A stretch of DNA of 64,000 nt from Alicyclobacillus sp. SP_1 (GTDB taxonomy: Bacteria; Bacillota; Bacilli; Alicyclobacillales; Alicyclobacillaceae). Shown here in pieces: positions 1-64,000 of this stretch; position 1 is the stretch's first letter, and every line of letters starts with the position of its first letter. Where the stretch lies: positions 1-64,000 of the forward strand of contig NZ_JAMCCX010000007.1 in assembly GCF_024706985.1 (NCBI RefSeq). Reading direction: 5' to 3'. The translations under genes and the position numbers were made by a program. The notes under the pieces were generated by a model, which was not told the DNA's origin, searched no databases, and saw only the letters and a program-made list of their open reading frames with translations.

Positions 1-2
1 TT

Positions 3-533
3 CGCACGGACACCGGATGGGAGCATGAGTATCTCATCGGGCGCTTGGACTTTCTGCAGAGCCAACGCGTGATCGATGGGTCCTACGTCGGACCAGACCA
101 GATACGGGCTTCGCTGTGTCTGGAGGAACCCGAGGAACGACCGATGCGGACGGTGCCGTCGTTGCCTGCCAAGACGTCCATCGAGGCGCGAGACCCCTAC
201 GCCGAGGTCGACCGGGCCATGCAAGTGGCCATGGACAACTACGCCTATCGCACGCAGCGGGGCGACTACGTCGTGCTCAAGCCCATGCTTGACAGCGGCA
301 TCCCCCTCGAATTCATCGTCGAGGGCATTCGCGACGTCTTTCGAACGCACAAAGAACCAAGGCGTATCCGCAGCTTCGCCTATGTGGCGGACATTCTCAA
401 AGAGAACTATGCCAAGGAACTCGTCAAAACCATGCCCGTGTCCGCCCTCGCAGGTCGCCCCACGGCCGCGGTCTCGGGAGTCCGAGATCCCCGCTATGAC
501 AATTTCTACAAGCCCTTTCCCGACTCCCTATAA
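3..533 (+). CDS. 3' part of an unidentified gene, possibly replication- or DnaD-like
   Basis: The frame is open from base 3, so the gene very likely starts left of the window; the first candidate start (TTG at 45) has no convincing ribosome binding site. The visible product has about 177 residues. The C-terminal half (from about base 200) is a compact helical segment with a pattern of the type F-I-V-E-G-I-R-D-V-F then I-R-S-F-A-Y-V. This recalls the C-terminal helical domains of plasmid or element replication proteins and DnaD-like proteins, but the likeness is weak and I do not assign a function. The gene lies in a region rich in mobile elements, which fits a replication or conjugation relic. 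It ends with TAA at 531-533. Confidence 0.5.
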   Translation, partial: RTDTGWEHEYLIGRLDFLQSQRVIDGSYVGPDQIRASLCLEEPEERPMRTVPSLPAKTSIEARDPYAEVDRAMQVAMDNYAYRTQRGDYVVLKPMLDSGIPLEFIVEGIRDVFRTHKEPRRIRSFAYVADILKENYAKELVKTMPVSALAGRPTAAVSGVRDPRYDNFYKPFPDSL

Positions 534-615
534 ATTGACGTAAACTTGGCGCTTTTATCGTCAACCCACGTGATACGCTCCATGTAGAGAACGTCGCAGC
601 GACTACCTGGACCGG

Positions 616-840
616 ATGCACGTGTACCGACTGGTCCAAGCGGTGATGCGAACGATACGGGAAGAGGTGGAGTTGGCCGAAGCGAGAGAACGTCGCAGAG
701 CCTGGAAAGCGCAGCAACCCCAAGCACGCCTACGCGTCCGGCGTGTCTACGCCTTTGTGGAGCGAGGGGGCGTAGATGGCGTACCTATGTCCGCTCCGAT
801 GTCGCTGTCCGGGGATAGTGATGGAAAACGATTGGGATGA
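616..840 (+). CDS. Doubtful small basic ORF
   Basis: A 74-residue Arg-rich reading frame with an Arg/Glu helical stretch in its first half. The frame is open back to base 574, but no good ribosome binding site precedes ATG 616. It contains a 14-base direct repeat (586-599 and 685-698) spaced exactly 99 bases (33 codons) apart, so both copies are read in the same frame. It may be a remnant of a longer gene or chance. No family recognised. Apart from this ORF I see no gene in 534-984. Confidence 0.25.
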   Translation: MHVYRLVQAVMRTIREEVELAEARERRRAWKAQQPQARLRVRRVYAFVERGGVDGVPMSAPMSLSGDSDGKRLG

Positions 841-984
841 AGCGCGGTGTCGCAGAACTGTGCGAAGGGCTGTCTGCATCGGTATAGGGGCGACGTATGG
901 GGAAGCCGTGGCGTATGTGCGTTCCGCAGGGTGTGTTGTGTCTAGGGTGGTCCGCCACGGCACATCCAGTGTACCACACGGCAC

Positions 985-1305
985 TCAGACGTCGTCCTCC
1001 ACCGGGATGCCTCGCTTCTCCAGTTCGGCGAGAAGAAACGGGTACAGGACTTCGGCATCGCTTCGGGGGAAACGTCCGTCCTCGTGGGTCAAGGTGTACT
1101 GCAAGATGCAGAGCAGGTCTTCGAGAGCAGCGTCGGAAAAGGTGCGCAGAATCGTTAGAATCGTATCGGTGCTCGGCAACGGACTCACGGGCAACCTGCC
1201 TTTCGGTTCGACATCGAGGCCATGGTACCGAACCAGAAGAATTCTGCAACGCTTCCAGAAAACATGACCAATCTCGACAGAATTCGACACAGAAACAAGG
1301 CCCAT
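985..1305 (-). CDS. Small hypothetical protein
   Basis: A reading frame of about 106 codons from ATG 1305. The last 60 residues look like real protein: an amphipathic helical segment followed by a Glu/Arg-rich stretch ending in acidic residues. The start is uncertain, because the frame stays open to 1359 and no start has a clear ribosome binding site. It sits just outside a large inverted repeat (1330-1370) that may mark the end of the adjacent transposon. Part of the 5' end could therefore have been replaced by the insertion. Function unknown. Confidence 0.35.
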   Translation of the reverse strand: MGLVSVSNSVEIGHVFWKRCRILLVRYHGLDVEPKGRLPVSPLPSTDTILTILRTFSDAALEDLLCILQYTLTHEDGRFPRSDAEVLYPFLLAELEKRGIPVEDDV

Positions 1306-1333
1306 CGCACTGTCCCCGCTCAGATTGTTTGTC

Positions 1334-1370
1334 GGTGAAATTCCAGATGACAATGACATCTGGAATCACC
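1334..1370. repeat. Inverted repeat, possible transposon end
   Basis: ATTCCAGATG (1340-1349) and its exact complement CATCTGGAAT (1357-1366) are separated by seven bases. Outer arms GGTG (1334-1337) and CACC (1367-1370) extend the stem across a small bulge. The sequence just left begins TGTCGGTG at 1330, and TGT...ACA tips are usual for Tn7/Mu/Tn552-type elements. The repeat lies on the 3' side of the DUF5348-ATPase-transposase genes, where a transposon end with paired transposase sites would be expected. That reading is an inference. Confidence 0.5.
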
Positions 1371-1401
1371 GTGCATTCTGAGCGAAGTGACGGTAAAGAC
1401 A

Positions 1402-1425
1402 GAAAAGGCCTGCTTGCGGCAGGCC
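1402..1425 (-). terminator. Intrinsic terminator after the DUF5348 gene
   Basis: On the minus strand a 7-bp perfect stem GGCCTGC/GCAGGCC with a 5-base loop is followed by TTTTCTGTCTTT. It lies 23 bases after the stop codon at 1448 and closes the leftward transposition operon. Confidence 0.75.
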
Positions 1426-1447
1426 ACAGGGATGTTTTGTTGAACGG

Positions 1448-1687
1448 CTACCACGGAAGTCTGGCTGCATAGGTACACTTACGTTTTAGCACGAAAGATA
1501 CGCGTCTACGTGGGTCCTCCTGAAGGATTACATACCAGCCCTCGTCACAGAACTCCATTCTCCCAGGGTAGTATCTGTCTCCCACTCGTAATTCTACGGC
1601 ATAGCCACAGTGTAGAGGACACTCCGTCTCCTCGTTCATGAAATACCATCGTCCGAAAAGTGGGCTGAACTCAAGATGCCCTTTCAT
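1448..1687 (-). CDS. DUF5348-family small protein
   Basis: 79 residues with the pattern of DUF5348: an aromatic-rich start (FSPLFGRWYF), a central pair of cysteines (CPLHCGYAVELRVGDRYYPGR) and a W-Y-V-I-L strand, suggesting a small beta-barrel. The family has no known role. I choose ATG 1687 because it overlaps the stop codon of the upstream ATPase gene as TAATG and has a strong ribosome binding site, GGAGGTG, 7 bases upstream; the longer frame to 1708 lacks this. The coupling implies that it is made together with the TnsC-like ATPase and may be an accessory gene of the same transposon. It is followed by a terminator. Confidence 0.7.
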   Translation of the reverse strand: MKGHLEFSPLFGRWYFMNEETECPLHCGYAVELRVGDRYYPGRMEFCDEGWYVILQEDPRRRVSFVLKRKCTYAARLPW

Positions 1688-2484
1688 TAGCCATTCACCT
1701 CCATCCATGCCCGTTCCACGTGGCTTGTATCGACAACCTGTTCTTCACGGGTTGCTGCGTCCAGTAGCGCACCACGGCACAACGTATTCATCATTCGCGG
1801 ATTCCCCTGACTCGTCTTCGCAATCAGTTTCACTGCATCTGCGGAAAAGATCATTTTCTCTTCGCCAACACAGGCTAACTGTTTTGAGATATAGTCATGA
1901 ACCTCGGATTCAGTGAGTCCAGTCATGTGGTAACGGATTTGAATACGCCCCGACAGAGCAGAAAGAATTCGAAGCTTCATTGTTTCCCGCAGTTCGCTCT
2001 GGCCCACCAACCAAAGGGAAATCGGAGAAAATGAGTCTGCTTTAAAGTTGTTCAGGAACCGAAATTCAGCGAGCATCTGTGGATCTAAGTCTTGAGCCTC
2101 GTCTACGACAATGACAACTTGGCGACCTTTCTGGTAGCTCTCTTCGAGAACCTGGTGAGTGAGTACCTGGTTGTCCACCTGCCGGAATTTTGGTTGAATC
2201 TGTAGGCGTTCTAGGATGACACGGTATAGAGTCTTTGGTGTCAGTCCTGCGTTGGCAATGTACAGAAATCGGTACCGGCTGTCATCCATTCGTTTCATGA
2301 CCGCACGGATTGCTGTTGTTTTACCAGTACCGGTGTCGCCAGTGACCAAAGCAATTTGGCGGTGTTCTGCTGCGTACATGAGCCTCGCACAGAGTTCATT
2401 GTGGTTGTGAAACAACACCAAATCCTCAACAGGGATATCCCGGTCAAACGGTTCTCTTGTAAAACGAAAGAACTCAGTCATCAT
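1687..2484 (-). CDS. TnsC/ExeA-like AAA+ transposition ATPase
   Basis: 265 residues. Walker A is GDTGTGKTT (about residues 49-57) and Walker B is VVIVVDEAQDLD (about 122-133). A sensor/arginine region follows (LSGRIQIRYHMTGLTESEV), then a helical lid. This is the ExeA/TniB/TnsC type that partners a DDE transposase and handles target choice and ATP-dependent activation. The start ATG 2484 overlaps the transposase stop as ATGA and has a GAAGGTGA site upstream; the end overlaps the DUF5348 start. The ATPase looks intact although its transposase partner is broken. Confidence 0.85.
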   Translation of the reverse strand: MMTEFFRFTREPFDRDIPVEDLVLFHNHNELCARLMYAAEHRQIALVTGDTGTGKTTAIRAVMKRMDDSRYRFLYIANAGLTPKTLYRVILERLQIQPKFRQVDNQVLTHQVLEESYQKGRQVVIVVDEAQDLDPQMLAEFRFLNNFKADSFSPISLWLVGQSELRETMKLRILSALSGRIQIRYHMTGLTESEVHDYISKQLACVGEEKMIFSADAVKLIAKTSQGNPRMMNTLCRGALLDAATREEQVVDTSHVERAWMEVNG

Positions 2485-3104
2485 GTCCGTTCACCTTCTT
2501 TGGTCGTGCGCACAAATGACGTCCGGCCTAACCTCTCTTTTCGTTCCTGCTCTCTCCGCGTAGAAATGGTTTCAAGGAAAGAGATGCCCGGTTTTACGGT
2601 TGGTTCCTCCGTCTTTGCATCAGCCTGGGTTACACGTTTGTCGGTGTGACGGCGCAGCTTGAGAGGGACAGCATCTGCATATTGCTTGCCATCCCACCAG
2701 ACTTGGATGTGGGCAAGGTTGTAAGGGTCGTAACGAAGAGAAATGGTCTGACTGACCAAAATCGGTTCAACCTCATAAGTGTTGCCTTGCACCCGAATAC
2801 ATGCTGTTTTGTCCACTTTGGCGGAATACGTCCACTGAAACGCATCCTCAAGAACGACTGGGTCAACGAGGCGCAGGGGGCCATGGGATTCCATGACCAC
2901 AACTGGCCGCTTTTTCAGTGTGCTGTGGACGCGTTGGTGGTACATTTTTTCTAACCACGCAGCAAAGTAGTGGTTCAAATCGTCGAGATTCGAAATTGTC
3001 CCGCGTTGCACACAGAGCTCAGCTTCCGGCCGAAACGAGCGTTCCATATAACCGAAGAATTTTTCTAATTTCCCGCGCATATGTGGAGATTCACATATGC
3101 GCGG
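2481..3104 (-). pseudogene. DDE (Mu/TnsB-like) transposase, 3' fragment
   Basis: Only the C-terminal 200 or so residues remain, starting in the last part of the catalytic core (RGKLEKFFGYMERSF, then NHYFAAWLEKMYHQRVHSTLKKRP). A Mu-type C-terminal beta-barrel domain and a basic tail follow. The N-terminal DNA-binding part and the Asp residues of the DDE triad are missing. The coding likeness stops at about 3075-3104, at a 13-bp palindrome next to the IS91-type element. The matching N-terminal part is not found beyond the element at 5.5 kb, so the break involved a deletion or rearrangement. The fragment keeps tight coupling (ATGA) with the ATPase gene. Confidence 0.8.
3073..3104. repeat. Perfect 13-bp palindrome at the left element boundary
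   Basis: CCGCGCATATGTG (3073-3085) and CACATATGCGCGG (3092-3104) are perfect complements around a 6-base loop GAGATT. The stem sits exactly at the junction between the truncated transposase and the left inverted repeat of the IS91-type element. It may be the hairpin that HUH transposases of this family recognise at an element end. Confidence 0.8.
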
Positions 3105-3253
3105 TTGGACTAAACCGCTGCGCGGTGGTAAGAAACCGTGCCATGCATTAACCTGTGTCCACTGAAGTTACTTTCCTTGCATCCGAAATTCCCTTAGGAT
3201 TCGCGCTATGCAGCCCTATTTCGACTGCAAATGAATCTTGAGGAGAATGCCAG

Positions 3254-4141
3254 ATGGACGAACAAAGACAACAAGTGTTAAAACGGTTGGCAGAAGATAT
3301 TCGGCTCCGGGGGTTATCGCCGAATACGCTAGAGAGCTATACCACGCACGCGAGGATATTCCTGGAGTTTTGTGGCCACCGACCGATAGACCAACTGAAT
3401 ACAGAAGACATCCGCCGATTTCTGCTGCATTTAATCCATGAAAAGAAGGTGTCGCCTGGAACCGTCAACGTCTATAGCGCTGCGATTCGTTTTCTCTTTG
3501 CTGTCACCTTGAACCGTACATTAAACTACCTCCAAATCCCTCGTCAGAAGAAGCGCAAGACCCTGCCTGAAGTGTTCACGAAAGATGAAGTATTTTCCAT
3601 TCTGGAAGGCTGCCGAAACCTCAAGCATAGGGCCATGTTGACAGTGGTCTATAGTTCAGGGCTGCGAGTCAGCGAGGCCGCAGCTCTCAAAATCCACCAT
3701 ATTGATTCGAAAAACATGCGCTTGTTTGTGCAAAACGGTAAGGGTGGCAAGGATCGTTACACTCTACTCTCAGGAACTTGTCTAAGCGTGTTACGGGAGT
3801 ACTGGAAGGCGTACAGGCCAGCGCACCCCGAAGGCTGGCTGTTTCTTGGCACATACAATGTATCCCATATAACCTCTGCAGGAATCGAGTATGCTTTCAA
3901 TGAGGCGGTCAAAAGAACGAACATCAGGAAACAAGCGTCCATCCACACGCTGAGACACTCCTTTGCAACTCACCTACTGGAAGACGGCGCCACACTATTG
4001 CAGATCAAATCATTGCTGGGACATGCCAATGTTCAGTCCACAACAATCTATTTGCATCTAGCGAATATGCCATCTGGCGTCGCCAGTCCGCTGGATAATC
4101 ACTCTACAGACGCTCGGTTTGAGGTTTCTTCACATGCCTGA
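3254..4141 (+). CDS. Tyrosine recombinase (XerC/D-like) of the IS91-type element
   Basis: 295 residues. There is an N-terminal SAM-like core-binding domain (about 1-90: SPNTLESYTTHARIFLEF) and a C-terminal catalytic domain. All catalytic residues are visible: Arg in SSGLRVSEAA, Lys in GKGGKDRY, His-x-x-Arg in HTLRHSFATHL, His in LLGHANVQ and Tyr in TTIYLHL. The start ATG 3254 has a GAGGAG site. The gene overlaps the transposase gene by 8 bases, so the two are coupled. Integrase-like genes upstream of IS91 transposases are known; they may resolve or help circular intermediates, but the role here is inferred. Confidence 0.9.
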   Translation: MDEQRQQVLKRLAEDIRLRGLSPNTLESYTTHARIFLEFCGHRPIDQLNTEDIRRFLLHLIHEKKVSPGTVNVYSAAIRFLFAVTLNRTLNYLQIPRQKKRKTLPEVFTKDEVFSILEGCRNLKHRAMLTVVYSSGLRVSEAAALKIHHIDSKNMRLFVQNGKGGKDRYTLLSGTCLSVLREYWKAYRPAHPEGWLFLGTYNVSHITSAGIEYAFNEAVKRTNIRKQASIHTLRHSFATHLLEDGATLLQIKSLLGHANVQSTTIYLHLANMPSGVASPLDNHSTDARFEVSSHA

Positions 4142-5264
4142 ATTACAAGACATCTTTGCACAGCATGGAGAAGCGTATCAAGTCGAACACCGTCTTCCAC
4201 CGGACCAGCAGAAAGTGATCCGCGCGATTCGAAACTGTAGAACCGCTGCGTTAGGTGGACATGTGGATGAATGTGACGAATGCGGATTCGTGCGGGTCTC
4301 TTACAATTCGTGTCGCAATCGTCATTGTCCCAAATGCCAAACGCTCACTAAGGAACGTTGGATTGAGGCTCGAAAAGACGACTTGCTCAATGTGGGCTAT
4401 TTTCATGTGGTGTTTACCCTACCTGACCTACTCAATTCCGTTGCGTATCAAAATCCCAAGACCGTCTATGGCCTTCTCTTCAAGGCGGCGGCAGAAACTC
4501 TATCCGAACTCTCCGCTGACCCCAAATATTTGGGCGCGCAAATTGGCTTCACAGGCGTCCTCCATACATGGGGGCAAAACTTGATGCACCATCCTCATCT
4601 GCACTGCATTGTGTCCGGTGGCGGGCTGACTTCTAATGGAAGGTGGGTGAACTCGCGAAAGAAATTTTTCATTCCCGTGAAGGTGTTGTCTCGGAAATTC
4701 AGAGGTAAGTTCCTGCATTATTTGAAACAGGCCAAACTTGAATTTTACGGCTCCATTGTGCATTTGCAAGAGCAGAGTCGATTTCAGGATTGGATGTCCA
4801 CCTTATACCAAAAGGATTGGGTGGTCTACTGCAAACCGCCCTTCAAAAATGCTGGATACGTTGTGGAATATCTCGGACGCTACACCCACCGCGTGGCCAT
4901 TTCCAATCAGCGTATTGTCAATTTAAAAGATGGTATGGTGACGTTCAAGTGGCGTGACTACAGAGATAACAACCAACAGAAAGAGATGCGTCTGACCGCG
5001 GATGAATTCATTCGTCGTTTTTTGGTTCATGTATTGCCGACCGGGTTCACGAGGATCCGGCACTACGGGCTACTCAGTCCCAGAAACAAAGCGACCAAGC
5101 TGAAATTGTGTAAAAGGCTCACGAAGACCGTCATAAGAACCAGTCCAATCGCCAAGTTATCCGCGCTGGAATTCTTGGAGAAGCTGACGGGCAGAGATTT
5201 CACCGTTTGTCCTTGTTGCGGTATGGGTCATCTCAGAGCTTCACCAGAACAAGGAATTGCATAG
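4134..5264 (+). CDS. IS91-family rolling-circle (HUH) transposase
   Basis: 376 residues from ATG 4134, which has TGAGG upstream; a TTG at 4119 would add five residues. The N-terminal zinc-binding region has the four-cysteine pattern CDECGF...SCRNRHCPKCQ. The HUH motif appears as HPHLHCIVSGGGL, and the tyrosine region YLGRYTHRVAIS is conserved. The C-terminus has a further CPCCG zinc pair. The protein nicks and joins single-stranded DNA for rolling-circle transposition. Length and motifs suggest an intact, possibly active gene. Confidence 0.92.
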   Translation: MPELQDIFAQHGEAYQVEHRLPPDQQKVIRAIRNCRTAALGGHVDECDECGFVRVSYNSCRNRHCPKCQTLTKERWIEARKDDLLNVGYFHVVFTLPDLLNSVAYQNPKTVYGLLFKAAAETLSELSADPKYLGAQIGFTGVLHTWGQNLMHHPHLHCIVSGGGLTSNGRWVNSRKKFFIPVKVLSRKFRGKFLHYLKQAKLEFYGSIVHLQEQSRFQDWMSTLYQKDWVVYCKPPFKNAGYVVEYLGRYTHRVAISNQRIVNLKDGMVTFKWRDYRDNNQQKEMRLTADEFIRRFLVHVLPTGFTRIRHYGLLSPRNKATKLKLCKRLTKTVIRTSPIAKLSALEFLEKLTGRDFTVCPCCGMGHLRASPEQGIA

Positions 5265-5310
5265 TCTCGTTTGAGCGCCTCTTGATTGGGGAGGGGGAAA
5301 CTGTACCCGC

Positions 5311-5329
5311 TGGCCATATTCTATGGCCA
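5311..5329 (+). repeat. 8-bp stem hairpin after the IS91 transposase gene
   Basis: TGGCCATA (5311-5318), loop TTC, TATGGCCA (5322-5329). It lies in the 3' non-coding part of the element, 47 bases after the stop codon. No T-run follows, so an end-recognition structure is as likely as a terminator. Confidence 0.6.
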
Positions 5330-5447
5330 ATCACCGCCTGTTTCACGCCAATTAGCTTCACTCACTGAACCTGTAACATCGGCTTACCAAGACACCATAA
5401 GCCTGATTCTTTCCCCATAGTGGCTGGCGACCGCAGTTTAGTCCAAT

Positions 5448-5513
5448 AGAATTATCCAAAATCGGCATTCCTTCACGGAATGTCACCTCTTTTACTCGAT
5501 TTTCGATAATTCT
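5448..5513. repeat. Large fold-back sequence outside the right end of the IS91-type element
   Basis: AGAATTATCCAAAATCG (5448-5464) and CGATTTTCGATAATTCT (5497-5513) are complementary at 16 of 17 positions. Inside is a second stem, CATTCC...GGAATG (5466-5482). The unit begins two bases after the right inverted repeat of the element. It may be part of the element terminus or a separate small palindromic repeat. Confidence 0.7.
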
Positions 5514-5522
5514 CTATTCATA

Positions 5523-5986
5523 ATGCTTCTTAATACCGCCAACGAGGACGTCAAAAGGCAGACAAAAGCGAAAAGAGTAAGGCGAAAGAGTCGTTGCTGT
5601 ACGGTCGCTGAGGTAAGCGGATCGCAAAACCATAGCTCAAACATGATTGCTGGATATTCTGAGGAATGGATTTTTCGGAGATGTTTGACAGGGGTATTCA
5701 AAGATCGATTGGGTATTGTGTGGGCTGTACTGATCGTCTCGGTTTTGTTTGCCGTATTCCACTGGGCAGAGTTTGTTCTCGTTGGAGAGCAAAAACCGTT
5801 TTTACAGGGGTACTTTATTGCACTCGGTCAGGCATTATTGTTTGGTCTTGTGTTTAGCATAATTGTTGGGCTTGGACGTTCAATCCTATGGACGGCCCCA
5901 GCATCATCTCCGGGATTCATCTAACCGTCTTAGCAGTCTGCGTGTTATTACACCAGAACCACTATGGGGATATCAGACTGATGTGA
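5523..5986 (+). pseudogene. CPBP-family intramembrane protease remnant, frameshifted
   Basis: From about residue 41 the frame reads as a CPBP (CaaX/bacteriocin-processing) membrane protease: the EExxxR motif (SEEWIFRR), then VFAVFHW with the second-motif His. The first 40 residues do not look like the usual N-terminal membrane helices, so the 5' part seems replaced, perhaps by the nearby insertion. Near 5895-5905 the reading frame shifts. The annotated frame stops at 5924, but another frame continues as GIHLTVLAVCVLLHQ, with the third-motif His, and ends with TGA at 5984-5986. Truncated at the 5' end and frameshifted, it is probably not functional. Confidence 0.7.
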
Positions 5987-6030
5987 CAGAGCGTAATCAT
6001 TCGTGGCGCCTTTAGGAAGGGGGTTATCTG

Positions 6031-6582
6031 ATGCACGTACTGGTTGTCGGAGGGACTGGCATGTTGAAGGAGGTGTCCCTATGGTTGGCCAATCAGGGAC
6101 ATGAGGTTTCGGTCATTGCCAGAATACATTCCCCTCGATGGAAGTCTCTCCTTTACGATGCGCTTTCAGCGGCTGCCCGGATTCATCCGGTTGGCACCAA
6201 CTATTTAAATTCCAATGACTTAGAACGATGCATCCAACAAGCAATACGTTTACGCGGGCCGATTGAACTAGCCGTATTCTGGATTCATTCGGATGCCCCC
6301 GACGCATTTCAAGTGATTGCAGATGAGATTGACAGAAATACGAAAGTGCCGTGGCGGCTGTTTCACGTGCGAGGAAGTACGGCCCATATAGAACCCAATC
6401 CACCAGCCCTGCCGCCGAATTGTGGGTATCGGGAAGTCGTTCTCGGATTCATATGTGAAGACGGTGGCTCGAGATGGCTAACCCATCGCGAAATATGTAC
6501 CGGCGTTATTGAAGCGATCCAACATGATCAGGAGCGAACGATCGTCGGTACAGTCGAACCATGGGAGGAACGACCAAGGTAA
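6031..6582 (+). CDS. Short Rossmann-fold NAD(P)-binding protein (SDR-like)
   Basis: 183 residues. The N-terminus HVLVVGGTGML is a Rossmann nucleotide-binding turn, followed by the strand-helix pattern of short-chain dehydrogenase-like proteins. The usual Tyr-x-x-x-Lys catalytic pair is not evident, and the protein is shorter than a full SDR enzyme (about 250). The C-terminal part (GYREVVLGFICEDGGSRWLTHREI) resembles a conserved Bacillus group of uncharacterised short-chain dehydrogenase relatives. ATG 6031 has a strong site, AGGAAGGGGG. It stands alone between two pseudogenes. Substrate unknown. Confidence 0.75.
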   Translation: MHVLVVGGTGMLKEVSLWLANQGHEVSVIARIHSPRWKSLLYDALSAAARIHPVGTNYLNSNDLERCIQQAIRLRGPIELAVFWIHSDAPDAFQVIADEIDRNTKVPWRLFHVRGSTAHIEPNPPALPPNCGYREVVLGFICEDGGSRWLTHREICTGVIEAIQHDQERTIVGTVEPWEERPR

Positions 6583-6722
6583 GCAGGCGAAAGACAAGTG
6601 TACGAACGATTGCTTTGCTTTAGACACTGCAAAGAGGCTATGACAAAATCACTGTAGGGGTCGCTCGAAGTAGTTTTGAAGTTCGGTAAAGACGTAGAAT
6701 CTGACCGACGGCATCATTTGCT

Positions 6723-7401
6723 CTCTCACGAGATCGGTGAGGCGAGTTTGATTGCGTCATCGTTAAGAAGCACCAAAGACCAATGCCCAGCATGGAAGAC
6801 CAGGTGATCGCCCTGTATGCGCGCGGTGTCAGTACGCGAGATATAGGAGCTCATCTGCACCAGATTCACGGTGTCGACATCTCGCCTCCCTTGTCGCAAT
6901 TTTGACGGACAGATTGTTGCCATGCGTTCAGGAGTGTCAGAGTCGGCCCTTGCAGACGATGTGTTCGATCGTGTCATGACAAAGTGCGCAAACAGGGGGC
7001 CGTACAAAGCAGGGCTACCTATAAGGACTACAAAGAACTCACTGCCTCTCTGAATTCGATGCAAAAGGCACCGACTCTTGGAACTGAATCGGTTTGAGCA
7101 GGAATGGGGCAAGAAGTACCCCCTGTCTGTGCGCACATGGCGAGAGAATTGGGCCGAGCTCGCGACGTTTTACCGCTATCCTGTGGAGATGCGGCGGGTG
7201 ATGTATACGACGAATATCATCGAAGTATACCACTGGCAGTTACGCAAGGCGACGAAGGGCAAGAGTATTTTCCCGAACGATGAAGCGCTGACGAAAATGC
7301 TGTACCTGCCGACGATGGAAGTGACGCGCAAGTGGACTATGCGAGTGGCGAACTGGGGTCAGATCTTAGGGCAACTGGTGATCTGTTTTGAGGGAGGATG
7401 A
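6723..7401 (+). pseudogene. IS256-family transposase remnant
   Basis: Scattered frames together read as an IS256-type transposase. QVIALYARGVSTRDIGAHL is near 6800-6860, a broken middle with an in-frame stop at about 6902-6904 follows, and the C-terminal part (FEQEWGKKYPLSVRTWRENWAEL, then MYTTNIIEVYHWQLRKATKGK) spans 7078-7401. The N-terminal third is missing and several shifts are needed to join the pieces. No terminal repeats seen. Dead element. Confidence 0.85.
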
Positions 7402-7408
7402 TTCTCAA

Positions 7409-8032
7409 GTGAAGCTAAAGCTGTATAAATATGCGATGATTGTGGTTGGGGGTGTTGTTACGCAAATCCTATCGCCAATGACTGTCTATGCGGCATCCAA
7501 TTCCAATTCTCACACAACACCTTCTGCTGGGAATCTGGCCACAACAGGTAGTCACACAACGCCAGCAGTCGGGACCCAAGCCCCAATTATTCATTATGCA
7601 AAAACGAAAATGACAATTTCCGGACATTTAACGATAGATACTGTGCACATTGTTTCCAACGACCCTTGGTCGGGAAAGGCAACAAGCTGGGTTCCTGTAT
7701 TTTATTTGCAAGAGGTTTTAAATTCAGTTAGGATTCAAACAAAGTGGGTTAATGGAGATAATCTGTACATTTCATATATTCCCAAGAAACAGAAAGTCAA
7801 TTTGACTGGTACTTTAATTTCGGGATCCATACCATTAGGGGAAATGCAGTTTTCTATCGAATCAGATGTAGATGGCTTCTTAAGATCTCCCAAATTGGTC
7901 GCAAAAGACCCGTTTAGCGGTGTAAATACGACGTATGTGCCGATTTATTATGCGAGCTTATTTTTGCAAAAAAGATTGTTCATTAATTCAACGTGGAACG
8001 GATATAAGTGGAAAATATCTTTATCTAACTAG
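7409..8032 (+). CDS. Secreted protein with two tandem copper-amine-oxidase-N-like domains
   Basis: About 207 residues from GTG 7409, which is preceded by GGAGG at 7392-7396; a longer start at 7388 is possible but lies in the IS256 remnant. A signal peptide (LYKYAMIVVGGVVTQILSPMT, cut near VYAA) and a Ser/Thr/His linker come first. Two similar segments of about 75 residues follow: SNDPWSGKATSWVPVFYLQEVL...WVNGDNLYISY and AKDPFSGVNTTYVPIYYASLFL...WNGYKWKIS. They resemble stalk-type domains of secreted Firmicute proteins. The gene is clearly richer in A+T than its neighbours, suggesting transfer. Role unknown. Confidence 0.7.
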   Translation: MKLKLYKYAMIVVGGVVTQILSPMTVYAASNSNSHTTPSAGNLATTGSHTTPAVGTQAPIIHYAKTKMTISGHLTIDTVHIVSNDPWSGKATSWVPVFYLQEVLNSVRIQTKWVNGDNLYISYIPKKQKVNLTGTLISGSIPLGEMQFSIESDVDGFLRSPKLVAKDPFSGVNTTYVPIYYASLFLQKRLFINSTWNGYKWKISLSN

Positions 8033-8293
8033 GGTTCGCTGAATGGTTGAAAGGTCTAGTAAATACAAGGGTTTCGGTCTTTGGACGCGAAATCTTCGCG
8101 AAATCTTAAAGTTGACTCCATTGTCAAGTATAGTGGGTCAAAGAATCTGGACAGGGCAGGGGAACCTCGCTTGTCTCACGCTATGTCTTTCCCCAATCTC
8201 ACCTGCCTTTTTTGTGAACCGCTCACGACGCTGATTCGATTATCAAGCTTTCTGCGAGCGTGGGGTAGGAGGATATGGCCTCTGTCGGTCTCG

Positions 8294-8686
8294 TCACACC
8301 GTACGCTCCATCTCATCCTCCATGTGCACCGTCGCAGACAACGGCGTGGCAGCGGCAAGCGCGGCCTGCTGGTTCCACCAAGCTTCCGGAAACGAGCGAT
8401 CCGTTCGGCCATACTCGTCGAGCGCATTGAGCAACGCCTCTCGTTCTGTGCTTCGGATGCCGGGGAGGATGAGGAATCGGGCGAGGGCGTCTGCAATCGT
8501 CCGAGGAGAGAGAACCGGATCGACCAACTCCAGCAGGCGATAGCACTCGGAGATGGCCACCGAATCGACCCACAACTTTGGCTGACCGTTTTCTGCAGAT
8601 TGTAGTTCATTCTCCAGGACCGCGGCACTGGCACCGTCCAGCAGGAAGTCTACAATGATGTCGGCAGTGAGAATTTTGTTGTTCAC
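8294..8686 (-). CDS. PIN-like toxin of a type II toxin-antitoxin pair
   Basis: 130 residues with PIN-domain layout: a hydrophobic N-terminal strand and helix (KILTADIIVDFLL), a helix with the second-motif Glu (VAISECYRLLE), and RSFPEAWWNQQAAL where PIN toxins usually have a D-A-L motif. The first catalytic Asp is replaced (T-A-D instead of D-T-N) and the third acidic position is Glu. Ribonuclease activity is therefore not assured. ATG 8686 overlaps the stop of the upstream AbrB-type gene by 4 bases, the usual antitoxin-toxin coupling. VapC-like by context and fold pattern; the assignment is moderate. Confidence 0.6.
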   Translation of the reverse strand: MNNKILTADIIVDFLLDGASAAVLENELQSAENGQPKLWVDSVAISECYRLLELVDPVLSPRTIADALARFLILPGIRSTEREALLNALDEYGRTDRSFPEAWWNQQAALAAATPLSATVHMEDEMERTV

Positions 8687-8955
8687 TTAGATGAGTCTCC
8701 TTTCAGGAGCGAATGATTCTGCGAAAGGTCTTCTGTACGGACTAAGTCGTGACCGTCAGTCAACATATTTTCTTCCGCACGAAGTAAACCGCGCACCGAA
8801 GCGATGTCGATCGCCTTCATGTTCTCGATGTAGATGCGTCCGGATACATCCGAGCGAAACGCAATGCGATCGCTGACTTCGCATCCGAGCGCCTGTCGAA
8901 CTTCTTGCGGTAAGGTGAGTTGATAGCGTGGCGAGAGCCGTACGATCGACAACAT
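8683..8955 (-). CDS. AbrB/MazE-type antitoxin
   Basis: 90 residues. The N-terminal 45 form a swapped-hairpin AbrB domain (IVRLSPRYQLTLPQEVRQALG, then DRIAFRSDVSGRIYIENM); the C-terminal half is likely the toxin-binding tail. ATG 8955 has GGAGG 8 bases upstream. The first gene of a two-gene leftward operon with the PIN-like toxin. It should bind and neutralise the toxin and repress its own promoter. Confidence 0.75.
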   Translation of the reverse strand: MLSIVRLSPRYQLTLPQEVRQALGCEVSDRIAFRSDVSGRIYIENMKAIDIASVRGLLRAEENMLTDGHDLVRTEDLSQNHSLLKGDSSK

Positions 8956-9783
8956 GAGATTCGCCTCCGCAGGCAGATTGAGAAGTCTCCTTGAAGTATA
9001 TCATACGAATCCGGAAGCGATCGGTCCGTCAAAACGGAGATACCAGAAAAAACAGACACTACAACATGACTAGCGATACCTTTAAATTATCAATAGTTAA
9101 AAAGAGAGCTAAAAGTCCCCTGGAATTCTGCTGTCCTTTGTGCGAATTGCTGAGCGTGGGTGTTGGTACGAAGATTTCACGATGTCGTACCAATGAGCGC
9201 TTGAACGTAAGATGCATGGTGTTGCATCGTACTCGATATGCAGATGAAATAAAAGACATTTGTCATCCTACAGAATGTATGTATGTCTATCGATGCCAAG
9301 CCATTGTGCCTATGGATTGTATCGACACAACCTCTGTTCATAGTACGGTGGTCATCCATGTTGGTAGGCTGCGCTACAATTCCATTTAACCGTCACAATC
9401 CGATACCGATGTCCTTTGCCTTCGAGCGCAAGGGCTTGGGCTATTCCGCCCGATGACGCATCTCCCACACGTCTGATCGCGCTATTTACCGACGCACTTC
9501 CGCTGCTCTCGCTGGGCACTTCATCTTTGCCCCCGAGAGTCCCACAGCACAAGAGAGCTAGCGCGTGTTCATACAAATCCAGTCAACTTAGATTGCTCCA
9601 TATCGCCCACTCCCGCCACGACTACTTGGCTCGCTTTACATACGGGACGTCGCGGGCGAACGATTCGAAACAGACCCGTAATACAGTTCACGGGCCGCCC
9701 GGCCAATGTGAGTACTTTAGTTGTCGCATGAATCGGATTGAGAACACTATCACGAACGTGGGTTCAGAGGGTGAAACGTCTTT
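8956..9783. other. 828-base stretch with no recognisable gene
   Basis: Several frames of 60-130 codons exist on both strands, but none has a ribosome binding site, a domain pattern or convincing composition. No RNA gene, repeat array or transposase likeness seen. It is probably decayed accessory DNA. Confidence 0.5.
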
Positions 9784-10200
9784 TTACAATTCTATCAGCG
9801 GTTCCTCGCCCTGATTCACTCGTTGTAAACCTCGTTGGCATGTTCCGTACGACAGCCATGGGCATGTCGAGCAGATGGCAGGAAGCTGAGTCGAGTGGAT
9901 GTGCGACGATATTCTGCGCAGAATGTCGCTCCATGGCAGAGTAGTTCCAACACGTAGGTCGAGTTTTTCTAAAATAGCACGATCGCGTTGAGCGACGTTC
10001 GTATCTGTGCAATGATGAGGGACGTTTGGTGGGAAGTGTGCGCACAAATCGTCAGGCCCTTCCACGATGGAAATATCCTGTTCTGGGTGTTTGCGCAAAG
10101 ATTGATGAAGAAATGTCATGTTGTCCGCATATTCTTTCGAGTAGCCCATTCCCTCGTAGCCTAACAGGCACAGTAGATGATGTCCGCGGAGAGAATACAT
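9784..10200 (-). CDS. DUF1284-family protein
   Basis: 138 residues starting with the family signature LRGHHLLCLLGYEGMGYS. Conserved Cys and His residues follow (DLCAHFP, HHCTDTNVAQRD, AICSTCPWLSYGTCQRG). The Cys/His pattern suggests metal or iron-sulfur binding, but the family role is unknown. Single gene on the minus strand. Confidence 0.85.
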   Translation of the reverse strand: MYSLRGHHLLCLLGYEGMGYSKEYADNMTFLHQSLRKHPEQDISIVEGPDDLCAHFPPNVPHHCTDTNVAQRDRAILEKLDLRVGTTLPWSDILRRISSHIHSTQLPAICSTCPWLSYGTCQRGLQRVNQGEEPLIEL

Positions 10201-10295
10201 TTAGCGCACTCCTCAGGAATAAGATTGTCTCTCTGTTTGGGGGCTTCGGTTGGAAGCGGTCTTTACACGCACCTGAGAGAAGTCTGTCACTGTCT

Positions 10296-10955
10296 CTATA
10301 CGAGAAGCTTGCCTATCGTACCATGGGTATAAATAAAAGACAGTGCAGAGACAATCACTACTAGTGCAATGGCGCTGAACTCAGGTCCACAATCTCCCCC
10401 ATGGAGCCACTGAGGCACCGTATTCGAGGGGGATATTTCGGTCACACGTCCCACCGAATTCCCATACATCGGATAGCCAAGAAGAGTCCATTGAGTGAGA
10501 TTCCATCCGTAGTGAACTCCGACGACCGCCCATAGGCCGTATTGCAAGTAGATATCCCCAAATAGCACAGAGATTGCGACCAGATTGAGTATCGAGATGA
10601 CCGTTGGCTTGCGATTTGGAACATGAAGTAGCGTAAAAACAATAACCGATATTGCAAATGCAATGTCTAATCCAGTTAATTTTTGTAGCCAGCCGATGAG
10701 AAACGCTCGTGCAAACAGTTCTTCTAGGGCTGCGAAGATGAACAAAGGTAGCGGATGCGTCATCCAACGATATGGGCTGGGCTTAATTGAACCGGGCCTC
10801 GAAACAGAAATGCTTTTACTAAAATAGAGAATACCAGTGACTAATAAAATCAATAGGGCACCACAGGCAGTTCCTGTGACGAGCTGCAGAAGAGTCAACA
10901 CGGTAGCAGCGCTTTCCTTTCTCCCAGAGAAAGTGCATGAGACAACACATTGCAT
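10296..10955 (-). CDS. CPBP-family intramembrane metalloprotease
   Basis: 219 residues with about six membrane segments. The three CPBP motifs are present: EELFAR (EExxxR), FTLLHVPN with a His, and VGVHYGWNL with a further His and Asn. The family includes prenyl-protein-type proteases and bacteriocin self-immunity proteins. No bacteriocin gene is seen nearby, so the substrate is unknown. Unlike the remnant at 5.5-6.0 kb, this copy looks complete. Confidence 0.85.
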   Translation of the reverse strand: MQCVVSCTFSGRKESAATVLTLLQLVTGTACGALLILLVTGILYFSKSISVSRPGSIKPSPYRWMTHPLPLFIFAALEELFARAFLIGWLQKLTGLDIAFAISVIVFTLLHVPNRKPTVISILNLVAISVLFGDIYLQYGLWAVVGVHYGWNLTQWTLLGYPMYGNSVGRVTEISPSNTVPQWLHGGDCGPEFSAIALVVIVSALSFIYTHGTIGKLLV

Positions 10956-11050
10956 GACCCGTTAGCGGTCCTAAAGAACGTCCTCTTGGCGTCTTTTTCC
11001 GATTAACCGGAGAACTTACGAAAGGAAAATTTCAACTCGATAGTACTTAA

Positions 11051-11404
11051 TCAGGAAATCTTGGTTCCATTCGGCAGAGGCATGTCTGCGTTGAGCAGGA
11101 CTACGTCCCCTTCTTCGGGGACTCCACCTAGAACGAGGACTTCCGATGTATAATTTGCGATTCTCATCGGTCGCAAATTGACCACCGCAATAATTTGTCG
11201 TCCGATAATATCTTCAAGACGGTAACGTTTCGTTATCTGCGCACTGGATGTCTTAATGCCCAGCGGTCCAAAGTCAATCTGAAGTTGATAGGCAGGCTTT
11301 CTTGCTTCGGGAAATATGCGTGCATCAAGTATCGTACCAACTCTTATGTCTACACGGAACAAATCCTCTTTAGAAAGCACGGGAGGTGATGAGTCACGAT
11401 TCAC
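11051..11404 (-). CDS. csaA: CsaA-like tRNA-binding-domain chaperone
   Basis: 117 residues, the usual CsaA length. It is a single tRNA-binding OB-fold: FRVDIRVGTILDARIFPEARKPAYQL, then GIKTSSAQITKRY, then IGRQIIAVVNLRPMRIANYTSEVLVLG. CsaA binds tRNA-like structures and exported preproteins in the cytoplasm. The start appears to be GTG 11404 behind a G-rich site. A monocistronic gene just downstream of the HlyD-type gene on the same strand. Confidence 0.88.
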   Translation of the reverse strand: MNRDSSPPVLSKEDLFRVDIRVGTILDARIFPEARKPAYQLQIDFGPLGIKTSSAQITKRYRLEDIIGRQIIAVVNLRPMRIANYTSEVLVLGGVPEEGDVVLLNADMPLPNGTKIS

Positions 11405-11451
11405 CTCAACACCCCCCGTATGATGATTCCTTTAGACTAACGAGTCAGAAC

Positions 11452-12102
11452 TCATTTGTCAATTTTGACAGTCGCGCTCATTCCAGGTGTTAGCCCAATG
11501 CCCTGATATCCTTGCAAGCTGATTCTCACAGGAATCACTTGCGTCACTTTTGTGAAATCGGCAGTTGTACTCTGAGTAGGGAGTAAAGAAAATGTGCTTG
11601 CTGTCGCCAGTCCGATTTCACTGACCGTGCCTTTAATCGTGATACCCGGGAATGCATCCACGTAGATGTCTACATTTTGACCTACCTTAATGTCGCTGAT
11701 CTGAGTTTCCTTAATGTTTGCGGTCACATACAGATGATGCATGTTATAGGCGTATGCGAGTGGCGTACCGGGGGCTACAAACTCGTTGTCAACGGCATCG
11801 TTTTGAACAATGGTGCCATCCTGTGGCATGGGAATAGGAAAGTCCACTTTTTTGTCGCCTTGCATCATGTCTATGTCGCCAACGGTGTCACCCTCATTGA
11901 ATGAACGACTGAAAGTTCCATTCCAGTTGACTAACTTCCCGGAAGTTGGCGCAGCAATGACAATTTGAGTGCCACTGACGGATGCGTCGTCGGTTGTCAG
12001 ATAGAGTGTCGATTGGTTATAAAAGTAATATCCAACGAACCCCGCGATGACAATCACAAGTAAGATGATTACATTGACAATAAAAAGGCGTCGAGCACTC
12101 AT
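11452..12102 (-). CDS. HlyD/EmrA-type efflux membrane-fusion protein
   Basis: 216 residues: one N-terminal membrane helix (LFIVNVIILLVIVIAGFVGYYFY), a biotinyl-lipoyl-like half motif (DDASVSGTQIVIAAPTSGKLVNW, then PMPQDGTIVQNDAV) and a beta-barrel (LYVTANIKETQISDIKVGQNVDI). It is short and lacks a long coiled coil, as in Firmicute adaptors. The strong ribosome binding site AAGGAGG is 13 bases before ATG. No transporter partner is next to it in the window. A promoter and a perfect palindrome lie upstream, suggesting control by a dimeric regulator encoded elsewhere. Confidence 0.85.
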   Translation of the reverse strand: MSARRLFIVNVIILLVIVIAGFVGYYFYNQSTLYLTTDDASVSGTQIVIAAPTSGKLVNWNGTFSRSFNEGDTVGDIDMMQGDKKVDFPIPMPQDGTIVQNDAVDNEFVAPGTPLAYAYNMHHLYVTANIKETQISDIKVGQNVDIYVDAFPGITIKGTVSEIGLATASTFSLLPTQSTTADFTKVTQVIPVRISLQGYQGIGLTPGMSATVKIDK

Positions 12103-12139
12103 AGAGAGGTGGTACCTCCTTGTTTAGTTTAGACACTGT

Positions 12140-12201
12140 ATTATTTATCACTTGCAATATTCATGTCAAGAGCTACTATGTGAACAAACAACAATTTGTT
12201 G
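12140..12201 (-). promoter_or_regulatory. Promoter and palindromic operator upstream of the HlyD-type gene
   Basis: On the minus strand TTGACA (12169-12164) is followed after 18 bases by AATAAT (12145-12140), a good sigma-A pair. Upstream at 12189-12201 is the perfect 13-base palindrome CAACAATTTGTTG, a likely regulator site. Confidence 0.55.
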
Positions 12202-12256
12202 CGCTTAGATTTCGTGTTCTCTCGTGACCGTCTCTCTGAGATGATCGGCCGTATTA

Positions 12257-13642
12257 TTATCTTTGTTCCACCAAAGCTCTCACAATGGTTTCTAAATGCA
12301 TTCCTCGTGAGGCTTTGACGAGCACCGTAGCCTCATCTGGGATAAGGTTAGGGAGATCATGCAGCATACCTTCGACACTGTCAAAATGCACCACGGGTTT
12401 GCCAGAGACACGATACTGTCCGCTGATGTATTTGGCTAAGGAACCAACGCTCATCACCTGCACGCCTAGAGCGACAGCATAGTCACCGACTTCTTTGTGA
12501 CCCGTCACGGCGTAATCTCCAAGTTCGAACATATCACCAAGAATCGCGACTTTTGGTCGATTACCTGCTACTTGAACGAGAACATCCAAACTCGCCTTCA
12601 TCGACAAAGGCGAGGCATTGTAGCAATCATCGAGAATGGTTTGCCCGCGTTTGGTCTCTATTATGTGCAGGCGGCCTTCTTGAGCGGAATATGTCTTAAG
12701 GCCTTCGACCATTGAGTCTAAAGAATATCCTTCGGACACACCAATTGCGAGAACCAACAGAGCATTTTGGGCATTATGCAAACCAGGCGACGGAAGGTAG
12801 AAGTCAGAAACATGGCCGAGAATTTCAACGGTCCCACGGATATACCTTGGGTGTTGTTCGATGTTCTGAAAATATGCGTGAGCCGACCCATCCTGTAAGC
12901 TGCACCAGAGAATTTTCGCCCCACCCCGTTGTCCTAATTTCCATAACCAAGGGTCTTCCTTGATGAGTGCCGCATATCGGTCACTGAGATGCTCCAACAG
13001 TTCGCCTTTCGCGAGTGCAATATTCTGTTGACTACCCAAAGTTTCCAAATGACTATGGCCAATATTTGTTATCATTCCAGCTGTCGGACGGGCTATTTCA
13101 CACAAGTCGGAAATTTGCCCGCGCGCACGCATTCCCATCTCTAAAACCATGGCACCATGTGTGTCCGTTCGTTGTAGAATGGTTAGAGGCAGGCCCAATT
13201 CATTGTTCAAGTTTCCACGGGTAGCTAAACAAGTGACGGAAGGAGAGTATGCGGCAAACATCATTTCCTTCGTGGTCGTCTTGCCATTGCTTCCCGTAAC
13301 TGCGAAAACCGGTCCTTGAAACTGATTTCTTTCGCGGATGGCGAGCTGCCGAATGGCATGTATGGGATTGGCCGTGACAAGTATCGGAAAATCGGACCAA
13401 GCGACCGGGGATTGTCTCACCTGCTCGGGATTCGTTACAATGGCTCCGCTGGCTCCTAGATGTCTTGCCTGGTCGAGGTATTGGTGACCGTCTACTTTTT
13501 CTCCGGCGAAGGCCACAAATAAATCACCCGCTTGGAGAGTGCGCGTGTCGATGGAAACACCCGTCACCCGTGTGTCGAGCGAACCTTGCATCCACTCCAG
13601 TTCGCTGAGTTCTAAAATACTTGAAATGGTTGTTGGCAGCAT
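12257..13642 (-). CDS. murF: UDP-MurNAc-tripeptide--D-Ala-D-Ala ligase
   Basis: 461 residues from ATG 13642, which follows AAAGGGGAT; an upstream start at 13744 would run into the ddl promoter region. Mur ligase layout: an N-terminal UDP-binding domain (GVSIDTRTLQAGDLFVAF), a central ATPase with P-loop VTGSNGKTTTKEM and NIGHSHLETLGS, and a C-terminal domain with DDCYNASPLSMKASLD. It adds D-Ala-D-Ala to the UDP-MurNAc peptide in the cytoplasm. It is divergent from ddl, which makes its substrate dipeptide; the two starts are 93 bases apart. Confidence 0.95.
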   Translation of the reverse strand: MLPTTISSILELSELEWMQGSLDTRVTGVSIDTRTLQAGDLFVAFAGEKVDGHQYLDQARHLGASGAIVTNPEQVRQSPVAWSDFPILVTANPIHAIRQLAIRERNQFQGPVFAVTGSNGKTTTKEMMFAAYSPSVTCLATRGNLNNELGLPLTILQRTDTHGAMVLEMGMRARGQISDLCEIARPTAGMITNIGHSHLETLGSQQNIALAKGELLEHLSDRYAALIKEDPWLWKLGQRGGAKILWCSLQDGSAHAYFQNIEQHPRYIRGTVEILGHVSDFYLPSPGLHNAQNALLVLAIGVSEGYSLDSMVEGLKTYSAQEGRLHIIETKRGQTILDDCYNASPLSMKASLDVLVQVAGNRPKVAILGDMFELGDYAVTGHKEVGDYAVALGVQVMSVGSLAKYISGQYRVSGKPVVHFDSVEGMLHDLPNLIPDEATVLVKASRGMHLETIVRALVEQR

Positions 13643-13735
13643 GGATTTATCCCCTTTCGTCGGCAGTCCATCCACAGCGACTTCTTGTTCGTTGTGATTT
13701 ATCAAGAAGTCTATCTGCAAAGGAGTTGTACCCTT

Positions 13736-14866
13736 TTGACTCATCGCTTGCGTGTTGGCGTGTTATTTGGCGGAAAGACAGGAGAACATGAGGTGTCTGT
13801 CATGTCAGCTCAGTCTGTCCTGAGAGCTTTAAATCCTGATAAATATGAAGTAGTTCCAATCGGCATCAGTAAATCCGGCAATTTCATTCCTGGACCGCAG
13901 GCCATGAAGAGCCTCGAGGACGGTTGCGTACAGGACAATGATTCGATTGCAGCCTTCACTATCCCGGATACAATGTCGGACACCATCCCGGATATGAAGA
14001 GTAACTTTCCTGTATTGTCCGATATCACGAGAGCTGGCAAACTAGACGTCGTATTTCCGGTCCTTCACGGATCGTTCGGAGAAGACGGGACTATTCAGGG
14101 ACTACTCGAGTTGGCGTCGCTACCATACGTCGGTTCTGGAGTTCTGGCATCGGCAGTCTGTATGGACAAAATTATGATGAAAAAGTTGTTTCAGGCACAT
14201 GGCTTTCCTCAAGTTCGCTTTGAATCCTTGACGCGCCGTCAAGTCGAAACTGACGTCTCGGAAGTGATTGCGCACATCGAAAGGACCATCGGATATCCAT
14301 GTTTCGTCAAACCCGCGAATCTCGGGTCGAGTGTCGGCATTTCCAAAGCGAATTCTCGAGACACCCTGAAAACGGCACTGTCTGATGCTGCACAGTATGA
14401 CCGCCGTCTGTTGGTAGAGGAAGGGTTAGATGTCCGGGAAATCGAGATTGGCGTCCTCGGAAACGATTACCCGAAGGTCTCAGTCCCTGGTGAGATAATT
14501 CCTTCCGGTGAATTCTACGATTATCGAGCTAAATATATTAGTGGAGACTCCGCATTGATGATACCCGCAGTGGTGAGTGAAGAGCAACGGAAAGAGATTG
14601 CGGATCTCGCCATTCGGGCTTACCTTGCAGCAGATTGTGCTGGATTGGCGCGTATCGATTTCTTCGTTGAGCGAAGCACTGGTCGCGTGTTGTTAAACGA
14701 GATCAACACTATGCCCGGATTCACGGAATACAGCATGTATCCAAAATTATGGGAAACAACGGGTCTCTCGTACGCTCAGTTGGTCGAAGAACTTATTCAA
14801 TGCGCCCTCGAGAGACACGAAGAGGTGCGGCGCAATGTCACGGAGTTTCAGATTCCCGAAAGTTGA
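13736..14866 (+). CDS. ddl: D-alanine--D-alanine ligase
   Basis: 376 residues from TTG 13736 with AAAGGAG upstream. ATP-grasp enzyme: an N-terminal VGVLFGGKTGEHEVSVMSA, then HGSFGEDGTIQG, CFVKPANLGSSVGISK, the omega-loop EFYDYRAKY and NEINTMPGFT. The Tyr in the omega-loop marks D-Ala specificity rather than the D-Ala-D-Lac (Phe) type. An Asp/Met-rich insertion with a repeated IPD-M motif (about residues 78-90) looks lineage-specific. It supplies MurF, encoded divergently. Confidence 0.95.
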   Translation: MTHRLRVGVLFGGKTGEHEVSVMSAQSVLRALNPDKYEVVPIGISKSGNFIPGPQAMKSLEDGCVQDNDSIAAFTIPDTMSDTIPDMKSNFPVLSDITRAGKLDVVFPVLHGSFGEDGTIQGLLELASLPYVGSGVLASAVCMDKIMMKKLFQAHGFPQVRFESLTRRQVETDVSEVIAHIERTIGYPCFVKPANLGSSVGISKANSRDTLKTALSDAAQYDRRLLVEEGLDVREIEIGVLGNDYPKVSVPGEIIPSGEFYDYRAKYISGDSALMIPAVVSEEQRKEIADLAIRAYLAADCAGLARIDFFVERSTGRVLLNEINTMPGFTEYSMYPKLWETTGLSYAQLVEELIQCALERHEEVRRNVTEFQIPES

Positions 14867-14892
14867 AGAAAGGGCGATGTCCGTTGTCGCCC
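14865..14892 (-). terminator. Intrinsic terminator of the NDUFA9-like gene
   Basis: On the minus strand GGGCGA, a 9-base loop, TCGCCC, then TTTCTT. It sits between the convergent ddl and NDUFA9-like genes. Confidence 0.55.
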
Positions 14893-14893
14893 C

Positions 14894-15787
14894 CTAGAAT
14901 TCTGCGCGAAACGGGATTTCTGTCAGTCCTAGGTCTGAGTATAGGGACCGCCAGTTTGCGGACGTATTGCCCTCTTCAAGCATGACGAGTTGGTCCATGG
15001 TGATAGGAAACCATGGATATCGGTCCAGTCGAGCGGCTATCGTCTTCATGGCTGCCATGGGTATGTAAAGGGTGCGCAGAGGTTTCGATAGGCTTTTCGC
15101 TACTCGTGTCAAGATGTCTCGGTACGACACCACCTCCGGTCCAGCCACGTCATACGTTTGCCCCACCGCATCGGCTGTGTCCAGACAGGTTGCAAATGCT
15201 TCCGCAACGGTCTGGACGGAGACGGGTTGAAGCTTCGACTCTCCACGCCCAATAATTGGGACAACAGGAACCGACTCCACAAGGTCTGCCAATTGTCGCA
15301 AGAAGTTCGGGCCTGGACCTCCAATGCCAAAAACCACGGAAGGGCGGAAAATGGTAAAAGGCAATCCACTCTCCACCACGGCCCTTTCTCCCTCCCACTT
15401 AGAGCGGTGATACTTAGAGACTGCGTGCGGTCGCGCTCCAAGTGCGCTCATGTGCAGATACCGTTGCAAAGAACCGTGTGCTTTTGCAGCGCGGACGAAG
15501 TTTTCTGATCCGATGTGATGGACGGCACTCATGGTACGACCCGATGGTATGTGTTCACGAATGATGCCTACTAAATTGATAGCGGCATCACAGGTTTCGA
15601 ATGTTTTTGCGAGGTCTGTTTGACTGGTGCGCACGATGTCTCCTGGCATCCATTCAGCGCCAAGTGCGGACAGTTCGCTCGGCAATTTCTGCCGGGACAA
15701 CACTCGGACTTGATGTCCGCGGGCAAGGATCTCGCGAACGACGGGCACTCCAATGTATCCTGTTCCACCTGCAACCAGAACCTTCAT
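14894..15787 (-). CDS. NAD(P)-binding atypical SDR (NDUFA9/YfcH-like)
   Basis: 297 residues. Glycine-rich N-terminus VLVAGGTGYIGVPVV, then NLVGIIRE, the SKYHRSKWEGE segment and FRPSVVFGIGGPGPNFLR. This is the pattern of complex I NDUFA9-like atypical short-chain dehydrogenases, often linked to quinone or lipid metabolism; the substrate is unknown. It follows dnaD on the same strand with a 34-base gap. Confidence 0.85.
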   Translation of the reverse strand: MKVLVAGGTGYIGVPVVREILARGHQVRVLSRQKLPSELSALGAEWMPGDIVRTSQTDLAKTFETCDAAINLVGIIREHIPSGRTMSAVHHIGSENFVRAAKAHGSLQRYLHMSALGARPHAVSKYHRSKWEGERAVVESGLPFTIFRPSVVFGIGGPGPNFLRQLADLVESVPVVPIIGRGESKLQPVSVQTVAEAFATCLDTADAVGQTYDVAGPEVVSYRDILTRVAKSLSKPLRTLYIPMAAMKTIAARLDRYPWFPITMDQLVMLEEGNTSANWRSLYSDLGLTEIPFRAEF

Positions 15788-15821
15788 CGAATCTCACCCA
15801 CCCTGTTTCCGGATGTCCCTA

Positions 15822-16574
15822 CTAAGCATCTGGAAATAGTTCATAAAATGCGCTATAGCGGTCGTCTTTGTTAGTTGGCCGGGCTTTCTGCGGATACCCA
15901 GATGCATCAGCCTTACCACTTTGTGATTTACTGGATGTCTGCGATTTGTTCGTGGTTCGGAACCGTTCCCGATAGTCGTCAAGTTCCTGCTTTGTACGAA
16001 TGTGATTTTTTTGCCAGTCAAACAACACTCGGTCAATATATTTAAATGCAAATTTGTTTGCATAGACCGCTTCACGGAGAGCTTCGACGATCATCCATTC
16101 TGGAACGCGGTCTTCCTCTAACCACTGACGAATTTGGTCGAGTTCCAAACCGGACAGCGGTCGACCAAATTCTTCTTCGAACAACGTTACAGGGTCTCTC
16201 CGCCAGTCTTGATAGGGAGATTTTCCAGCATCCTTTTGGCGAATTCGCCTCCAGAGCGGACGCAAGTCAAAGTATGTACTATGTGTCCCCTCAGTATCCA
16301 ATCGTTCGCCAATGGACAAAAATCCGCCTTGTACAAGTTGCTCTAAATAGCGCAAGACATCATTAGACGACATTTTGCAGCGCTCTGCCAGGCGAACAGT
16401 CGAGAGATCAGTCGAACCTTCCAATTGTGAAGCAGACAGAATGGAAAGGAGAAGGATAAACGCTTGAGGCTCCATATCCCATTCTCCATAACGCTCTAAG
16501 AGGTCTAACGGAACAGAGACAAACGCTCGGCCAAGAAAGTCGATGTCGTCGGGAGACGGGACGAATGGGCGCAT
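15822..16574 (-). CDS. dnaD: DnaD-family replication initiation protein
   Basis: 250 residues from ATG 16574, which has GAAAGGAG upstream; the longer frame runs back into asnS. There is an N-terminal winged-helix domain (about 10-110, ending VQGGFLSIGERL) and a C-terminal DnaD/DnaB2 domain (FEEEFGRPLSGLELDQIRQWLEEDR, then FKYIDRVLFDWQKNHIRTKQEL). A Ser/Lys-rich tail ends the protein. It loads the replicative helicase together with DnaA/DnaB in Firmicutes. The order asnS-dnaD matches B. subtilis. Confidence 0.92.
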   Translation of the reverse strand: MRPFVPSPDDIDFLGRAFVSVPLDLLERYGEWDMEPQAFILLLSILSASQLEGSTDLSTVRLAERCKMSSNDVLRYLEQLVQGGFLSIGERLDTEGTHSTYFDLRPLWRRIRQKDAGKSPYQDWRRDPVTLFEEEFGRPLSGLELDQIRQWLEEDRVPEWMIVEALREAVYANKFAFKYIDRVLFDWQKNHIRTKQELDDYRERFRTTNKSQTSSKSQSGKADASGYPQKARPTNKDDRYSAFYELFPDA

Positions 16575-16633
16575 AGCAGGTACTCCTTTCTCCACGACAG
16601 TCAGGTTTTGCCGCCGCTCCCCGAAAAGGTCAT

Positions 16634-17929
16634 TCAGGGCGTTAGGCGATAGAGCATACGCGGAAATGCGGATGCTTCGCGCACGTGCTCCAACCCACAT
16701 ATCCAAGCGACCGTTCGCTCCAGTCCGATGCCGAAACCAGAATGCGGAACGCTGCCATATCTTCTTAAGTCGAGATACCATTGATAATCTTCGAGAGGCA
16801 GGTGATGTTCTTCAAATCGTTTCAGCAATAGGTTATAGTCGTGTATACGCTCGCTGCCACCGACAATTTCTCCATATCCTTCGGGAGCCAATAGGTCCGC
16901 ACAGAGAGCAACTTCGGGACGGTCAGGGTCCGGTTGCATATAGAAAGCCTTGATGGCAGTTGGGAATTTTTCAATGAAGACTGGCCGGTCATATGCGGAT
17001 GCAATGGCCGCTTCATGTGGGGCCCCAAAATCTTCACCCCAGGAAATTTCATGCCCGTTTTCCTGAAGCCAAGCGATGGCATCGTCGTACGTCAGTCTGG
17101 GAAACGGTGTCGTTACGGACGTCAATTTAGAGACATCCCGCTCTAACACGTGCAGTTCTGCTGAACAGTTCTCCAGCACGTGCTGAACAATGTGCGATAT
17201 AAACTGCTCCTGCACTTCCAAGTTTTGCGCATGCGTTACATAGGCCATTTCCGGCTCAATCATCCAGAATTCAATCAGGTGTCGGCGCGTCTTAGATTTT
17301 TCCGCACGGAACGTCGGGCCCATAGAGTAAACTTTGCCTAAGGCCATGGCTGCCGCCTCCATGTACATCTGGCCACTTTGGGTGAGGAACGCATCCTCCT
17401 CGAAGTATTTTGTGTGAAACAACTCGGATGTGCCTTCACAGGAGGTTGGCGTGAGTATCGGCGGATCGACCCGAGTAAAACCGTTGTTGGCAAAGAATTC
17501 GGTCATGGCAAGAAGAATTTCCGAACGAATTTTCAATATCGACCGTTGGCGCGGCGTTCTAATCCACAGATGACGATGGTCGAGCAAGAAATCGACACCA
17601 TGCTCTTTCAGAGTGACCGGATAATCCGAAGCATGTCCGACAATTTCCACCGATTCAATAGACATCTCGTAACCACTTTGCGAGCGCGCTTCGGCTCGAA
17701 CTGTACCGGTGACTCGCAGAGAAGATTCTTGTGTCACATTCTGACATGCGGAGAACTGTGCTTCCGGCAACTCTGAGCGCACAGCCACGCATTGTATCCA
17801 ACCAGAACCATCCCGCAATTGTAAAAACACGATTTTTCCACTGGAACGTTTGTTGTACAACCATCCTTCTAGGCAAACAGTTTGTCCCACATAGTCGCCA
17901 ATATGGTCAATGGATGTTTTGGTGGTCAC
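16634..17929 (-). CDS. asnS: Asparagine--tRNA ligase
   Basis: 431 residues, full length. There is an N-terminal OB-fold anticodon-binding domain ([26 protein letters not shown]) and a class II catalytic core. Motif 2 is [21 protein letters not shown], then [18 protein letters not shown], and motif 3 is [15 protein letters not shown]. It charges tRNA-Asn. Upstream lie hairpins at 17961-18008. aspB, which precedes asnS in B. subtilis, is missing here; the FtsH-like pair occupies its place. Confidence 0.96.
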
Positions 17930-17960
17930 GCTTGTGTCCCCGCTTTCGAAAGATATGTAG

Positions 17961-18008
17961 ATACAGTGCTGTCAGGGCATGCACTGTATTGAAGCATAGT
18001 CTACTATG
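17961..18008 (-). promoter_or_regulatory. Two hairpins in the leader of asnS
   Basis: ATACAGTGC (17961-17969) pairs with GCACTGTAT (17981-17989), and CATAGTCTACTATG (17995-18008) is a perfect 14-base palindrome. They start 32 bases upstream of asnS. No T-box signature was found. Function uncertain. Confidence 0.4.
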
Positions 18009-18072
18009 TTTTTCTATCGCCATAAAGTTGACTAAGTTATTCCTTGATATCGATGAAACAGTTTTCCGTCTC

Positions 18073-19623
18073 CTACTGCAACGTCAATTCAGTCGAAGCC
18101 ACATAGGGAACCGATACAACGTCCGAAGATGTTGGACTCGGAACTGATTTTTTCGTTTGCACTTTCGTCAGCCATTCACGAAAAGCACTGCCATCGAGAC
18201 TCTCATCGCGCACAATGTCCGCCGCAAATTCGGCAATGTCTTCTCGATAGGGGCGCAGAATTTCTCTGGTGATGCGCTCTTGCTCCGCTAAAATGAATCG
18301 AACTTCAGTGTCCAGGACGGCTTCGGGAAGATGTTCTTCATCGACAATGCCAATCCTGGAAAGTCCGCAAACGACAATCGTACGCGCTAAGGACGATGCC
18401 TGAACAAAGTCATTTTGGGCGCCAGTCGACCGATTTCCGTAGTGATGTTCTTCTGCCAAGCAACCCCCGAGGGCCACATTGACTTGCTCTTGAAGCTGCT
18501 CCAAAGTGTACAGATATCGGTCAGCCTCGGGAATTTGCCTGACAAATCCGAGAGCGTTTCCGCGCGGAGCAATCGTGATGTGAGAGACGGTACCCGGCCG
18601 CATCAGTTCGCTGACAATGGCATGGCCAAGTTCGTGCACTGCCACCCGCTGCAGCTCGTCATCTGTGGGCCTGCGCCCAGTTCGTTCGCCCATCAAGACT
18701 TTATCCACTGAATCGCGAAACATCTCTTGATTAATCTGCTGTTCGCCAGCGCGCAAAGCGGCAATCGCCGCTTCGTTGACCAACGCTTCAAGTTGTGCTC
18801 CTGAAAAACCAAAGGTCTCTCGAGCGATGTGCTCCAGGCTGACGTCCCGCCGCAATGGCTTACCCGCAGTTTGAATCCGTAAGATGTGTAGTCTGCCCTC
18901 TTTGTCTGGCAAATCCACCTGAATTTGTCGGTCAAAGCGTCCTGGACGCAGTAGAGCAGAGTCTAAGATATCGGCGCGGTTGGTAGCCGCCATAACCAGA
19001 ACTAACGGGGACTGTGTCGTTGACATTCCATCCATTTCTGTTAGTAGTTGATTGAGAGTTTGATCGTACTCTTGATGGCTGTGCTGCCCCCTTCTACCTC
19101 CCACCACGTCAATCTCGTCGATGAAAATAATCGCGCTATCCTTGTTCTCTTTCTTCGCTTGTTGACGAGCCTTGCGAAAGAGCTCACGAACGCGCTGTGC
19201 GCCAACGCCGACGTACATTTCGACAAACTCACTACCGGATGCCGCCAGAAACACAGAATCTGTATACGTGGCAGCAGCTTTTGCCATCAACGTCTTTCCC
19301 GTACCAGGAGGTCCAGTGAGCAAAATTCCCTTTAAAGGTCTGATTCCCAGAGATTTAATCCGATCTCGATAGCGCAGAAAATCAAGAGCTTCTCGGAGTT
19401 CTCTTTTTGCATGCTCCTGCCCACCAATTTGATCAAACGACACCTGATGCCTGACTGGCGCTTCTCGACTGGCGCCTGCTACTGCGGTTCGACGATCCAT
19501 CATCACCCACACACCGACGCACAGTGCTACCAAGAATAGGAGTGGCAAAATATTCACATTCATAAACAAGCCGATGAAAACGACGACGGCGATTCCTACA
19601 CCAATTAGCCATTCTTTGATCAA
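18073..19623 (-). CDS. FtsH-like membrane AAA+ zinc protease lacking the extracytoplasmic domain
   Basis: 516 residues, against about 640 for FtsH. Two membrane helices (about 5-22 and 25-42) are almost adjacent, so the usual 70-residue outside domain is absent. The AAA+ module is complete: GPPGTGKT, pore loop FVEMYVG, IIFIDEID, and LLRPGRFDR with the arginine finger. The M41 protease has HELGHA and the third zinc ligand in TGAQNDF. It should degrade membrane or cytosolic substrates. The start overlaps the stop of the upstream small membrane protein by 4 bases. A paralogue of FtsH rather than FtsH itself. Confidence 0.88.
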   Translation of the reverse strand: MIKEWLIGVGIAVVVFIGLFMNVNILPLLFLVALCVGVWVMMDRRTAVAGASREAPVRHQVSFDQIGGQEHAKRELREALDFLRYRDRIKSLGIRPLKGILLTGPPGTGKTLMAKAAATYTDSVFLAASGSEFVEMYVGVGAQRVRELFRKARQQAKKENKDSAIIFIDEIDVVGGRRGQHSHQEYDQTLNQLLTEMDGMSTTQSPLVLVMAATNRADILDSALLRPGRFDRQIQVDLPDKEGRLHILRIQTAGKPLRRDVSLEHIARETFGFSGAQLEALVNEAAIAALRAGEQQINQEMFRDSVDKVLMGERTGRRPTDDELQRVAVHELGHAIVSELMRPGTVSHITIAPRGNALGFVRQIPEADRYLYTLEQLQEQVNVALGGCLAEEHHYGNRSTGAQNDFVQASSLARTIVVCGLSRIGIVDEEHLPEAVLDTEVRFILAEQERITREILRPYREDIAEFAADIVRDESLDGSAFREWLTKVQTKKSVPSPTSSDVVSVPYVASTELTLQ

Positions 19624-20156
19624 CTTGAAGCCCCTCCCCCGTTCAACTGGTACGACAGGACTTTGTAGAAATAGTGGCTACCATATTGCAATTGAATAAA
19701 GAAGTGATGGGCATCCATCGTGATGCGGGCTGCAACGCCTTGTGAATTTGCGCTTTTTTCGACAGACTGAATCATCTGGGTGTATTGACCATCGCGAATT
19801 CCCTCAAAAATCATTGGCTCCAAGTTGACGTATTCATTGCTCAGGAAGGCATTACTTTTATCTTCCAAAACAATGGATTCGGTTGTTCCAAGTGTTGAAC
19901 GCACTTTCGACTCGATGCTTTCATACGTCGTCTGTAAGTCACCGTTTTCCAATGTATGAAAGGGGCCCAGTTGCACAACCACGCTATTTCCACTGGCTGT
20001 GTTCAAGGCAATATGACTGACACCGGGAATGTCCCGGAGTTCTGACTCCAAGGGTCCAAACAACTTATAATGCTGATACGCTTGCCAAAAGCCGAATAAA
20101 ACGGCCAGCGAAATCAACGCTATGACCAGTACAGGCACGAGGCGAACTCTGGACAA
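19620..20156 (-). CDS. Single-pass membrane protein, co-translated with the FtsH-like protease
   Basis: 178 residues; family not recognised. One N-terminal helix (LVPVLVIALISLAVLFGFW) anchors an outside domain of about 145 residues with mixed alpha-beta pattern and no cysteines. The gene ends in a 4-base overlap (ATGA) with the protease gene, so the two should be made in fixed ratio. Inference: it may supply the outside sensing domain or adaptor that the protease lacks, as HflKC does for FtsH in E. coli. Confidence 0.7.
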   Translation of the reverse strand: MSRVRLVPVLVIALISLAVLFGFWQAYQHYKLFGPLESELRDIPGVSHIALNTASGNSVVVQLGPFHTLENGDLQTTYESIESKVRSTLGTTESIVLEDKSNAFLSNEYVNLEPMIFEGIRDGQYTQMIQSVEKSANSQGVAARITMDAHHFFIQLQYGSHYFYKVLSYQLNGGGASS

Positions 20157-20203
20157 CTTCTCACCCCTCCACTCTCGATGTTTCTGTACCTCAGTATATC
20201 ACT

Positions 20204-20728
20204 CTAGAGTTTCTGACGGTGGAGTACATATTGGCAAATGAGGCGTCCCGTGGTTGCTTGAAAATAGAGGTAAACAGGGCGATGGTCCTCTGTTCCAAAG
20301 ACCTCATAGACAGGTCCCGCATGAGTATTCATACGTGTTGCAGTCGAAGTTGAAAGCCATCCAAAATGAACGGATGTCAACTTCACAGAGCGCATTGTTG
20401 CCATATGGCGAATGAGCGAGGTTGAAACTAAAGTCGATGTGGGGACTGCGTGTATTGTCCGCGATGAATCTGACATGATGGCGTACCATGAACGTCCAAA
20501 AACGTCGAAACCTCGAAACACATGTTCTACTCCTGATGCTGTAAAGACGGACTCGCTCTCGATATGATTGAGAGGGGAATGATTGAGCACATACTGTGCA
20601 TCAGTCGCTTCTATGTCCCACTCTGATTTTAAATTGTTCCAAAATACGATAAAAAATGTAAAAGCTATGGCTAGCAAAAAGACAGCCATGCAAGCACCAA
20701 GGACAGTTAGCATGCGAAGTCGACTCAT
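20204..20728 (-). CDS. tseB: DUF5590 protein, TseB/YpmB-like
   Basis: 174 residues with an N-terminal membrane helix (MLTVLGACMAVFLLAIAFTFFIVFW) and two PepSY-like segments (VFTASGVEHVFRGFDVFGRSWYAI, then GPVYEVFGTEDHRPVYLYFQATTG). In B. subtilis YpmB/TseB affects class A PBP-dependent elongation and tetracycline sensitivity. Position fits: ypmA-ypmB precede asnS there as well. It overlaps ypmA by 4 bases. Confidence 0.85.
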   Translation of the reverse strand: MSRLRMLTVLGACMAVFLLAIAFTFFIVFWNNLKSEWDIEATDAQYVLNHSPLNHIESESVFTASGVEHVFRGFDVFGRSWYAIMSDSSRTIHAVPTSTLVSTSLIRHMATMRSVKLTSVHFGWLSTSTATRMNTHAGPVYEVFGTEDHRPVYLYFQATTGRLICQYVLHRQKL

Positions 20729-20913
20729 AGCACCGACGATGAGCGGTACAAAGTGACGGTCATCTTACCTTCTGCCGCTCCAGCCTTGGATAGTCCAAAC
20801 ACGACATCTTTGTCTCGCAAGTTTCGATTGAGAAAATCCACCAGTAAGTACAAGTCCTCGGTCGCCGTGCATTCTTGCGTAGCAATAATTTGTAGGTGAG
20901 TATCCATCATCAT
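20725..20913 (-). CDS. ypmA: YpmA-family small protein (DUF4264)
   Basis: 62 residues: a beta-alpha-beta pattern with TEDLYLLVDFLNRNLRDKDVVFGLS and a C-terminal VTLYRSSSVL strand, matching YpmA of Bacillus in length and order. Function unknown. First gene of a pair with tseB; three consecutive Met codons make the start slightly uncertain. Confidence 0.8.
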   Translation of the reverse strand: MMMDTHLQIIATQECTATEDLYLLVDFLNRNLRDKDVVFGLSKAGAAEGKMTVTLYRSSSVL

Positions 20914-21018
20914 CGGCCTTTCTAAGTGTCAAAACTCATCTTTTTTCAGACCATCTTACCTGTTTTCAGTCTGTCGGAACTTATGGCGTTTTTTCTTCTA
21001 CAGTCTGTTCAACCTGCG

Positions 21019-21774
21019 TCACGCATCCGAGCTTTCTAAACTTCTTGTCAATCGTGTAAACCAGTCAGAGTGAGTGAATTGATATCGCATCGGAGTGACC
21101 GAGATATATCCATCTCGTACCGCAAGTACGTCTTTTCTGTCTCCAAAAGTTTCTTCTACTTCTTCTCCAGTATACCGATAATACGTGCGTCCGGCATCAT
21201 CTTCCTTTTGTACAAATGAATCTCGATATGACCGTGCACCGAGTTCTGTGATGAAAAATTCGCTTCCTCTACTTTCCTCCGAAGGTATATTGATATTGAG
21301 AAATGAATCTCTGGGAAAACCTTCTTTGGCGAGCGTGTTGAGTACCGGTAGAACTCTTTCCGCTGCGGACGAAAAGTCGTAGGGTGGACCACATAGAGAC
21401 AGCGCGATGGAGGGAACACCTTGCAGTGCAGCCTCACCTGCTGCAGCAACGGTTCCCGAGTAGAGGACATCTGCAGCCAAATTGGCTCCCTCGTTGATTC
21501 CTGACAGCATTAAGTCGAAGGGTGCGAGGTGCACACAAGCCCACTTCACACAATCGACCGGAGTTCCGGATATTTGAAAAGCTCGCACACCAGGAATAAA
21601 CAAATTCACTTCCTCTGCATAGAGTCGGGAGCGAATGGAAATGGAGTGACTGGAGGCGCTCTTTTGTCTGTCTGGTGCCACCACCAAAACTTCTCCCATT
21701 GTGACTGCTATTTCTGCCAAGGCAGCCAGTCCCGCTCCGTCTATTCCGTCGTCATTGCTAATGAGAATTCGCAT
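21019..21774 (-). CDS. surE: 5'/3'-nucleotidase SurE
   Basis: 251 residues. N-terminal metal site ILISNDDGIDGAGL, VVAPDRQKSASSHSIS, SGTPVDCVKWA and LMLSGINEGANLAADVLYSGTVAAAGEA cover the SurE signature. It dephosphorylates nucleoside monophosphates in the cytoplasm. It follows mtaD on the same strand after 174 bases. Confidence 0.95.
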   Translation of the reverse strand: MRILISNDDGIDGAGLAALAEIAVTMGEVLVVAPDRQKSASSHSISIRSRLYAEEVNLFIPGVRAFQISGTPVDCVKWACVHLAPFDLMLSGINEGANLAADVLYSGTVAAAGEAALQGVPSIALSLCGPPYDFSSAAERVLPVLNTLAKEGFPRDSFLNINIPSEESRGSEFFITELGARSYRDSFVQKEDDAGRTYYRYTGEEVEETFGDRKDVLAVRDGYISVTPMRYQFTHSDWFTRLTRSLESSDA

Positions 21775-21948
21775 CGGACTCTCCTTTTCTCCTTGGCAAC
21801 AGGGGCAAGTTCAGTTCTCTATTCCCCGTTTCTCTGTTTACCCACCCATACTAACGCCTTCTCATGAAACTGGCAATCCTTAAGAAATCGCTGATAAAGG
21901 TGCACAGACCAGGGAAAAACTTGGCGCAGGACGAATCGCACCATGGGC

Positions 21949-23268
21949 TCACGCTTCGTTTTGATTGAGTGAGACACCAAAAGATGCAGCGATGCGGCGA
22001 GCGTCGTAGAGCACCCGCTCGTGGTCGAATCGAGTTGGCACTCCTCCCGAGAGAACATGCTCGCCGGCGATAAAGACATCCGTAACGTCATCGGATCCGC
22101 AGGCGTACACAAGGTTCGATATCAGGTCAAACCGCGGGGTCATGTGCGGGCTGTCTAAATTGACAAGGATAAAGTCTGCCTCCCTGCCTATGTTTAGGGT
22201 ACCCGCACCACTTTCTCGAAAACAGGAAAGCGCACTTCCTTCGGTTGCCAGATATAGGGCTTTCGCCGCCGGGATGGCGGTAGCATCTTCCAAGACTCCC
22301 TTGTGTAGAGTGGATGCTAACCGAAGTTCTTCAAACATGTCGAGATTGTTGTTGCTTGCGGCTCCGTCGGTTCCGAGTCCGACGCAAATATTTTTGGACA
22401 GGAGCGCTTGCAATGGAGCGATGCCCGAGCCTAGTTTGAGATTACTTTGTGGGTTGTGCGCCACATGAACATTGTTCGCAGCTAAGATTTCTATGTCTTG
22501 TTCGTCGACGTGGACGCAGTGTGCAGCCAATGTCGGCACGTCAAATACGCCGCAGTCTGCTGCATGCAGAATTGGAGACTTTCCGAATTCAGCATAAGAA
22601 TTTTCAACTTCCACACGCGTTTCAGAGAGATGAATCTGCAAAGGGACGGACAGTTCGTCAGCCAAGCCAGCCAAGCGATGCAAGTAGTCTGGGGGACAGG
22701 TGTAAGGCGCGTGGGGTCCGACTGAAGTGCGAATCCGACCGTTGTTGCCACCCTCCCAGGCCTTGACCAGTTCCGTGGTTCGTTCTAGCCCGCGCAGTCG
22801 ACTCTGTTCATCGAAGCCTACGGCTCCAGAGGAAAGCAAGGCTCTCATGCCAGCTTCTGATACAGCCTTGGCCGCGCTCTCCATGAACATGTACATGTCT
22901 GTATAGAAAGTGGTACCGGATCGCAACATTTCCCAACAGGCTAACAGTGTTCCAGTATACACCGCTTCTGCGCCTAGCTTGGCCTCAAGTGGGAAGATTC
23001 GCTCGTTGAGCCAATTCATGAGCGGCATGTCGTCGCCTGCACCGCGCAGAAGAGTCATAGCGGCGTGGCCGTGCGCATTGACCAAACCGGGCATCGCTAG
23101 TGACCGGGGCTTCGCCAGTCGCTTAACCGGCGGACCTGAATGGTCCTGATAGACGCCTTTTCCAACCTCTACAATGCGCCCTTCTTCCCACGCTAAGTAT
23201 GCGGGTCCATTGTAGACGTGCATAGAATCGAGTACGAGCGCGCCTACTTCAATAACGGTTCTTTCCAA
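21949..23268 (-). CDS. mtaD: 5-methylthioadenosine/S-adenosylhomocysteine deaminase-type amidohydrolase
   Basis: About 439 residues from TTG 23268, which lies 7 bases after AGGGAGGA; a start at 23289 is possible. Metal-dependent amidohydrolase: MPGLVNAHGHAAMTLLRG, HAPYTCPP, LQIHLSETRVEVENS, LAAHCVHVD, VAHNPQSNLKLGSG and the metal Asp in GLGTDGAASNN. It deaminates MTA or SAH to the inosyl compound. Next to mtnA and mtnP, so it belongs to a methylthioadenosine-handling group. Confidence 0.88.
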   Translation of the reverse strand: MERTVIEVGALVLDSMHVYNGPAYLAWEEGRIVEVGKGVYQDHSGPPVKRLAKPRSLAMPGLVNAHGHAAMTLLRGAGDDMPLMNWLNERIFPLEAKLGAEAVYTGTLLACWEMLRSGTTFYTDMYMFMESAAKAVSEAGMRALLSSGAVGFDEQSRLRGLERTTELVKAWEGGNNGRIRTSVGPHAPYTCPPDYLHRLAGLADELSVPLQIHLSETRVEVENSYAEFGKSPILHAADCGVFDVPTLAAHCVHVDEQDIEILAANNVHVAHNPQSNLKLGSGIAPLQALLSKNICVGLGTDGAASNNNLDMFEELRLASTLHKGVLEDATAIPAAKALYLATEGSALSCFRESGAGTLNIGREADFILVNLDSPHMTPRFDLISNLVYACGSDDVTDVFIAGEHVLSGGVPTRFDHERVLYDARRIAASFGVSLNQNEA

Positions 23269-23342
23269 ATGCAAGTCCTCCCTGTACAAGTCGTATTATC
23301 TATATATCGATCGCGCTATTAACTCACAGCACGATCTCTGAT

Positions 23343-24398
23343 TCACGCCTGTTGAGCGTTCAGGTGTCGTGCAACTGTTTCCGTATTGGGGCTGTCGATC
23401 ATACCGACCTCCGTGACAATGCCAGTGATGAGATGGGCTGGCGTGATGTCAAAAGCCGGATTCCACACTGGCGCATTGGCTGGTGCAATCTTCTGTCCAA
23501 ACACTTCCCTCACTTCGTCCGCCGACCGCTCTTCAATCGGGATGTCTTGCCCACTTTTTGCCTCTAGGTCGAACGTAGACAGCGGCGCCGCAACATAAAA
23601 CGGGACGTGATGAGCAGCAGCGAGTACGGCCAGTCCATACGTGCCAATCTTGTTGGCGGTGTCTCCGTTTGCAGCAATGCGGTCCGCTCCGACGACAACG
23701 CCGTCGACTCGTTTCGTGGCCATCAACCATGCAGCCATATTGTCAGCAATGAGAGTATAAGGAATTCCCTCCGCCTCCAATTCGAACGCCGTAAGGCGCG
23801 CTCCCTGGAGATACGGCCGCGTCTCATCGACGAAAACCTGGGCTAACCTTCCGTTCGCGTGCAGTGCTCGGATGACACCAAGCGCAGTTCCGTACGATAC
23901 CGTTGCCAAGGAACCCGTGTTACAGTGAGTCAAGATGTGGACACTCTCCAGAACGGATTGGAAAGCAGCTTGCCCGTGGGTTCCGATGGCTTGGTTCGTT
24001 GCCATGTCCTCTCTTGCCATGGCGTGCGCTTCTTGTAACAATGCGTCTACTATGAGGTTCGGTGACTCGTTCGCATGCACGTCCAGGCACTGTTGCATTC
24101 TCCGCATGGCATAGCGCAAATTGACCGCGGTGGGCCGAGTCTGCATGAGTTCCGAGACGGCAACAGTCACGGCCGTATGGATATCGCCCCCATTGCTGAG
24201 TGCCGCCTTTGCTGACAATACGACGCCGTAAGCAGCCGAAACGGCAATGGCAGGTGCACCGCGGACGGTCATGTTGAGAATAGCTTCGGCCACGTCACGA
24301 CTCGTTCGGCAGGTGATATAAGAGGTATTGTGGGGCAAGGTTCGCTGGTCTAAAAGCGTCAATTGATTTTGTTCAAATTCTATAGCAGAAAGTGTCAT
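23343..24398 (-). CDS. mtnA: S-methyl-5-thioribose-1-phosphate isomerase
   Basis: 351 residues, usual length. RGAPAIAVSAAYG, the catalytic Cys in THCNTGSLATVSYGTALG, DETRPYLQGARLTAFEL and the catalytic Asp in VVGADRIAANGDTANKIGTY. It converts methylthioribose-1-phosphate to methylthioribulose-1-phosphate. AGGAGG lies before ATG 24398. It directly follows mtnP (10 bases), the enzyme that makes its substrate. Confidence 0.95.
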   Translation of the reverse strand: MTLSAIEFEQNQLTLLDQRTLPHNTSYITCRTSRDVAEAILNMTVRGAPAIAVSAAYGVVLSAKAALSNGGDIHTAVTVAVSELMQTRPTAVNLRYAMRRMQQCLDVHANESPNLIVDALLQEAHAMAREDMATNQAIGTHGQAAFQSVLESVHILTHCNTGSLATVSYGTALGVIRALHANGRLAQVFVDETRPYLQGARLTAFELEAEGIPYTLIADNMAAWLMATKRVDGVVVGADRIAANGDTANKIGTYGLAVLAAAHHVPFYVAAPLSTFDLEAKSGQDIPIEERSADEVREVFGQKIAPANAPVWNPAFDITPAHLITGIVTEVGMIDSPNTETVARHLNAQQA

Positions 24399-24407
24399 AT
24401 GGGCCTC

Positions 24408-25226
24408 CTAGCTAGAACTGGCTGCGTCATGAAGGGAGACATCATGCACAATGTGGTCACGACAGTGACACGCGTTGTCGCCTATGGTATCTTCGTCAAT
24501 CCACTTGGCCAAGATGTCCCTAATAGAGTTAATATTTTCTGACATAGTGTCCACGACCTCTTTATGTGTAAGGGGGGCTCCCGATATACCCGCGGCAAAA
24601 TTAGTCACAATACAAATCGTCGCGTAGCACATGCCGAGTTCCCGCGCAAGAACGACTTCGGGAACGCTCGTCATACCCACCACAGAGGCCCCTAAACCGG
24701 AATAAAAGCGGATTTCTGCGGCTGTTTCAAATCGTGGACCTTCGGTACAGACATAGGTCCCATGAGGATGAATGGAATGGCCGAGTTCGGCTGCGGCCTT
24801 GCTGATGCGCGCGCGTACCCCGGGGCAGTATGGGTCGGTCATGTCTGCATGAGTCACGGCCCCAGGACCGGTGAAAGTGGCAGGACGGCTCTTTGTGAAA
24901 TCTAGGAAATCGTCAGCCAAGAGCAGGCTACCCGGCGTCAAATCTGGCCGCAGCGAACCGACAGCTGCTGTTGCACATAGGGTCTGCACCCCGATGGTGT
25001 GCAGTGCATAGATATTCGCTCGATAGTTGACCAAGTGTGGCGGAACCTGATGTCCGGTACCATGCCGAGCCAGGAATGCTACGCGCTTGCCTCCATACGT
25101 GCCAATCGTCGCAGTTGCATTACCATAAGGAGTTTCTATGGTGCAGTCGATTGCGTCTACGAAAAAGCGCGGATCGTAAACCCCGGTACCCCCAATAATC
25201 GCGTAGTCGGCTTTGATATCTACCAT
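24408..25226 (-). CDS. mtnP: S-methyl-5'-thioadenosine phosphorylase
   Basis: 272 residues. YAIIGGTGVYDP, TPYGNATATIG, FLARHGTGHQVPPHLVNYRANI, then GPRFETAAEIRFY and VGMTSVPEVVLARELGMCYATICIVTNFAAG, all typical of MTA phosphorylase. It cleaves MTA to adenine and methylthioribose-1-phosphate. It overlaps rex by 7 bases. No mtnK is needed with this route. Confidence 0.93.
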   Translation of the reverse strand: MVDIKADYAIIGGTGVYDPRFFVDAIDCTIETPYGNATATIGTYGGKRVAFLARHGTGHQVPPHLVNYRANIYALHTIGVQTLCATAAVGSLRPDLTPGSLLLADDFLDFTKSRPATFTGPGAVTHADMTDPYCPGVRARISKAAAELGHSIHPHGTYVCTEGPRFETAAEIRFYSGLGASVVGMTSVPEVVLARELGMCYATICIVTNFAAGISGAPLTHKEVVDTMSENINSIRDILAKWIDEDTIGDNACHCRDHIVHDVSLHDAASSS

Positions 25227-25891
25227 TTTTCGTGTACAGTCCCCTTTCCAGATGACGAATGACTATTGGCACCACTGGCATAGTAAGCCAAACTCTGCAA
25301 TTCGCTGGTGAAGTCTGCCGACCGAACGTGGACGTGTTTCGGAACTTTCAAGAGCACCGGCGCAAAGTTCAAGAGAGCAGTAACTCCAGCGTCCACCATC
25401 TCTTCGCAGACCTGTTGGGCGGCGCTTGCCGGCACAGCAATGACTCCGATGCGGATGTTGGACTGTCGCAAAACAGTAGACATGGTGCGCGCAGAGAGGA
25501 TGGTTACGTCGCCTACGACCATCCCCACTTTCTCTTCGTTGGCATCAAATGCATGCGTGATAGTGAGCGCCCGATGGCGACTTTTGCTGTAATCGCAGAG
25601 TGCCATTCCCAGTCGCCCAACTCCTGCCAGGGCCACATCCCATGATTCATCAAGGCGCAAGATATGCTGAATGTTCTGAGTTAGGAATGAGACGTTATAA
25701 CCAATCCCCTTGCGTCCAAAATCCCCAAAGAAGGCCAAATCTTTTCGGATTTGGGCCGGATTCAAATCTAATTCATCTCCCAATACTTGTGACGAGACCG
25801 TTGGGATTCCTCTTTGATTTAATTCTTCCAGATGTCGAAGATACAGGGGTAAGCGCAAAATGACACTTTTCGGGATGGATGACTCTTTCAC
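25220..25891 (-). CDS. rex: Redox-sensing repressor Rex
   Basis: 223 residues. N-terminal winged helix with ELDLNPAQIRKDLAFFGDFGRKGIGY and a Rossmann NADH-binding core with VALAGVGRLGMAL. Rex senses NADH/NAD+ and represses fermentation and respiration genes. It overlaps dinG by 4 bases and mtnP by 7, so it is embedded in an operon rather than standing alone. Confidence 0.95.
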   Translation of the reverse strand: MKESSIPKSVILRLPLYLRHLEELNQRGIPTVSSQVLGDELDLNPAQIRKDLAFFGDFGRKGIGYNVSFLTQNIQHILRLDESWDVALAGVGRLGMALCDYSKSRHRALTITHAFDANEEKVGMVVGDVTILSARTMSTVLRQSNIRIGVIAVPASAAQQVCEEMVDAGVTALLNFAPVLLKVPKHVHVRSADFTSELQSLAYYASGANSHSSSGKGTVHEKW

Positions 25892-28719
25892 TCCAACTCA
25901 CCCCCGCCCGGACGTAAAAATGTGCGAACCTGTTCATAGACTTCTGTCTCCGGTGCAATGACCGTCGAGACGTCTGGAACGGATCGAAGAAACGACTTTC
26001 CATACCGAGATGCAATGATGCGTCGGTCATAGACAACGACCACTCCCTTGTCCGTCGCGGTTCGAATCAAGCGACCAAATCCTTGGCGGAAGCGAACGAT
26101 GGCTTCTGGAAGGCTGTCTTCTAGGAATGGATTGCCCCCACTGGTCTGAATCCGTTCATGTCGAGCTTCCGTCACAGGATGGGTCGGAGGGGTAAACGGT
26201 AAGCGAACGATGACCAGTGTTGTCAATTCGTCCCCAGGCAAATCAATTCCTTCCCAAAATGACTGAGCACCCAATAAGACCGACTCGGGATTATCCTTAA
26301 ACGCGCGTAGGACTTGAGTTCGGTTCCCTGTTACCCCTTGCGCGTAGAGTGCAAGACCGCTCGTTTGCAGCGGAGTTCTTAATCGCGACGCGGTCGCTTT
26401 GATGAGTGCGTGACTTGTAAACAGGGCGAGTAGGCGACCAGAGCTGCAGAGAGCGAGTTTGTACAGAGCTTCACTCAGCCAGGTGGCCGCTTCGTCCGGA
26501 CTGAGGCGCGCCATGTCAGGAATGTCCGAGGGCACGCACAGACGCGCCTGCCGTCGCAGATTGAAGGGAGAAGACACTGTCATCGTCTGTAGCCGACCCG
26601 TGTCCTCTGCTCTGTCCAGACCGAGTTGGCTCATGACATACTGAAACCCCCCGTCGACCATCAGCGTGGCAGACGTCATGACGACAGAGTCTTTCGCTTC
26701 GAAAATGGATTCTCGCAGACGACTCGCGACAGAGATGGGTGCGAGGTGAATGGACCAGAATGGCCTGTCCTTTGGGCCACTTCGCTCCAACCAAACCACC
26801 TCGTCCGCGGGCAAATTGACAGCCTGTTCGAGTACGCTCACCTGCTCCGTCACCGCAGACAGAAATCCTGACGCATCGAGTACCCGTGCGCTGCGGTCTG
26901 TATCAGGATCACGCTCCGCAAACGTCTCCAGCCAATTCACACGTTCGTTCAATGTCACACGTTCGCGCGCAATTTGTGCGACGAGATCTTGAAAGGTCAT
27001 CCATGCTTCTGTTCCCGCAATGTTGCCCGTCAGCCGATATTCTGATACTTTGTCCGGCAAGAGGACAGCCAATGCAGTGAAACAGGCATCGGCCAGCGAG
27101 CGAAGTGTCGACAATCCGGCTTCGATACGCTCCAATTCGGCTTGCATCTCGGCTTCTCGGGAGTCCCCCTGATAGCGGCGCCGGATATCCGCCAAGACTC
27201 CGCCTCGACCACCTTCCCGCCACAGTCGGCCAATCCCACTGTGAAATGCGGCCAAGTAGAGTTCTGCTCCGAGATGTTTGGTGGCAACTTCGGCGACGTG
27301 ATGCGCTTCGTCCAAAATCAGGTCATCATAGGTTGGTAAAATTCGGTTGCCGGCGCGGATGTCGGAAAAAACAAGAGAATGGTTGGTCACCACAATGTCT
27401 GCGTTGCTTGCTTCATTCTTTGCACGAAAATAGTAGCACCCTTTGAAAAAAGCGCAGCGTTTGCCAATACAGGACTCACTTTCACTTTGAACGCGTTGCC
27501 AAACGGTCGAGACGGCATTGGAAATAGAGAGTTCTTCGCGCAGGCCATGGCTTGTCTCGGCGAGCCACGCAACCAGCATCATCAATACCTGTGTGTCGAT
27601 TGGATTGGATGTCAACACAACGCCATCCGTCTCTTGACGCACTTTTCGAAGACAGAGATAGTTGGTGCGACCTTTGAAGATAGCCAACTTCGCCTCAAAC
27701 GGAAGAATTCTCTTCAAAATCGAGAAGTCTCGATGCTCAATTTGGTCTTGGAGTGCCAGAGTATGGGTCGCGACCACTACGCGCTTATCATGCTGGTGTG
27801 CATGGAGAGCTGCGGGCACAAGGTATGCCAAAGATTTCCCAGTTCCGGTTCCGGCCTCAACCATCAGATGTTGACTGTTGGTCAGGGCGGTTGCAATCGC
27901 TTCTGCCATCTTTTGCTGTGATTCCCGAGCTTCGAATTGAGGGAAAATCGTAGGTAGCGGGCCGTCTTCCGACAGCAAGGTGGACGAATGGTCAGCGGCC
28001 GGGAGCGGATTGTCCGACTGCGCATTCCTTTTCGGTCCACTTTCGGAATCTGGCGCCACTGCGGTAAAGGCAAGCCCTTGAATCACTTGAAGCCTCCGAA
28101 CGGGATGGGTGGGTTCCAGGTGATTTCGGACGTCATCAAACCAAGCCGCATACAGCGGCGAGACATTTCCTGCCAGTCGGCACAACTCATGAATCGTGTC
28201 TTCTGAGAATTTTTTTGTGGCGATGTTCCTCAACGCATACAGTAGGTGGGCTGTCGCGCGTGCATCGGCCAAGGCTCGATGTTTGTCGTCGTGCTCGAGG
28301 CTAAGAGACTTCGTGAGAGCGCCGAGCCCATATTCGCCTTGACGAGGAAGGACAATGCGGGCTAAGGCCAACGAATCGAGAGACAATGATGTTGGCTGTT
28401 GCGGGAAGAAGCAAGCATCACAAGCCGTTTCCACAAATTTTAAATCGAATGCCACGTTGTGGCCTGCGATGTTGTATGGTCCGATAAAATCCATGAATGT
28501 GCGCAGAGCATCTGCAAGACTCGGTGCATCTCGAACCATAGCGTCATCGATGCCAGTCAAATCTGAGACCACCATTGGAATGCTCCGTTTTGGGCGGACT
28601 AAGGTACTCATCTCGGAAACGATGTCGCCATCGCGGACGTGGACCGCCGCAAACTCTATAATTTCATCGAAGTCGGGCCGAAAACCGGTCGTCTCCAAGT
28701 CAATAACCACGAATTCCAA
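25888..28719 (-). CDS. dinG: DinG-type exonuclease-helicase
   Basis: 943 residues. An N-terminal DEDDh exonuclease (VVIDLETTGF, AGHNVAFDLKF, HRALADARATAHLL) is fused to a superfamily 2 XPD-like helicase: VEAGTGTGKSLAYLVPA, LILDEAHHVAE, FTSHALIKAT and RFRQGFGRLIR. Cys residues lie between Walker A and the DEAH box (NYLCLRK, then SCIGKRCAFFKGC), positioned like an Fe-S site; whether a cluster forms is uncertain. Firmicute DinG acts mainly as a 3'-5' exonuclease. First gene of the rex-mtnP-mtnA run. Confidence 0.95.
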   Translation of the reverse strand: MEFVVIDLETTGFRPDFDEIIEFAAVHVRDGDIVSEMSTLVRPKRSIPMVVSDLTGIDDAMVRDAPSLADALRTFMDFIGPYNIAGHNVAFDLKFVETACDACFFPQQPTSLSLDSLALARIVLPRQGEYGLGALTKSLSLEHDDKHRALADARATAHLLYALRNIATKKFSEDTIHELCRLAGNVSPLYAAWFDDVRNHLEPTHPVRRLQVIQGLAFTAVAPDSESGPKRNAQSDNPLPAADHSSTLLSEDGPLPTIFPQFEARESQQKMAEAIATALTNSQHLMVEAGTGTGKSLAYLVPAALHAHQHDKRVVVATHTLALQDQIEHRDFSILKRILPFEAKLAIFKGRTNYLCLRKVRQETDGVVLTSNPIDTQVLMMLVAWLAETSHGLREELSISNAVSTVWQRVQSESESCIGKRCAFFKGCYYFRAKNEASNADIVVTNHSLVFSDIRAGNRILPTYDDLILDEAHHVAEVATKHLGAELYLAAFHSGIGRLWREGGRGGVLADIRRRYQGDSREAEMQAELERIEAGLSTLRSLADACFTALAVLLPDKVSEYRLTGNIAGTEAWMTFQDLVAQIARERVTLNERVNWLETFAERDPDTDRSARVLDASGFLSAVTEQVSVLEQAVNLPADEVVWLERSGPKDRPFWSIHLAPISVASRLRESIFEAKDSVVMTSATLMVDGGFQYVMSQLGLDRAEDTGRLQTMTVSSPFNLRRQARLCVPSDIPDMARLSPDEAATWLSEALYKLALCSSGRLLALFTSHALIKATASRLRTPLQTSGLALYAQGVTGNRTQVLRAFKDNPESVLLGAQSFWEGIDLPGDELTTLVIVRLPFTPPTHPVTEARHERIQTSGGNPFLEDSLPEAIVRFRQGFGRLIRTATDKGVVVVYDRRIIASRYGKSFLRSVPDVSTVIAPETEVYEQVRTFLRPGGGELE

Positions 28720-28873
28720 CCGAATGCCCTCCAGACCTTCTCTTTGCAGCTCATTTTAAACATTCTACCATGGGTGCAATCATTATGTGGAAATGCGTGC
28801 AAAGATCCGTCCCGCGTCCAACTGCTGTTTGTCTCGAACGGCGGATCGGCTGTTCTCACTTTACAACGAATCT

Positions 28874-29878
28874 CTACCAGACTTCGGTGCGCACGATTTC
28901 GCCAGACGGTACCTGAACTCGTTTTCCCTCGACCTCTATCGTTAGAGTTCCGCGTTCGTCGATGTCGACACACGTTCCCGTGACCACTTGTTCTCCGAGC
29001 CGCACCGTGATGGTGCGTTGCATGTGTGCACAGAGGGCTATCCATTCGCTGCGAACTCCGGAAAATCCGGCGGCGTCTTGACAAAGACTGTCGTACAGTG
29101 GTTCCAGCGCCGACAGGATGGCACCTGCTACGCGAGCTTTCGTCCACGGCGATGAAGTTGAAGGCGAGAGCGAAATCATCGTTTCTTGAAGGAGCGCAGG
29201 TACGTCTTCTCGAGCGACGGTCAGGTTCAAGCCAATGCCTAACACCGCCGTGTGCACGGTCTCTGCCTCGGCTCGAATTTCTGCAAGGATGCCGCACAGT
29301 TTGCGGCCATTCAGGAGAAGGTCGTTGGGCCACTTGATACGAATGTCTAATCCGGTCAAAGTGCGAAGCGATTGCGCTGCAGCAACTCCAGCGAGAAGAG
29401 TCAGTTCGCCAGCCCGCGACAAGGGAATTGGTTTCGTCAGGACAAGCGTCATCCAGAGTCCACCTTCGGGAGAAGCCCACATTCGACCGCGCCGCCCTTT
29501 TCCCGCAGATTGCTCCTTTGCGCTGGCCACGGTGCCGTGCGGAGCTCCATGCTCCGCCAGTTCCATCGCCCACCGATTGGTGGAGTCAATGACGGGTCGA
29601 TAGAGAACGGACCGACCCAATGAGTGAGTCGACAAGTGTGGCTGGAGAAGCGGTTCAAAGAGAATGTCTGGCGTTGATAAGAGACGGTAGCCTCGACGGG
29701 GAGCCGCATCGAAAACAAATCCGAGGCTTTCAAGGTGTTCTAAATGTTTCCAAATAGCGGTGCGAGATATATGAAAGTGCTCTGATATCGTTTCTCCAGA
29801 CAAAGATTCCGTGGGATGGTTTAAGAACAGTTCAATCAATTCATTTCGAAGTGCGTCTGCCGGAGTCCGCCAAGACAT
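28874..29878 (-). CDS. birA: Biotin--protein ligase and biotin operon repressor
   Basis: 334 residues. N-terminal winged helix (LSGETISEHFHISRTAIWKHLEHLESLGFVF), so a repressor as well as a ligase. The ligase core has VIDSTNRWA, AGKGRRGRMWASPEGGLWMT, KWPNDLLLNGRKLCGILAE and GIGLNL, with a C-terminal SH3-like domain. It loads biotin on carboxylases. It follows cca as in B. subtilis. Confidence 0.95.
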   Translation of the reverse strand: MSWRTPADALRNELIELFLNHPTESLSGETISEHFHISRTAIWKHLEHLESLGFVFDAAPRRGYRLLSTPDILFEPLLQPHLSTHSLGRSVLYRPVIDSTNRWAMELAEHGAPHGTVASAKEQSAGKGRRGRMWASPEGGLWMTLVLTKPIPLSRAGELTLLAGVAAAQSLRTLTGLDIRIKWPNDLLLNGRKLCGILAEIRAEAETVHTAVLGIGLNLTVAREDVPALLQETMISLSPSTSSPWTKARVAGAILSALEPLYDSLCQDAAGFSGVRSEWIALCAHMQRTITVRLGEQVVTGTCVDIDERGTLTIEVEGKRVQVPSGEIVRTEVW

Positions 29879-29884
29879 GGTACT

Positions 29885-31219
29885 CTACCTCCCGTCTCTG
29901 TGCGTGTATCTGGGGTGAAATTTGATGTCCCGAAGCACAGATTCTCTCGAAGTGCGAAAGGAGTGGGTCACGGCTTCCCGAACGGACGACCGACTGCGAC
30001 CGTCCAGCCTCCCCGACAGAACTTCGGTTACGACCCAGTCCAAGATATCCCCAATTTCCGGCCCTGTTCTCTGCGTCCAAGCCTGGACGTCCTGCCCGCG
30101 AAGTGGCAGATCCGTTCGTCTCCAAAGAGGCTGAGTACGAAGAGCCACGACGGCACGTGACGAGAGTTCGTGGTAGTTCAAGTTCTGCGCCATCGACCGG
30201 ACGGTCACGGCCAGGCGCGTTATGAGCCATCCCTGTTCGTATAAAGCGGTGTGCCAGTCGCTCCAGGACCAGGTCTCCATCGGACATAACGACAGTTGCA
30301 AAGTCCGAGCCACCGTTTTAGCGTACATTTTGCGAAGCTTCAGCCATTCAACCACTTCCCCGCTGCTGCCACCGCCGATGCTCGTCCAAAGGGTCAGAGC
30401 TGTCCACTGACGATGGACGGCGCCGAGAGAACCTGCACGCTCCTTCCACATGGTCTGATAACTGTCTGTGCATTCCTGCAAAGCGCGCTGCAGAATCTCT
30501 GCGGCATGGTGCCGTTCAGACGTCTCACGGTCAGAATCCGCGTAAACCAACCATCGCCCTTCGGCAAGTTGCGCAGCGAGCCGCGGCCAATTTCCTTCGC
30601 CAAAGAGAAGTAATTCGCGGCCGATCCGTTCCATCGCAATGTTAGTCAGCGCCTTCGGAACACTGAGCATGGCCGCGAACGTGTCATCGTGAATGTCTAA
30701 CTCGTATTGTGCTGCCAGTCGGAAGGCGCGGAGGATGCGAAGTCCATCTTCCGCCATTCGATCGACCGGTCGGCCCACGGCGCGAAGCGTTCGCTGCTGA
30801 AGGTCCGTCCGTCCCTGGAGGGGGTCCACAAGGTCCCCGGAGAGCCTCAGAGCCATCGCATTCACCGTGAAGTCGCGGCGCATGAGGTCGGCAGCGAGAG
30901 ACTTTGTAAAATGCACGGAGTCTGGGTGACGTCCATCAGAGTATCCTCCCTCCTCGCGAAAAGTGGTCACTTCGCAAGAGGTCGTTGCCAAAGGCAACGT
31001 GACGGTTCCATGGCGAAGTCCTGTCGGAATCGCCCGCGGAAACATTTTCAATAAGACGTCTGGTGTTGCGGCGGTGGCGAGATCGAAATCTACTACGGGC
31101 AATCCCAGAAGATGATTGCGAACGCATCCTCCGACTAAGACCGTTTCGTAGTGACGGTCTTCCAGTGCACGGATGACCTCGACAATCTCCGGTGGAACGA
31201 AATCAACGCAAGTTTTCAT
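29885..31219 (-). CDS. cca: CCA tRNA nucleotidyltransferase
   Basis: 444 residues from ATG 31219, one base after the bshA stop; an upstream in-frame start lies inside bshA. Class II polymerase: VLVGGCVRNHLLG, VVDFDLATAATPD, FRAIPTGLRHGTVT-like segment, MRRDFTVNAMALR, then AEDGLRILRAFRLAAQY. It adds or repairs the 3' CCA of tRNAs. Part of the bshA-cca-birA run. Confidence 0.94.
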   Translation of the reverse strand: MKTCVDFVPPEIVEVIRALEDRHYETVLVGGCVRNHLLGLPVVDFDLATAATPDVLLKMFPRAIPTGLRHGTVTLPLATTSCEVTTFREEGGYSDGRHPDSVHFTKSLAADLMRRDFTVNAMALRLSGDLVDPLQGRTDLQQRTLRAVGRPVDRMAEDGLRILRAFRLAAQYELDIHDDTFAAMLSVPKALTNIAMERIGRELLLFGEGNWPRLAAQLAEGRWLVYADSDRETSERHHAAEILQRALQECTDSYQTMWKERAGSLGAVHRQWTALTLWTSIGGGSSGEVVEWLKLRKMYAKTVARTLQLSLCPMETWSWSDWHTALYEQGWLITRLAVTVRSMAQNLNYHELSSRAVVALRTQPLWRRTDLPLRGQDVQAWTQRTGPEIGDILDWVVTEVLSGRLDGRSRSSVREAVTHSFRTSRESVLRDIKFHPRYTHRDGR

Positions 31220-31220
31220 C

Positions 31221-32366
31221 TCACACGGAGGCGGGCGTTCGGCAGAGTCTCTGGTAGATAGCCTCGTACTCTGCGACTCTCCGCTCCACATTGAATTCCT
31301 CGGCGGCGAGCCGTCGTGCCGCCAGCGACACGCGGCGATACAGAGCTTCGTCGGTTAATAGGTGCACGGCATCCGCGGCCATTCCGTCGACATCACCGAC
31401 AGGGCGCAACATGCCAGTCTCCCCCTGAACCACTACTTCCGGGATGCCTCCTGCGGTCGATCCGATGACAGGCACTCCGCAAGCCATGCTTTCCAGCGCC
31501 ACGAGTCCAAAGCTCTCTTTTTCCGAAGGCAACAGCAACAGGTCTGCCCCGGCAAACAGCGAGGCGACCTCGTCTTGGCGACCGAGAAAGTGCACTGACT
31601 TTTCGAGTCCTGAGTCGACGACCTGCTTGCGTGCATTCGCGAGTTCTGGCCCTTCTCCGACCAACCAGAGACGACTTGGCATCTGCCGATGCACGCGTTG
31701 AAAGATTTGAATGACATCGTTAATGCGCTTCACGGGCCGGAAATTAGAGACGTGAAGCAGAACTTTTTCACCAGCGCTGGTCAGGCATGAACGAGCGGAT
31801 GATCCGGCTTCTGGGTGAAACTGAGCGGGATCGACAAAATTGTAAACACAGTCAATCTCTCGAGTTGTGCCAAACAGTTCGCGCGTTTCGGCAATGAGAT
31901 TTTTAGAGACAGCTGTGACGGCGTCGCTCTGTTCCATACCGAGGCGCATGACTTCTTTCAGGCTGCGGTCTTGTGCTAATATGGTCACATCGGTGCCGTG
32001 CAGAGTGGTGACAATTTTGACCGGTGGACTATTCGACTGACCGCGCAGCATTTCGCGGGCGAGGAAAGCACAGACAGCAAAAGGCAACGCGTAGTGGGCG
32101 TGCAGCACGTCCAACTCAAATTGCTGTACCACGTCCGCCATCTTTGCCGCCAAGGAAAAATCGTAAGGGGGCGTGCGAAGGACCGGGTAAGATACGGTGT
32201 CGACTTCATGAATAAATATATTTTGATTGAACTCTCCCAATCGAAACGGAACGTCCGACACGATGAAATGTACCTGATGACCACGTTTGGCGAGAGCTTT
32301 GCCTAGTTCTGTGGCGACTGCACCAGACCCCCCGACGGTCGGATAGCAACTAATGCCAATTTTCAT
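31221..32366 (-). CDS. bshA: N-acetyl-alpha-D-glucosaminyl L-malate synthase
   Basis: 381 residues from ATG 32366. GT4 glycosyltransferase: KIGISCYPTVGGSGAVATELG, LHAHYALPFAVCA, TTLHGTDVT, VSNFRPVKRINDVI and the E-x7-E motif in PSEKESFGLVALESMACG. It joins UDP-GlcNAc to malate in the first step of bacillithiol synthesis. In B. subtilis bshB1 and mgsA lie between dapB and bshA; both are absent here, so the deacetylase must lie outside the window. Confidence 0.93.
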   Translation of the reverse strand: MKIGISCYPTVGGSGAVATELGKALAKRGHQVHFIVSDVPFRLGEFNQNIFIHEVDTVSYPVLRTPPYDFSLAAKMADVVQQFELDVLHAHYALPFAVCAFLAREMLRGQSNSPPVKIVTTLHGTDVTILAQDRSLKEVMRLGMEQSDAVTAVSKNLIAETRELFGTTREIDCVYNFVDPAQFHPEAGSSARSCLTSAGEKVLLHVSNFRPVKRINDVIQIFQRVHRQMPSRLWLVGEGPELANARKQVVDSGLEKSVHFLGRQDEVASLFAGADLLLLPSEKESFGLVALESMACGVPVIGSTAGGIPEVVVQGETGMLRPVGDVDGMAADAVHLLTDEALYRRVSLAARRLAAEEFNVERRVAEYEAIYQRLCRTPASV

Positions 32367-32385
32367 CGAGATCCACCCTTCGGCG

Positions 32386-33165
32386 CTAAAACAGAATTTT
32401 TTCGAGTCCGTACACCATTCCCGAAAGAGACGGTACGGTGGCACAGGCTTCTAATAGGCCAGGCATAAAACTGTCTCGAGACAGGGAGTCGTGACGAATG
32501 GTGAGAATTTCCCCCAAGCCGCCGAAGAGCACTTCTTGATGAGCCACGAGTCCGGGTAGGCGGACACTGTGAATGGGTACGCCAGCACTCATCAGTCCGC
32601 GGGACGGTGGAGCTTGTCCGCTCCCTGAGGATGTCTTTGCACCAGCGGCTACCATGGCTTCGACAGTCCGCAGTGCCGTTCCCGATGGTGCATCCCGCTT
32701 TCCGTCATGGTGGAGTTCGATGACCTCGGCATGTGTGAAGAAACGTGCTGCTTCGCTGGCGAAACGCATCATTAAAAGCGCACCAACCGAAAAATTGGGA
32801 CACGCAATGCCACCCACGCCATTCTCTCTGCAAAGAATGTCCCAGCGTTGAATGTCATCTGATGAATATCCGGTGGCACCCACTACGGGCGAGACGCGGT
32901 GGGCTATCGCGAGATCGACGTTGGCAACCACACTGTCCGCGTTGGTTAGGTCAAGGAAGACATCAAGGTTCGCATCGGTGAGCATGTCAAGTGGGTGTGT
33001 GAAGGCCGGTACATCGACCACCAACGCGGTCACCGGCTCTTCCCGATAAAGCAGGCCGGCCAACGTCAGTCGCGGGTCCGATTGGATGGCTTCGATGGCC
33101 GCGCGGCCCATTTTCCCCGCCGCACCCGCTACTCCAACGCGGACTGGCCGTGGATTGTTTGACAA
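32386..33165 (-). CDS. dapB: 4-hydroxy-tetrahydrodipicolinate reductase
   Basis: 259 residues. N-terminal VGVAGAAGKMGRAA nucleotide-binding turn; catalytic ELHHDGKRDAPSGTA; FSVGALLMMRF. It makes tetrahydrodipicolinate for lysine, meso-diaminopimelate and spore dipicolinate. It abuts the TPR gene (stop 33166) and is followed 19 bases later by bshA. Confidence 0.95.
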   Translation of the reverse strand: MSNNPRPVRVGVAGAAGKMGRAAIEAIQSDPRLTLAGLLYREEPVTALVVDVPAFTHPLDMLTDANLDVFLDLTNADSVVANVDLAIAHRVSPVVGATGYSSDDIQRWDILCRENGVGGIACPNFSVGALLMMRFASEAARFFTHAEVIELHHDGKRDAPSGTALRTVEAMVAAGAKTSSGSGQAPPSRGLMSAGVPIHSVRLPGLVAHQEVLFGGLGEILTIRHDSLSRDSFMPGLLEACATVPSLSGMVYGLEKILF

Positions 33166-33567
33166 TCAAATACCCTCCTCTCCGTAACTTTGAAGATGTT
33201 CACTGCCAAGTGACGCCTGTTCATTGAGCGGATCCCACATCTTAGCCTCTGCATAACACCGCAGAGCTTCCTCGTATCGGCGCTTGGATAGCCAGTGTTT
33301 TGCATCTTCTACCAGCAGAGATGCGATGACCTCTTCTCGGTGCTGCCGGTAAAGGTCATTCTCAGGACAAAGCGTTGCCGCTCGTTCGGCCAAAGTCAAG
33401 GCCTCTTGCAACTGTCCATTGCGATGTAGAGTGACGGAAGCATGAAAGTAATAGTCTGGATTCGTTGGATTACAGGCAATCGCTTGCAAAAAAGCCTCCC
33501 GCGCTAAGTCAAAGTGTTGGTCGTAGAGATGAGCGTACCCTTTGCGCATAAAATAGTCCCCATCCAT
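33166..33567 (-). CDS. Small TPR-repeat protein
   Basis: 133 residues with about three tetratricopeptide repeats (YAHLYDQHFDLAREAFLQAIACNPTNPDYYFHAS, HRNGQLQEALTLAERAATLCPEN, LSKRRYEEALRCYAEAKMWDPLN are the A/B helix patterns). Probably a protein-binding adaptor in the cytoplasm. It lies between the MazG-like gene and dapB, where B. subtilis has no such gene. Confidence 0.8.
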   Translation of the reverse strand: MDGDYFMRKGYAHLYDQHFDLAREAFLQAIACNPTNPDYYFHASVTLHRNGQLQEALTLAERAATLCPENDLYRQHREEVIASLLVEDAKHWLSKRRYEEALRCYAEAKMWDPLNEQASLGSEHLQSYGEEGI

Positions 33568-33647
33568 AGAACTCCCTCCTAGACCCAGTGTATGTCCCGA
33601 ATCGGAGAGAGTTTGTACCGTTGCCTAGCCGACGTCTGGAATGGACA

Positions 33648-33983
33648 TCAGCCTGTTTCGTCCGGACCAGAGATTTTTGTCCAACGACAGGCGTCTCGCG
33701 TTTCAAATTTGAGCATGACGTCGCGAAATGCATTGTCAAGACGGATATCGAGTCGATTCGCCATACAGGCGATAACAAACAGAAGGTCCCCCAGTTCGAG
33801 GGCAATATTACCCGGAGCCTCCTCTGGCTTTTTGGGCTTTTCACCGTATGTGTGATTGATTTCACGGGCCAATTCTCCAAGTTCTTCGGATAGCCTGACC
33901 ACAAGTGTCATCGGCGAAAAGTAACCTTCCTCAAATTGACTTATGTACTCATGCACGCGCTGTTGCAATTCGTCTATCTCCAC
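33648..33983 (-). CDS. ypjD: MazG-like nucleotide pyrophosphohydrolase (YpjD type)
   Basis: 111 residues, the length of YpjD. All-alpha NTP-PPase with metal-binding acidic residues LSEELGELAREINHTYG and ALELGDLLFVIACMANRLDI. It hydrolyses nucleoside triphosphates, likely non-canonical ones, to monophosphate and pyrophosphate. Its position two genes before dapB mirrors B. subtilis. Confidence 0.85.
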   Translation of the reverse strand: MEIDELQQRVHEYISQFEEGYFSPMTLVVRLSEELGELAREINHTYGEKPKKPEEAPGNIALELGDLLFVIACMANRLDIRLDNAFRDVMLKFETRDACRWTKISGPDETG

Positions 33984-34167
33984 AGAACTCTCACCTGCCT
34001 CGCCGACTATCGTTCTTCATTATAGAGATACTCGGCCTCTGTGCAAAGACAGGTTGGCACCCAGACGAAGCCTATGTCACTTTCACCTACATATTTGTCC
34101 ACCTCGCTCATAAACTTTACGGACAATCCTGGACATGTGGGCCAACAGGATGCTAAAGGAGTGGGAA

Positions 34168-35502
34168 GTGTTGAGTGTAGCTAGAAAACGTCAAGTGTCC
34201 ACAGTACTTCTTGCCGCCGTTGCAATTATTTTCACACTGGCATTGTGTATTTATCCCAAACAGGGCTTCGAGGCGGGCATGTCTGGCTTGAAAGTGTTTT
34301 GGGACGTTGTCTTCCCTTCCTTGCTCCCTTTTTTTATTCTCTCCGAACTCTTGCTTGGGCTGGGCGTGGTGCGCGGTTTCGGAGTGCTCTTAGAACCCTT
34401 GATGCGTCCGCTTTTCAGCGTGCCAGGCGTCGGTGCGTTTGCCCTCTCTATGGGTCTTGCGGCTGGATATCCGATGGATGCAGTCATCACCGCGCGCTTT
34501 CGGGAGACCAAGCAATGTTCGCGCATCGAAGGGGAACGCCTTTTGGCTTTTACCAATACGGCGGATCCGCTCTTTATGTTCGGCGCTGTTGCGGTCGGGA
34601 TGTTGAAATCCCCAGCGCTGGGAGCACTGATTGCAGTCGCCCACTATGTCTCAGCGTTTCTTGTCGGCATCACCTTCAAACTGTGGGGACGAAAGGAAGA
34701 GCGACAGGAGCGACTCCGACAGTTGCAGGACGGCGGAGCGGAAGGAAACGTGTCCAACGACCGACTGTCCCCCGAATCCCACGGTTCTCGACACCACATT
34801 GTCGTCCGTGCTTATCAAGCGATGATTGATGCGCGCGAAGAAGATGGAAGACCGTTTGGCAAGCTTTTAGGCAATGCCGTCACCGAGTCCATCGCAACTC
34901 TCTTTATGATTTGTGGTTTCATCGTTTTCTTTGCCGTGCTCATTCAAATTCTCCAACTGTCTGGTATCTTGGCTATCGCAGGAATACCGGTAGCGTTTAT
35001 TTACCATTTTATCGGGGTCAAGACTTCCTTGGTTCATCCAACGTTGGCTGGTTTGCTCGAACTCGACATCGGATCCGCTCAAGCCGCTGCTGTTTCCGCT
35101 CCGTTGTTGCAAAAGGTTGCCGTGATTAGTGGCATCATCGCTTGGAGTGGTCTCGCCGTACACGCTCAAGTCGCGAGTGTGCTGACGCAAACAGACATTC
35201 GTATGAGGCCCTATTTTCTTGCGCGATTACTTCACGCTGTCCTCGCCGCTGTTTTGACCGTGGTTCTCTTTAAGTTGGGAATGGGTGCACCAGCTTGGAG
35301 CATGATTCGAGACGTAGCGCCTACCTTGGCGGCCTTTGCTGTCTCCCCCACCATGCCATCGTTTTTCGCGATTGCCGAGCATGGACTGGATTTGTGGCTG
35401 AGTTTTCTGGCTGCCTTAGTTGTTCTTTCCTTACTTATCTCGAGCATGCGGCAGCGCAGAAACCCGCCCTATGGCTCTGGTGGATTCGGTTCTTCTCGAT
35501 AA
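34168..35502 (+). CDS. ylbJ: Sporulation integral membrane protein YlbJ
   Basis: About 445 residues from GTG 34168 (GGAG at 34158-34161); TTG 34171 and upstream ATG codons are alternatives. It has eight or more membrane helices with two Gate-type (nucleoside-recognition) domains, including FWDVVFPSLLPFFILSELLLGLG, GLAAGYPMDA and a mid-protein hydrophilic loop (about residues 175-225). In B. subtilis YlbJ is made in the mother cell and needed for spore resistance. Divergent from ypjD. Confidence 0.9.
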   Translation: MLSVARKRQVSTVLLAAVAIIFTLALCIYPKQGFEAGMSGLKVFWDVVFPSLLPFFILSELLLGLGVVRGFGVLLEPLMRPLFSVPGVGAFALSMGLAAGYPMDAVITARFRETKQCSRIEGERLLAFTNTADPLFMFGAVAVGMLKSPALGALIAVAHYVSAFLVGITFKLWGRKEERQERLRQLQDGGAEGNVSNDRLSPESHGSRHHIVVRAYQAMIDAREEDGRPFGKLLGNAVTESIATLFMICGFIVFFAVLIQILQLSGILAIAGIPVAFIYHFIGVKTSLVHPTLAGLLELDIGSAQAAAVSAPLLQKVAVISGIIAWSGLAVHAQVASVLTQTDIRMRPYFLARLLHAVLAAVLTVVLFKLGMGAPAWSMIRDVAPTLAAFAVSPTMPSFFAIAEHGLDLWLSFLAALVVLSLLISSMRQRRNPPYGSGGFGSSR

Positions 35503-35527
35503 TCTTGACTTGAAGCCGTTCCCCGAT

Positions 35528-35571
35528 AAAAAGTCCCCCGCCGGACAGTCGTCCACGGCGGGGGACTTTTT
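35528..35571. terminator. Bidirectional intrinsic terminator between ylbJ and uppP
   Basis: AAAAAGTCCCCCGCC (35528-35542) pairs with GGCGGGGGACTTTTT (35557-35571) around a 14-base loop. The A-run and T-run let it work for both convergent genes. Confidence 0.9.
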
Positions 35572-35632
35572 CATGGGAAGCCTTTCTGCTCGACACGGGT
35601 ACCGCAATGGATGAAACTCGACCTGTGCATGG

Positions 35633-36448
35633 TCATCCGTGAAAGAGCGGGGGAAACCACTGATGGACAAAAAGTTGGTCGGCGAGCACAAACGCCGCAA
35701 TCATCCAGGTGTAAATGGCGAAATAACGCATTCGGCTGTGCTTGAGGAGCCGAAAGGTGATACGGACGCCGATGTAGCCAGAGATGGCTGCCGCGATGGC
35801 ACCGAGCCCCATTGCACCCCAAGGAAGATGGGCTGTTTTCAGCGGATCCTCCAATAAATCATCCAGCTTGACTAAGACGCCCCCGAGAATGGCGGGAATT
35901 GCGAGTAAAAATGAGAATCTGGCTGCGGCCTCACGGTCCATTCCCCGCCACAGTCCGCCGCCAATTGTCAATCCTGAGCGAGAAAGTGCCGGCAGGATGG
36001 CTGCTCCTTGTAAGGCTCCAATCCACAAGCTGTCACGCACGCTTAACGTGTCCTCATCCTTTTTACCGTGCGATTGGGAGTCCATCCACCAGAGAATACA
36101 ACCCGTTATGACGAACTCCAATCCGACGGTAGCTCCAGAGTGAAATAGGTCTTCAAACCATTCTTCAAACAGAGCTCCAACCACGGCGGTCGGCAACAGT
36201 GCGAGAGCAACTACCCAGGTCAACCGGGACTTCGGGTGGCGATACCACCACAACAGCTCCCGCCGCATTGCGTAGATGACGGCTGCCAATGTACCCACAT
36301 GAAGCAATAGGATGAATAACGTTCCCGATGCAACCGCACCTAACTTCCAGATGTGTGCCATGATGACCAAATGCCCCGAAGAAGACACTGGCAAAAATTC
36401 GGTAGCCCCTTGCACGATGCCAAGTAAGATGGCTTGCAGTGCGGTCAT
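35633..36448 (-). CDS. uppP: Undecaprenyl-diphosphatase
   Basis: 271 residues with about eight membrane helices. Signature motifs GATEFLPVSSSGHLVI near the N-terminus and ILPALSRSGLTIGGGLWRG with the catalytic Ser/Arg. It recycles the lipid carrier for peptidoglycan and wall polymers and gives bacitracin tolerance. Monocistronic, with a terminator after it. Confidence 0.95.
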   Translation of the reverse strand: MTALQAILLGIVQGATEFLPVSSSGHLVIMAHIWKLGAVASGTLFILLLHVGTLAAVIYAMRRELLWWYRHPKSRLTWVVALALLPTAVVGALFEEWFEDLFHSGATVGLEFVITGCILWWMDSQSHGKKDEDTLSVRDSLWIGALQGAAILPALSRSGLTIGGGLWRGMDREAAARFSFLLAIPAILGGVLVKLDDLLEDPLKTAHLPWGAMGLGAIAAAISGYIGVRITFRLLKHSRMRYFAIYTWMIAAFVLADQLFVHQWFPPLFHG

Positions 36449-36686
36449 TCGAAACCCCTCTCCTTTGGTCCATGTTCAGATAGGGGCCTTTTCGTAGGTT
36501 TGAACGGTCGGGCGATCCGTCCAAATCGAGCAGTCGCCTCCTTCTGAACGGACAAGCATGTATTCGCTAGATGTATATGAGACAACCCGGTATTCTCGAA
36601 CCAACAACGCAACGCGAAATCGTCGTGTCAAGCATGAATTGTCCAACCTTTCATACACATGAAATGAATAGGAGGGACAGCTTGCG

Positions 36687-37736
36687 ATGTCATCTTTTTG
36701 GCGAAGCCTGCAAGTTGCCTGTGTTTACGTAGGGACGGTCGTCGGAGCTGGTTTTGCATCGGGACGAGAAATTGACCAATTTTTTGCTCGGTTTGGCGTT
36801 CCGGCATATGCCATGATTTGCTTTACGACACTTCTGTTAGCCTTTTTCGGTTACCGGATGTTGCGATTTGGACGTATTTTGCAAGCTACGTCATTTCGCG
36901 ATGCCACATCCCAGATGTTTGGCAAATACGGGTCAATTTTGGTGGATATTCTCTATTTGTTCATGATGTATGGACTGACGGTGGCCATGTTGGCAGGGTC
37001 TGGTGAACTGTTCTCCGAGCGTTTTGGGGCACCTTATTTTATGGGGGTCATCGCAGTTGCAGCCGTGACATTTTTAACGGTTCGGCGCGGCATCAACGGA
37101 TTGTTGAGAGCCAACGTGGTCATAGTTCCAACCATGATTCTATTCGTGCTCTATGCGGGGGTGGTGACGCTTCGTCACCATTCGTGGTCAGACGCTTGGC
37201 AATCGGCTCTGCGGATACCGCCACATTCCTTTCTGTCATCCGTCCTGTCCGGTGTACTTTATGCTGGTCTCAACGTGGGCCTTTCGATTGGCGTGCTCGT
37301 TCCACTTGGAACGGTGGCTAAATCCACTCGGGAATTACAATTAGGAGCGCTGTTTGGCGCGACGGCACTCGGGTTGATGTTGTCGGTTGTGACCTTTATA
37401 CTCTTCGCTTACGGACCAGCGGCCTTGCTGCATGCACTACCTATGGCTTATATTGCTACACGAATTGGACCTTGGTTTCAAATTGCATTTCCACTGGTGC
37501 TGTTGGCTGAGATTTATTCAACACTCGTTAGCAACTTGTATGCCATTTCATCGCTTGTGAAAAGAGAGCAGGGGCGGCGCGATATGGTGCTTCTCGCGTG
37601 CCTCGTGACGGCGGGGGTATTATCCAGCGTGGGATTTCGTTCGGTGGTTGCGTATGGATACACTGCGTTTGGTGTCGCGTCACTACTTTTTCTTGGAGCT
37701 TTGCTGCTACCACAGCGGCCTAACTCTTCAGATTGA
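36687..37736 (+). CDS. YkvI-like multi-pass transporter-type membrane protein
   Basis: 349 residues, about ten membrane helices in the amino acid/LeuT-like pattern: VYVGTVVGAGFASGREIDQFFARFG at the first helix and VLSGVLYAGLNVGLSIGVLVPLG in the middle. YkvI of Bacillus belongs here; the substrate is unknown. ATG 36687 has AGGAGGG upstream. Followed by the YitT-type gene 27-66 bases later on the same strand. Confidence 0.82.
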   Translation: MSSFWRSLQVACVYVGTVVGAGFASGREIDQFFARFGVPAYAMICFTTLLLAFFGYRMLRFGRILQATSFRDATSQMFGKYGSILVDILYLFMMYGLTVAMLAGSGELFSERFGAPYFMGVIAVAAVTFLTVRRGINGLLRANVVIVPTMILFVLYAGVVTLRHHSWSDAWQSALRIPPHSFLSSVLSGVLYAGLNVGLSIGVLVPLGTVAKSTRELQLGALFGATALGLMLSVVTFILFAYGPAALLHALPMAYIATRIGPWFQIAFPLVLLAEIYSTLVSNLYAISSLVKREQGRRDMVLLACLVTAGVLSSVGFRSVVAYGYTAFGVASLLFLGALLLPQRPNSSD

Positions 37737-37802
37737 CCTTGACCCCTCACTTTTGGCCATACTATGATGGAGTCGGCTTGGGCAAATCGGAGGCGGTCCA
37801 TT

Positions 37803-38660
37803 GTGTGGCAGAAGATGCAGGAGTACGGGCTGATTATCGTGGGGGGATTTGTGTATTCGCTGGGACTTAACTTGTTCCTCGTAGCCAATCACCTCGCGGA
37901 AGGTGGATTTATAGGCATCTCTGTCTTGTTGTTGTACAAATTGAACATCCCTATCAGTATTTCGTTTCTCGTTCTTAACATCCCTCTGCTTCTATTGGCT
38001 TGGCGTCAATTTGGTCATCAATTTGTGTGGAAGACGACGCTCGGCGTGGTCTCGGTGTCTTTGTTTACTGAATTGACGAGTCATTTGACAGTGGTGACTC
38101 ACGACAAACTTTTGGCAGCTCTTTACGCAGGTGTCATCACCGGTATTGGCTTGGGACTCATATTCCGGGTTGGAGGCACAACGGGCGGCGCCGACATCAT
38201 CGCTCGCATGATGCGTCAATATCGGGGCATCGCCATGGGCAAAACGATGTTCGCCATCGATGTACTGGTCATTGTTTTGGTTGGATGGCTGGTGGGATAT
38301 GTAATTGCGATGTATTCTTTGGTCGCTTTATTTGTTTCTAGCCGAGTGATTGATTTTGTGATTGAAGGACTTTCCCGAAGCAAAGCCTTGCATGTCATTT
38401 CTTCGGAGTATGAACAAATCATTGACGCCATCCACGAACACCTGGGTCGTGGAACTACGCTACTGCAGGCTCAGGGTGGCTATACTGGACAAATTCGTCC
38501 GGTCGTGTATTGTGTCGTGTCGCGCGATGAGGTACTTCGAGTGCAAAGGATTGTCGCCAACATCGACCCAACGGCATTCGTCATCGTCAATGATGTTCAC
38601 GAAGTTCTGGGAGAAGGATTCTCCTACGATTCTCCACCGATAAAACATCCGGTCGAATAG
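37803..38660 (+). CDS. YitT-family membrane protein (DUF2179 C-terminal domain)
   Basis: About 285 residues if translation starts at GTG 37803, which has GGAGG 9 bases upstream; ATG 37764 lacks a good site. Five to six membrane helices (GGFVYSLGLNLFLVANHLAEGGFIGIS, GVITGIGLGLIFRVGGTTGGADIIA) are followed by a cytoplasmic DUF2179 domain (LHVISSEYEQIIDAIHEHLGRGTTLLQAQGGYTG). The family is common in Bacilli, with unknown function. Confidence 0.88.
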   Translation: MWQKMQEYGLIIVGGFVYSLGLNLFLVANHLAEGGFIGISVLLLYKLNIPISISFLVLNIPLLLLAWRQFGHQFVWKTTLGVVSVSLFTELTSHLTVVTHDKLLAALYAGVITGIGLGLIFRVGGTTGGADIIARMMRQYRGIAMGKTMFAIDVLVIVLVGWLVGYVIAMYSLVALFVSSRVIDFVIEGLSRSKALHVISSEYEQIIDAIHEHLGRGTTLLQAQGGYTGQIRPVVYCVVSRDEVLRVQRIVANIDPTAFVIVNDVHEVLGEGFSYDSPPIKHPVE

Positions 38661-38729
38661 GCATGGCATGGTCAGAACGCAGAATACAGAGATAGGGTCG
38701 CACGAACCGGCAAGAAGAGCCATGCGAAA

Positions 38730-38764
38730 ACGCGTTGCCCCCCTTTGACTGGGTTGCAACGCGT
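38730..38764. terminator. Likely terminator between the YitT gene and reoY
   Basis: ACGCGTTGC (38730-38738) pairs with GCAACGCGT (38756-38764) between two convergent genes; followed by CAATTTT on the plus strand. Confidence 0.55.
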
Positions 38765-38790
38765 CAATTTTGTGATGGGTGAGAATACAT

Positions 38791-39360
38791 TCAGTTGGCG
38801 GTGGCTAGGGCCTGTGTCTGGTCAAATTCAATCAAGGCACGGCTTGCATCGATGAACGCCTGCCTGTCGCCTCCATCGAGCGCTTCATCGACGGCCTGCA
38901 TCAGTTCCTCACGGCGGAAGTTCCGCAGCGACAAGTCAATCATCCACTCAGCTTGCAACGAGATAAGTTCCTTGACAGCGGGCTCCAATTCTGCAGAAGT
39001 TGTTTCTTCTAAGACCGAAGCATATTCTGCACTGGTGGCGCGCTCCTTGAAAAACAGACCCACGTACACGTCTTCATCGGGATGTTGATATAAATCGAGA
39101 AAAGCCTGTTCTACGTCCGTACTGACGGGCTTGTTTCTCCTATAATAGCGGAAGGGAGCGACTTGTACACACGTTGTAGAGACAACCATCACCCGTGGCA
39201 AATGGCGGAAATTATCCACAAAGTGAACTCGCCTCAAAACATTCTCGCGCGTCATCATGTACCGGACCAGCATCTCGGCTTCACGACTCTGCAACTGGTA
39301 ATTCGCGAGAAACCAACGGAGAAAATGCTTTTTCTCAGCGACTGTAACGGTCGTGGCCAT
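38791..39360 (-). CDS. reoY: ReoY/YpiB-family (UPF0302) protein with IDEAL domain
   Basis: 189 residues from ATG 39360 behind AAGGAGGAG. The N-terminal UPF0302 domain has VAEKKHFLRWFLANYQLQSREAEMLVRYMM and RVHFVDNFRHLPR; the C-terminal IDEAL motif is FRREELMQAVDEALDGGDRQAF. In Listeria ReoY helps ClpCP degrade MurA and so controls peptidoglycan supply. In B. subtilis ypiB is near aroE (EPSP synthase) as here. Confidence 0.85.
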   Translation of the reverse strand: MATTVTVAEKKHFLRWFLANYQLQSREAEMLVRYMMTRENVLRRVHFVDNFRHLPRVMVVSTTCVQVAPFRYYRRNKPVSTDVEQAFLDLYQHPDEDVYVGLFFKERATSAEYASVLEETTSAELEPAVKELISLQAEWMIDLSLRNFRREELMQAVDEALDGGDRQAFIDASRALIEFDQTQALATAN

Positions 39361-39497
39361 AGCCGACTCCTCCTTCAAAAGCGGTGCATCAGATAGGTGT
39401 CGCTAACGATTAATGAGAATTGTTTGTGTATTTTATTCGAGAGCGCCGTCCGGTTTTCCTGCTATTTTCGCCAAAGACCTGCCTAATTTTCACGAAA

Positions 39498-40910
39498 TTA
39501 TTGGGTCTCTGCTGGCGAAGTTTCAATGTCACTCCTCTCTTCTGTCGCGGTACTGCCGTATAACCTCGCCCAGTATTTCAGCATACTTTCCACGTTCCCC
39601 GGCAACGCATTATTCGAGAAACTGGCGAGTTGGTCCATCCACCGAAGAAGGTCGTGTCCCTGCTCAAGAGATTCGCGGACACGGTTCTCTGTCATGCGAA
39701 AGGTGGATAGGCTTCCGGATTCCTTTAGTTCTGTAAATCGTCCAAGTTCGACCATGAAGGGATGATTTGCCGCAGTGACTAAAATTTCGAAGTTTGGCTG
39801 CACCAGCAGAATTCGGTCACCTCGCTCTGTATCGTCAGCGAGTGCCGCATCCCCTAGTAGCAATTGTAGACCGAGTTTGCTGATTTGAAACCACTGTGCC
39901 GCGTAGTCATTCGAACTTTTCTCGGCCACTCGGAGTACGCCCAGATGACGCAGCATTTTGACAATCCGTCGCTCCCAGACATCTTCCACCGTGTCGTAAT
40001 GAAACGACTGCACATACGGTCGAAGAGCATCGAGAACCGTATCGGACGCTACCCAAGTCTCCGCGACATCGATGAGTACTTTGACAATCAGTGGCAGTCT
40101 CGGGAGGGGTCGTCGATACACACGTATATAGAACTGAAAGATACGCCTCTGTCTCTCTTTAGGTGGAATGGACTCCCACGCATCGGCAGCGGAAGTGGTA
40201 CATAACTTACCGCCGTTTTCTTCGACAATCAGTCCATGGTGATAAGCAAAGTCGTAGATTAAAGCTAGCCGGTCCGGATAATCGTGAAATCGGCGCCCGT
40301 AGCCAAAGCGCCATGTCTCTTCCGGCAGGTCCTCGGCAATTTCAAACAACTCCAAGAGCTTGAGAACACTTCTCTTATACATCGATCCGGTCGTGGTCAG
40401 GAGCACTTCATGGTTTCGAACGTACGCCAAAAAGACCGATAGGTCGCGAATGATACATAGTTCTTCTTCATGAAATACGGGTGGGTCGTCTTCTCGATAG
40501 CTTAGTTTTGACCGAAGAAAGTCAACAATCGCGTGACGCATCGGCATTTGTAACTCCGACGGAATGGCAAAGAAAGTCTCTCCGAAGCGTCCACAGACCG
40601 GATATATCCACCCTTCAGACAACACTTCTTGAAATGCGACGTCTCGAAAGCCTTGCACTTGAAATAGTGCGTAAACTTCTTCGGACGGAAACTTAATATT
40701 GGGACTGAACGCGATGCGCATCCAAGCCGGGTGTTCCCACTGTTTGGACTCACGCAGTTTCGTTTCGACAAACGTCGGCGATTGGAATGCATACAGAATG
40801 GCTTGAATCAATTCGTGCTTCGAATAGAGCGGGCAATGTAGCTGATGCCGTCTGGCAATTGCCTGTAAGATGCGGACATCGGCATTGACCACACAATCGG
40901 CAATGCGCAT
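39498..40910 (-). CDS. Helicase-associated protein paired with XPB (Helicase_C_3-like)
   Basis: 470 residues, mostly winged-helix and helical segments; the last third (LLLVQPNFEILVTAANHPFMVELGRFTEL...FRMTENRVRESLEQGHDLLRWMDQLA) matches the helicase-associated C-terminal domain found with bacterial XPB helicases. No nuclease or ATPase motif seen. It follows the XPB gene by 12 bases with a strong site AAGGAGG. It may be a partner or regulator, as Bax1 is for archaeal XPB, although it is unlike Bax1 in sequence. Confidence 0.75.
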   Translation of the reverse strand: MRIADCVVNADVRILQAIARRHQLHCPLYSKHELIQAILYAFQSPTFVETKLRESKQWEHPAWMRIAFSPNIKFPSEEVYALFQVQGFRDVAFQEVLSEGWIYPVCGRFGETFFAIPSELQMPMRHAIVDFLRSKLSYREDDPPVFHEEELCIIRDLSVFLAYVRNHEVLLTTTGSMYKRSVLKLLELFEIAEDLPEETWRFGYGRRFHDYPDRLALIYDFAYHHGLIVEENGGKLCTTSAADAWESIPPKERQRRIFQFYIRVYRRPLPRLPLIVKVLIDVAETWVASDTVLDALRPYVQSFHYDTVEDVWERRIVKMLRHLGVLRVAEKSSNDYAAQWFQISKLGLQLLLGDAALADDTERGDRILLVQPNFEILVTAANHPFMVELGRFTELKESGSLSTFRMTENRVRESLEQGHDLLRWMDQLASFSNNALPGNVESMLKYWARLYGSTATEERSDIETSPAETQ

Positions 40911-40922
40911 CGTGCATACCTC

Positions 40923-42569
40923 CTAAGGATGTCTGATGACTGTATTCAGTTCGTCCGCCTCGTCTAGCACATGGTATGGGTACCCCTGCTCCACAAGGAA
41001 CCGTTGTCTATGCAATGCCATGTCGGTTTCGATGGAGGGGTGAGAAACCAACGTGAAAAAATGCGCCTTTCTCTCGCATGGGCGCAAAATTCTTCCTAAT
41101 CGCTGCGCCTCTTCTTGTCGCGACGAAAAGAGCCCTGAAAGTTGGACGAGCAATGAAGCAGACGGTAGATCGATGGCGGTGTTGCCCACCCGGGAGAGAA
41201 TCAGCGTTTGGATGTTGCCGGAGCGAAATTCGTCGTAAAGTCTCGAGCGCTCTGTGGCTTTGGTACTGCCGGAAATCATCGGGCAACCGAGCATGCTGGC
41301 CGCCATCCGCAAAGAGTCTACGTATTGTCCGAGGATCAGCGTTGGGTCCCTGGGAAAGTGTTGAAGCAGGCGTTTTAACACGGCGAGCTTTCTGGGATTT
41401 TTCGCGGCAAGTGGATGTTTTTGACGAAGTGGCGCGGCTTCGTATTCGCTCTGCTCCACTCGATTCCATGAAACTCGGACTTCAAAGCAACGCACCGGAG
41501 ACAGGAAACCGTTACGTTCCAGATGTCTCCAAGGAATTGAGTAACACTTTGGGCCGATTAAGCTGTAGACATCCCTTTCTCTCCCGTCCTCTCGAACTAG
41601 GGTTGCTGTCAGTCCCAACCGGCGAGACGAGCAGAGCAAGGCTGCTAAACGAAACAACGGAGCGGGTAATTGGTGGACTTCGTCATATATGACAAGCCCC
41701 CACTCTTTCTGAAGTAGATTTTCCAGATGCCGAAACGTTTCGTCTTGCGTACGTTTGCTGCAAATCGTGGAGTATGTGACCAAAGTGATGGGAGAGAGAT
41801 TTTTTGTCTCTCCGTAGACTCCGATGGTCTCCGGAGCAAGCGTAGTATCGTCGTGCAAGGTCTTCTTCCATTGGCGTGCACACTCTCGATTTGGAACGAC
41901 AATCAGCGTGGTTGTAGAGATGGACAGAAGAACTCCCACTCCCACTAAAGTCTTTCCGGATCCGCACGGTAAGACGATGAGATTTCCTGGCTCCGGAGAG
42001 TTCAGGAAAGCATCGATTGCCTCCTGTTGGTAAGGCCTTAGTGCGGCGTGGGCCTTCCACCGTCCGCAAAGAGCAGATCTCGGGACTTCGACCGTTGTCC
42101 GGTCTTGTACCGGTATGTTGTTGTGGAAAAACTCCTGTTTGATTTGCGAGATGAAGGTTCGCTCGATGTACACCGATTGGTTGTGCCACTGTGCCACTCG
42201 TCCGTACTTTTGAATGAGGTCTTTCGCAGCCGCAGACCACGTACCAGAGACACGGACCAATCCCTGAGGAGCGCTGTCTAATGTCAACTGTCCATACGCG
42301 GACATCGTGTCCCAAATCCGTTTTTGCATAGCATGCGGCATCGGCGCGGACAAGACGTTTTTGAGTTGCTGCAATACGTCATTGGCCGTTTTGCCAAGGG
42401 CGGCGGACTGCCACAGCGACTCGTCACGCAGTTCAAATTCGAGAACTTGGTCGGATACGCGCACCAATTCAGCAATATCTGTAAGAACAGAAGGGATGTC
42501 AGCGGCCTTGTCACCGTCTGTCGTTACGAGTAGTGTTCGGTCTCCACGCGCGTACACTACTGGAAACAA
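40923..42569 (-). CDS. XPB/Rad25-type DNA helicase
   Basis: 548 residues. N-terminal helicase-associated region (about 1-170), then LRPYQQEAIDAFL, Walker A VLPCGSGKTLVG, the DEVH box LVIYDEVHQLP and the XPB-specific RED motif LTATLVREDGRE. The second RecA domain ends RLGRILRP. XPB is the TFIIH repair and transcription helicase in eukaryotes and occurs patchily in bacteria. The start is TTG 42569 with AAAGGAGGAG upstream. Confidence 0.9.
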   Translation of the reverse strand: MFPVVYARGDRTLLVTTDGDKAADIPSVLTDIAELVRVSDQVLEFELRDESLWQSAALGKTANDVLQQLKNVLSAPMPHAMQKRIWDTMSAYGQLTLDSAPQGLVRVSGTWSAAAKDLIQKYGRVAQWHNQSVYIERTFISQIKQEFFHNNIPVQDRTTVEVPRSALCGRWKAHAALRPYQQEAIDAFLNSPEPGNLIVLPCGSGKTLVGVGVLLSISTTTLIVVPNRECARQWKKTLHDDTTLAPETIGVYGETKNLSPITLVTYSTICSKRTQDETFRHLENLLQKEWGLVIYDEVHQLPAPLFRLAALLCSSRRLGLTATLVREDGRERDVYSLIGPKCYSIPWRHLERNGFLSPVRCFEVRVSWNRVEQSEYEAAPLRQKHPLAAKNPRKLAVLKRLLQHFPRDPTLILGQYVDSLRMAASMLGCPMISGSTKATERSRLYDEFRSGNIQTLILSRVGNTAIDLPSASLLVQLSGLFSSRQEEAQRLGRILRPCERKAHFFTLVSHPSIETDMALHRQRFLVEQGYPYHVLDEADELNTVIRHP

Positions 42570-42738
42570 GGGTCTCCTCCTTTGTGAACGAGATCGATTT
42601 ATTTTCCAGTATGGTCGAGCGCCGTATCGCTATACGTTGAAATGTGGGAAATGTTCGCAGAACACAAGTTTATGGCCATTTAGTCCGTTACTTTTCTAAA
42701 ACCGAACGCGAGGACCACAGGACTACGATGACCATCTA

Positions 42739-42765
42739 TAAAAAAGAGCCCGCTCATCGCGGGCC
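42739..42765 (-). terminator. Intrinsic terminator at the end of the trp-aro supraoperon
   Basis: On the minus strand GCCCGC, loop GATGA, GCGGGC, then TCTTTTTTA. It lies about 105 bases after the aroA stop. Confidence 0.85.
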
Positions 42766-42869
42766 AAGCGTAGTTGCTAGGAGTGGAGAGAAATCAGAAC
42801 AATCACCCTTCGAAATGTAGAATAACCTGTAATGGAAGCGCTGTCAATGGGGATTTTGCGCACCAGAAG

Positions 42870-44192
42870 TTATTCCGGGTCTGCCACCGCTTTTAACAGA
42901 GTGGAGAAGGTCGGAAATGAAATATCCACAGCGGACCAGTGTGCGATTTCCACAGAATGGCGAGCTATCAGTGCGGCCACCGCGAAGCTCATTGCGATTC
43001 GATGGTCGTGATAACTGTCGACCCGTCCTCCACCGATCATCCCGTTGCCATGTATGATGAGTCCATCGGGTTGTTCTAATGCGTCAACACCCAATTGCTG
43101 TAATCCATGGACTATGGCCGTAATTCGGTCTGTTTCTTTGACGCGCAGCTCCTGTGCTCCGCGAACTGTCGTCGTGCCATGAGCGGCAGCTGCCGCGACA
43201 GACAAAATTGGAATCTCGTCGACCAATGACGGTATTTCTTCTGCCTCGATGTTGGTGCCGGAAAGGCTAGAAGAACGGACCCGGATGTCACCAATGCGCT
43301 CTCCTGCAATTTCGCGTACATTTTTCAGTTGGATATCGGCGCCCATTCGTTGCAACACGCTTAATGCTCCCGTACGCGTCTCGTTCAATCCAACTCCCAC
43401 GATGGTGAGGTCACTGCCAGGAACAATGGCGGCAGCAACAAGAAGAAACGCTGCTGAGGAGACGTCTCCAGGTACGTGCACGCTGGTTCCCTGGAGAGTC
43501 TGTCCCCCCCGAACGGCAATGTGACGTTCGCAATTCTCCTCGTAGATGTTTACTTTCGCTTGAAATCCATCGAGTAAACGTTCGGTATGGTCGCGGGTTA
43601 AAATGGGCTCAACGACGACCGTATGGCCCGTTTGAGTCGATAAGCCAGCCAGTAGAATGGCAGACTTCACTTGCGCACTTGCGACCGGCAGTCGATAAGT
43701 CATGCTCTCGAGGTCGCTTCGAGTGACCGTGATGGGGGCACATCCATTGCTTCGTTGATGAATGCTTGCGCCCATAGCTGACAAAGGTTGGACCACGCGG
43801 CGCATGGGTCGGCTACGGAGGGATGGATCGCCCGTAAAGACTGCGTATGGTACTCGTCCTGCAATAGCGCCGAGGAATAAACGCATGGTCGTTCCCGAAT
43901 TGCCGCAATCGAGCACATCCGACGGTTCTGTAACCTGTCCGCCACACCCGTCGATGTGCAACACGTCAGGCTCGACTTCAATCTGAGCTCCAAGCAGCTT
44001 GGCGATTGCGATGGACGAACGACAGTCCGCTGCGTCAAGCCAACCTTCTACGGTCGTTCTGCCCTCTGCGAGCATTCCGAGAAGAATCGCGCGGTGTGTG
44101 ATGGACTTGTCGCCAGGTACACGAACCGTACCCGATATCTGACGGGCGCGCGAGACAGAAACAATGTCCGACTCGGAGTGGTGTAAGATCAT
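42870..44192 (-). CDS. aroA: 3-phosphoshikimate 1-carboxyvinyltransferase (EPSP synthase)
   Basis: 440 residues. VPGDKSITHRAILLG, DCGNSGTTMRLFLG, GDPSLRSRPMRR, SAQVKSAILLAG, DVSSAAFLL and the C-terminal RVDSYHDHRIAMS. The GNSGTT and GDPSL-RPM forms resemble the Bacillus-type (class II-like) enzymes. It makes EPSP from shikimate-3-phosphate and PEP. Last gene of the supraoperon, one base after tyrA; in B. subtilis the same gene (aroE) also ends the operon. Confidence 0.95.
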   Translation of the reverse strand: MILHHSESDIVSVSRARQISGTVRVPGDKSITHRAILLGMLAEGRTTVEGWLDAADCRSSIAIAKLLGAQIEVEPDVLHIDGCGGQVTEPSDVLDCGNSGTTMRLFLGAIAGRVPYAVFTGDPSLRSRPMRRVVQPLSAMGASIHQRSNGCAPITVTRSDLESMTYRLPVASAQVKSAILLAGLSTQTGHTVVVEPILTRDHTERLLDGFQAKVNIYEENCERHIAVRGGQTLQGTSVHVPGDVSSAAFLLVAAAIVPGSDLTIVGVGLNETRTGALSVLQRMGADIQLKNVREIAGERIGDIRVRSSSLSGTNIEAEEIPSLVDEIPILSVAAAAAHGTTTVRGAQELRVKETDRITAIVHGLQQLGVDALEQPDGLIIHGNGMIGGGRVDSYHDHRIAMSFAVAALIARHSVEIAHWSAVDISFPTFSTLLKAVADPE

Positions 44193-44193
44193 C

Positions 44194-45093
44194 TCAGTGC
44201 TCTCCTTCCCACTCTTGGCGAGTGTTTTTCGCTTCTTTCAGAAGCTCCACAAGTGCGCCTCTGTCTCTGTTTGCAAGGGCCACCTGAAATCGACCCATCT
44301 GACGCGTAATCGCACACAGGGCATCTGATGTATGTGAAGCATTTTCGAGCAAGGTGTCCGCCCAAAATTCAATAGGAGAGGCGGCCAACCGAGTCAAATC
44401 TCGAAAAGCTGGTCCTGTCACGCTGTGAAGTTTGGCCTGTCCCGAACCACGATATGAGTTCTCTGCCTCTTTGACCATCGACCCGTACATATTCATAAGC
44501 GCCAGAGAGGTCACGTGAATGGAGTGGGAGACCACACTCATGGCACGGTCGTGCTCTTCGGCGGATGGCATCGAAAATAACTCTGCCCCGGTCTCTTCAA
44601 GGAGAGGTCTCCAAGCGTGAATGGCTGGCCACGATTCTATATAGAGAAAATGAGTTCCTTCGTATAGCTTCGGATGTGCTGCCAATGGCCCTTCCTGCGC
44701 CAGCCCGGCCATTGGGTGTGCTGGTAAAAATGTCTCGAACAGACCAAGATGCGATGCAGTTTGGCAGACCGACGTCTTGACCGAACAGATGTCCATCATC
44801 CAAGTGGATATCTTCTGCACGCGTTCTAAAATCTCACAGGCAGCAGTGACAGGGGTGGCTAGCACCGCGTAGTCAAACTTCTGCAAGTTCTGCTCCGTTT
44901 CGGATAGCGCCTCGAGGGATGCGTAGACATCGTCGAAGGCACCACAAGAAAGTAGAGCCTGGCGGTGGCCTTGGCAGGGTTCCACTCCGGTCAATCGTAC
45001 ATGGAGAGTCGTACTTTCTTTCCACCGAAGGGCCAGAGAGGTTCCCATCAAGCCGCAGCCCACCACCAGAATGCGGATGATGTTGCCACTCAT
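44194..45093 (-). CDS. tyrA: Prephenate dehydrogenase
   Basis: 299 residues: an N-terminal Rossmann domain (ILVVGCGLMGTSLALRW) and a C-terminal helical domain with FLPAHPMAGLAQEG and AMSVVSHSIHVTSLALM. It oxidises prephenate to hydroxyphenylpyruvate for tyrosine. It lacks the C-terminal ACT domain of many Bacillus TyrA proteins, so Tyr feedback may be different. Overlaps aroF by ATGA. Confidence 0.93.
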   Translation of the reverse strand: MSGNIIRILVVGCGLMGTSLALRWKESTTLHVRLTGVEPCQGHRQALLSCGAFDDVYASLEALSETEQNLQKFDYAVLATPVTAACEILERVQKISTWMMDICSVKTSVCQTASHLGLFETFLPAHPMAGLAQEGPLAAHPKLYEGTHFLYIESWPAIHAWRPLLEETGAELFSMPSAEEHDRAMSVVSHSIHVTSLALMNMYGSMVKEAENSYRGSGQAKLHSVTGPAFRDLTRLAASPIEFWADTLLENASHTSDALCAITRQMGRFQVALANRDRGALVELLKEAKNTRQEWEGEH

Positions 45094-46124
45094 CGGCTGG
45101 CAATCACTTCCGGATGTATGCTCCGCATGGCGTCGGCCAGCAGTTCTACTTCTTTGACCATCGATTCGAATTTCTCCAATGTCAGTGATTGTGCTCCATC
45201 AGACAGAGCTTCTTCCGGTTTTGGATGCACTTCGACAATGACACCGTGAGCACCCGCCGCAATCGCCGCACGACTCATAGCCGTCACGTAGCGCCATTTG
45301 CCGACGCCATGGGACGGATCGACAATAATTGGCAAGTGAGAAAGGTGCCGAATGACTGGAACGGCATTCAAGTCGAGCGTATTTCGTGTGTATGTCTCAA
45401 ATGTGCGAATACCTCGTTCGCAAAGAATGACATTACGGTTGCCCTCTGCCAAGATGTACTCTGCTGACATCAGCCATTCTTCCATCGTGTTGCTGAAACC
45501 ACGCTTCAACAGCACAGGAGTTTCGGTTTTTCCAACAGCGCGCAGCAAAGGATAGTTTTGCATGTTGCGGGCACCAATTTGCAAAATGTCTACATACGAT
45601 ACCATCAGGTTTACGGTGTCTGGCTCCATCACTTCGCTGACAATGGGCAGACCCGTCTCCTCACGCGCCATGGCCATGTACTTTAAACCTTCTTCACCAA
45701 GCCCTTGAAACGAGTACGGGGACGATCTCGGTTTAAACGCACCACCGCGCAACACTTGGCCGCCTGCTTTCTTGACGCGACGAGCGATGTCGATGATGCC
45801 TTCTTTCGACTCGACTGAGCACGGGCCAGCCATGATGACTGGATTGTCAGTTCCAATTTCCAAATCACCTACGCGAACCACAGTATCTAAGGGATGAAAA
45901 TCACGAGAAGCTAATTTGAATGGATTGCTGACCGTCACTACTTTTTCTACACTAGGCATAGACTCCACCGCCAATTCCCGGACGCGATCTTTAGACCCGA
46001 TTACGCCGATAATAGTCTTTTCTACTCCTGCCGAAACGTGAACACCCAGACCTTTGTTTTCCAAAAGTTTTCGAACAACCTCAATCTCTTCCTCCGTTGC
46101 GCCGGACTTCATCACCACGATCAT
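45090..46124 (-). CDS. aroF: DAHP synthase, type I-beta with N-terminal ferredoxin-like domain
   Basis: 344 residues. The first 75 or so form the ferredoxin-like regulatory domain (MIVVMKSGATEEEIEVV) known from Thermotoga DAHP synthase; the barrel has VIMAGPCSVES, RGGAFKPRSSPYSFQGLG, EVMEP, ILQIGARNMQN, LLKRGFSNTMEEWLMSAEY and DPSHGVGKW. First step of aromatic synthesis. The N-terminal domain usually gives inhibition by Tyr. It sits where B. subtilis has hisC. Confidence 0.95.
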   Translation of the reverse strand: MIVVMKSGATEEEIEVVRKLLENKGLGVHVSAGVEKTIIGVIGSKDRVRELAVESMPSVEKVVTVSNPFKLASRDFHPLDTVVRVGDLEIGTDNPVIMAGPCSVESKEGIIDIARRVKKAGGQVLRGGAFKPRSSPYSFQGLGEEGLKYMAMAREETGLPIVSEVMEPDTVNLMVSYVDILQIGARNMQNYPLLRAVGKTETPVLLKRGFSNTMEEWLMSAEYILAEGNRNVILCERGIRTFETYTRNTLDLNAVPVIRHLSHLPIIVDPSHGVGKWRYVTAMSRAAIAAGAHGVIVEVHPKPEEALSDGAQSLTLEKFESMVKEVELLADAMRSIHPEVIASR

Positions 46125-46127
46125 TCG

Positions 46128-46955
46128 TCATCCCTCTTTCTCCTGTAAGTGAATTTTGTCCCCTACAACGGCCTGCGACAGTTCCTTGCAAAAGTCCTCG
46201 ACCCGTGACACCGTGGAGGCGGATGGGCTCTCGGTGCTCTCTTCCACTCGGCGGACCAATGCGCTGCCGACAATGACTCCATCGGCAAAGGTGGAGACGT
46301 AGCGAGCTTGTTCCACACTAGACACTCCGAACCCAACCGCTACTGGCAAGGAGGTGAATTGTCGTACCGTACGCACGGAATCCTGAACTCGTGCGGACAT
46401 TTGAGCCCGTTCTCCAGTGACCCCTAAAGACGAGACACAGTAGACGAAACCACGTGCTTGCTTAGCAATCGCTTCGATGCGTTCTGCTCCAGAGGTCGGC
46501 GTGACTAAAGGAATCAGTGCCACGTTGGCTGCATCCGCGTAGGCTCTGACCGGAGAACTTTCTTCGTAGGGCAAGTCGGGAACAATCACCCCGTCTGCGC
46601 CAGCCGACGCAGCATCTCGGAAAAATTTGTCGTAGCCGTATTGCAGGAGTGGGTTGACGTACGTAAAGAGAATGAGAGCTTTGTTCGTTTCTTTTCGCAG
46701 AGCGGCTGTTAGTTCAAATGCCCGAGGAAGCGTAAAACCGTGACTCAAACTGCGCAGCGCTGCGGCTTGAATGACCGGGCCGTCCGCAAGCGGATCGGAA
46801 TAAGGGATGCCAATTTCTATCACATCGGCGCCAGCACGGAGCAGGGCGCGAAAGAGTTGCAGAGAGTCCTCGAAGGTCGGGTCTCCTGCTGTTAAAAATG
46901 GAATGAGTGCAGACTGTCCGACGCGGCTCTGAAAAGACTGTTCAATTCTCTCCAT
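46128..46955 (-). CDS. trpA: Tryptophan synthase alpha chain
   Basis: 275 residues from ATG 46955 with GGAGGAGG upstream. [16 protein letters not shown], catalytic Glu and Asp in [28 protein letters not shown], and [27 protein letters not shown]. It releases indole from indole-glycerol phosphate. Overlaps trpB by 14 bases. Confidence 0.95.
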
Positions 46956-48159
46956 GAGGCGCCTCCTCCATGGTAGCAATCTGTTCGACATCTTTGTCGC
47001 CTCGACCGGACAGACAAATGACTACAATCTCGTCTGGCGTCATGTGCGGTGCTTCTTTGACCACTTGAGCTACGGCATGAGCGCTTTCCAAAGCGGGAAT
47101 GATACCCTCCAACTTGGACAGAAGGTAAAAAGCGTCGAGTGCCTCACGGTCCGTCACTGGAACGTAACGGGCGCGGCCCATGTCGTGCAACCAGGCATGT
47201 TCTGGGCCAATCCCTGGATAGTCTAGTCCCGCAGAGATGCTGTGAGCAGGTGTGACCTGACCGAACTCATCCTGGAGCAAGTAGGTTAGCGAGCCATGGA
47301 GAATACCAGGCCGACCGCGATGAATGGAGGCAGCATGTTCTGTCGTGTCTACGCCTCGACCTGCCGCTTCACACGCCACGAGCGCCACTTCCTCATCTTC
47401 CAAGAAGGGGTAGAACATGCCCATCGCATTGCTGCCACCGCCGACGCAGGCATAAATCCGGTCGGGAAGTCGACCTTCTAACTCAAGTATGGCGTCTTTC
47501 GTCTCATCGCCGATGACCCGCTGGAAATCTCGGACAATGCGCGGATACGGGTGTGGCCCCACGACGGACCCGATGATGTAATACGTATCCTCCACGTGTT
47601 CCACCCAATGGCGAATGGCTTCGTTTGTGGCGTCTTTGAGTGTTCGCGTCCCGGACACTGCGGGTACGACTTCGGCTCCCAACATCCGCATACGAAATAC
47701 GTTCAACGCTTGACGGCGCATGTCCTCCTCACCCATGAATACGGTGCAGGAAAGCCCAAATTTCGCAGCCACAGTAGCGGAAGCTACGCCGTGTTGTCCA
47801 GCACCCGTCTCCGCAATAATTCGTTTCTTCCCAGTATGAATAGCGAGCAGTGCCTGTCCAATTGTGTTGTTGATCTTATGCGCACCTGTATGGTTTAAAT
47901 CTTCGCGCTTTAGATAAATTCGTGGACCACCCAGTTCGCGCGTCAATCGGTCCGCATAGTAGAGTCCGGAAGGGCGGCCAGCGAAAGTTTTCAAGTGGTA
48001 GTTGAGTTCCCGCTGAAAGTTTGCGTCACTCATCAGGCGGTCATAGTCGCGTTCTAGTTGATGGAGCGCGGACATCAGGGTTTCTGGAACATAGCGTCCG
48101 CCGTACGCTCCGAATCGTCCATGCTGATCTGGGAAAATCCTATCACTTTGGACCGACAT
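46942..48159 (-). CDS. trpB: Tryptophan synthase beta chain
   Basis: 405 residues from ATG 48159. [29 protein letters not shown] with the PLP Lys, [23 protein letters not shown] and the C-terminal [10 protein letters not shown]. TrpB1 type. It condenses indole with serine. Overlaps trpF by 17 bases and trpA by 14. Confidence 0.96.
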
Positions 48160-48835
48160 CACTTGTCACCGCCTTTATCAGTTGGTCAATTCGCTCATTG
48201 GACTTTCGTCCATTTTTCTCAACACCGGACGAAACGTCAATTCCGATGGGCCGAAAGATGTTCAGTAACTGGTGCGCGTTTTCTGGTCGAATCCCGCCCG
48301 CAACCCAGATATTTGGGCTCGCCGGAGTGGTTTTTATCTGCGGTAGGATGTTCCAATCAAAGACTTCACCGTTCCCGCCCGTCAGAGATGGCTGCAGTTC
48401 GAATTGCCGTGGTGAGGAAGGCATCGCGTCCAGTAAAACAGCCTCCACATGGCCAGAATAGGCAGCAATTTGAGCATTGACATCCTCAACCGACGTAAAG
48501 TTCTTGACAGAAACAGACTTCCACAGTCGCAATCCTTGTTGACGGAGATATGAACAATCCGCTATCGATTCCTTCCCGTGAAGCTGCACGATATCAAAGT
48601 GTGCCATTTCGCGCTCTGCTAAAATAGTCTCCGGCGATTCATCGACATAGACTGCCACGGTTTGTACGGTATCGCGGACATCATCGACCATCGACCTCAT
48701 CGCTTCACGCGAAACGCATCGACGACTGGCAGGGACACGAATGAATCCGATATGGGTTACCGCAGGATGTTCCGTAAAAGACAGGTCGTCCCCCGGTTGT
48801 AAGCCGCAAATCTTCAGTTGAATCGTTGATTTCAT
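48143..48835 (-). CDS. trpF: Phosphoribosylanthranilate isomerase
   Basis: 230 residues. [48 protein letters not shown] and the late [16 protein letters not shown]. Third step of the trp pathway. ATGA overlap with trpC. Confidence 0.93.
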
Positions 48836-49632
48836 GACCTATCGGCCATCCGTAGACGAGGCACACGTAACGTCTCGAGCATTCCCGCTAGTCCTTCTTC
48901 GCCTTGTAACATCAGTGTTTCCCCTACCAGCAATCCTTGCGCTCCGGCATTCGCCATGCGCCGGGCGTCTTCGCGGCTGCGAATTCCACTCTCGGAAATA
49001 ACCGGGATTCCTGTGGGAATCAGCGGCATTAACCGCTCAGTTGTCTCTAGAGAGACCTCAAATGTGTGCAGATTGCGGTGATTGATGCCAAGAACGTCCG
49101 GATTCACAGTCAAGGCAGAGTCTAATTCCTCCTCTTCATGGACTTCAACCAATACATCCAGACCGAGATGCTTCGCATACTCGCTCAATTCCACGAGGCG
49201 ATTGCTTGGCAGGGCTGCCACAATTAACAGAATTGCATCGGCTCCGGCTTCGTACGCCTCGTCAATTTGCACTTCGTCGACAATAAAATCCTTTCGCAAA
49301 ATAGGTAGAGAGACGGCACCGCGAACCGATACCAAATCGTCTATGGAGCCTTGAAAATAGGTTCTATCCGTCAGTACTGACACGGCTGCAGCGCCAGCCT
49401 CAGCGTACTGTGCAGCACGTTCTCTGGGAACGACCTTTAACGCAATGGCACCTTTTGACGGACTCGCTTTCTTCACTTCCGCAATAATTTGCAGATGGTC
49501 ACCTCGAGTTACTGCCTGAGAAAACCGATGTTCCGGCCGTGGAAACGCCCTTGTTTGTGTGACTCGGTGCGATTTTAAGGAGGCGACTTCGGCCTCTTTT
49601 GTCTGCAAAATGCGTTCCAAAAACGTATTCAA
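48832..49632 (-). CDS. trpC: Indole-3-glycerol phosphate synthase
   Basis: 266 residues from TTG 49632, which overlaps the trpD stop as TTGA and has GAGGCGGTGA upstream; the longer frame to 49734 runs inside trpD. IIAEVKKASPSKGAI, VLTDRTYFQGS, LRKDFIVDEVQIDEAYEAGADAILLI, LGINHRNLHTFEVSL and SESGIRSREDA. Fourth step of the pathway. Confidence 0.94.
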   Translation of the reverse strand: MNTFLERILQTKEAEVASLKSHRVTQTRAFPRPEHRFSQAVTRGDHLQIIAEVKKASPSKGAIALKVVPRERAAQYAEAGAAAVSVLTDRTYFQGSIDDLVSVRGAVSLPILRKDFIVDEVQIDEAYEAGADAILLIVAALPSNRLVELSEYAKHLGLDVLVEVHEEEELDSALTVNPDVLGINHRNLHTFEVSLETTERLMPLIPTGIPVISESGIRSREDARRMANAGAQGLLVGETLMLQGEEGLAGMLETLRVPRLRMADRS

Positions 49633-50672
49633 TGACTCACCGCCTCGGAGAAGTCTGTCTGACGGGACGCTCGAACCAATTGCTTGAGTGTCGTTTGTGC
49701 CCGACCGCAATCGATGGTATCGGCAGCTAAACATACTCCCTCGCGAATGGACGATGCGCGACCTCCTACGTAGAGGGCGGCACCTGCATTGAACAGTACA
49801 GCGTCACGAGTAGGTCCGCGCTGCTCTCCGGACAGAATGGCCTCGACGATGGACGCATTTTCCACTGCTGTTCCGCCCGCCAACGTACTGACCGGAGCCG
49901 CGTTCAATCCGACATCGGATGGAGAGATTTCGTAAAGCTGTACAGTTCCATGTTTTAATTCTGCCACATAAGTTGGGCCCGACAAAGAAAATTCGTCCAA
50001 ACCGTCTTGACCGTGCACGACTAGTGCATGCTCGCTCTGCAACTGCCGAAGGGCTTCCGCGACAATCGGTACGAGCCGCTCGGCATATACGCCAAGCACC
50101 TGTCTCTTAACTCCTGCGGGATTTGTCAAGGGACCAAGGACATTAAAAATGGTTCGAAATCCCAGTTGTTTTCTAGGACCCGCCGCATATTTCATGGCTG
50201 GATGGTAATTGCGGGCAAAGAGGAAACAAATTCCGCAAGACTCTAAGCAGGCTCTCGCGGACGCTGGTTGAGAATCCACTTGTACGCCAAGCGCCTCAAG
50301 GACGTCTGCACTGCCACTTTTGCTCGTCGCTGCACGATTACCGTGTTTGGCAATCGGTACACCGGCCGCAGCAGCCACGATAGCCGCAGCCGTCGATATA
50401 TTAAAGGTGTTCAAACCATCTCCACCAGTTCCACATGTGTCGACTGCGCCTAGGTCTGCTTGTACAGTAATACCGTGCGAGCGCATGGCACTTGCGAAGC
50501 CGGCGATTTCGTCCGGTGTCTCGCCGCGCACCGCAATCGCAGCCAATACCCCGGCTGTCTGAACTTCCGACACGCCACCACTCATCAGTTCTAAGGTAAA
50601 GGCTTCAGCGAGTTCGAACGTCAACGTTTTTCCGGACCCTACGGTTTGTAACACTGTTTCAATCGTGCTCAT
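49629..50672 (-). CDS. trpD: Anthranilate phosphoribosyltransferase
   Basis: 347 residues. DTCGTGGDGLNTFNISTAAAIVAAAAGVPIAKHGNRAATSKSGSADVLEALG region and FARNYHPAMKYAAGPRKQLGFRTIFNVLGPLTNPA (both interrupted in quoting the full motif) are the family hallmarks. It attaches PRPP to anthranilate. First structural gene after the attenuator; trpE, which normally precedes it, is absent. Confidence 0.95.
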   Translation of the reverse strand: MSTIETVLQTVGSGKTLTFELAEAFTLELMSGGVSEVQTAGVLAAIAVRGETPDEIAGFASAMRSHGITVQADLGAVDTCGTGGDGLNTFNISTAAAIVAAAAGVPIAKHGNRAATSKSGSADVLEALGVQVDSQPASARACLESCGICFLFARNYHPAMKYAAGPRKQLGFRTIFNVLGPLTNPAGVKRQVLGVYAERLVPIVAEALRQLQSEHALVVHGQDGLDEFSLSGPTYVAELKHGTVQLYEISPSDVGLNAAPVSTLAGGTAVENASIVEAILSGEQRGPTRDAVLFNAGAALYVGGRASSIREGVCLAADTIDCGRAQTTLKQLVRASRQTDFSEAVSH

Positions 50673-50763
50673 AAACTCCGCTCCACTCCTCTCATCTTTT
50701 CTCCGGCCACAACCCGTCGGAGGACTTTGCTGTTAAGGCATGTCAGAAGTCGAACTGAGATAC

Positions 50764-50803
50764 AAAAAAATCCACTAGTTAGGAAGGCAACCTAACGCGT
50801 GGA
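50764..50803 (-). terminator. Leader terminator (attenuator) upstream of trpD
   Basis: On the minus strand TCCAC...GTTAGG, 7-base loop, CCTAAC...GTGGA, then seven T. Two stem blocks (5 and 6 bp) are separated by an internal loop. It ends about 90 bases before trpD. Confidence 0.85.
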
Positions 50804-50814
50804 CGTATCCCAAT

Positions 50815-50866
50815 CGGAAGCTTTGCAACTTCCGCTCTGATGTCAAATGGTTCACCAATACATCAG
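50815..50866 (-). promoter_or_regulatory. Two leader hairpins of the trp operon
   Basis: CTGATGT/ACATCAG (plus-strand 50837-50843 and 50860-50866) and CGGAAG/CTTCCG (50815-50820 and 50829-50834). They lie between the TRAP-like site and the terminator and may shape the antiterminator switch. Confidence 0.6.
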
Positions 50867-50868
50867 GT

Positions 50869-50907
50869 CTCGTCTCCGCTCGCCTCAACTAACTCTCTGC
50901 TCTACTA
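50869..50907 (-). promoter_or_regulatory. TRAP (MtrB) binding site, eight (G/U)AG repeats
   Basis: On the minus strand the triplets are UAG, GAG, GAG, UAG, GAG, GAG, GAG, GAG. They are spaced 2, 2, 3, 2, 2, 2 and 2 bases apart across 39 bases. Regular (G/U)AG triplets with 2-3-base spacers are the known RNA site of the 11-mer TRAP ring. The AGUUAG around the fourth repeat is complementary to CUAACU in the terminator arm. Confidence 0.85.
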
Positions 50908-50976
50908 CACCGGACATCGTGCTACGGACGTCCCGGGCGGTACACGCGAAATTTAGACACTCACTGTTTCTAACGG

Positions 50977-51005
50977 ATCATACGCAAATCCACGGTATTC
51001 GTCAA
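50977..51005 (-). promoter_or_regulatory. Sigma-A promoter of the trp supraoperon
   Basis: On the minus strand TTGACG (51005-51000), 17-base spacer, TATGAT (50982-50977). It lies between aroH and the TRAP-like site, giving a leader of about 300 bases. Confidence 0.8.
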
Positions 51006-51060
51006 CCGTTTCCTGAGATTTTACGCTGGCCTCCGGATGTTTGTGAGCTCTATCCTCAGC

Positions 51061-51435
51061 TCAACCGCTGGATTTCACTAAATCTGGACGTAGATGGACG
51101 GCGTCTCGAAGATAGATGTGGTGGAGCTCAGATTGCTCTTTGTCGGTGTTAATGTGGAGCAACAGGCGAATGCACTTCGGCTGGCTTCCGTCAATGTTAA
51201 GTTCCGTCGCGCACATGAGCGGTACCCACTGCCAACCTGGGCGAGAGCGAACAGCTTTGGCTGGAAATGCCGCCGTTAAATCCGGCGTCATCGTAAACAA
51301 AATGCTGGCAACGTCGTCCACATCCAGTTCATTTTCGCGAATAATCGTGTCCATCAGCTCTCTGGTTGCAAAGGAAATGGCTGATTCCGTATTTTCTTCC
51401 ACCGATGTCGCCCCTCGAAGACCACGAACTTTCAT
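51061..51435 (-). CDS. aroH: Chorismate mutase, AroH type
   Basis: 124 residues from ATG 51435 with GGGAG upstream; the frame extends back into aroB. KVRGLRGATSVEENTESAI, ENELDVDDVASILFTMTPDLTAAFPA, CATELNIDGSQPKCIRLLLHIN and HIYLRDAVHLRPDL, the trimeric AroH fold as in B. subtilis. It makes prephenate from chorismate, feeding tyrA. Third gene after aroC and aroB. Confidence 0.95.
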   Translation of the reverse strand: MKVRGLRGATSVEENTESAISFATRELMDTIIRENELDVDDVASILFTMTPDLTAAFPAKAVRSRPGWQWVPLMCATELNIDGSQPKCIRLLLHINTDKEQSELHHIYLRDAVHLRPDLVKSSG

Positions 51436-51472
51436 TCTCTCTGCTCCCTCTCTCTGATATGAACGAGGCCAC

Positions 51473-52558
51473 TCAAGCATCGTTCATGTCCGTCCACGCG
51501 CGTTTGACGAGCGCCTCAGGGACGTCATGAAATATTTCCGCTCTGCCGATGCCCGTGGGTAACGCGAATGTCCAACCGCTGGTCGTGTTCTTCTTGTCCA
51601 TCTCCAGTTTGCTCCGCAAATCTTCATACGTTACGGACTTTGCCCGAATTGGCAACCCATGTCGTGTCAAGACATCCTGAATGGCATCTCTGTCTGCCGG
51701 ACTGAGCACGCCCATCAGCACCGCGAGATGAGCTTCAACGGCGAGCCCAATCGCAACCGCCTCTCCGTGAGACCATCGATAATGACTCCAAGATTCAACC
51801 GCATGACCAAGATTGTGGCCAATGTTGAGCAGCATCCTCGGTCCCTGTTCGTGTTCGTCCTCTGAGACCACCTTCACCTTGACGCGCATCGCCCGTGTCA
51901 GCAAATCCTCCGTCCGCTCTGGTCCAGGGTATTCTGAATACGGCACATAACCCAATTCTTGGAACAGAGATTCGTCTCCAAGAATCGCATGCTTGATGAC
52001 TTCCGCCATTCCGGATTTCCATTCCCGGACTGGTAACGTTGCGAGTGTCTCGGGGTCCATAAGGATGGCCCAGGGAGCGTAAAAAGAGCCGACTAAATTT
52101 TTCCCCACCGCTAAATTGACGCCAACTTTTCCACCAATTGCACTATCATGCGCCAACAGAGTGGTCGGAACTTGAACGTATCGAATTCCTCGCAGGTACG
52201 TGGAGGCGACAAAGCCAGCCAAGTCCCCCACGACTCCTCCGCCCACAGCCAATATCACCGTATTTCTGCGAACTCTGCGAGTGGCCAATTGACTGTAGAG
52301 AAATTCCGCCATGGCTAGCGACTTGGAGGCTTCTCCAGAGGGTACCGAGATGGTGTCCACGAATAAAGACGCAGCCTCGAGCGACTTAACCATTCGCTGA
52401 ACGTGGCCCGCTCTGTCGACATGGTCGTCGGTAATCACGAGAAACATCGGCGAGGACAGACCCTCCGACTGTAAAATGTCTGCGGTTCTCTGCAACAGCC
52501 CCTGTTCCACCAACACAGGATACGTTCTGAGTTGGGACTCCACCCATAAGCGAGTCAT
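51473..52558 (-). CDS. aroB: 3-dehydroquinate synthase
   Basis: 361 residues. VPSGEASKSL, AVGGGVVGDLAGFVASTYLRGI, PTTLLAHDSAIGGKVGVNL, GMAEVIKHAILGD, and LNIGHNLGHAVE then WSHGEAVAIGL with the metal His residues. Second step of the shikimate pathway. Overlaps aroC by 4 bases. Confidence 0.95.
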   Translation of the reverse strand: MTRLWVESQLRTYPVLVEQGLLQRTADILQSEGLSSPMFLVITDDHVDRAGHVQRMVKSLEAASLFVDTISVPSGEASKSLAMAEFLYSQLATRRVRRNTVILAVGGGVVGDLAGFVASTYLRGIRYVQVPTTLLAHDSAIGGKVGVNLAVGKNLVGSFYAPWAILMDPETLATLPVREWKSGMAEVIKHAILGDESLFQELGYVPYSEYPGPERTEDLLTRAMRVKVKVVSEDEHEQGPRMLLNIGHNLGHAVESWSHYRWSHGEAVAIGLAVEAHLAVLMGVLSPADRDAIQDVLTRHGLPIRAKSVTYEDLRSKLEMDKKNTTSGWTFALPTGIGRAEIFHDVPEALVKRAWTDMNDA

Positions 52559-53712
52559 CGCTTTGCCACCTGGTTCATATAAGACTGATAGTTTGTTCTA
52601 ATTTCCGCCATGGAATCGCCGCCAAATTTCTCTAAAAATGCCTCGGCAATGACCCATGCCACCACATTTTCACCGACGACCGAAGCGGCAGGCACGGCAC
52701 AGTGATCTGATCTCTCGATGCTGGCTAACTGAACTTCCTTCGTGACCATGTCCACACTCGGCAGCGGATTGTACAAAGTTGAGATGGGCTTCATCGCGAC
52801 TCGCACTAGAATGTCTTCGCCATTGCTCATGCCGCCCTCAATTCCGCCAGCTCCATTCGTCGGTCGCGAATATTTCCCGTGCTCATATAGAATGGCATCG
52901 TGAACCTCCGACCCAAATTTCCGGGCCGCTTCAAATCCATCGCCTATTTCCACGCCTTTCATAGCTTGAACACTCATCAACGCACCCGCCAAACGACCAT
53001 CCAGCTTGCGATCCGGTTGTACATGGGACCCGAGCCCCACAGGACATCCGCGCACCACAACGGTGTACACACCGCCGACGGTGTCTCCGCGCTCTTTGGC
53101 TTCGTCTACTTTTGCAATCATTTGCGCCTCTGCTACAGCATCGGCCGTACGCATCACAGAGGTTGCTGTAGCTTCGGTCAGTTTGCTCCAATCGCTCGTG
53201 TCCACGGTCGCCTGTACTCCACCGATTTCCGTCACAAACGCAGTCACGTCAATAGAAAAGGCGGCGAGCAGTTGGCGGGCGAGGGCTCCGATAGCAACCA
53301 TCGTAGCTGTATTTCGCGCGCTCGCACGTTCGAGCACGTTGCGCAGATCGACGTGTTCGTATTTTAGTCCGCCCGCTAAATCTGCGTGTCCAGGGCGAGG
53401 GCGATTCACCTCGCGGAGATTTTCCGGAGCAGCATCCCACACTGCCATCTTCTCGGTCCAATTTTTAAAGTCACGATTGGCGACATGCATCGTAATGGGA
53501 GAACCTAGCGTGTACCCAAACCGGACGCCGCTGGTAATTTCTACGGTGTCCGTTTCAATTTGCATGCGCCGCCCCCGACCATAACCGAGTTGCCGACGCC
53601 GCAACTGTTCATCGATAGCCGGCTTGCTGAGTTGCAGTCCGCTCGGCATTCCATCGACTATGACGGTCAATTCTGGACCATGACTTTCTCCAGCAGACAA
53701 ATAACGCAGCAT
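52555..53712 (-). CDS. aroC: Chorismate synthase
   Basis: 385 residues from ATG 53712 with GGAGGGG upstream. AGESHGPELTVIVDGMPSGL, QLGYGRGRRMQIE, GSPITM, RPRPGHADLAG, RASARNTATMVAIGALAR and GGMSNGEDI. It makes chorismate from EPSP. It starts 19 bases after the last M42 gene, so it is probably in that transcript. Confidence 0.95.
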   Translation of the reverse strand: MLRYLSAGESHGPELTVIVDGMPSGLQLSKPAIDEQLRRRQLGYGRGRRMQIETDTVEITSGVRFGYTLGSPITMHVANRDFKNWTEKMAVWDAAPENLREVNRPRPGHADLAGGLKYEHVDLRNVLERASARNTATMVAIGALARQLLAAFSIDVTAFVTEIGGVQATVDTSDWSKLTEATATSVMRTADAVAEAQMIAKVDEAKERGDTVGGVYTVVVRGCPVGLGSHVQPDRKLDGRLAGALMSVQAMKGVEIGDGFEAARKFGSEVHDAILYEHGKYSRPTNGAGGIEGGMSNGEDILVRVAMKPISTLYNPLPSVDMVTKEVQLASIERSDHCAVPAASVVGENVVAWVIAEAFLEKFGGDSMAEIRTNYQSYMNQVAKR

Positions 53713-53731
53713 CGGCAACCCCTCCGTTGTC

Positions 53732-54727
53732 TTATTGATACGCCTTGGCGGCAGCAATGACCAAGTCTTTGACAGCTTGCACATCGTTGATGTTGACGAC
53801 CGTGGAAATGCCGCCGACGTAACGCGCTGGATAGGAAATGGAGCCTACCAGCACTCCGGATTGCGACAAATGATAAGCCCCCGAATCCGACTTTCCATTT
53901 GGCCAAACCTCGTACTGGACGTTTATCTTCATTTCATCCGCAGCCTTTCGCAACAGGTCTTTCATCGCGAGCGGAATGACAATCGTTCCATCGAGAATTT
54001 TAATGGCGGGCCCTTGGCCAAGCGATAGTTCCATACGAGTTGCTTTCGGCATATCGCCTGCAGGAGCAGCATCAATCACAAAGACGACGTCCGGTTCAAG
54101 CGCGAACGCAGCAGTTTTTGCGCCGCGGGCCCCCACCGTAGACTGGGCCGCCAATACGAGCGAGACACGCCGACCTTCACCGGCCAACGCGCGAAATGCT
54201 TCGATGGCTGCAGCACAGCCAGCGCGATTGTCCAGCGCGCGTCCCGCAAGGCAATCGCCTTCGAGTTCAACGACCGGTTCCAGGGCAACGCCGCACGTGC
54301 CAATTGGAGTAAGGGCATTCGCCTCGGCGGCAGTTTGACAACCGAGATCGACATAAAGGTGGTCGTAGGTCACATTTTCCGCACGCACTTCCGATTCCAC
54401 ACCAACAATACCGATAGAGCCGCCCGTAAACTGCACATGGCGGCCAATCAAACGGCCAGGCTGCAGGTCGCCGACGGACAGAATGCGCAGATAGCCGTTG
54501 TCCTCGACGTGAATCACCATGACTCCCGGCTCGTCGATGTGCGCCGAGATAGCTACGTGCGGTCCATGACCTGCTTTCTTGACGATGCCATTTCCGAGCA
54601 CGTCGATGTGCGTCTCATCGGCGATGTCTTCCAAGGACCGAAGAAGGTCTGGCAATGCGTTGCGTTCATATCCGGAGGGGATGATTTGACTGGCGAGTTG
54701 TCGAATAAATTCTTTCATGCGTTCCAT
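53732..54727 (-). CDS. M42 aminopeptidase paralogue with degenerate active site
   Basis: 331 residues from ATG 54727 with AGGAAGG upstream. The M42 fold is clear: VAISAHIDEPGVMVIHVEDNG, GRALDNRAGCAAAIEAF, and SDSGAYHLSQSGV. However, the catalytic pair that reads QEE-GLRGA or QEE-GVRGA in the two neighbours is AQSTVGARGA here. The last metal His (RYMH or RYIH in the neighbours) is Gly in ARYVGGIS. Probably not a working peptidase; perhaps a structural subunit of a mixed complex. Confidence 0.85.
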   Translation of the reverse strand: MERMKEFIRQLASQIIPSGYERNALPDLLRSLEDIADETHIDVLGNGIVKKAGHGPHVAISAHIDEPGVMVIHVEDNGYLRILSVGDLQPGRLIGRHVQFTGGSIGIVGVESEVRAENVTYDHLYVDLGCQTAAEANALTPIGTCGVALEPVVELEGDCLAGRALDNRAGCAAAIEAFRALAGEGRRVSLVLAAQSTVGARGAKTAAFALEPDVVFVIDAAPAGDMPKATRMELSLGQGPAIKILDGTIVIPLAMKDLLRKAADEMKINVQYEVWPNGKSDSGAYHLSQSGVLVGSISYPARYVGGISTVVNINDVQAVKDLVIAAAKAYQ

Positions 54728-55740
54728 CGTCCTTCCTGAATTTCCGTAATGGCAGCACAGACGAGTTGCAAAGAGGCTTGATAGTCGTCGAGAGAAATAA
54801 TTTGTGCGGGAGCGTGAATGTAGCGAACGGGCACGGAAATGGCTCCGCCGACAATTCCTTCGCGAACTTTGTGAATCGCGCCAAAATCGTTCGATCCGCC
54901 CTTCACTCGCCTCAACTGCCATGGGATATTGTGCTTTTCGGCGGTGGCGATTAAAAATTCCAGAAACCGTGCGTCTGCGAGGGTCTGGCCGTCTTGCACG
55001 GTGAGTGCCGGGCCTTTTCCAAGGACGGTCGACTGTCCATGGGAAGGCGCATCCACGACGTCGAAACAGACCGTGCCCTCAACGGCAATGGCAATATCCG
55101 GGTTGATGCGATAAGCAGCTGCCGTCGCTCCACGCAGTCCGATTTCTTCTTGAACAGTGAAAACGCCAGTTACGGGAATTTGCCACTGCCGCTCCATGGC
55201 TTCTGCAACGATTGAGCAACCGACGCGGTCGTCAAAAGACTTTGCCTTTGCGGCACGCTCGCCAATTTCCGCGTACTCCGTGGCAAAGACAGCCACGTCG
55301 CCGAGTTGAATGTGCGCCAGTGCCTCGTCTTTTGACTGAGCTCCGATGTCGATATAGAGCTGATCCATACGAAGTGGCTTTTTGCGCTCTTCCATGGTTT
55401 GGAGGTGAATCGGTTTTGACCCGATGACTCCATACCGTTTTTCGGACCCGATGCGCACTGGTTTTGACACGAGCACTCGTGGGTCAATGCCTCCGAGAGG
55501 GCGAAAGCGCAGCAATCCGTTGTCCTCGGCATGGACAATCATCATACCCACTTCATCCATATGCGCATCCAGCATGACCCGCGGGCCAGTTTTGTCCGAA
55601 TGCTTTTCTGCAAACAAATTGCCGAGGACATCGGTGTACATGTGGTCGACTTTGTCTGAAAGTTGCTCACGGAGAAGATTCCGCACTTCGTCTTCAAATC
55701 CAGATGGACCCATTGCTTCCGTTAATTGTTTTAATAGCAT
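54715..55740 (-). CDS. M42 family metallo-aminopeptidase
   Basis: 341 residues. LDAHMDEVGMMIVHAEDNG, SFDDRVGCSIVAEAM, TVQEEIGLRGATAAAY, AVEGTVCFDV, GSNDFGAIHKVREGIV and VRYIHAPAQ. All five metal ligands and the catalytic Glu are in place. It cleaves N-terminal residues from peptides as part of a large dodecameric shell. Middle gene of three; overlaps the next by 13 bases. Confidence 0.92.
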   Translation of the reverse strand: MLLKQLTEAMGPSGFEDEVRNLLREQLSDKVDHMYTDVLGNLFAEKHSDKTGPRVMLDAHMDEVGMMIVHAEDNGLLRFRPLGGIDPRVLVSKPVRIGSEKRYGVIGSKPIHLQTMEERKKPLRMDQLYIDIGAQSKDEALAHIQLGDVAVFATEYAEIGERAAKAKSFDDRVGCSIVAEAMERQWQIPVTGVFTVQEEIGLRGATAAAYRINPDIAIAVEGTVCFDVVDAPSHGQSTVLGKGPALTVQDGQTLADARFLEFLIATAEKHNIPWQLRRVKGGSNDFGAIHKVREGIVGGAISVPVRYIHAPAQIISLDDYQASLQLVCAAITEIQEGRWNA

Positions 55741-56804
55741 GACAGTTCCTCCACGGACGCCTGATTGATACTCGCCACGTATCCGGCCAACAGTCGACCG
55801 CAGTCGACGATGTCGTTGTAACTTCCCGTTTCAACGGATGTGTGCATGTAGCGGATTGCAATCCCTACCAATCCTGAAGCGATGCCTGATTGAGTAATTT
55901 GGAATGCACGTGCATCTGTCCCTGTTGGACCCTGTGAGAGTTCCAATTGGTACGGGATGCGCAATTGAGTCGCCGTCGCTTGCAGACCCTTAAAGACTTT
56001 CGGATGAATGTTGGGTCCAAAACAGACTGCGGGCCCCTTGCCTATTTTGTAACTTTCGTCTGGCGCCTGCCCTGGCATATCCGCAAAAGTGACATCGATT
56101 GCAATCGCGATATCCGGACGGAGTCCATAAGCGGCAGTCTGTGCTCCACGCACACCCACTTCTTCTTGAACCGTTGCAACGGCTAAGACATCAGCTGAAT
56201 GGTGATAGCTTTTGAGCGCTTTGAGACATTCGAGGATGACTGCGACGCTGGTGCGGTTATCGAGCGCCTTGCCGCTAATTCGGTCATTTAACAAATCCAT
56301 CGTCTGTCGATAGAGCGTGACGCGAGACCCTACATCCACCAGTTTTCGAACGCGATCCTCCGGCATGGCGACATCGATGAACAAATCCGTCAAGGGTGCG
56401 GCTTGGCTTCGCTCCTCCGGTGTTGTCAGGTGGGGAGGTTTGGACCCGACGATACCGTGAAGCTGCTCGTGCCCATGCACGATGACTTCTTGGCCAACGA
56501 GTGTCCGCGCATCAAATCCACCCGACTGCCATACTCGTAAAAACCCGCCTTTATCCACTTTGGTCACAACTAATGCAATCTCGTCCATATGCGCTGACAA
56601 CATAACTCTCGGGCGCACTCCGGCTCCTTCCCCACTCACCGTTGCGATCACGTTGCCGAGGGTATCTCGCTGAACATCCGGGGTATATGTACGAAATGCA
56701 CTTTCTGCGATGCCGGCGATGTCCTGCTCAAAACCAGGTCCACCGTGTCCCTGCAACATTGATTTTAAGGTTTCTAAATGGTTTTCCACGGTTGCGACAC
56801 TCAC
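55731..56804 (-). CDS. M42 family metallo-aminopeptidase
   Basis: 357 residues from GTG 56804. LSAHMDEIALVVTKVDKGG, GKALDNRTSVAVILE, TVQEEVGVRGAQTAAYG, AIDVTFADMPG, TGTDARAFQITQSG and IRYMHTSVE. All ligands are conserved. First of three adjacent paralogues, just downstream of the RluA-type gene on the same strand. Confidence 0.92.
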   Translation of the reverse strand: MSVATVENHLETLKSMLQGHGGPGFEQDIAGIAESAFRTYTPDVQRDTLGNVIATVSGEGAGVRPRVMLSAHMDEIALVVTKVDKGGFLRVWQSGGFDARTLVGQEVIVHGHEQLHGIVGSKPPHLTTPEERSQAAPLTDLFIDVAMPEDRVRKLVDVGSRVTLYRQTMDLLNDRISGKALDNRTSVAVILECLKALKSYHHSADVLAVATVQEEVGVRGAQTAAYGLRPDIAIAIDVTFADMPGQAPDESYKIGKGPAVCFGPNIHPKVFKGLQATATQLRIPYQLELSQGPTGTDARAFQITQSGIASGLVGIAIRYMHTSVETGSYNDIVDCGRLLAGYVASINQASVEELSCY

Positions 56805-56815
56805 TCCTCTCTACT

Positions 56816-57820
56816 TCATTCCTCTACTGTAGCATTGCCGCAGAAGAATTCGCAATTGACTAAGTTACAGTCCGTCTGATGACCGCCAAGCATTTCCCAC
56901 AGTTCCAACATCTCCGGTCGAAGTGGTGACTCTACGCAGACCGGATGTTGCTCGATTGGAGTCGAAAAGGAGAGACGAAACGCATGCAACTGTTGGCCAT
57001 TCGCCATGTGCGCGTAAGTCGCTGCATCGCGTGGGGCGTTGCCATAGAGTTGGTACGTGTAGTCTGTGTCTCCGATGAGTGGCAATCCCACACTTGCGAG
57101 GTGAATGCGAATTTGATGCGTTCTGCCCGTTTCTAGTGACAATTGAACAACGGCTGCACGGGCCGTTCGAGCCAGTACTCGGTAGTGCGTGACCGCTGTC
57201 TGCCCGCCAGTTTCAACAAGCACGCGACGCGAGGGCTTCGATTCGTCCCCGGCAATGGACGACTGAATGGTCTGCCAAGTTCCGTCGGTTCCACGCGTAT
57301 CTGGCGCGTAGCAAAGCGCCAGATACTCGCGGTGAAGAGCATGTCTGCGGACCAATCGGTCGTACAAATGGTGCACATACGCATGTTTGGCGAACAGCAG
57401 TAGTCCCGAGGTGTCGCGGTCCAACCGATGGATACAGTGTGGCACGAGGCCATCAGGCTCCAAGTAAGCTCGGACTCCCGCCAATAAGGAGCCTCGTCGT
57501 TCCCGTGCTGTGGGGTGCGTCAGAACGCCTGGAGGCTTGTTGACCATGACAACACCAGAATCTTCATAACAGACCTCCAGATTCATGGACTCTGGGGCAA
57601 TATCGCTTGTCTCTTCGGGGAGTAGGACCGTGAGAACATCCCCGTGCGTGACCCGTCTGTACAGTCGGTCAACAAGCACCCCGTTTCGAAGAACACCATC
57701 GGTTTGTTTGAGCGTCCGAATCATTCTTTGCGACATTTTTAGATGAGAGCGCAAAATGTGTTCCACTGTGCCTCCATCAAGATTATCTGGGACCGTAAAT
57801 TCCAAGGTGAAAATATGCAT
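56816..57820 (-). CDS. RluA-family pseudouridine synthase
   Basis: 334 residues from ATG 57820 with AAAGGTGG upstream. N-terminal S4-like part (HILRSHLKMSQRMIRTLKQ), then VVMVNKPPGVLTHP, catalytic Asp in HRLDRDTSGLLLFAKH, and LETGRTHQIRIHLASVGLPLIGD. It modifies uridine in rRNA or tRNA; the exact site cannot be told. Confidence 0.92.
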   Translation of the reverse strand: MHIFTLEFTVPDNLDGGTVEHILRSHLKMSQRMIRTLKQTDGVLRNGVLVDRLYRRVTHGDVLTVLLPEETSDIAPESMNLEVCYEDSGVVMVNKPPGVLTHPTARERRGSLLAGVRAYLEPDGLVPHCIHRLDRDTSGLLLFAKHAYVHHLYDRLVRRHALHREYLALCYAPDTRGTDGTWQTIQSSIAGDESKPSRRVLVETGGQTAVTHYRVLARTARAAVVQLSLETGRTHQIRIHLASVGLPLIGDTDYTYQLYGNAPRDAATYAHMANGQQLHAFRLSFSTPIEQHPVCVESPLRPEMLELWEMLGGHQTDCNLVNCEFFCGNATVEE

Positions 57821-57874
57821 GCGCCACCTTTGATATAGAGGAGTCGACATCCTTTGCGGCACGGCTAAGCTTCA

Positions 57875-57907
57875 TAAAAAAGGAGCGCAGAGTAGTCTCT
57901 GTGCTCC
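57875..57907 (-). terminator. Intrinsic terminator of tRNA-Gly
   Basis: On the minus strand GGAGCACAGAG, loop ACTA, CTCTGCGCTCC (one mismatch), then TTTTTT. It lies 35 bases after the tRNA 3' end. Confidence 0.85.
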
Positions 57908-57941
57908 CGTATCGACAGAACTCTGTCGCTCGTCTATGTTT

Positions 57942-58017
57942 TGGAGCGGATGACGGGGCTCGAACCCGCAACATTCAGCTTGGGAAGCTGACGCTCTGCC
58001 AATTGAACTACATCCGC
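57942..58017 (-). tRNA. tRNA-Gly (anticodon CCC)
   Basis: 76 bases with encoded CCA. Acceptor arm GCGGATG/CATCCGC, D-arm GTTCAATTGGCAGAGC, anticodon stem TCAGC/GCTGA with loop TTCCCAA (anticodon CCC), and T-arm GCGGGTTCGAGCCCCGT. It reads GGG codons. Confidence 0.95.
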
Positions 58018-58222
58018 AGGTATCTGCAGTCATTATACAACATTTTGAGGGCACATCCAACTCTCGCGAACGTCTGACAAAAATAATTGCGGATGGCGAC
58101 GTTCTCAACTTCTCATTCCCCGAGGGCCACGCCCATTTCTGAACTGTACCAGGCGGATGCCAAGCCACCAATTTTATTGAGAACGTAGACTGAGGTATTC
58201 CTTTGGAAAGGAGGAAGTTTCC

Positions 58223-58567
58223 TTGTGCACCTACGGACAGTGCTACCAATCTCTTGGTAAATGGGTACAGTTTCAAACAAAGTGGGGCGTTCATCGTGGA
58301 ATTGTTCAACAGGTCACACCCCAAGGCGTATTGATGCGCGTCCCCCGACAGTACGCTCCGTCTGGACTTGCTTCCTACGCAGCCGATGCCACGGATGCCG
58401 AGAGCGAGCGACTCGATGCGGCTTTAGTTGCCTACGGATATGGCCCTGGGCCTGTCTACGCCGGCAACGGCGCCTATCGACCATACGGCAATGGCCGAGC
58501 ATGGGGATATCCCGGCTATGGAGCTTACTACGCTGGATGGTGGTGGTGGTGGCTCGCGTTCGCATGA
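58223..58567 (+). CDS. Small Gly/Tyr/Trp-rich protein with KOW-like N-terminus
   Basis: 114 residues from TTG 58223 with GGAGG 8 bases upstream. The N-terminal 45 residues (LGKWVQFQTKWGVHRGIVQQVTPQGVLMRVP) look like a small beta-barrel. The C-terminal third is Gly/Tyr-rich and ends in five consecutive Trp residues. Similar aromatic low-complexity tails occur in spore coat or surface proteins, so a coat role is possible but not shown. A clear ribosome binding site supports expression. Confidence 0.65.
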   Translation: MCTYGQCYQSLGKWVQFQTKWGVHRGIVQQVTPQGVLMRVPRQYAPSGLASYAADATDAESERLDAALVAYGYGPGPVYAGNGAYRPYGNGRAWGYPGYGAYYAGWWWWWLAFA

Positions 58568-58618
58568 CGTACAAAAAGCATAAACGCATAACCTCTGGGG
58601 TGCGCCCTGGCCCAGGTG

Positions 58619-58654
58619 TGGACTGTGCAGCATGCACATGCTATATTGTGCACA
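58619..58654 (+). promoter_or_regulatory. Promoter with palindromic operators upstream of hicBA
   Basis: TGGACT (58619-58624), 17 bases, TATATT (58642-58647) with an extended TG. TGTGCA-GCA-TGCACA (58624-58638) and TGTGCACA (58647-58654) flank the -10 box. This layout suits autorepression by the HicBA complex. Confidence 0.6.
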
Positions 58655-58678
58655 GAAGGTCCTTGGAGGTGATTTCCG

Positions 58679-58984
58679 GTGCATCGGAGCATAAAGATAA
58701 GAGGCAGTATGCGCACGCGCGGGAGTGGACAGAGTAAATGGGAAGGCAACCTATGGCGAGGCGGTGGTGCCGTTATGCAGTATCCGGTGGTACTCCACCA
58801 GGACGACGTCGGAGGGTATGTGGTCGAGTGCCCGATCATTCCCGGCTGCATCTCTGAAGGAGAGACCGTGGACGAAGCGCTCTCAAACATTCAAGAGGCG
58901 ATTGAGGGCCTTTTGGAAGTGCGCAGGCAACAGGGTCTGCCGGACACCCTTGAATGGAAGTACGTGGATGTGAAGCATGCCTGA
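58679..58984 (+). CDS. hicB: HicB-family antitoxin
   Basis: 101 residues if translation starts at GTG 58679, which has a near-perfect site GGAGGTGAT 7 bases upstream. The usual HicB start (MQYPVVLHQDDVGGYVVECP) is an internal ATG at 58775 with no good site. The first 32 residues would thus be a basic extension. The core has CPIIPGCISEGETVDEALSNIQEAIEGLL. No C-terminal DNA-binding domain is seen. It neutralises HicA. Confidence 0.85.
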   Translation: MHRSIKIRGSMRTRGSGQSKWEGNLWRGGGAVMQYPVVLHQDDVGGYVVECPIIPGCISEGETVDEALSNIQEAIEGLLEVRRQQGLPDTLEWKYVDVKHA

Positions 58985-59207
58985 GTTGCCTCGGATGTCC
59001 GGAAAGGCCGTGGTGGCGGTGCTCACACGCCACGGTTGGACGGTCGCACGCATCAGCGGCTCTCATTATATCCTTCACAAACCGGGCCACGATCCGTTCT
59101 CGGTCCCAGTGCATGCAAACCGAGATCTGAAAGTAGGCACGCTGCGGTCCATCCTGAAGAGTACCGGCTTGTCCGTCGCTGAATTTGTCGAGATGCTTGG
59201 CAAATAA
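58977..59207 (+). CDS. hicA: HicA-family mRNA interferase toxin
   Basis: 76 residues: a double-stranded RNA-binding-like fold with GKAVVAVLTRHGWTVARISGSHYILHKPG, catalytic His in GSHYIL, VPVHANRDLKVGTLRSILK. It overlaps hicB by 8 bases. hicB-hicA order, the reverse of the classical E. coli order. Confidence 0.92.
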   Translation: MPELPRMSGKAVVAVLTRHGWTVARISGSHYILHKPGHDPFSVPVHANRDLKVGTLRSILKSTGLSVAEFVEMLGK

Positions 59208-59229
59208 CTGGTCCATACGCTCTAAGATC

Positions 59230-60411
59230 TCACCCCCCTTCCCTCTGATTGGCCGCCTCAGGAGTTATGGCTTCACTGCTGGGCGCTCCTCGGATCTGCC
59301 GGGACCTCCCCGTAGCTGGCCGCTCCACTGAGCGCCAAAACACGTAGGCCCCCAGCACCACGCACCCGTACATAAGCGTTAGCAGCAGCACGGTCGGCAT
59401 CTTCCCCCAGAGCAGGTAGAGAAGAGAGAATGCGATAGGGAAATGCACCAAGTACAGACTATAGGAAATGCGCCCGAGAAACCGAACAGGGGGACTCGTT
59501 AACAAGCCCATGTCGCGTCCACTCATCCCCCATATGAGGAGCAGGATCGATCCCAGCAAGGCGGAGAGACAAGCAGAGGTCCGAGCGTCGATGACCCAAT
59601 TGCCCGGGATCCAGTCCCATTGCCACCCCACCGCAAAGAGGCCCCCTATGAGACACGCCCTACTCCATCCTCTGCTCAGATGCTGTAACTGAGCGCGATG
59701 ACCGGCCAGCCAAATGCCCACCGTAAACGCAATCGCGTACAGCAATGTGTCGGCCCAATTGTTCAGATGCTTCGTCGGAAAGAGGAGATCTAAAACATAC
59801 GCCGCAAGGACGGCACCAAGGAACCATGTCCCCCTCGAATAGGCAGATGCCCGCCGCGCGACCCAAAAGAGGACCGGGAAAAGGAGGGAGAGGCGTGCCT
59901 CAAAGGTGAGGGACCAGAAGACGGGATTCACTTGGTTGTACCGAAACGGATCTACCAAGAGCAAGGTATTGACCGTTTGCCCCCACGACAGTGGGACCCG
60001 CCAAAACTGGCTCCCCCAGGCTGATATCCCTGCGGAGGGCGGCACATGGAACCGATTCACGGCAAGGGCCAGCAGCACGGCAGCCGAGAATGGGATGTAG
60101 AGTCTCCAGAATCTCCGTCTGAGGAAGACCCAGTAGCGATTCTCTCTCTCCCAAGCTAGGGACAGGACAAAGCCGGAGAGGCAGAAGAACAAGATAACCG
60201 CCTGGCGGCCATCCGACAGGAGGGTGAAGGGCCACCACTTGAGCGCTTTTTCGCCCCACGTCCTGGCCGCGCCATAGAAAAACGGAAAAGCACCAAAGAC
60301 GTGCATATTGAGCACCGCCAAGGACGCCAGCCCTCTGAGTCCATCAAGGGCGGCATAACGAACCGGCTGAGCCTGGGTCTGTGTCGTGCCGCCGGGCGTT
60401 GTAGTGCTCAC
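59230..60411 (-). CDS. Membrane acyltransferase (OafA/YrhL type)
   Basis: 393 residues with about ten membrane helices. N-terminal LDGLRGLASLAVLNMHVFG carries the family R and H residues; FFCLSGFVLSLAWERE and RRRFWRLYIPF follow; C-terminal FLGRISYSLYLVHFPIAF. It likely acetylates a surface glycan. It overlaps the glycosyltransferase gene by 4 bases, the last gene of a leftward operon. Confidence 0.88.
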   Translation of the reverse strand: MSTTTPGGTTQTQAQPVRYAALDGLRGLASLAVLNMHVFGAFPFFYGAARTWGEKALKWWPFTLLSDGRQAVILFFCLSGFVLSLAWERENRYWVFLRRRFWRLYIPFSAAVLLALAVNRFHVPPSAGISAWGSQFWRVPLSWGQTVNTLLLVDPFRYNQVNPVFWSLTFEARLSLLFPVLFWVARRASAYSRGTWFLGAVLAAYVLDLLFPTKHLNNWADTLLYAIAFTVGIWLAGHRAQLQHLSRGWSRACLIGGLFAVGWQWDWIPGNWVIDARTSACLSALLGSILLLIWGMSGRDMGLLTSPPVRFLGRISYSLYLVHFPIAFSLLYLLWGKMPTVLLLTLMYGCVVLGAYVFWRSVERPATGRSRQIRGAPSSEAITPEAANQREGG

Positions 60412-61502
60412 GCAGACCTCGTCCCCCTTGGCACCCGCGGGCGGAAGGTTAAGCGCTTATGCGCCTGAAAAGTCCAGACCGAGGTCACTCCTATCCCCAC
60501 CGCTTGCCCAAGGATGGGGAGGATCCCGAGGTCTCTTAGAGAGAGCATGACGAAGGCCGTGGATCCCAGTCCGAGGAGGGCCACCAGCACGTACACCAAC
60601 AACCGGGACCAATAGGGCAGTCTCGGAGAGCCTATGTCCGACCAGGTCCAGCCGTTGTTGGTGAGAAAGTTAAACACCAGAGCGGCCCACCCTGCTCCCA
60701 GGGAGGCTCCCAGGGCGGGAATCCCCGCTCCCAGCAGCGCCTGCATCACCACCACATTCACCCCGGCCCCTAACGCACCCACAAAGGCGTACCGTGCCCC
60801 TTTTCGCAGCAAAAAGAGACGCGCCAGATGGAGGCCGAATTGCATAAACACCCGTCCCGAGAACTTGGACACTCCCTCCTGCCGACACCCGAAACCATAG
60901 GGCGCCATGGACACACGGAGCGCGGGGCGACGACAGAGGATCTCCAACAAAATCTTGAAACCGACAGGCCGCAGATCGGAGATGTCTCCTATGGCTGACG
61001 CGCGGCAAGCAAAGTAGCCGGACATGGGATCAGGTGTCTTACGAGCGCCCGGGAGGAGCCAATGCGCCACATGCGTCGCGCTGTCGGACATCCGGGCCCG
61101 GAGGAGCGACGAAAAACCCGATGTGGGCAGCACCTGAGCCCTTGCCCCTACGCATAGGTCATCCCCTCGCCGCAGCGCATCCAAGAGATAAGGGATGAGT
61201 TCGGGCGGGTGCTGTAAGTCGCCGTCCATGACGATGAGATACTCGCCCTTGGCCGCTTGAACACCTTCCAGCACGGCCCCTGCCAACCCGCTCCGTGATG
61301 TCTGGGGGAGCACCCGCACGCCTGGGACGGTTTGGCTGAGGTGGGAGAGCACCGCCAGAGAACGCGGGTCGGAGGACGCATCCACAAAGATGATTTCATA
61401 GTCCTCCTCCCCACAAACCGAAGTCACCCGCGCCGTCAAGGCATGGGGATTGCTCCCTTCATTGCGCGTGGGCACAATCACACTAATCGTCCGATTCATC
61501 AT
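60408..61502 (-). CDS. Polyprenyl-phosphate hexose synthase-like GT2 fused to GtrA
   Basis: 364 residues from ATG 61502 with AAAGGAG upstream. The GT2 domain (about 1-215) has ISVIVPTRNEGSNP, IIFVDASSDPRS and the metal-binding VMDGDLQHPPELIPYLL, as in dolichol-phosphate mannose synthase. The C-terminal GtrA domain (about 230-350) has four membrane helices (GARYAFVGALGAGVNVVVMQALLG...NFLTNNGWTWSD). It should make and perhaps flip a lipid-linked sugar. Overlaps the FN3 gene by 20 bases. Confidence 0.88.
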   Translation of the reverse strand: MMNRTISVIVPTRNEGSNPHALTARVTSVCGEEDYEIIFVDASSDPRSLAVLSHLSQTVPGVRVLPQTSRSGLAGAVLEGVQAAKGEYLIVMDGDLQHPPELIPYLLDALRRGDDLCVGARAQVLPTSGFSSLLRARMSDSATHVAHWLLPGARKTPDPMSGYFACRASAIGDISDLRPVGFKILLEILCRRPALRVSMAPYGFGCRQEGVSKFSGRVFMQFGLHLARLFLLRKGARYAFVGALGAGVNVVVMQALLGAGIPALGASLGAGWAALVFNFLTNNGWTWSDIGSPRLPYWSRLLVYVLVALLGLGSTAFVMLSLRDLGILPILGQAVGIGVTSVWTFQAHKRLTFRPRVPRGTRSA

Positions 61503-62658
61503 AATGGCGCTCCTTTTCTTGGTAAGTTGGAATGGGACGCGCGACGTCTGACTCCAGGAAGGATCGGGCATACGGCGCGTCCCCCCTATCGGGCCGTGCA
61601 TCCCAGTCCGAGGTGTTGTCGACGTAGTCGGGTCCTTCCCCTGCGGGATGTCGGAAAAGATATTGCAACAACCTGTAGAGCCAACGCCCAACGTAGAAAG
61701 CGAGGAGGAGGAGCAAGAACCGGTAGACCGTCAGGACCAGTGAGCCGGAGGCTGCGATCACCTGGGCGGGAGAAAAGGGGTTCTGGAAGCCCCCCACCCC
61801 GCCGACTGCTGCGGGAACGGTGCCTTGGAAACCGGGAGCTGACGCGACGACGGTGTAGACGGTGTTCGGGTTGTAGGAGGGCACCGTATAAGTGGGCTGC
61901 GTCGAAGTCCCAACCTCTCGGCCGTTGGCATAGACCGTGTACGTGGTCCCATCAGGAGCGTTGGCAGGGGGGGACCAGGCAAGTGTCGCTCCTCCGTCCC
62001 CCATGGGATGCACAGTCAGCCCAGTCACAGGATCCATCGGTGTGAGGTGCGGCGTATAGGTGACGGCATAGGAGTCCGGACCTGCCCCGGCGTCATCAAG
62101 GGGTTGCACTCGCCATGTATACGTGGTTCCGGCTTGCAAGTTCCCCGCCACGTAATCTAAGGCGCTCGTTGGACTTCCTACGGCATTCCCATTCTGATAC
62201 ACCTGATAGTCGTTGGCCCCCGTGGAGGGAGGGCTCCAAGAGAGCGTCGCCGAATCATAGGTCTCGTTGGAAAGGGAGAGGGAAGACACTGGACCAGGGA
62301 CCACCGGCGGCGACCCAGCTACGACTGAGTAAGCTAGGATAGTATTGCTTGCATTCCTGACGTCCACATCGTTGCCCTGCAAGTCTCCGTTCTCGACTTG
62401 GAACGATCCTATCGCGTTGGGGTCGCTGTTGGAGGCGGGGTTGACTGCCGTACCTTCCACAGTGCCAAACTCAAACCCTCCATAAAAGGTGAGGGTCTGT
62501 CCAGGGTCCGGAAGGTCCATGAAATGGAAAGTCCAACCTCCGCTCGACGTATAGGTTTCCCAAAAGGCAGGCTGTCCGGCTGCACGCGCGGTCAGAGGTG
62601 CACCGACGACCAACCCAAACACCATGGCACCTGCCAGGAATCGCAGGACTCGCTTCAT
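61483..62658 (-). CDS. Membrane-anchored surface protein with two FN3 domains
   Basis: 391 residues. Signal peptide (VLRFLAGAMVFGLVVGAPLTARA, cut at ARA-A), an N-terminal beta domain (about 27-118), two fibronectin type III domains (about 120-205 and 208-285, with SATLSWSPPS and GATLAWSPPA strands), one membrane helix (LVLTVYRFLLLLLAFYVG) and a 60-residue cytoplasmic acidic tail ending YDESDD. It lies between two glycosyltransferase genes, so it could be their acceptor; that is inferred. Confidence 0.8.
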   Translation of the reverse strand: MKRVLRFLAGAMVFGLVVGAPLTARAAGQPAFWETYTSSGGWTFHFMDLPDPGQTLTFYGGFEFGTVEGTAVNPASNSDPNAIGSFQVENGDLQGNDVDVRNASNTILAYSVVAGSPPVVPGPVSSLSLSNETYDSATLSWSPPSTGANDYQVYQNGNAVGSPTSALDYVAGNLQAGTTYTWRVQPLDDAGAGPDSYAVTYTPHLTPMDPVTGLTVHPMGDGGATLAWSPPANAPDGTTYTVYANGREVGTSTQPTYTVPSYNPNTVYTVVASAPGFQGTVPAAVGGVGGFQNPFSPAQVIAASGSLVLTVYRFLLLLLAFYVGRWLYRLLQYLFRHPAGEGPDYVDNTSDWDARPDRGDAPYARSFLESDVARPIPTYQEKERHYDESDD

Positions 62659-62662
62659 ACCC

Positions 62663-63835
62663 TCACCCCCAAAAGTAACCCAACGCTAAAAAGAGAGTTA
62701 ACGTGCCTAGAAGCCCACTCGACAGCGTGAGCCACACCATCCGCAATACCCGGGAGGCCCGGTCAAAAGCAGCACCGGCGACAAACCACAGCGGGATCAT
62801 GGTGAGAGTAAAGCGGTCAAAGCTGAAAAAGTAATCGAGTATGGGGCGCGGGTGATAGGTGATGGATTCCAGACCATGCCCAGGGTCACAGAGGGGGATG
62901 GCTATCAGGGCGAGGGACATCCACCACCAGCCTTTAGGTAATCGACGATAGCCGTACACCAAGGCAAGGATCGCAAAGACGACCGAAACGGCTTCGAGGG
63001 CATAATATGCTTTGCCGTACCATCCATTGATGCTGAACAAATATGGAAGGCTCATGAACCCGTGGTAGAGCGTCATCCACGGCCACGCAAGATGCCGTCC
63101 CCACAAGGCTTCTACTTTGGAGAACAAGAAAGGATGCCCGAACGTGACCCATAGAAAACCTGCATAGGAGAGCAGCACCCCAGCCGGGACAGCGGTCCAA
63201 GCGAGTGCCCGGAGAGCGGGCCGACCGGACGCGCGCCAGTCTTGTACGAGGGCGAACAGAAACGGGATCAAGAGGACCACCCCTTCGTTTCGCACCGCGC
63301 AAGCGAACGCGGCGCCGAAAGCCGCCAGACCATACTTGCGTCGAGAAATCATATAAAGACAAAGCAAAATACCGAAGGCGAATTCGGGCTCCGTATACGC
63401 GGAGCTGAGAAAGAAGGCCACGGGGCAAAGGGCCCAAACTAAGGCGGCCCCCCAGGCCGGTTTTCTACCAAACAGGGACCGGGCCATACGCTGGAACAGG
63501 TATAAGTCCGCAATGTAGAATCCGCTCGCCACGATAAGACCAGACGCCCCGGCGCTCAGCCCCGTCACGTCCATCAACCCCCGGATGAGGAGCGGATACC
63601 CAGGAAAAAAAGCGGTATCTTGGGGCCAGTACCCTGTCATGGCGATGGCCGCATACCAGGTTGAGTCGTCATGGATTTGGCTGCCGACCACCGCCTCATA
63701 AATTCCCCCGGACAGCGGGACATGGGCCACGGCCAACGCCAGGATAGCTCCTAGCGACATCACGACGCGCGAGAGGGCGTAGATGCCGAGCGCAATCGTC
63801 CAATCTTGCATCCGCTCCGACACCTGGCCCTTCAT
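62663..63835 (-). CDS. GT-C mannosyltransferase-like membrane protein (PIG-V type)
   Basis: 390 residues from ATG 63835. About nine membrane helices. DDSTWYAAIAMTGYWPQDTAFFPGYPLLIRG is the loop-1 region of PIG-V-like GT-C enzymes; SSAYTEPEFAFGILLCLYMISRRK and ACAVRNEGVVLLIPF follow. Such enzymes use polyprenyl-phosphate mannose, which the neighbouring GT2-GtrA protein could make. Overlaps the next upstream gene by 4 bases. Confidence 0.8.
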   Translation of the reverse strand: MKGQVSERMQDWTIALGIYALSRVVMSLGAILALAVAHVPLSGGIYEAVVGSQIHDDSTWYAAIAMTGYWPQDTAFFPGYPLLIRGLMDVTGLSAGASGLIVASGFYIADLYLFQRMARSLFGRKPAWGAALVWALCPVAFFLSSAYTEPEFAFGILLCLYMISRRKYGLAAFGAAFACAVRNEGVVLLIPFLFALVQDWRASGRPALRALAWTAVPAGVLLSYAGFLWVTFGHPFLFSKVEALWGRHLAWPWMTLYHGFMSLPYLFSINGWYGKAYYALEAVSVVFAILALVYGYRRLPKGWWWMSLALIAIPLCDPGHGLESITYHPRPILDYFFSFDRFTLTMIPLWFVAGAAFDRASRVLRMVWLTLSSGLLGTLTLFLALGYFWG

Positions 63836-64000
63836 CCCTCGCCCCCCTCTCGGCGAACTAACCCGACACGGTCGCCCCACCTGCGAGCGAGATTCGGAGT
63901 GAAATCTTCGGGGCGCAGGGCATAATACACCTTCGCTCCGATCCGGAACCGATGGTCTGAGAGTTTGAGGCGCATATGCGCACTGAGAGCCTCCCTTGGG
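63832..64000 (-). CDS. 3' end of an unidentified gene running off the right edge
   Basis: An open frame on the minus strand of 55 codons enters from the right edge. It ends with a TGA that overlaps the ATG of the GT-C gene. The visible end includes LKLSDHRFRIGAKVYYALRPEDF and RRWGDRVGLVRRE. The overlap and strand make it the upstream member of the glycosylation operon. Family not recognised. Confidence 0.6.
   Translation of the reverse strand, partial: PREALSAHMRLKLSDHRFRIGAKVYYALRPEDFTPNLARRWGDRVGLVRREGGEG

Follow-up and report, generated by a model that had tools for sequence, protein, structure and literature searches.

TRAP, an RNA-binding ring protein that senses tryptophan, is a textbook attenuation protein, and most of what is known of it comes from a few Bacillus species. 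In the supra-operon of B. subtilis, the trp leader is placed after aroH. The B. subtilis trp leader has a named 5′ stem-loop, and the U tract of its attenuator is interrupted (PMC3913778). TRAP binds 9–11 repeats; it can block ribosome-binding sites directly, for which one overlapping repeat is enough, and it also alters structures that hide ribosome-binding sites and favours terminators (PMC4347634). The triplets of B. subtilis trpG and trpP overlap the ribosome-binding site (PMC4347634, citing Yang 1995, Du 1997, and Yakhnin 2004).

The stretch of DNA analysed here (the window, 64,000 nt from Alicyclobacillus sp. SP_1) contains a leader that is similar to that of the B. subtilis trpEDCFBA operon. 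It follows aroH and comprises a promoter, a 5′ stem-loop in the same place, a run of (G/U)AG triplets with 2–3-base spacers, and an attenuator hairpin with a U tract, and mtrB is present in the genome. The two leaders differ in that eight triplets are found here and eleven in B. subtilis, two extra hairpins separate the TRAP site from the terminator here, and the U7 tract is canonical here, whereas that of B. subtilis is interrupted (PMC3913778). With trpE located elsewhere, the operon begins with trpD. In addition, a GAG cluster lies directly on the Shine–Dalgarno sequence of the first gene, where B. subtilis uses a distant sequestering hairpin. The overlap of triplets with the ribosome-binding site is shared with B. 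subtilis trpG and trpP, but the target here is trpD, fewer triplets are contiguous, and an attenuator is present on the same transcript. Judging from the sequence, we consider it very probable that this is a TRAP-controlled leader with two contact points on one transcript, the attenuator and the trpD ribosome-binding site, and that it is paralleled by a TRAP-type leader of trpG-trpE.

Architecture of the trpD leader and its probable distal TRAP site

The leader is located on the minus strand between aroH and trpD, and the genes aroC, aroB, and aroH lie upstream on the same strand (51061–53784). The sigma-70-type promoter TTGACG-17-TATGAT (50977–51005; −35 TTGACG at 51005–51000, −10 TATGAT at 50982–50977) was the best promoter-like match of the region, which held three such matches, compared with an average of 0.2 in shuffled sequences. 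Transcription would start at approximately 50969–50971. The predicted fold showed a 5′ stem-loop, CCGGGACGUC...GAUGUCCGG (50910–50936), directly 5′ of the first triplet, which the preliminary description of this DNA had overlooked. The distal TRAP site (50869–50907) comprises eight triplets, UAG 50907, GAG 50902, GAG 50897, UAG 50891, and GAG 50886, 50881, 50876, and 50871, with spacers of 2, 2, 3, 2, 2, 2, and 2 nt. Two predicted hairpins, CUGAUGU...ACAUCAG (50837–50866) and CGGAAGUU-GCAA-AGCUUCCG (50815–50834), separate this site from the attenuator/terminator hairpin (50764–50803; stem 50803–50771, U7 50770–50764, approximately −15 kcal/mol). The first gene of the operon, trpD (49629–50672, ATG at 50672), scored 418.7 bits against the TIGR01245 cut-off of 199, and it is followed by trpC, trpF, trpB, trpA, aroF (DAHP synthase), tyrA, and aroA (42870–49734, minus strand). 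The genes from trpD to aroA are closely spaced, with overlaps or gaps of a few bases. The preliminary description had claimed this promoter, the eight triplets with 2–3-base spacers, the two hairpins, the seven-T terminator, and trpD, together with the order trpDCFBA-aroF-tyrA-aroA behind the leader, and each was found in its place.

The distal triplets are arranged in a non-random way. The longest triplet chain in the 333-nt leader is 8, and its mean in 5000 dinucleotide-preserving shuffles was 2.1; a chain of at least 6 occurred in none of the shuffles and a chain of 5 in 13. The pattern KAG-N2/3-KAG-N2-KAG-N2-KAG-N2/3-KAG had a single match in the 3.4 Mb genome, which is the distal site, and its reversed control had zero matches in the whole genome. 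The eight contiguous distal triplets are below the about 9–11 described for TRAP sites, and the proximal ones number 4–5. Because the contiguous distal triplets of other family members number 4 to 7, we regard the eight as variation in number. Chance triplets, or a leader of another type (T-box, peptide attenuator, or riboswitch), are hardly credible as the explanation. No supporting point was found for either, the Rfam search of the window returned one tRNA only, with no family at the gathering score in the trpD leader, and mtrB is present in the genome. The shuffles, the uniqueness in the genome, and the conservation over 59 species also argue against them, and conservation has already refuted them as a general account. 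The earlier interpretation, a TRAP-type attenuator with the layout of the B. subtilis trp leader and eight repeats instead of eleven, is supported by the presence of mtrB and by the conservation of the 2–3-base-spaced arrangement across the family and the sister family; the lack of either would have spoken against it.

The TRAP gene mtrB is located on the same contig (C7:85422–85619), 21 kb past the end of the window (PF02081, E 1.2e-37). It is the only mtrB of the genome, and its product scored 134.9 bits against the cut-off of 117 of the NCBIfam equivalog PRK13251. The gene that a TRAP-type leader calls for is present and full-length. The protein can be aligned with solved TRAPs along 64 residues and keeps a 35-letter motif, which we take to hold the tryptophan- and RNA-contact residues of the B. 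subtilis protein. Among the genomes compared, mtrB was found in 38 of 41 in the family and 54 of 59 in the order. The mtrB of the relative G002 (L235) has an in-frame stop near the middle, perhaps because it is a pseudogene or because the sequence contains an error; the trpD and trpG leaders of this genome still have triplets. The frame of mtrB is intact in its neighbour G003, with P in the motif GMTRGP.

An anti-TRAP homologue was detected in 5 of the 41 family genomes, and none was found in the genome of the window. The homologue of the relative G008 (L237 1208–1500, minus strand) lies behind a T-box-like sequence (GGUGGCACCACGG) and is followed by a methyltransferase-like gene with six (G/U)AG triplets at its start. 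This arrangement, with TRAP-like triplets at the start of the gene that follows anti-TRAP, is reminiscent of B. subtilis rtpA-ycbK, from which the genome of the window differs in its lack of a detected anti-TRAP homologue.

Triplets on the trpD ribosome-binding site

The Shine–Dalgarno region of trpD reads GAUGAGAGGAGUGGAGCGGAGUUU-AUG. Four GAG with 2-nt spacers were found at 50693–50676, and a fifth lies seven bases upstream. Together they form the proximal TRAP-like site GAG-N7-GAG-N2-GAG-N2-GAG-N2-GAG (50676–50703, minus strand), which overlaps the Shine–Dalgarno sequence as expected of a TRAP translational repression site of the trpG/trpP type. This cluster is an important element that the preliminary description missed. 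The pattern GAG-N2-GAG-N2/3-GAG-N2-GAG had three matches in the genome, two of which fall on the distal and the proximal site of the trpD leader. The reversed control of this pattern is uninformative because it reads the same backwards, and the reversed five-triplet control was relied on instead. The third match (C16:8510) lies approximately 75 nt before the gene of a Spo0F-like response regulator and was set aside; by our own arithmetic, it is within the approximately one chance match per genome.

Chains of at least 3 triplets were present in the last 75 nt before trpD in 36 of 39 family leaders. Of 236 control genes with a Shine–Dalgarno sequence, approximately 10% had such a chain at the start (Mann–Whitney p about 1.6e-23), even though this set still includes trpG and loci fetched for GAG runs. 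The best of the 40 control genes of the window has 2 triplets, compared with 4 for trpD, and the aroC of the window is without a GAG cluster. The cluster was found in none of the 17 trpD leaders of the sister family (Fisher p 1.2e-11). Therefore, location on a Shine–Dalgarno sequence alone does not explain the cluster.

The leader could act by attenuation only, in which case the GAG cluster at the trpD start would be a purine-rich Shine–Dalgarno sequence without TRAP function. GGAG is natural to such sequences, the window has just 4–5 proximal triplets, a small number given that TRAP is described as binding 9–11 (PMC4347634), and the sister family manages without the cluster. However, so few control genes reach three triplets, in the 236-gene set and in the window, that we hold this to be rather unlikely. 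Moreover, several family members without a terminator retain the start-site cluster alone, for example G028 with nine contiguous triplets. The proximal purine run could instead serve mainly as one strand of a hairpin that sequesters the Shine–Dalgarno sequence, with an indirect effect of TRAP as in the B. subtilis trpE leader. The proximal stretch is indeed already paired in the predicted fold with 50753–50745 (the CUCAGUUCGACUUCU region), and the Shine–Dalgarno core pairs with 50750–50745 at P 0.96–0.99. This explanation is nevertheless quite improbable: the predicted pairing is the same with or without TRAP on the distal site, so that there is no switch as modelled, and the recurrence of 2-base-spaced triplets across the family is left unexplained. 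Direct contact of TRAP with the trpD ribosome-binding site remains the reading that we prefer.

Folding of the leader and proposed mechanism

The arms and loop of the terminator can alternatively pair with 50900–50866 of the distal TRAP site, which would form an antiterminator. The pairing of 50900–50866 with 50812–50772 reached −26.6 kcal/mol, and 54 of 2000 shuffles were as good. The part that most resembles the B. subtilis antiterminator joins GCGGAGACG, which comprises the last triplets, to CGUCCACGC of the 5′ arm of the terminator. A 6-bp antiterminator between AGUUAG and CUAACU had been suggested before; this pairing exists, but its length was understated, since it is one end of the longer interrupted pairing. 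In the sister family, the corresponding pairing of CGUGAGCG with CGUUCACG was stronger than every local control segment in 11 of 14 leaders, and stronger than every spacer-shuffled site in 9 of 14. Within the family, the terminator arm AUCCGCAGG often pairs with GCGGA of the site, in moderate excess over controls. As modelled, the case for an antiterminator formed with the 3′ part of the TRAP site is convincing for the sister family and modest for the leader of the window.

Equilibrium folding depended on the transcription start. For a start at 50969–50971, the probability of the terminator was 0.89–0.93 in the free leader and 0.99 with the TRAP site masked. For a start at 50978, it rose from 0.18 to 0.98. 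Folding with and without the repeats, which had been proposed as a check, therefore gave a large shift for 50978 but no clean switch for the likelier start. Masking the site had no consistent effect over the family (trpD means 0.85 free and 0.86 bound), and we therefore did not use equilibrium folding as evidence of switching. Since the terminator is dominant without TRAP at the likelier start, any switch would need to be kinetic, or TRAP would need to act more directly on termination. In B. subtilis, TRAP can terminate transcription without the attenuator hairpin (PMC3913778).

We propose that tryptophan-activated TRAP would bind the nascent leader at its eight distal triplets and keep the 3′ part of the distal site from pairing with the attenuator region. 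The terminator hairpin would then form, and transcription would halt before trpD. On read-through transcripts, TRAP would occupy the GAG cluster of the Shine–Dalgarno sequence and block the initiation of trpD translation, as at B. subtilis trpG and trpP. At low tryptophan, TRAP would be off the leader, and trpDCFBA-aroF-tyrA-aroA would be transcribed and translated. The unlinked trpG-trpE would be regulated alongside through a TRAP-type leader of its own. One TRAP ring might even bridge both sites, with eight subunits on the distal triplets and the rest on the Shine–Dalgarno GAGs of trpD approximately 170 nt downstream; the leader would be looped, and transcripts that escape the attenuator would be silenced at translation. 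We regard this bridging as doubtful.

Leader designs and the divided trp regulon

The leaders of the sister family (f2) have (G/U)AG triplets followed by a terminator, with no start-site cluster, in 17 of 17 cases. In the family outside genus g2, a hairpin with a U tract was found in 20 of 24 leaders and a start-site cluster in 22 of 24, and 18 had both. In genus g2 and in G028 (g7), the terminator is absent between the site and the gene, and the triplets extend onto the Shine–Dalgarno sequence. A short hairpin interrupts the triplet run in many g2 species, and the run of G028 is contiguous. Hairpins with a U tract were counted in some g2 species at −153 to −180, ahead of the TRAP site; these are probably 5′ stem-loops and not attenuators. 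The comparison shows three apparent designs in the order: a putative attenuator only, an attenuator with a ribosome-site cluster as in the window, and a ribosome-site cluster only. The gene trpD is immediately 3′ of the leader throughout the order, so the absence of trpE is not peculiar to the genome of the window.

The trpE gene is located behind trpG on another contig (C28, L046; trpG 960–1517, trpE 1530–3074, leader approximately 780–960). It is missing from its usual place, as the preliminary description had noted, but it probably belongs to the regulon, behind a second TRAP-type leader that it shares with trpG. In this leader, a TTGACG promoter is followed by approximately nine (G/U)AG triplets, spaced less regularly, and by a weak hairpin whose tail is U-rich. 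We read 30 trpG-trpE leaders of the family, and all were (G/U)AG-rich: the maximum number of triplets per 60 nt averaged 7.1, compared with 3.4 after base shuffling. Many have a recurrent CCACAGC...GCUGUGG-U6 terminator, and others have triplets on the trpG Shine–Dalgarno sequence. These triplet-rich leaders make it probable that the pathway is under TRAP control in both units, trpG-trpE and trpDCFBA-aro.

In the genome of the window (contigs C28 and C17), we detected just a single TrpE/PabB-type component I, together with one MenF-like protein; many relatives have a second, PabB-like gene. TrpE may therefore also serve folate synthesis.

Further GAG runs were observed in relatives. Two species of genus g5 (L126 of G023 and the matching place in G022) have a GAG run at the start of aroC (chorismate synthase), a possible new TRAP target. 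GAG clusters also lie just 5′ of APC-type amino acid permease genes (L119 and L120 in g5, L111 in G003), and the site of L111 has matching sites in four other g2 species; these permeases are possibly TRAP-controlled transporters. At L114 (G018), a GAG cluster with TGAGCAAGAATGAGGCGAGTTGAGTTGAG precedes an ilvD-like dihydroxy-acid dehydratase gene.

Each of these modes of TRAP action is already known. As far as the open-access literature shows, the new points are trpD as a target, the presence of both an attenuator and a direct start-site cluster in a single transcript, the series of designs across the order, and a split trp regulon with a TRAP-type leader for each unit; some of these points may already appear in older comparative studies. 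A whole bacterial order would use TRAP on a trp regulon that is divided between trpG-trpE and trpDCFBA-aro. With the natural series of designs among relatives, it can be tested directly how small a number of triplets is enough, and how transcriptional attenuation and translational repression, both exerted by one protein, substitute for or strengthen one another.
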